Source: Discostella pseudostelligera (lineage: Eukaryota > Bacillariophyta > Thalassiosirophyceae > Thalassiosirales > Thalassiosiraceae). Taken from it: DNA of 13,908 nucleotides. A model generated the notes under the pieces. That model did no database searches, had not been told where the DNA came from, and worked only from the letters and a program-made list of their open reading frames with translations. Each line of letters starts with the position of its first letter. Within the stretch, counting starts at the first letter, position 1. Position numbers and translations under genes: made by a program. The DNA is taken from positions 6,524 through 20,431 of the forward strand of contig JALLBK010000573.1 in NCBI GenBank assembly GCA_036940085.1, in the 5' to 3' direction. Below are positions 1 to 13,908 of this stretch, piece after piece.

Positions 1-648
<648 letters not shown>

Positions 649-972
649 CGTGGAGGGGTGGGAGAAATAAACTGTTGGCTGTGCATGGATCGGATGCATT
701 GCCACTACCAAATGCTACTCCCTCGGATAACAAAACAAAAGCCGATATGTAAGATACTCTTGAGTCAAGTGATCGTACATTAATATCTCAACTCATATAT
801 GAATCTTCTTAAATTGAAACGCACACACCGACACAGCACATAGACATCGATACTTTGTTCCTCTCTCTAGGTATCTCAAACGAGGCATAACAAATCGATT
901 GAAAAGGCGCAAACCATCCACTTAAGATGTGATATACACTTTGCTAAATGACAGTAGGAGTCCTCCATTGAA

Positions 973-1762
973 TTACGAAGCCTGATGAGGTCGGGGGTGA
1001 ATAGTGATGAGCAATAAGATTCACTAAAAAGACATGACATGTGAACATGGATATCACGCACCATCATTGCTTTGAACTCCTCAAAATCAATCTCTCCATT
1101 CCCATCCCTATCGACCTCACTCATCATAACATCAAGCTCTTCATCTGTCAATGCCTGACCCAGATCGCTCAATAGCGTCTTCAGCTCGGATCGGGAGATT
1201 AACCCACTGCCATCTTTATCGAATACAGCAAATGCAGCTCTCAACTCCCTATCGGGATCATCGTTAATCGTTTTCTTCGAGCTCATGAGGATTAAGAATT
1301 CCTGAAAGTCGATTTCATTATTTCCATTATCGTCCACCGATTGGATCATGCGAGAGAGATCTTCATCTGAAGGGTTATGTCCGAGAGATTTCATTACCCC
1401 CCGGAGCTCATCGATGGAAATACTCCCTACACGCGACGAATAGATATGTACCAAGAGATGAAAGGTGAGAGAGCGAGTTGGTGGAGAAAAATGACATTCA
1501 TGAATGATCGAACACGAGTTGCACGACGTTCGATAAATGGGCCCCAATAGTTGATGTGTCGACGAAGAACCAGAACTGGCTTGGTGGAGACGATCATCGC
1601 CGACGTCGCAAATAATATAAATTATCGAAGCATTTCATCCATAATTCCTGAGATTGACATTCCGACATGTTGTTGTAACATACCACCGCCGTCCACATCG
1701 TACATGCCGAATGCCTCCCTGAGGTCGGCTACCTCGTCGTCGCTGAGGCCGTGCTCCGCCAT
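973..1762 (-). CDS. Calmodulin-like four-EF-hand protein
   Basis: Predicted Ca2+ sensor of about 150 residues (calmodulin is about 149). Preferred exons: 1684-1762, 1062-1426 and 973-981. Intron 1 (1427-1683, 257 nt) has donor GTATGT and acceptor GTAG and falls in Gly27, the equivalent of calmodulin Gly26. Intron 2 (982-1061, 80 nt; donor GTGCGT, acceptor CATCAG) gives an ending K-A-M-M-A-S-stop, close to the usual calmodulin C-terminus. Without it the frame runs on to a stop at 876, adding a 61-residue tail unlike any calmodulin. Loops: EF1 22-33 (D-V-D-G-G-G), EF2 58-69 (D-D-N-G-N-N, position 6 Asn instead of Gly), EF3 96-107 (D-K-D-G-S-G), EF4 132-143 (D-R-D-G-N-G). All end in Glu, so all could bind Ca2+. 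An in-frame TGA lies four codons upstream of the ATG. It is tandem with calmodulin on the same strand. Confidence 0.85.
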
Positions 1763-2138
1763 GGCGAATGTTCAATATTTGTTCTACCTGGTGATTGTTC
1801 GAGTAGCCGGCCGGAAGCAGGAAGCGGGAGTTGCGATGGTGAAGGTAAGGTCTGTGAAGGTGCGTGAAGAAGGTGGTTTTGATGTGACACCTGCCTGAAT
1901 CCTTCCCATTGCTTTTGGCGCGCTTTTCTACAGCATCCTCGTAGCCAGTATCGCCAAATCCACAAAAGATTCGGGGGGCGTGCGCTCTCCTCTCTTTCCC
2001 CCTCCCCCCCATCTTCTCGCACTGCCATCCGCCTTCCGCCACTCCGCCGACGCCGCGCACCGTAGAACCAGAACCTCTACCTCTTGCTCTCTAGAGAGAG
2101 CGCAACTGTCAGTAATAAATAGATTGCTCCTACACTTG
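1763..2138. promoter_or_regulatory. Divergent 5' region between calmodulin-like gene and mL41
   Basis: This 376-bp interval lies between two head-to-head genes and so should hold both promoters and leaders. Reading frames of moderate length cross it on both strands, but their translations are Arg/Gly/Pro-rich and match nothing I recognise. No G-box, TATA box or repeat stands out; a C-rich run is present at about 2000-2013. Confidence 0.4.
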
Positions 2139-2663
2139 ATGCAACGGTGTCTGATGTGGTCATTAAGAGGATTCTCTCCTGTCGGTAGGACATTATCATC
2201 GCAGTTCACCCCTCTTCAATCGTCGCAGCCGCGTTGCTGTCGCGCAATCTGCGAGCCTTCCGTCGCGTCTGCTGCCCATCATCGGTGGAGTTCCATGCTT
2301 ACATTTCAAAAGGACATGAACATCACACGATCTTTCCTTTCATCGATACCCCCAACGATCAACAATAGCGCGCTTACTAATCTTACTTTTTGTGAAACGC
2401 GTAGATGCATGTCAAAATTCCTCTCCAAATCCGCCACGAAACGATTGCCACTAACTACCAAACGCGCGGGGAAGGGATATTACAAGGGTAAGGGTTGCAC
2501 CAGCGAGGGTAGACTGACGTCCAAGGGGAAATTTATCGCCGATCCAGTGAAGAAATTACAATTGATTGTACCTGATTTGACGGGGTTCACTCTCAAACCA
2601 TACATTGCTCGGACGGTGGCCAAAAGTCCTCCGAAAGATCAAACATCGGTTGCTAGTCCATAG
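2139..2663 (+). CDS. MRPL41: Mitochondrial large-subunit ribosomal protein mL41
   Basis: Component of the mitochondrial ribosome large subunit. The recognisable core starts at Met 2409 (M-S-K-F-L-S-K) and continues through a Gly/Lys-rich segment (K-G-Y-Y-K-G-K-G) to V-P-D-L-T-G-F-T-L-K-P-Y, which matches the mL41 signature V-P-D-L-T-G-F-K-L-K-P-Y of human MRPL41. The protein then ends after about 19 residues, shorter than animal mL41. The frame is open upstream to 1980. I chose Met 2139 because the next 35 residues are rich in Arg/Ser/Leu and lack acids, as a mitochondrial targeting peptide should. A frame-neutral 120-nt intron (2285-2404, donor GTGGAG, acceptor CGCGTAG preceded by a TTACTAAT branch-like site) is possible, so the true N-terminus is uncertain. 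Identity is fairly sure; start and exon structure are not. Confidence 0.78.
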   Translation: MQRCLMWSLRGFSPVGRTLSSQFTPLQSSQPRCCRAICEPSVASAAHHRWSSMLTFQKDMNITRSFLSSIPPTINNSALTNLTFCETRRCMSKFLSKSATKRLPLTTKRAGKGYYKGKGCTSEGRLTSKGKFIADPVKKLQLIVPDLTGFTLKPYIARTVAKSPPKDQTSVASP

Positions 2664-2788
2664 AGGCGTGTGGGTTTATTGACGGGGACTTTATTGAAGG
2701 TTTTAAATTGCATGATGACAGCACAAATCGACGTGTATTGTAACAAGGACGAAGGGGGGCATGTATGCTCAGTTCATGTCTCTGTTAT

Positions 2789-3242
2789 CTACGATTTTGC
2801 ATGGCATGACACCACGAAATTAATGTGTTTTGAACGTGTAGGAAAGGGAGTACCAGTATGTTCTCTTTGGAATACCTGAATCGGATGATATTCTGGGGGG
2901 TTGAGCAAGGAGCAGTGTTCAACCACACGTGTTGGAACTTTGCTGTTTTGCGGTTCATTGCTTCTGCTTCTGGTTGCGGGTGTCGGCAACTCATTATTAT
3001 TTGAAGATAATAGTGAATCTTTGGTAATGACTCCTATTTGTGAGATGATAATATTATTATCACCTACAATCTCTACAGATCTCGCCACTGCCGATGCCAT
3101 GTCGTCAGAGGGTGTGATCTCCTGTCTGCCACGTGGAAGAATCGTAGTCGCCAAATCTATGCCACGTGTAAGTTTAAGTCGAGTCGATTCAATCTCCTGC
3201 CAAATCTTTGCGACGTCATTATGTCTCCCGCCGAATTCCTCT
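2789..3242 (-). CDS. Possible hypothetical protein (weak, N-terminus unresolved)
   Basis: The minus strand is open for about 150 codons here. Its most protein-like part reads A-K-I-W-Q-E-I-E-S-T-R-L-K-L, then R-G-I-D-L-A-T-T-I-L-P and M-A-S-A-V-A-R-S-V-E-I-V-G. This looks helical and polar, whereas the overlapping plus-strand frame (2901-3389) reads as hydrophobic low-complexity shadow. No family is recognised. There is no convincing start: the first in-frame ATG (about 3100) lies after the best part. A possible short exon starting M-T-I-D-D-V (near 3303) would need a 49-nt intron, GTGAGA to TTGGCAG. It would be convergent with mL41 and divergent from the ClpS-like gene. It may be a real small gene, a pseudogene fragment or chance. 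Confidence 0.25.
2926..3168. promoter_or_regulatory. Three further CACGTG motifs
   Basis: CACGTG is found at 2926-2931, 3130-3135 and 3163-3168, the last two 33 bp apart, about 300 bp upstream of the ClpS-like start codon. A CRE-like GACGTCA follows at about 3211-3217. In diatoms TGACGT-type elements are known CO2/cAMP response sites in the Phaeodactylum PtCA1 promoter. Function here is inference, because the same bases also lie inside a weak minus-strand reading frame. Confidence 0.3.
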
Positions 3243-3463
3243 CACGCTCTTCTTCTGACGCGTGGAACTCTTTCGATGACGGGGCACATCATCGATCGTC
3301 ATGTCAGCTTCAACTTCATGCTTCCGACGCGACGCCAACTAACGACGCGACATAACCATCGACATCCGACATCTCATCATTTCCATTGAATTGAACCTAA
3401 TTGAACACTGCTCCTGCACTCATCGCCATTATCCATAATATAATTGGTAATTGCATCATCATC

Positions 3464-3979
3464 ATGGCTCCTCTTCAAATCATCTTAAGCATAATAGCTT
3501 TCACCACTGCTGCCATCGCTTTCACACCTACACCCATCTTGCAACGACGGACTTTCCACATGTCGCCACTTCACCAAGCCGGTCCCGGCAAGGGCGGTGG
3601 AGGTGCCGTTGCCACTCCCGGCACCAAGCAAGAAGTGACGACCGTCACTAAACAAAAATCAGAACAAAAGCAGAAGCAAAAGGCAAAGCCCAGCGATCCC
3701 GATCTAAACAGTGATCAAGAATTCGAGGATGCTCCGATGTTTCGTCTCTTTTTGATTTTTGATGAAGGTTACGAGCAGGAACACGTAGTGTCACGTATTT
3801 TTCAGGTAGTCGAGGACTGTTCGGAGGATGAAGCCGCAAGGATTTTTAAGTCGGCATATCAGCAGGGTGAGGCATTTTTGGGCAAGTATCCGAAGGAGAT
3901 TGCAGAAACCTACGCCGAAGCATTGACAAGAAGTGATCCAATCATCTACGCAGATGTTCGTGACGATGAAAATAAATAG
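3464..3979 (+). CDS. clpS-like: Plastid-targeted ClpS-like protease adaptor
   Basis: Predicted 171 residues. ClpS adaptors bind N-degron substrates and hand them to Hsp100/ClpC-ClpP; in plants the complex is plastidic. The start at 3464 gives a signal peptide (M-A-P-L-Q-I-I-L-S-I-I-A-F-T) ending A-A-I-A before Phe20. A Phe at the cleavage site followed by a basic stretch (L-Q-R-R) is the known bipartite plastid signal of diatoms. A Gly-rich then Lys/Gln-rich linker follows (about 40-78), then a ClpS fold at about 91-165: M-F-R-L-F-L-I-F, helix H-V-V-S-R-I-F, helix A-A-R-I-F-K-S-A-Y-Q-Q-G, and A-E-T-Y-A-E-A. Substrate-binding residues differ from E. coli ClpS: the Asn34-Asp35-Asp36 loop reads F-D-E-G-Y and His66 aligns with Tyr. 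An upstream in-frame Met (3401) exists but would spoil the signal peptide. The gene has no intron. Confidence 0.75.
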   Translation: MAPLQIILSIIAFTTAAIAFTPTPILQRRTFHMSPLHQAGPGKGGGGAVATPGTKQEVTTVTKQKSEQKQKQKAKPSDPDLNSDQEFEDAPMFRLFLIFDEGYEQEHVVSRIFQVVEDCSEDEAARIFKSAYQQGEAFLGKYPKEIAETYAEALTRSDPIIYADVRDDENK

Positions 3980-4305
3980 ATTCATATATTTTGGGACGGG
4001 ATGGGATGAGCAATTGATAGCATCTCTATGTGTTGAGCTACTGCATCTCTTGCTTGTTCACAACATATCTGCCCCTTTTTTCTTATATCAGAGGTAGATA
4101 GTGCGTGGTTCACAAGTAGAAATTGCAAGAAAAATCTGTGATAAGTGATAACTTGGCCAGTTCTAACTTCACAAAAAATGTGCGCGGAAAGATTATGTTA
4201 GGATATCCGGATATTCGACCAAATATTATGAATCAAAATATAAATGCTGAATTTTATGAGTCAAATTGCTTCCTTTTTATGTTCAATCTGAGCACCATAC
4301 TTATC
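3980..4305. other. Convergent 3' intergenic region
   Basis: This 326-bp interval lies between the stop of the ClpS-like gene (plus) and the stop of the membrane-lipase gene (minus), so it contains both 3' untranslated regions. It is AT-rich. I see no RNA gene, repeat or credible reading frame; the plus-strand frame at 4123-4437 is a shadow of the lipase exon and its 3' flank. Confidence 0.6.
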
Positions 4306-7300
4306 TCACTCTCCGTTCGATCTTTTCACATTGGTAACCCAAGACGGAAGATAGCCTCCGTGCGCACCTCCTTGGTTGTCATGTTGTACTTTACCTCCAT
4401 GTCCACGATAATATTCTTTCAACTCATCACGTCCTAACGCACTCTCAAGCGACTCTCGATATTTCTCCAATGAGTGAGCTGCCACTGATGTTCGAACCTT
4501 TGTGAAGCGCAGAAGCGTCTCTACCACTGTTGGTCCCACTAAGATGTTTCCTGTACAACTCTCCTCGAGCAGTACCTCCAGCCCAGCGTGTCGATAGATA
4601 CCTCCACAGAATGGTCCAACAGTAAGCATACTAGTGATAGCATCCCCTTCTGTAGCGACGCGGAATGTGTGCGGAACTCTCCTCTTGTAAATAGTCTTGA
4701 ACGCATTGTTTCCAAGACGCGGTTGCCCATAAGTATAAACTGCAATTGGTGGTCGAAGGCGAGTGACGGTCCTCTTTTGTCTCAACTTTGGTCCACACCA
4801 GTACATTTCACTATCGGCAACCGAAATCGACTTTTCCGCCGCTAGATCAAAATCGTCTAGTGAAGCTGTGCGATTCCTTGGTTCAGCTTCGCTTCCGGCC
4901 ATGCGTTCATTGGTGATTGACTGTTCGATTATAATTTCACAATTGCTAGCAAGGTCGATTGCCAAGAGTTGCGCAAAAGCCCCTCCCATGGAATGGCCAG
5001 TTATATATAGTTTTGGAAGAGTAAACGGTTGAGAATTGTGTCGAGAGCTTTCTACCGATTTGTCAAGTTGACGCTTGAAGACGGACAAAATTGCCTCGAT
5101 GAGCTCATGCCTAACTATGGAATAATTCCGAAGAAATCCTTCATGAACGCAAGGTAGTGCTTGTCTTGCCATTGGAGTTGCTCGAATGATTTCTTTTGCA
5201 CCGGTGGACACAGTTGGCATGTGAGGAGTATCAGTATCGGCATTATCAACGATAGAGCTTACTGAAGGAAAAGTTGACAAAGAAGAGATTTTCAGTCCTG
5301 ATGGTGGGCGTAGAATGTCTTTCAGAATTGACGGCAGGGAAATATTTGTGTCCCACGCCGTTTCATCGACGACGATTGGCAAGCCTGGCCGAATGTTGAA
5401 TGCAGGAATATCACTCATCATCTTTTCAGGCAGCGGGACCTAGAGGAAGAGAGGGAGTACCTGTGGTTAACGCATTCATTGGTCAGGGTTATTTGATATC
5501 CTACACAACTCACCTGACGAAACGACAAATCCGTTTCTATAATGTTGGACATAGAAGCAGATCCTCTAAATGCAATCACAATGATACTATCTTCTTCTCC
5601 TTCTACTTGCTCTGATATATTGCTAGCGACAAACCCGTGCGTGTCGGTTTCACTGTCATGTATCGCATGTTCAAGCTTGAGGCCGATAGAATCCAGCCGC
5701 ATCCTGCCTGGCGCCCAACTATTCAATGAATACTCCATTGGAGAATAATATGATTGCCACGAAGCTTCAAGTAACCAGCACGCTATTTCCACGCAAAACA
5801 CCGGGACGTATATTCCTTTGTATATTGTTCCTTGGCCAAATTTGTCATGGTGTAAAGTAAAGTGTCGGCCATCGACCTTGAGCTGGAATGTGCCGATCAT
5901 GTTCAATTTTTCTTTCAGTGTATGCTGACTTAAGTAACCGTGACTTCTTGTGGGCAGGGGAAATACTCTCCATGTATGTGTGTTACGAGCCAATGCTACA
6001 ACGCTGCGCTTGTCCTTACCCTGATATCTCTTGATCATGTCAGCCATGTCAGACAGAACGTTCTGTTTTGAATGCTGGTCAGACCCGATAGGAAGATCGT
6101 CTGGTGGACGATTGTCTTTGTTTGAAGAATCAAAATGAGATGATGGTAGGAACATGTACGCCACAACTGCTTTAGATGAAGGCGGCAACAATGTCAGCCT
6201 AGGGTCTCTAAAGGTGCATTGGACTCTCTACCAACTCTTAAGGGACTTACCCAAGGAGCATGATGTTGCATACATAATTTTTCCGGGCCCAATGTTTGAT
6301 GCTGTACCAATGTATGGAATTTCGGTCGTTGCGCGGCGTATCAATTTAATCCATAGCTCAGCCTTCGAATCTAATGAGTCATCATAATCCCCACTGATCG
6401 TGGCGTAGGAAATATTGGTCCCCTCACTGCCAGTTAGATTTATTGATTGGAAGTAGAACAATACGATGCAAAAACCGAGCCCAAGTAACAAAATACCAGA
6501 CAGTACCTTGCAGAAGTCGGCGCCGTTGTCGTCGCAGCAAATGAAGCAACGAGAGCAATGGATGTGAGGCTCCATTTGGGAATAGTCGTGATATCAAACC
6601 AAACTAAGATGAGCACTTACTCTAAATGCAAGCTGCGCAGGCCTGGTGCTCAGGAAGGGTTCTCTCCTGAGGCGTTCTCCAGTGACAAAGCTCGCGTGAA
6701 CTATGCAAATGCACCAAATCTGAATGACAACTATCTGCACAACGCAGCTGAACACATAAACCTTGCTGCCGCTGCCGAAACGGTCGGGGTTGAGCTCTAT
6801 TCTCTCTGACGTTGAGTTGCTTACTGATTTAGGGAATCTTGATGCAGCCGCTAGTATTGATGCCACTACACCAAGCACAAGCAGCGTAATTTTGGGAAAG
6901 ATGAACTCCACAAATGAGTCAGAGTGGATATCGTGCTTCATCATTAACGCCATAGAATACGCATTTCCGCCCCCATCGACGTCACCGTATTGTTGATAGT
7001 ACCATCTTACTTGGCCCCATTGATGATCTTCAACAACATCTGTGGGTGTCATGTGTCTTGTCGCTTTTCGTAATTCCAATACACGACGGTGTTGATCAAA
7101 ACGCCGTCTGGCAATATCTGCGGTACTGAAAATGTGGTGTCATATGTCAGGCGTGTTCGTATCATGATGAAAATGCAATAATGCAAAGATGATCTTACTG
7201 GTAACGTAACCCCTGAACAAGACACAGCCAGAGGAACAGAATTCCATGGACGCTTATTGATGAAATAGAATCTGCAGCGAACCGAAACCTTGGACTGCTG

Positions 7301-9669
7301 TAAAGCGAGGGATCAAAGAATGCATAGGATAGGAGCGGATTTTGAAGCATAACCAAACAGAAAAGCAGCCACAGGAGATATCGCCGTTCAGGGAAGGTAA
7401 CCCATGGATCTTGCCACCAAAATCGAATGAATCGTTCTTCGTTCCTAAACCAGACGCGAGATAAAGTTTGACGCAGTGTGCAGGTGATAGAATGAGTTCT
7501 CCCTCCACTTGTCGCTCCATTTTTCACGGTTGCGGCATAAGTGACCTCGTTCATTGAATGCATTTTCCACTGCCAGTAACAGAGAAATATAATCGTAGTT
7601 GTCAGCAATAATATCCGAGTTCCCTCAATGACCTTATCATAAGCGATGCTTTCGTGCTCAATCTTGAACACAGATTTGGTTGCAAGTTCTTTCAACAATT
7701 GCTGGGGGTGTGATGTATCCGCAGTCAACAGAATCATTTCTTCCTCCGACAGAACGATATCGTCATTGATATCACGAACGATATAATCATCATCTGTGCC
7801 TTTACTACCATCATGTCCATCTTCTTGGCGAATCTTGCGATGCGCTACAAGTAGAACGTCGACTCTTAAATCACCCCCAATAAGAACAGCGGCGTTTGGG
7901 AGGGAAAAGTATGCATCAATAATTCCACTACTACCACAGTTCCAAGTCCTTGCATCGGAATCTGCGTCGTTGTCTTTACCGTTCAATTTGCACATCATTT
8001 CTAACCTCTTCGACCCAAGAATCAATACTGGCGACCATGGCTCATTCTTGTCACTCATGGTGTCATTATTTGCCAAAATATCATCATATTTCAAAACAGG
8101 ACGCTGGAACACAATTACTGATACCATCACAGACCCACTTGCAACTAATGACACTGCATTACTTGATAGATTTTTGAAGTTCACAGATCCCGTGAGTGAT
8201 TGAGCCGTGGGCGGAACATTGGATACAACTCCCGATGTAAATGCATGCCCATGAGACATGATGAAGTGATAGCGAGGTTCTATTATGGATGTCCTTGGTG
8301 ATAGCGTCGTAGTTGATTCAAAATGTTGTCCATGGGAAAGCAGACCCACACCCTCTCTCAGTTCGAATGGGTATGAACAAGAGCCATAAAGAGTTGCTTC
8401 TGCCACTGTCGCATTCGACTGACTTGCATCCACAAACCGAAAAGGCACCGGGAAGTATCCTTTTACTGATGCATCATAAGGAGTTGGTATAGAACCACCT
8501 ACTACCTCAGCGCACGGTATCGTCCCATGGAGCGGTCCCACAACAGTGCTTTTCAATTTCGTGTCTCCGTCCAAGAGTACGGCTAATATCAAGACGACGT
8601 ACGGGAGTAGAAGAACGAACCATGACCAGGCAGTACCCAACTCTTCAAGCAAAATTAGTTTTGTCCATGGGTGCATGACTGTGCCATATTCAGAGTCATA
8701 ATGTTCGCTCTGGACATGAATGTCTTTCAAGACGATTGTGGTGGAGTCACTTCGAGGCCTAAGTGATGAATATTTGCCGAACTCGCTTTCTCCGAAATTG
8801 CTCGTTTCATCTGATGTAGATGTCATTAATGCTGGCGATGAACGCACTCGGCTAAGGAGACCCGTGCTCGATCTTCCACTCCCATTCTTTTTGCAGTTAG
8901 AATGAAACCGTACAGCGTGTAATGGTGATTCCTCATCATTCGTAACATAATCTTCCTCAACATCATTGCAATGGGATTTTTCATCGTCTCCGACAGCAGT
9001 TTGGCTCCCCAAGAAAGACGTATACTTCCTCCCTGCGCGATTAGCTGAATTGGCATAGGGCGAAAGCCAAGTTGCAAGTGCATGGGCTAAAGGACTTGTA
9101 ATGCTATGTTGAGAATCGTTGGGATTTGCCTCATCGTCATCATTGTTGCCCACCTCTGCAGCTATGTCATCGTTGCTCCTACTTCTTCCCCCATGATTGC
9201 TACGGATTGGGCTGGCAGATGTTGTTGCATGATAAAAAAAAATCCTCTGGCTGTGTAATGGTGAAAGGTTCTGCTGCGATGAATTATTGAGATTATGTTG
9301 TGAAGTTCTCGACGGAAGCAACCTTGTTGTTTCAGAATCTTCCGATGACGATGAATCATTTATGATATCAGTTAATGAAGAATTGCAGTCATGGTACAAA
9401 CTCTCATCGACATCGTCGTCATTGTCGTCATTGCCAGCCCCTGTTTCTAGAACTAATTCTTCTCCTCGATTGTTATCATCGCGGGAGGGTGAAGCAAAGG
9501 ATGTCATGGCTGCTGTCATCCACGACGACAGCCCGGCAGGGAAGTGCGACGAGAGCGATGATGATGGTGACATCCCATGGTCCTGGTTGCCGCTGATGGG
9601 CGCATCGCTCTTCGGTTCGTCGTCAAATGGGTTCTTTGTTTCCCCCATCGTCATTGATTCGTCACGCAT
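4306..9669 (-). CDS. Wntless/TMEM181-like 8-TM protein fused to class 3 lipase
   Basis: Five exons: 7199-9669, 6621-7125, 6251-6506, 5514-6166, 4306-5439. Introns are 73, 114, 84 and 74 nt, all GT-AG, and the joined frame is 1672 residues. Residues 1-335 are disordered, Ser/Asp/Asn-rich, with N-P-F at 13-15 and E-T-T-R-L-L at 113-118. TM segments: about 347-366, 684-703, 763-782, 804-821, 897-918, 946-967, 993-1011, 1067-1087. The 367-683 segment with sequons at 419, 500 and 535 matches the luminal GOLD-like part of GOST/Wntless proteins. The W-W-Q-D-P-W-V-T-F-P-E-R-R and N-P-L-L-S-Y motifs before and in TM3 also fit that family. Residues 1100-1672 form a class 3 (fungal-type) lipase: I-A-F-R-G-S-A-S, nucleophile Ser1445 in G-H-S-M-G-G, Asp1561 (E-G-D-A-I-T) and His1617 (A-H-S-L-E-K-Y). 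An in-frame TGA lies eight codons upstream of the ATG. Likely an endomembrane protein with a cytosolic lipase; substrate unknown. Confidence 0.8.
5440..5513 (-). other. Intron 4 of the membrane-lipase gene
   Basis: Donor CAG|GTGAGT and acceptor CTCTAG, 74 nt, phase 0. It joins the lipase segment T-D-L-S-F-R-Q to V-P-L-P-E-K-M-M, so the intron lies inside the lipase domain after the oxyanion strand. Confidence 0.85.
6167..6250 (-). other. Intron 3 of the membrane-lipase gene
   Basis: Donor GTAAGT and acceptor AAAGCAG, 84 nt, phase 1. The junction gives C-S-L-V-V-A-Y-M-F-L-P-S-S, completing TM8. It resembles the Wntless end of TM8 (L-A-F-V-Y-S-P-S). Two earlier AGs would lead to TGA. Confidence 0.8.
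6507..6620 (-). other. Intron 2 of the membrane-lipase gene (acceptor uncertain)
   Basis: Donor AGA|GTAAGT is strong. The acceptor CTGCAAG|GTACTG gives a 114-nt intron and creates L-A-F-R-V-L-S-G-I-L-L-L-G-L-G-F, which is TM7 in the position expected for the family. An alternative acceptor at ATGGAG (6570-6571) gives a 51-nt intron and a Cys-rich insert before the same TM. See the findings. Confidence 0.55.
7126..7198 (-). other. Intron 1 of the membrane-lipase gene
   Basis: Donor GTAAGA and acceptor TTTTCAG on the minus strand, 73 nt, phase 2. Joining CA to T gives a His codon, and the exon 2 frame (T-A-D-I-A-R-R-R-F) stays open through 6621. Exon 1 without splicing would hit TAA immediately. 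Confidence 0.85.
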
Positions 9670-9758
9670 GGTGAATCGGCTTCCAGCCCTTCAATAATCA
9701 TTGCTCTCCTGATTATAATAGATACTATCGGTTATCAAACCAAAACCAAACGATCGTC

Positions 9759-9787
9759 GTTGTTGTTTGTTGTTGTTGTTGTTGTTT
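9759..9787 (+). repeat. (GTT)n microsatellite
   Basis: About nine GTT units with one TTT interruption, directly readable. On the minus strand it is an AAC repeat about 90-120 bp upstream of the membrane-lipase start codon, perhaps in its 5' leader. Confidence 0.85.
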
Positions 9788-9866
9788 CTTGTTCCTCCAA
9801 CTCAACATTCACTATGACTTCCCGCCACATTGCATCCTGAATTCTGAAAGATAATTAAGAAAATTT

Positions 9867-9940
9867 TGAATTAAAATTTGAAATTTAAAAGGATACTTAG
9901 GGATATTTGAAATTAAATTTTGAAATTATAAAGATACTTA
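9867..9940 (+). repeat. Two imperfect 33-bp AT-rich direct repeats
   Basis: Copy 1 is 9867-9899 and copy 2 is 9908-9940, a spacing of 41 bp. Both start TGAA/TGAAA with A/T runs and end in the same GATACTTA. They share most positions and differ mainly by shifted A/T runs. A related TGAAAGATAATTAAG stretch lies just to the left (9845-9859). They lie midway in the divergent promoter. Confidence 0.6.
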
Positions 9941-10125
9941 ACATTCAATTTCTACACCACCAATCCACTTCCACCGCCGGCTCACGCACCGCCGCCGCCC
10001 GCCACAGCAGCGTCGCATGCAGCCGTATCCGTATCCTATTCCTATTGTGTATTGCCTATTGCCATTGCCAACCCTCATCGTGCTCTTGGTGAAGAAAGGG
10101 CCATCAACTCGTGCAATATCGCGTC

Positions 10126-10945
10126 ATGTCCTTCCTGCGTCCACTTTCCAGCGTCGTGGTCAGGGGGGCCGCCTCTTCCGCCGCCGGGAGGATGCGCCCA
10201 TCATCCGCTGCCGCCGCCGAAATATTTAATGCCACTCCAATCATCACCCACTATCGATCCAAACACTCCGCGACACAAGTGAATCGCCTATTCAAAAAAA
10301 ATCCAGCTAGGTTACGACTACTAAAGAAAGAGGGGGGTATTACTCCTAGCGAACAGAAGCAGTTGGCCATGCAGCAAATTCCGGACCCTGCCTATCCAAC
10401 AATACATAAACCGACCTTTCTAGCTAATGGGTGGTCGGCACCACCTCCACCGGAAGTGCAAATACCTGAATATCCATTTAAAGTTGTTAGGACTGGAAAT
10501 AAACCCTTTGGGGCGGTGGGATTTTTGCCGGTATATCGAGATGTGCGGTGAGTATTAGGTACCATCAGTGTGATGGTTGTGTCGATATTTGACATGAGAC
10601 ATGAAGCCGGGGGGCTGACTTTCTGCAACTCTTACTTACATGCAATCTTGCATTGCTTTACTACCTCCGCGTGTCAGAATCCATGGCACCAAACACACCA
10701 CCATCGTCCGGAATGTAAAAGGAGACACCAACGCATTCATAAACGAACTACGAGCGGTATTGAAACTACCCCAAAATAAAAAAGGCATCTTAACATCGGC
10801 ATCGACGCGTGGACATGGAGGAGGAACGGCTGGACGGGGTGTGAATTCGGAAAATCCCATTCGTATTCGTACCGGGGGGGCAATTGAAGTGAATGGGGAT
10901 TATGCGAGGGAAGTGAAGCGTTGGTTGGCTGGACTTGGATTTTAA
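10126..10945 (+). CDS. MRPL49: Mitochondrial large-subunit ribosomal protein mL49 (Img2 family)
   Basis: Component of the mitochondrial ribosome large subunit. Exons 10126-10547 and 10678-10945, joined across a 130-nt intron (donor CG|GTGAGT, acceptor GTGTCAG) at phase 2; predicted 229 residues. The N-terminus (M-S-F-L-R-P-L-S-S-V-V-V-R-G) is an Arg/Ser/Ala-rich mitochondrial targeting peptide. The Img2/mL49 domain fills the C-terminal half: Y-P-F-K-V-V-R-T, G-F-L-P-V-Y-R-D, then T-T-I-V-R-N-V-K-G-D and finally I-R-I-R-T-G-G-A-I-E-V-N-G-D-Y, ending V-K-R-W-L-A-G-L-G-F. Human MRPL49 has the same order (P-V-Y-K-D, V-I-R-K-V-E-G-D, L-R-I-K-G, W-L-L-E-K-G-F at the C-terminus). An in-frame Met at 10111 is the alternative start. 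Head-to-head with the membrane-lipase gene. Confidence 0.85.
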
Positions 10946-11310
10946 TGGATATGAACGTCGATGATGTGTGTGTCCATGCCGAAGAATAATCAAAACGTTG
11001 AAAGGGATTATATATTCAATTTACTCTTTGTCGACGGAGGGGAATAAATGGCATCGTGTATGCAGACCGACGTCTACCGCATGCATCACCGTCCCAAGTA
11101 ATCTGTCTTCATGCACGTGGTCGATATGGTACAGGAAGTTGGTCGGTGTAGAGTGATAAATAATGAACCGTTTGCTGATTATTGATATCTAGATAGTATC
11201 GATATTTGTTTGTGTTGTTATGTGGGGACTTGGTTCCTCCACCTCCATCAAATACGAGAGTAAAATTTCAAGAATCGACTGTAGTAACAGTGGAGGTGCA
11301 AAAGAAAAAA
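10946..11310. other. Intergenic region between mL49 and tRNA-Val
   Basis: This 365-bp interval holds the mL49 3' untranslated region. One CACGTG is present at about 11114-11119. I see no reading frame of substance, repeat or RNA gene. Confidence 0.5.
11301..11310 (-). terminator. Pol III terminator of tRNA-Val
   Basis: On the minus strand TTTTTTCTTT begins at the base after the tRNA discriminator, a standard oligo-T stop for RNA polymerase III. Confidence 0.75.
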
Positions 11311-11384
11311 TACACTGAATGGGAATCGAACCCACGACCTCAGCCGTGTTAAGGCCGCGTCATAACCAACTAGACCATCGGTGC
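11311..11384 (-). tRNA. tRNA-Val: tRNA-Val (anticodon AAC)
   Basis: The 74-nt minus-strand gene folds as a cloverleaf. D arm GTCT...GAC contains the A box TGGTCTAGTTGG. The anticodon stem CGGCC/GGCTG closes loop TTAACAC with anticodon AAC (reads GTT/GTC as inosine). The T arm GTGGG/CCCAT closes TTCGATT, with B box GGTTCGATTCC. The discriminator is A. The acceptor stem GCACCGA/TCAGTGT has a C-A mismatch at the fifth pair and a G-U at the first. No intron and no encoded CCA. A T6 Pol III terminator follows at once (11310-11305). Confidence 0.88.
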
Positions 11385-11643
11385 ATAATTCAGCACGCAC
11401 CTTTATTATTTATGAATTTAAAAAGCTCTATTGGAGTGTGTGTATGGTGTATGATGTACTATCATATGCTACCATACTGTAATTGCTTTGATTGATGTCA
11501 ATATTTATATCAATGCAACTTGCTAGTGATTTTCTCCCTTGCTACCTCATCCCTCAAACTCAAACTACTGTTACTGTATTTTCACCACGGCCACTTCCTT
11601 GTCGTCTCTTAGTACCATTCTTTTCATTCATGAACATGCTGCT

Positions 11644-11780
11644 GGTAGTACTACACCCTGTAGTACTACTAGTGATTTCCCTCACAGGTAACATGGTGAA
11701 TGCCGGTTTCCTTGCATTTATTAGGATTTCATATTCATCGACATTCCCTTCTAGTAGATATACATGCTAGTAGTACTACC
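11644..11780. repeat. Short inverted repeats built on GTAGTACTAC
   Basis: GTAGTACTACTAG (11660-11672) and its exact reverse complement CTAGTAGTACTAC (11767-11779) are 94 bp apart. A third copy, GGTAGTACTAC (11644-11654), is the reverse complement of 11770-11780. The core is itself palindromic. No reading frame or target-site duplication marks a mobile element. Confidence 0.6.
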
Positions 11781-12070
11781 ATTATTCCCGCCTGGCAGGT
11801 GTGCTGGTGCAAGCAGCAAGCAGGGGTTAGATACCTCATCCTCACAAACACTACATGTCATATGCATGATCTCAAGAATCTTGTGGTATGATGTTATTGT
11901 TATACCTATACATGATATGAATACACCACTATTTTACTCAATCAAGCTTGACCTCCTTCTTCTCAGCTGTTTTCTCCCTTCTCCTCCACCTTGCTGGTAT
12001 TGGCATCATCTAGAGTAACATACTACTCCTGCAGACTCCTCCATGACTCCACCTTAGCATCATCATCCAT

Positions 12071-12209
12071 CTTGACCCATGACCATGACCTTTGACCCTT
12101 GACCTTGAGATATCAACATCAACTATGGCAGCCGGCAGCCTCCCCATGATCATCATCATCATCCTCTACTACTACTTTGACCTTAACATCATCTTTGGCA
12201 GCCTCCACC
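12071..12209 (+). repeat. Decayed local duplication with TGACC words
   Basis: TGACC occurs five times in about 35 bp (12073-12106). The run TTGACCTT...AACATCA...GGCAGCCTCC at about 12100-12145 recurs in shortened form at 12177-12208. Between them is an ATC microsatellite (about 12149-12163). This looks like an old minisatellite. TTGACC also resembles a plant W-box, but repeat origin is the simpler reading. Confidence 0.45.
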
Positions 12210-12240
12210 TCATCACTCATCATCCTGCTCCTCCATCGCT

Positions 12241-12268
12241 CACCACTCACCACTCACCACTCACCACC
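12241..12268 (+). repeat. (CACCACT)4 tandem repeat
   Basis: Three exact CACCACT units plus a fourth ending CACCACC, four 7-bp units in a row, directly readable. Confidence 0.9.
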
Positions 12269-12384
12269 AAAACTTGAAATCAGCTACTACTACAATATCA
12301 TGGCAGCTTCCTCAACCTTATCATGCTGATCCCCCTGTCCCTCCTCCTCTATGCCATGATTTACAGTGCAGTGGCCTTCACCCC

Positions 12385-12540
12385 ATCCTGAGTTGCAGTT
12401 GGAGAAGAGAACAGAGTGTTTCTGTTTCTGGCACAAGAGATGTGAGTTCATCTAGGACTCTTGATTTCATTGATGGCATTGCCATCATCAACCTCCACCC
12501 TGCTGAGTTGCTATTGAAGAAGAGAATGAATGTGTTGCTG
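12385..12540 (+). repeat. Two imperfect ~42-bp direct repeats
   Basis: Copies at about 12385-12426 and 12498-12540 share CCTG(CT)GAGTTGC, then TTGAAGAAGAGAA-like and GTGTT(T/G)CTG blocks, with a period of about 113 bp. By eye roughly three quarters of positions agree. They are part of the degenerate duplication landscape of this gene-poor region. Confidence 0.45.
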
Positions 12541-13908
12541 ATTTTCTTGTACTAATCGTCAATGATGATGGCTGATGGTGAATTATTGATATTGAGGACT
12601 TGAACCAGCATGCATCATGGTGGATCAGATGGATGGTGGACCAGGCTGGCAGAGGATGACTCCTGGTTCCTGGTGGGTGGTAACAACCTCCTGGACCTGC
12701 TGCAGTGGACCTGGCCCCCAGCCATGCTCGACCCAGAGTCCACCAATGCCACTAAGGAGGTTCAGGTCGGCACTTTAGTACTGGTGCTGTCTGCATTTGG
12801 TGCCATTATTTAAATTTAAAATTCTTTCATTAATTGTAGTATGACAGCAACTACATAACTACAATCACACCAGAGCAACAATGTGGTATTTGTTTGGAGC
12901 ATCCTCAAGCACCTGAGGAGGAGGCAAGAGGTGCAGAAAAACTGAGCAGCTTGATGGATGGCAATATTACAACAAAACATCAATTCACAGCAGATGTATC
13001 TTTCATTATGGGGCTTGTTTGGCAATTCACTTTCCATGGATCCAATCTAATCCAAATTGTTGATCCTTGATTGGCAAATTTCCATGCACTCATTGTTATT
13101 TGAAATAATGCACATCTTGGATATATATGAGTTCCTTGTGCATCCAGTACAAGTCTTTCAGAAAGACTACAAAATCATGGGTCATGGGCAGCTCACAAGG
13201 CACTAAAACTAGGCAGGTCAAGTATCTACTAGTGGACAAAGAACATGGAACATTTGAAAGTTGATTCCACAATGCCAACTACCATACTAAGATTTTACAC
13301 AGATTCATTTGTTGCGTTAATGGAGAAGAACATCATGGGGCCATTCTTGCCTAGCCGATGTCAACAATATAAGTATGATATGCGGCAATGCTGGGTACTC
13401 TTGCTATCAGTGGGAAGAAGGAAACGGAATTGGCAAAGTACTTGTATCATTACCTTCTTGGCAAAGGTTCTGGGCCTGTCCTACTACACACAGCAAAATG
13501 CAGGAACTTTCTTAGAAGAGGTGGTATGTTCATGTGTAACTGTTAGTACAGATACAATGGCAAAAACAAAAAGAAGGCAACGGCTGCTGAGTGGAGATTC
13601 AATTGACACAAGACCTGAAGAAGGGCAAAAAGTGAAAGGGCAACCATGGTTGGATGTGAATAAGGCGCATGGAGTTATTGGTGGAGATCATTGATTATGG
13701 TTGCAGCCACATCTTTTGTACCAATAGGCTGGTGGCTGTTGGCTGGCAGTAGTGCAGATTAGTAGTAGCTACTTCACCAGCCATCCTCCTTCTTCTTGAT
13801 CATCTTTTCATCCTCTCTCCTCAGTTTCTTGCATCATCATCACCAGCAAGCAACCTTTTCCCCACAGCCTCAGTTCTCAGTTTGCACCCTCAGTCATCTC
13901 CTCACCTT

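Follow-up and report, generated by a model that had tools for sequence, protein, structure and literature searches.

The locus and its gene model

The window, by which we mean the whole 13,908-nucleotide stretch of Discostella pseudostelligera DNA analysed here, contains on its minus strand one gene that encodes a predicted Wntless (WLS)-type membrane module followed by a class 3 lipase. The gene has the following parts:

4306..9669, minus strand: WLS-lipase gene, whole coding region (splicing and translation; full-length conservation in relatives)
7199..9669, minus strand: exon 1, residues 1-824, last codon split (splicing; ends of relatives)
6621..7125, minus strand: exon 2 (splicing; alignments of P0035-P0037 end at residue 993)
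6251..6506, minus strand: exon 3 (splicing)
5514..6169, minus strand: exon 4 (splicing; acceptor picked by homology of transmembrane segment TM8)
4306..5439, minus strand: exon 5, including the stop codon (splicing)

The spliced translation joins the five exons into one ORF of 1673 residues with zero internal stops, and introns 1-4 (73, 114, 81 and 74 nt) are GT-AG in every case. This confirms the fused gene as one gene with one ORF. An earlier note on this DNA had joined five exons without a frame break, as we did; it gave the coordinates 4306-9669 exactly, but its length of 1672 residues was one too low.

Splice signals alone leave two intron choices ambiguous, and homologs were used to decide. 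At intron 3, the acceptor at 6206 (1685 residues) was rejected because it breaks TM8 and adds residues absent from the compared relatives; the acceptor at 6170 gives back the TM8 stretch of the relatives. At intron 2, a 51-nt form with the acceptor at 6570 (1706 residues) was rejected for its extra residues, which are missing in the compared relatives; the 114-nt form yields LAFRVLSG, as in the relatives. The ends of exons 1 and 2 match points at which relatives stop, residue 824 being the exact sequence end in 16 of 80 aligned relatives and residue 993 the alignment end of P0035-P0037. The 1685-residue model served as the query for Pfam scoring of the window protein and for the first homolog search, and it differs from the final 1673-residue model only upstream of the lipase.

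Intron 2 (window 6620-6507, minus strand) is mostly open in another frame, where a hydrophobic, TM-like stretch, VLILVWFDITTIPKWSLTSIALVASFAATTTAPTSA, can be read by eye. This stretch is absent from the relatives compared, and the reading is probably due to chance.

Two genes for mitochondrial large-subunit ribosomal proteins flank the WLS-lipase region. One is of the MRP-L27 family (2295-2660, plus strand) and the other of the Img2 family (10126-10942, plus strand; match on 10619-10942, with no domain match in 10126-10548); we take them to be mL41 and mL49, respectively. The window further holds a ClpS-domain protein with an N-terminal extension, possibly organelle-targeted (3464-3976, plus strand; PF02617, 32 bits), an EF-hand (calmodulin-like) gene that probably has more exons on both sides (1433-1068, minus strand), and a tRNA-Val(AAC) (11310-11385, minus strand).

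The fusion in other diatoms

The first protein search gave 42 homologs with at most 67% identity over the queried region; P0001 and P0002 are 58-59% identical along the whole protein. Excluding the window row, 33 of the 42 hold more than 150 lipase residues together with more than 250 residues of TM2-TM8 (a count that includes the N-terminally cut P0025 and P0011), and 27 additionally have over 120 luminal-domain residues. The whole-protein identity of P0001 and P0002, together with a catalytic triad found in 33/33 covering homologs, argues that the fusion is not a chance arrangement. Database names ('putative lipase', 'Lipase (class 3)', 'Fungal lipase-type domain-containing protein', 'hypothetical protein') recognise the lipase half and leave the membrane half unnamed.

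Five of the fused relatives are transcript-derived. Thus, P0001, P0002 and P0034 are MMETSP ORFs marked complete, and P0014 and P0023 are MMETSP-derived proteins from Minutocellus polymorphus and Chaetoceros sp. The earlier note had named two separate mRNAs as the observation that would undo the fusion; in these relatives, both halves lie in one ORF. The same proteins bear on the notion that two neighbouring genes were joined in error during annotation. Although the window gene is modelled from genomic sequence, and two of its introns are ambiguous by splice signals, this notion is already largely refuted by the five transcript-derived fused ORFs and by conservation in centric as well as pennate diatoms, and we give it next to no weight.

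In a midpoint-rooted tree, a fully supported split separates eight rows, among them Nitzschia and Pseudo-nitzschia proteins, from 26 rows that include thalassiosirid, Chaetoceros and Minutocellus proteins. The fusion is present on either side of this split and is therefore probably old within diatoms.

Nine of the 42 homologs (P0026 and P0035-P0042) have no catalytic residues. Their alignments end at residue 993 (three), 1172 (one), 1217 (four) or 1299 (one), and they look like ORFs truncated at introns or contig ends, though some may be true unfused copies; P0068 (Cylindrotheca, 928 aa) looks like a further case of the same kind. With about 8000 candidates scored per search, no non-diatom relative was seen among 82 proteins. 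A readable organism or genome code is carried by 13 of the 82; two of these are confirmed as diatoms in the taxonomy, and the remaining codes, including Psemu1, presumably also denote diatoms. There was no relative among 21 pattern matches to viral contigs, and a search of the species' own genome with the protein as query gave the window gene only.

The lipase half

The C-terminal half is a Rhizomucor-type class 3 lipase, with the following features:

4465..5819, minus strand: class 3 lipase fold, residues ~1195-1621, spanning intron 4 (Pfam; fold match of P0018)
4990..4992, minus strand: catalytic Ser1446 in GHSMG (33/33 covering homologs)
4642..4644, minus strand: catalytic Asp1562 (33/33 covering homologs)
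4474..4476, minus strand: catalytic His1618 (H in the same 33 homologs)

Pfam Lipase_3 (PF01764) scored 63.6 bits on the 1685-residue model against a cut-off of 22, and the sequence has both the Ser-Asp-His triad and the GxSxG motif by which the family is recognised. The complete class 3 lipase reported in the earlier note is borne out by this score and by the triad, intact in all covering homologs; the three catalytic residues were rightly seen, but their numbers (S1445, D1561 and H1617) were each one too low. All 34 homologs that have a residue at position 1618 have H; P0041, one of them, is a misaligned fragment. A fold match of the relative P0018 supports the alpha/beta fold of lipases, and among solved structures the closest are those of fungal lipases and of a feruloyl esterase.

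Sub-cut-off NCBIfam matches (pro_imino_pep_2, XopAP and SA1320) and weak Pfam matches (PipA, PGAP1 and others) were taken as alpha/beta-hydrolase or chance signal. The species' own genome has at least 17 Lipase_3 matches, two of which lie in exon 5 of the WLS-lipase gene.

The membrane half

Hydropathy at a lenient threshold recovers the eight hydrophobic segments that had been noted earlier, TM8 being weak (1.46) in the window protein and stronger in relatives. The same analysis marks four more stretches as hydrophobic, of which the luminal domain and the lipase contain two each. The module is laid out as follows:

8560..8643, minus strand: TM1, residues ~343-370 (hydropathy; helix 10-44 in the P0001 model)
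7636..8559, minus strand: predicted luminal beta-rich GOLD-like domain, ~371-678 (beta strands in the P0001 model; WLS alignment)
7570..7635, minus strand: TM2, ~679-700 (hydropathy; P0001 model)
7387..7419, minus strand: WWQDPWVTFPE motif, residues 751-761 (conservation in alignments A1 and A2)
7312..7380, minus strand: TM3, ~764-786 (hydropathy; P0001 model)
7204..7281, minus strand: TM4, ~797-822 (hydropathy; P0001 model)
6837..6908, minus strand: TM5, ~897-920 (hydropathy; P0001 model)
6687..6770, minus strand: TM6, ~943-970 (hydropathy; P0001 model)
6447..6629, minus strand: TM7, ~990-1012, split by intron 2 (splicing; hydropathy; P0001 model)
6135..6278, minus strand: TM8, ~1069-1089, split by intron 3 (weak hydropathy; helix 776-792 in the P0001 model)

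On the evidence of the alignments, WWQDPWVTFPE is a signature of the diatom WLS-lipase proteins in the form WWxxPWxxFPER. This form and FLSTRPAQLAYR, both at predicted cytosolic helix ends, are among the best-conserved stretches, and the luminal-domain cysteines 386, 431, 560 and 578 are conserved in 26-28 of 28 rows.

As to fold, structure models of two relatives (moderate in confidence, with a pLDDT of 73.1 for P0001, and a pLDDT of 63.0 and a pTM of 0.53 for the other) both had human WLS as their best match, over nearly the full length of WLS. WLS belongs to the GOST family of GOLD-domain seven-TM proteins, together with TMEM87A/B, GPR107/108, GPR180, TMEM145 and TMEM181 (WLS is also named GPR177). 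Residues 14..797 of the P0001 model align with 7..496 of WLS over 420 residues, about 180 more than in rows matching the 7TM part only. The identity to WLS in these structural alignments is 8-14%, and the Foldseek TM-scores against WLS are low (0.26-0.31 by query and 0.38-0.46 by target, rmsd 12-15 A). In the fold comparison of a relative's model, TMEM87A (15.6) was level with the best GPCR row. TMEM181, to which the earlier note also likened the module, had no row among the matches listed. The models thus point to a seven-TM bundle of the WLS/TMEM87A type and to a GOLD-like beta domain between TM1 and TM2, the P0001 model aligning with WLS as a whole. A GOST-like luminal domain, whose absence the earlier note had held to be decisive against its reading, is therefore present in the P0001 model as a beta-rich domain that aligns with WLS.

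Profile scores were more mixed. On the window protein (1685-residue model), PF06664 (WLS-like_TM) scored 11.1 bits against a cut-off of 28.3. P0002, at 29.2 bits, was the only one above the cut-off among the proteins and pieces scored; P0026 (27.1), P0005 (26.3) and P0071 (25.7) fell just under it, a piece of P0001 scored 18, and P0034 and P0068 gave no match at E<=0.1. A precomputed PF06664 database annotation is carried by P0002, P0005 and P0026. Over the species' own genome, PF06664 gave nothing, missing the window gene too, and it matched in 0 of 14 control genomes, so this blank says nothing about absence. A TM-module profile run against PDB sequences had no match at E<=10. Elsewhere, weak matches to 9vee_F (MyoD family inhibitor domain protein) were taken as low-information. 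The Wntless-like module proposed in the earlier note is thus supported by the fold models and by the Pfam score of P0002, whereas the window protein itself lies below the PF06664 cut-off. Judged by the models of its relatives, the membrane half belongs to the Wntless type of GOST module, with TM1, a luminal GOLD-like domain and seven TM helices.

Tail signals and membrane topology

The N-tail of about 340 residues is fast-changing apart from a few motifs, and we take it as disordered. Two of these motifs resemble sorting signals:

9619..9633, minus strand: NPFDD, residues 13-17, NPFxD-type endocytosis signal (NPF conservation in tails)
9316..9333, minus strand: acidic dileucine ETTRLL, residues 113-118 ([DE]xxxL[LI] conservation in tails)

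Tails were compared in 56 proteins, window included, each beginning with Met and having a tail of 180 residues or more; they come from 83 sequences, 75 of them with a TM1 anchor. Relatedness inflates all the counts that follow. NPF occurs in 50/56 tails (shuffled mean 1.5) and is absent from 6; it lies within the first 90 residues in 50/56 (0.38), and NPF[DE] is found in 47/56 (0.22). The acidic dileucine [DE]xxxL[LI] is present in 45/56 (14.4) and absent from 11. A third motif, SPLxxA, occurs in 42/56 (0.53), reading ITSPLAHALATW in the window (~9669-8650, minus strand). Clustering at 70% tail identity leaves 45 clusters, with NPF in 41 and the dileucine in 34.

NPF-type and dileucine signals both act from the cytosol; the N-terminus would therefore be cytosolic and, with eight TMs, so would the lipase. 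In yeast, NPFX(1,2)D is an endocytosis signal, according to the excerpt of PMC7889276, and vacuole targeting in diatoms needs such a dileucine together with a signal peptide, as stated in part of PMC9964374, citing Schreiber et al. 2017. The combination of NPF with the usual acidic dileucine suggests cycling between endosomes and the vacuole. For the endomembrane location put forward in the earlier note, these sorting motifs are the evidence.

Charge and glycosylation sequons provide a second view of the topology. Over 28 related rows, window included and kinship retained in the counts, K+R makes up 13.9, 15.1 and 22.4% of the predicted cytosolic loops 2-3, 4-5 and 6-7, as opposed to 7.1% of the luminal domain, 8.4% of loop 5-6 and 7.6% of loop 7-8. 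An exception is loop 3-4, which is predicted luminal but has 10.8% and a net positive charge (+8.7 per 100), and the N-tail, predicted cytosolic, has only 9.6% and is acidic. Relative to shuffled sequences, sequons in the same related rows occur at 1.50x in the luminal domain and 0.31x in loop 4-5. The ratios are uninformative for loop 5-6 (1.03), loop 7-8 (1.15), the N-tail (0.96) and the lipase side (0.91), and the remaining segments have ratios near 1 or are too short to tell. As the earlier note had it, the six TM-module sequons (N419, N500, N535, N927, N1015 and N1023) all lie on segments predicted luminal.

From the charge and sequon patterns and the tail motifs, we infer an orientation with both protein ends in the cytosol; the earlier idea that the lipase faces the cytosol is supported, as a prediction, by the same data. 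In the inverted arrangement, both termini would be luminal or outside and the lipase an ectoenzyme. Sequons on the lipase side are not depleted, occurring at about the shuffled rate, and the nearest solved relatives, the fungal lipases and the feruloyl esterase, are secreted enzymes. However, the charge of most loops, the sequon enrichment in 371-678 and the N-tail motifs all oppose this arrangement, as does the GOST counterpart of the luminal domain, which is extracellular or luminal according to the excerpt of PMC9711517. We consider the inverted topology very improbable.

Loss of the luminal domain

In five pennate-type relatives (P0029, P0030, P0032, P0033 and P0034), only 12-24 residues separate TM1 from TM2, compared with 225-334 residues in the other relatives that are not N-terminally cut. 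All five keep the lipase triad, and four retain the eight membrane segments; the gene model of P0033 (Pseudo-nitzschia multistriata) is without TM8, perhaps through a prediction error. One of the five, P0034, is known from a transcript as a complete ORF. Within the group of six rows to which the five belong, P0031 (Nitzschia inconspicua) retains the domain. P0025 was dismissed as a case of loss, being merely N-terminally cut; without it, two changes in these six rows are needed to explain the tree as drawn, although the fork is open and a single change is possible. These losses show that the core architecture can do without the luminal domain. The core is membrane bundle plus lipase, and some pennates dispense with the luminal domain.

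Because of these losses, the most serious rival to a working GOST module is one in which the GOST-derived part has no cargo or ligand function and just tethers and sorts the lipase to one membrane. The domain-less proteins with intact triads, mostly with all eight segments and in one case known from a complete transcript ORF, speak for such a tether, as do the conserved sorting motifs of the tail. On the other hand, other lineages conserve the luminal domain and its four cysteines, and the helix-end stretches are conserved beyond what an anchor needs. On balance, we think the tether somewhat unlikely as the whole explanation.

Proposed function

By computation, both halves are conserved, the triad is intact, and models of relatives have WLS-like and lipase folds. 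We set out, as a reasonably probable account, that the diatom protein couples a Wntless-type GOST module to a C-terminal class 3 lipase and acts as a lipid hydrolase that is sorted, anchored in the membrane and directed at the cytosolic leaflet. The clathrin-adaptor-type signals of the tail would let it cycle, probably, among plasma membrane, endosomes and vacuole membrane; the membrane module would position, and possibly regulate, an active lipase at the cytosolic leaflet; and the lipase would cleave acyl ester bonds in glycerolipids, either of membranes or of stores. What we infer here is the orientation in the membrane, the compartment, the activity of the enzyme and its substrate.

A bolder version concerns the GOST cavity. 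WLS holds lipidated Wnt via its GOLD domain and 7TM cavity (PMC9711517, in part). By analogy, the diatom cavity could bind lipid and then feed or gate the lipase, and our guess is that cargo or lipid in the cavity controls it. The protein would then be the first of the GOST family to carry its own enzyme, in which cavity-held lipid or lipidated cargo feeds or gates a cytosolic lipase; we hold this to be unlikely. If true, a single protein in an endosomal, vacuolar or plasma membrane would sense or extract lipid on one side and cut it on the opposite side, and GOST proteins would be ancient lipid-handling devices, with Wnt export one use among others.

Alternatively, an extracellular or luminal ligand might alter the 7TM module and turn on the lipase to release a lipid messenger. 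The oomycete GPCR-bigrams have such a layout, 7TM first and then a C-terminal catalytic domain predicted intracellular (excerpt of PMC6033456), and the cytosolic loops of the diatom protein hold invariant residues. Against this, it has been argued that GOST proteins may not be compatible with signalling of the canonical GPCR kind (PMC9711517, in part), and five relatives have no luminal domain. A receptor-enzyme of this kind seems to us improbable, and the sorted cytosolic-leaflet hydrolase remains the reading we prefer.

The GOST proteins are regarded as carriers or receptors, and they may have a role in lipid handling beyond Wnt export. That a natural GOST-lipase fusion has been retained across the diatoms hints directly at function, as fused partners are usually functionally linked, and lipase activity could serve as a readout for conformational or lipid control of the GOST module. 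Diatoms, in turn, gain a membrane-bound, sorting-motif-bearing lipase candidate in a poorly known lipid turnover system.

Comparison with known systems

Like Wntless and other GOST proteins, the diatom protein is predicted to have TM1, a luminal domain and seven more TMs, with the WLS-like_TM profile detectable in some relatives. Unlike WLS, it has an N-tail of about 340 residues and a C-terminal lipase. The GOST paper PMC9711517 does not use the word lipase in its main text.

The enzyme shares with Rhizomucor miehei lipase (1tgl/4tgl) and Aspergillus niger feruloyl esterase the GHSxG motif, a complete triad and the predicted alpha/beta fold, and its YTYGQPRVGN-type stretch aligns with YTQGQPRVGN of R. 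miehei. It differs from R. miehei-type lipases in being membrane-fused and predicted cytosolic, and it has long inserts, such as one of about 60 residues that separates the nucleophile helix from the QPRLGN strand.

The diacylglycerol lipases DAGLA and DAGLB are also class 3, and we know of no DAGL with the fungal-type QPRVGN stretch. They resemble the diatom protein in that a multi-TM N-terminus precedes the lipase catalytic domain. DAGLB, however, combines four TMs with a single catalytic domain (PMC9205912, in part), whereas the diatom protein has eight TMs and a WLS-like fold and thus falls outside the DAGL pattern.

With GPCR-bigrams (GPCR-PIPK etc., from oomycetes and amoebae) the diatom protein shares a 7TM part followed by a C-terminal catalytic domain predicted intracellular, and some bigrams act on phospholipids (excerpt of PMC6033456). 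Unlike theirs, its 7TM half is, by the models, nearest in fold to WLS, a GOST protein, and its enzyme is a lipase, the bigram list in that excerpt being PIPK, INPP, AC, PDE, TKL and AP. The main text of PMC5784254 has no word beginning with lipase, phospholipase-type words not being counted.

In diatoms, a survey of Phaeodactylum tricornutum described 18 class 3 lipases, of which J47614 is slightly hydrophobic with nine predicted lipid-modification sites (PMC9964374, in part). The excerpts of PMC8536745 and PMC6841712 hold nothing on a Wntless-lipase architecture, and no description of a Wntless/GOST-lipase fusion stood among the matches listed from titles and abstract starts of the open-licence literature. 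Taken singly, GOST proteins, class 3 lipases and 7TM-enzyme fusions are familiar; their combination was not found in the literature searched. Also new here are the N-tail NPF with its usual acidic dileucine, and the loss of the luminal domain with the lipase kept in five pennate-type proteins.
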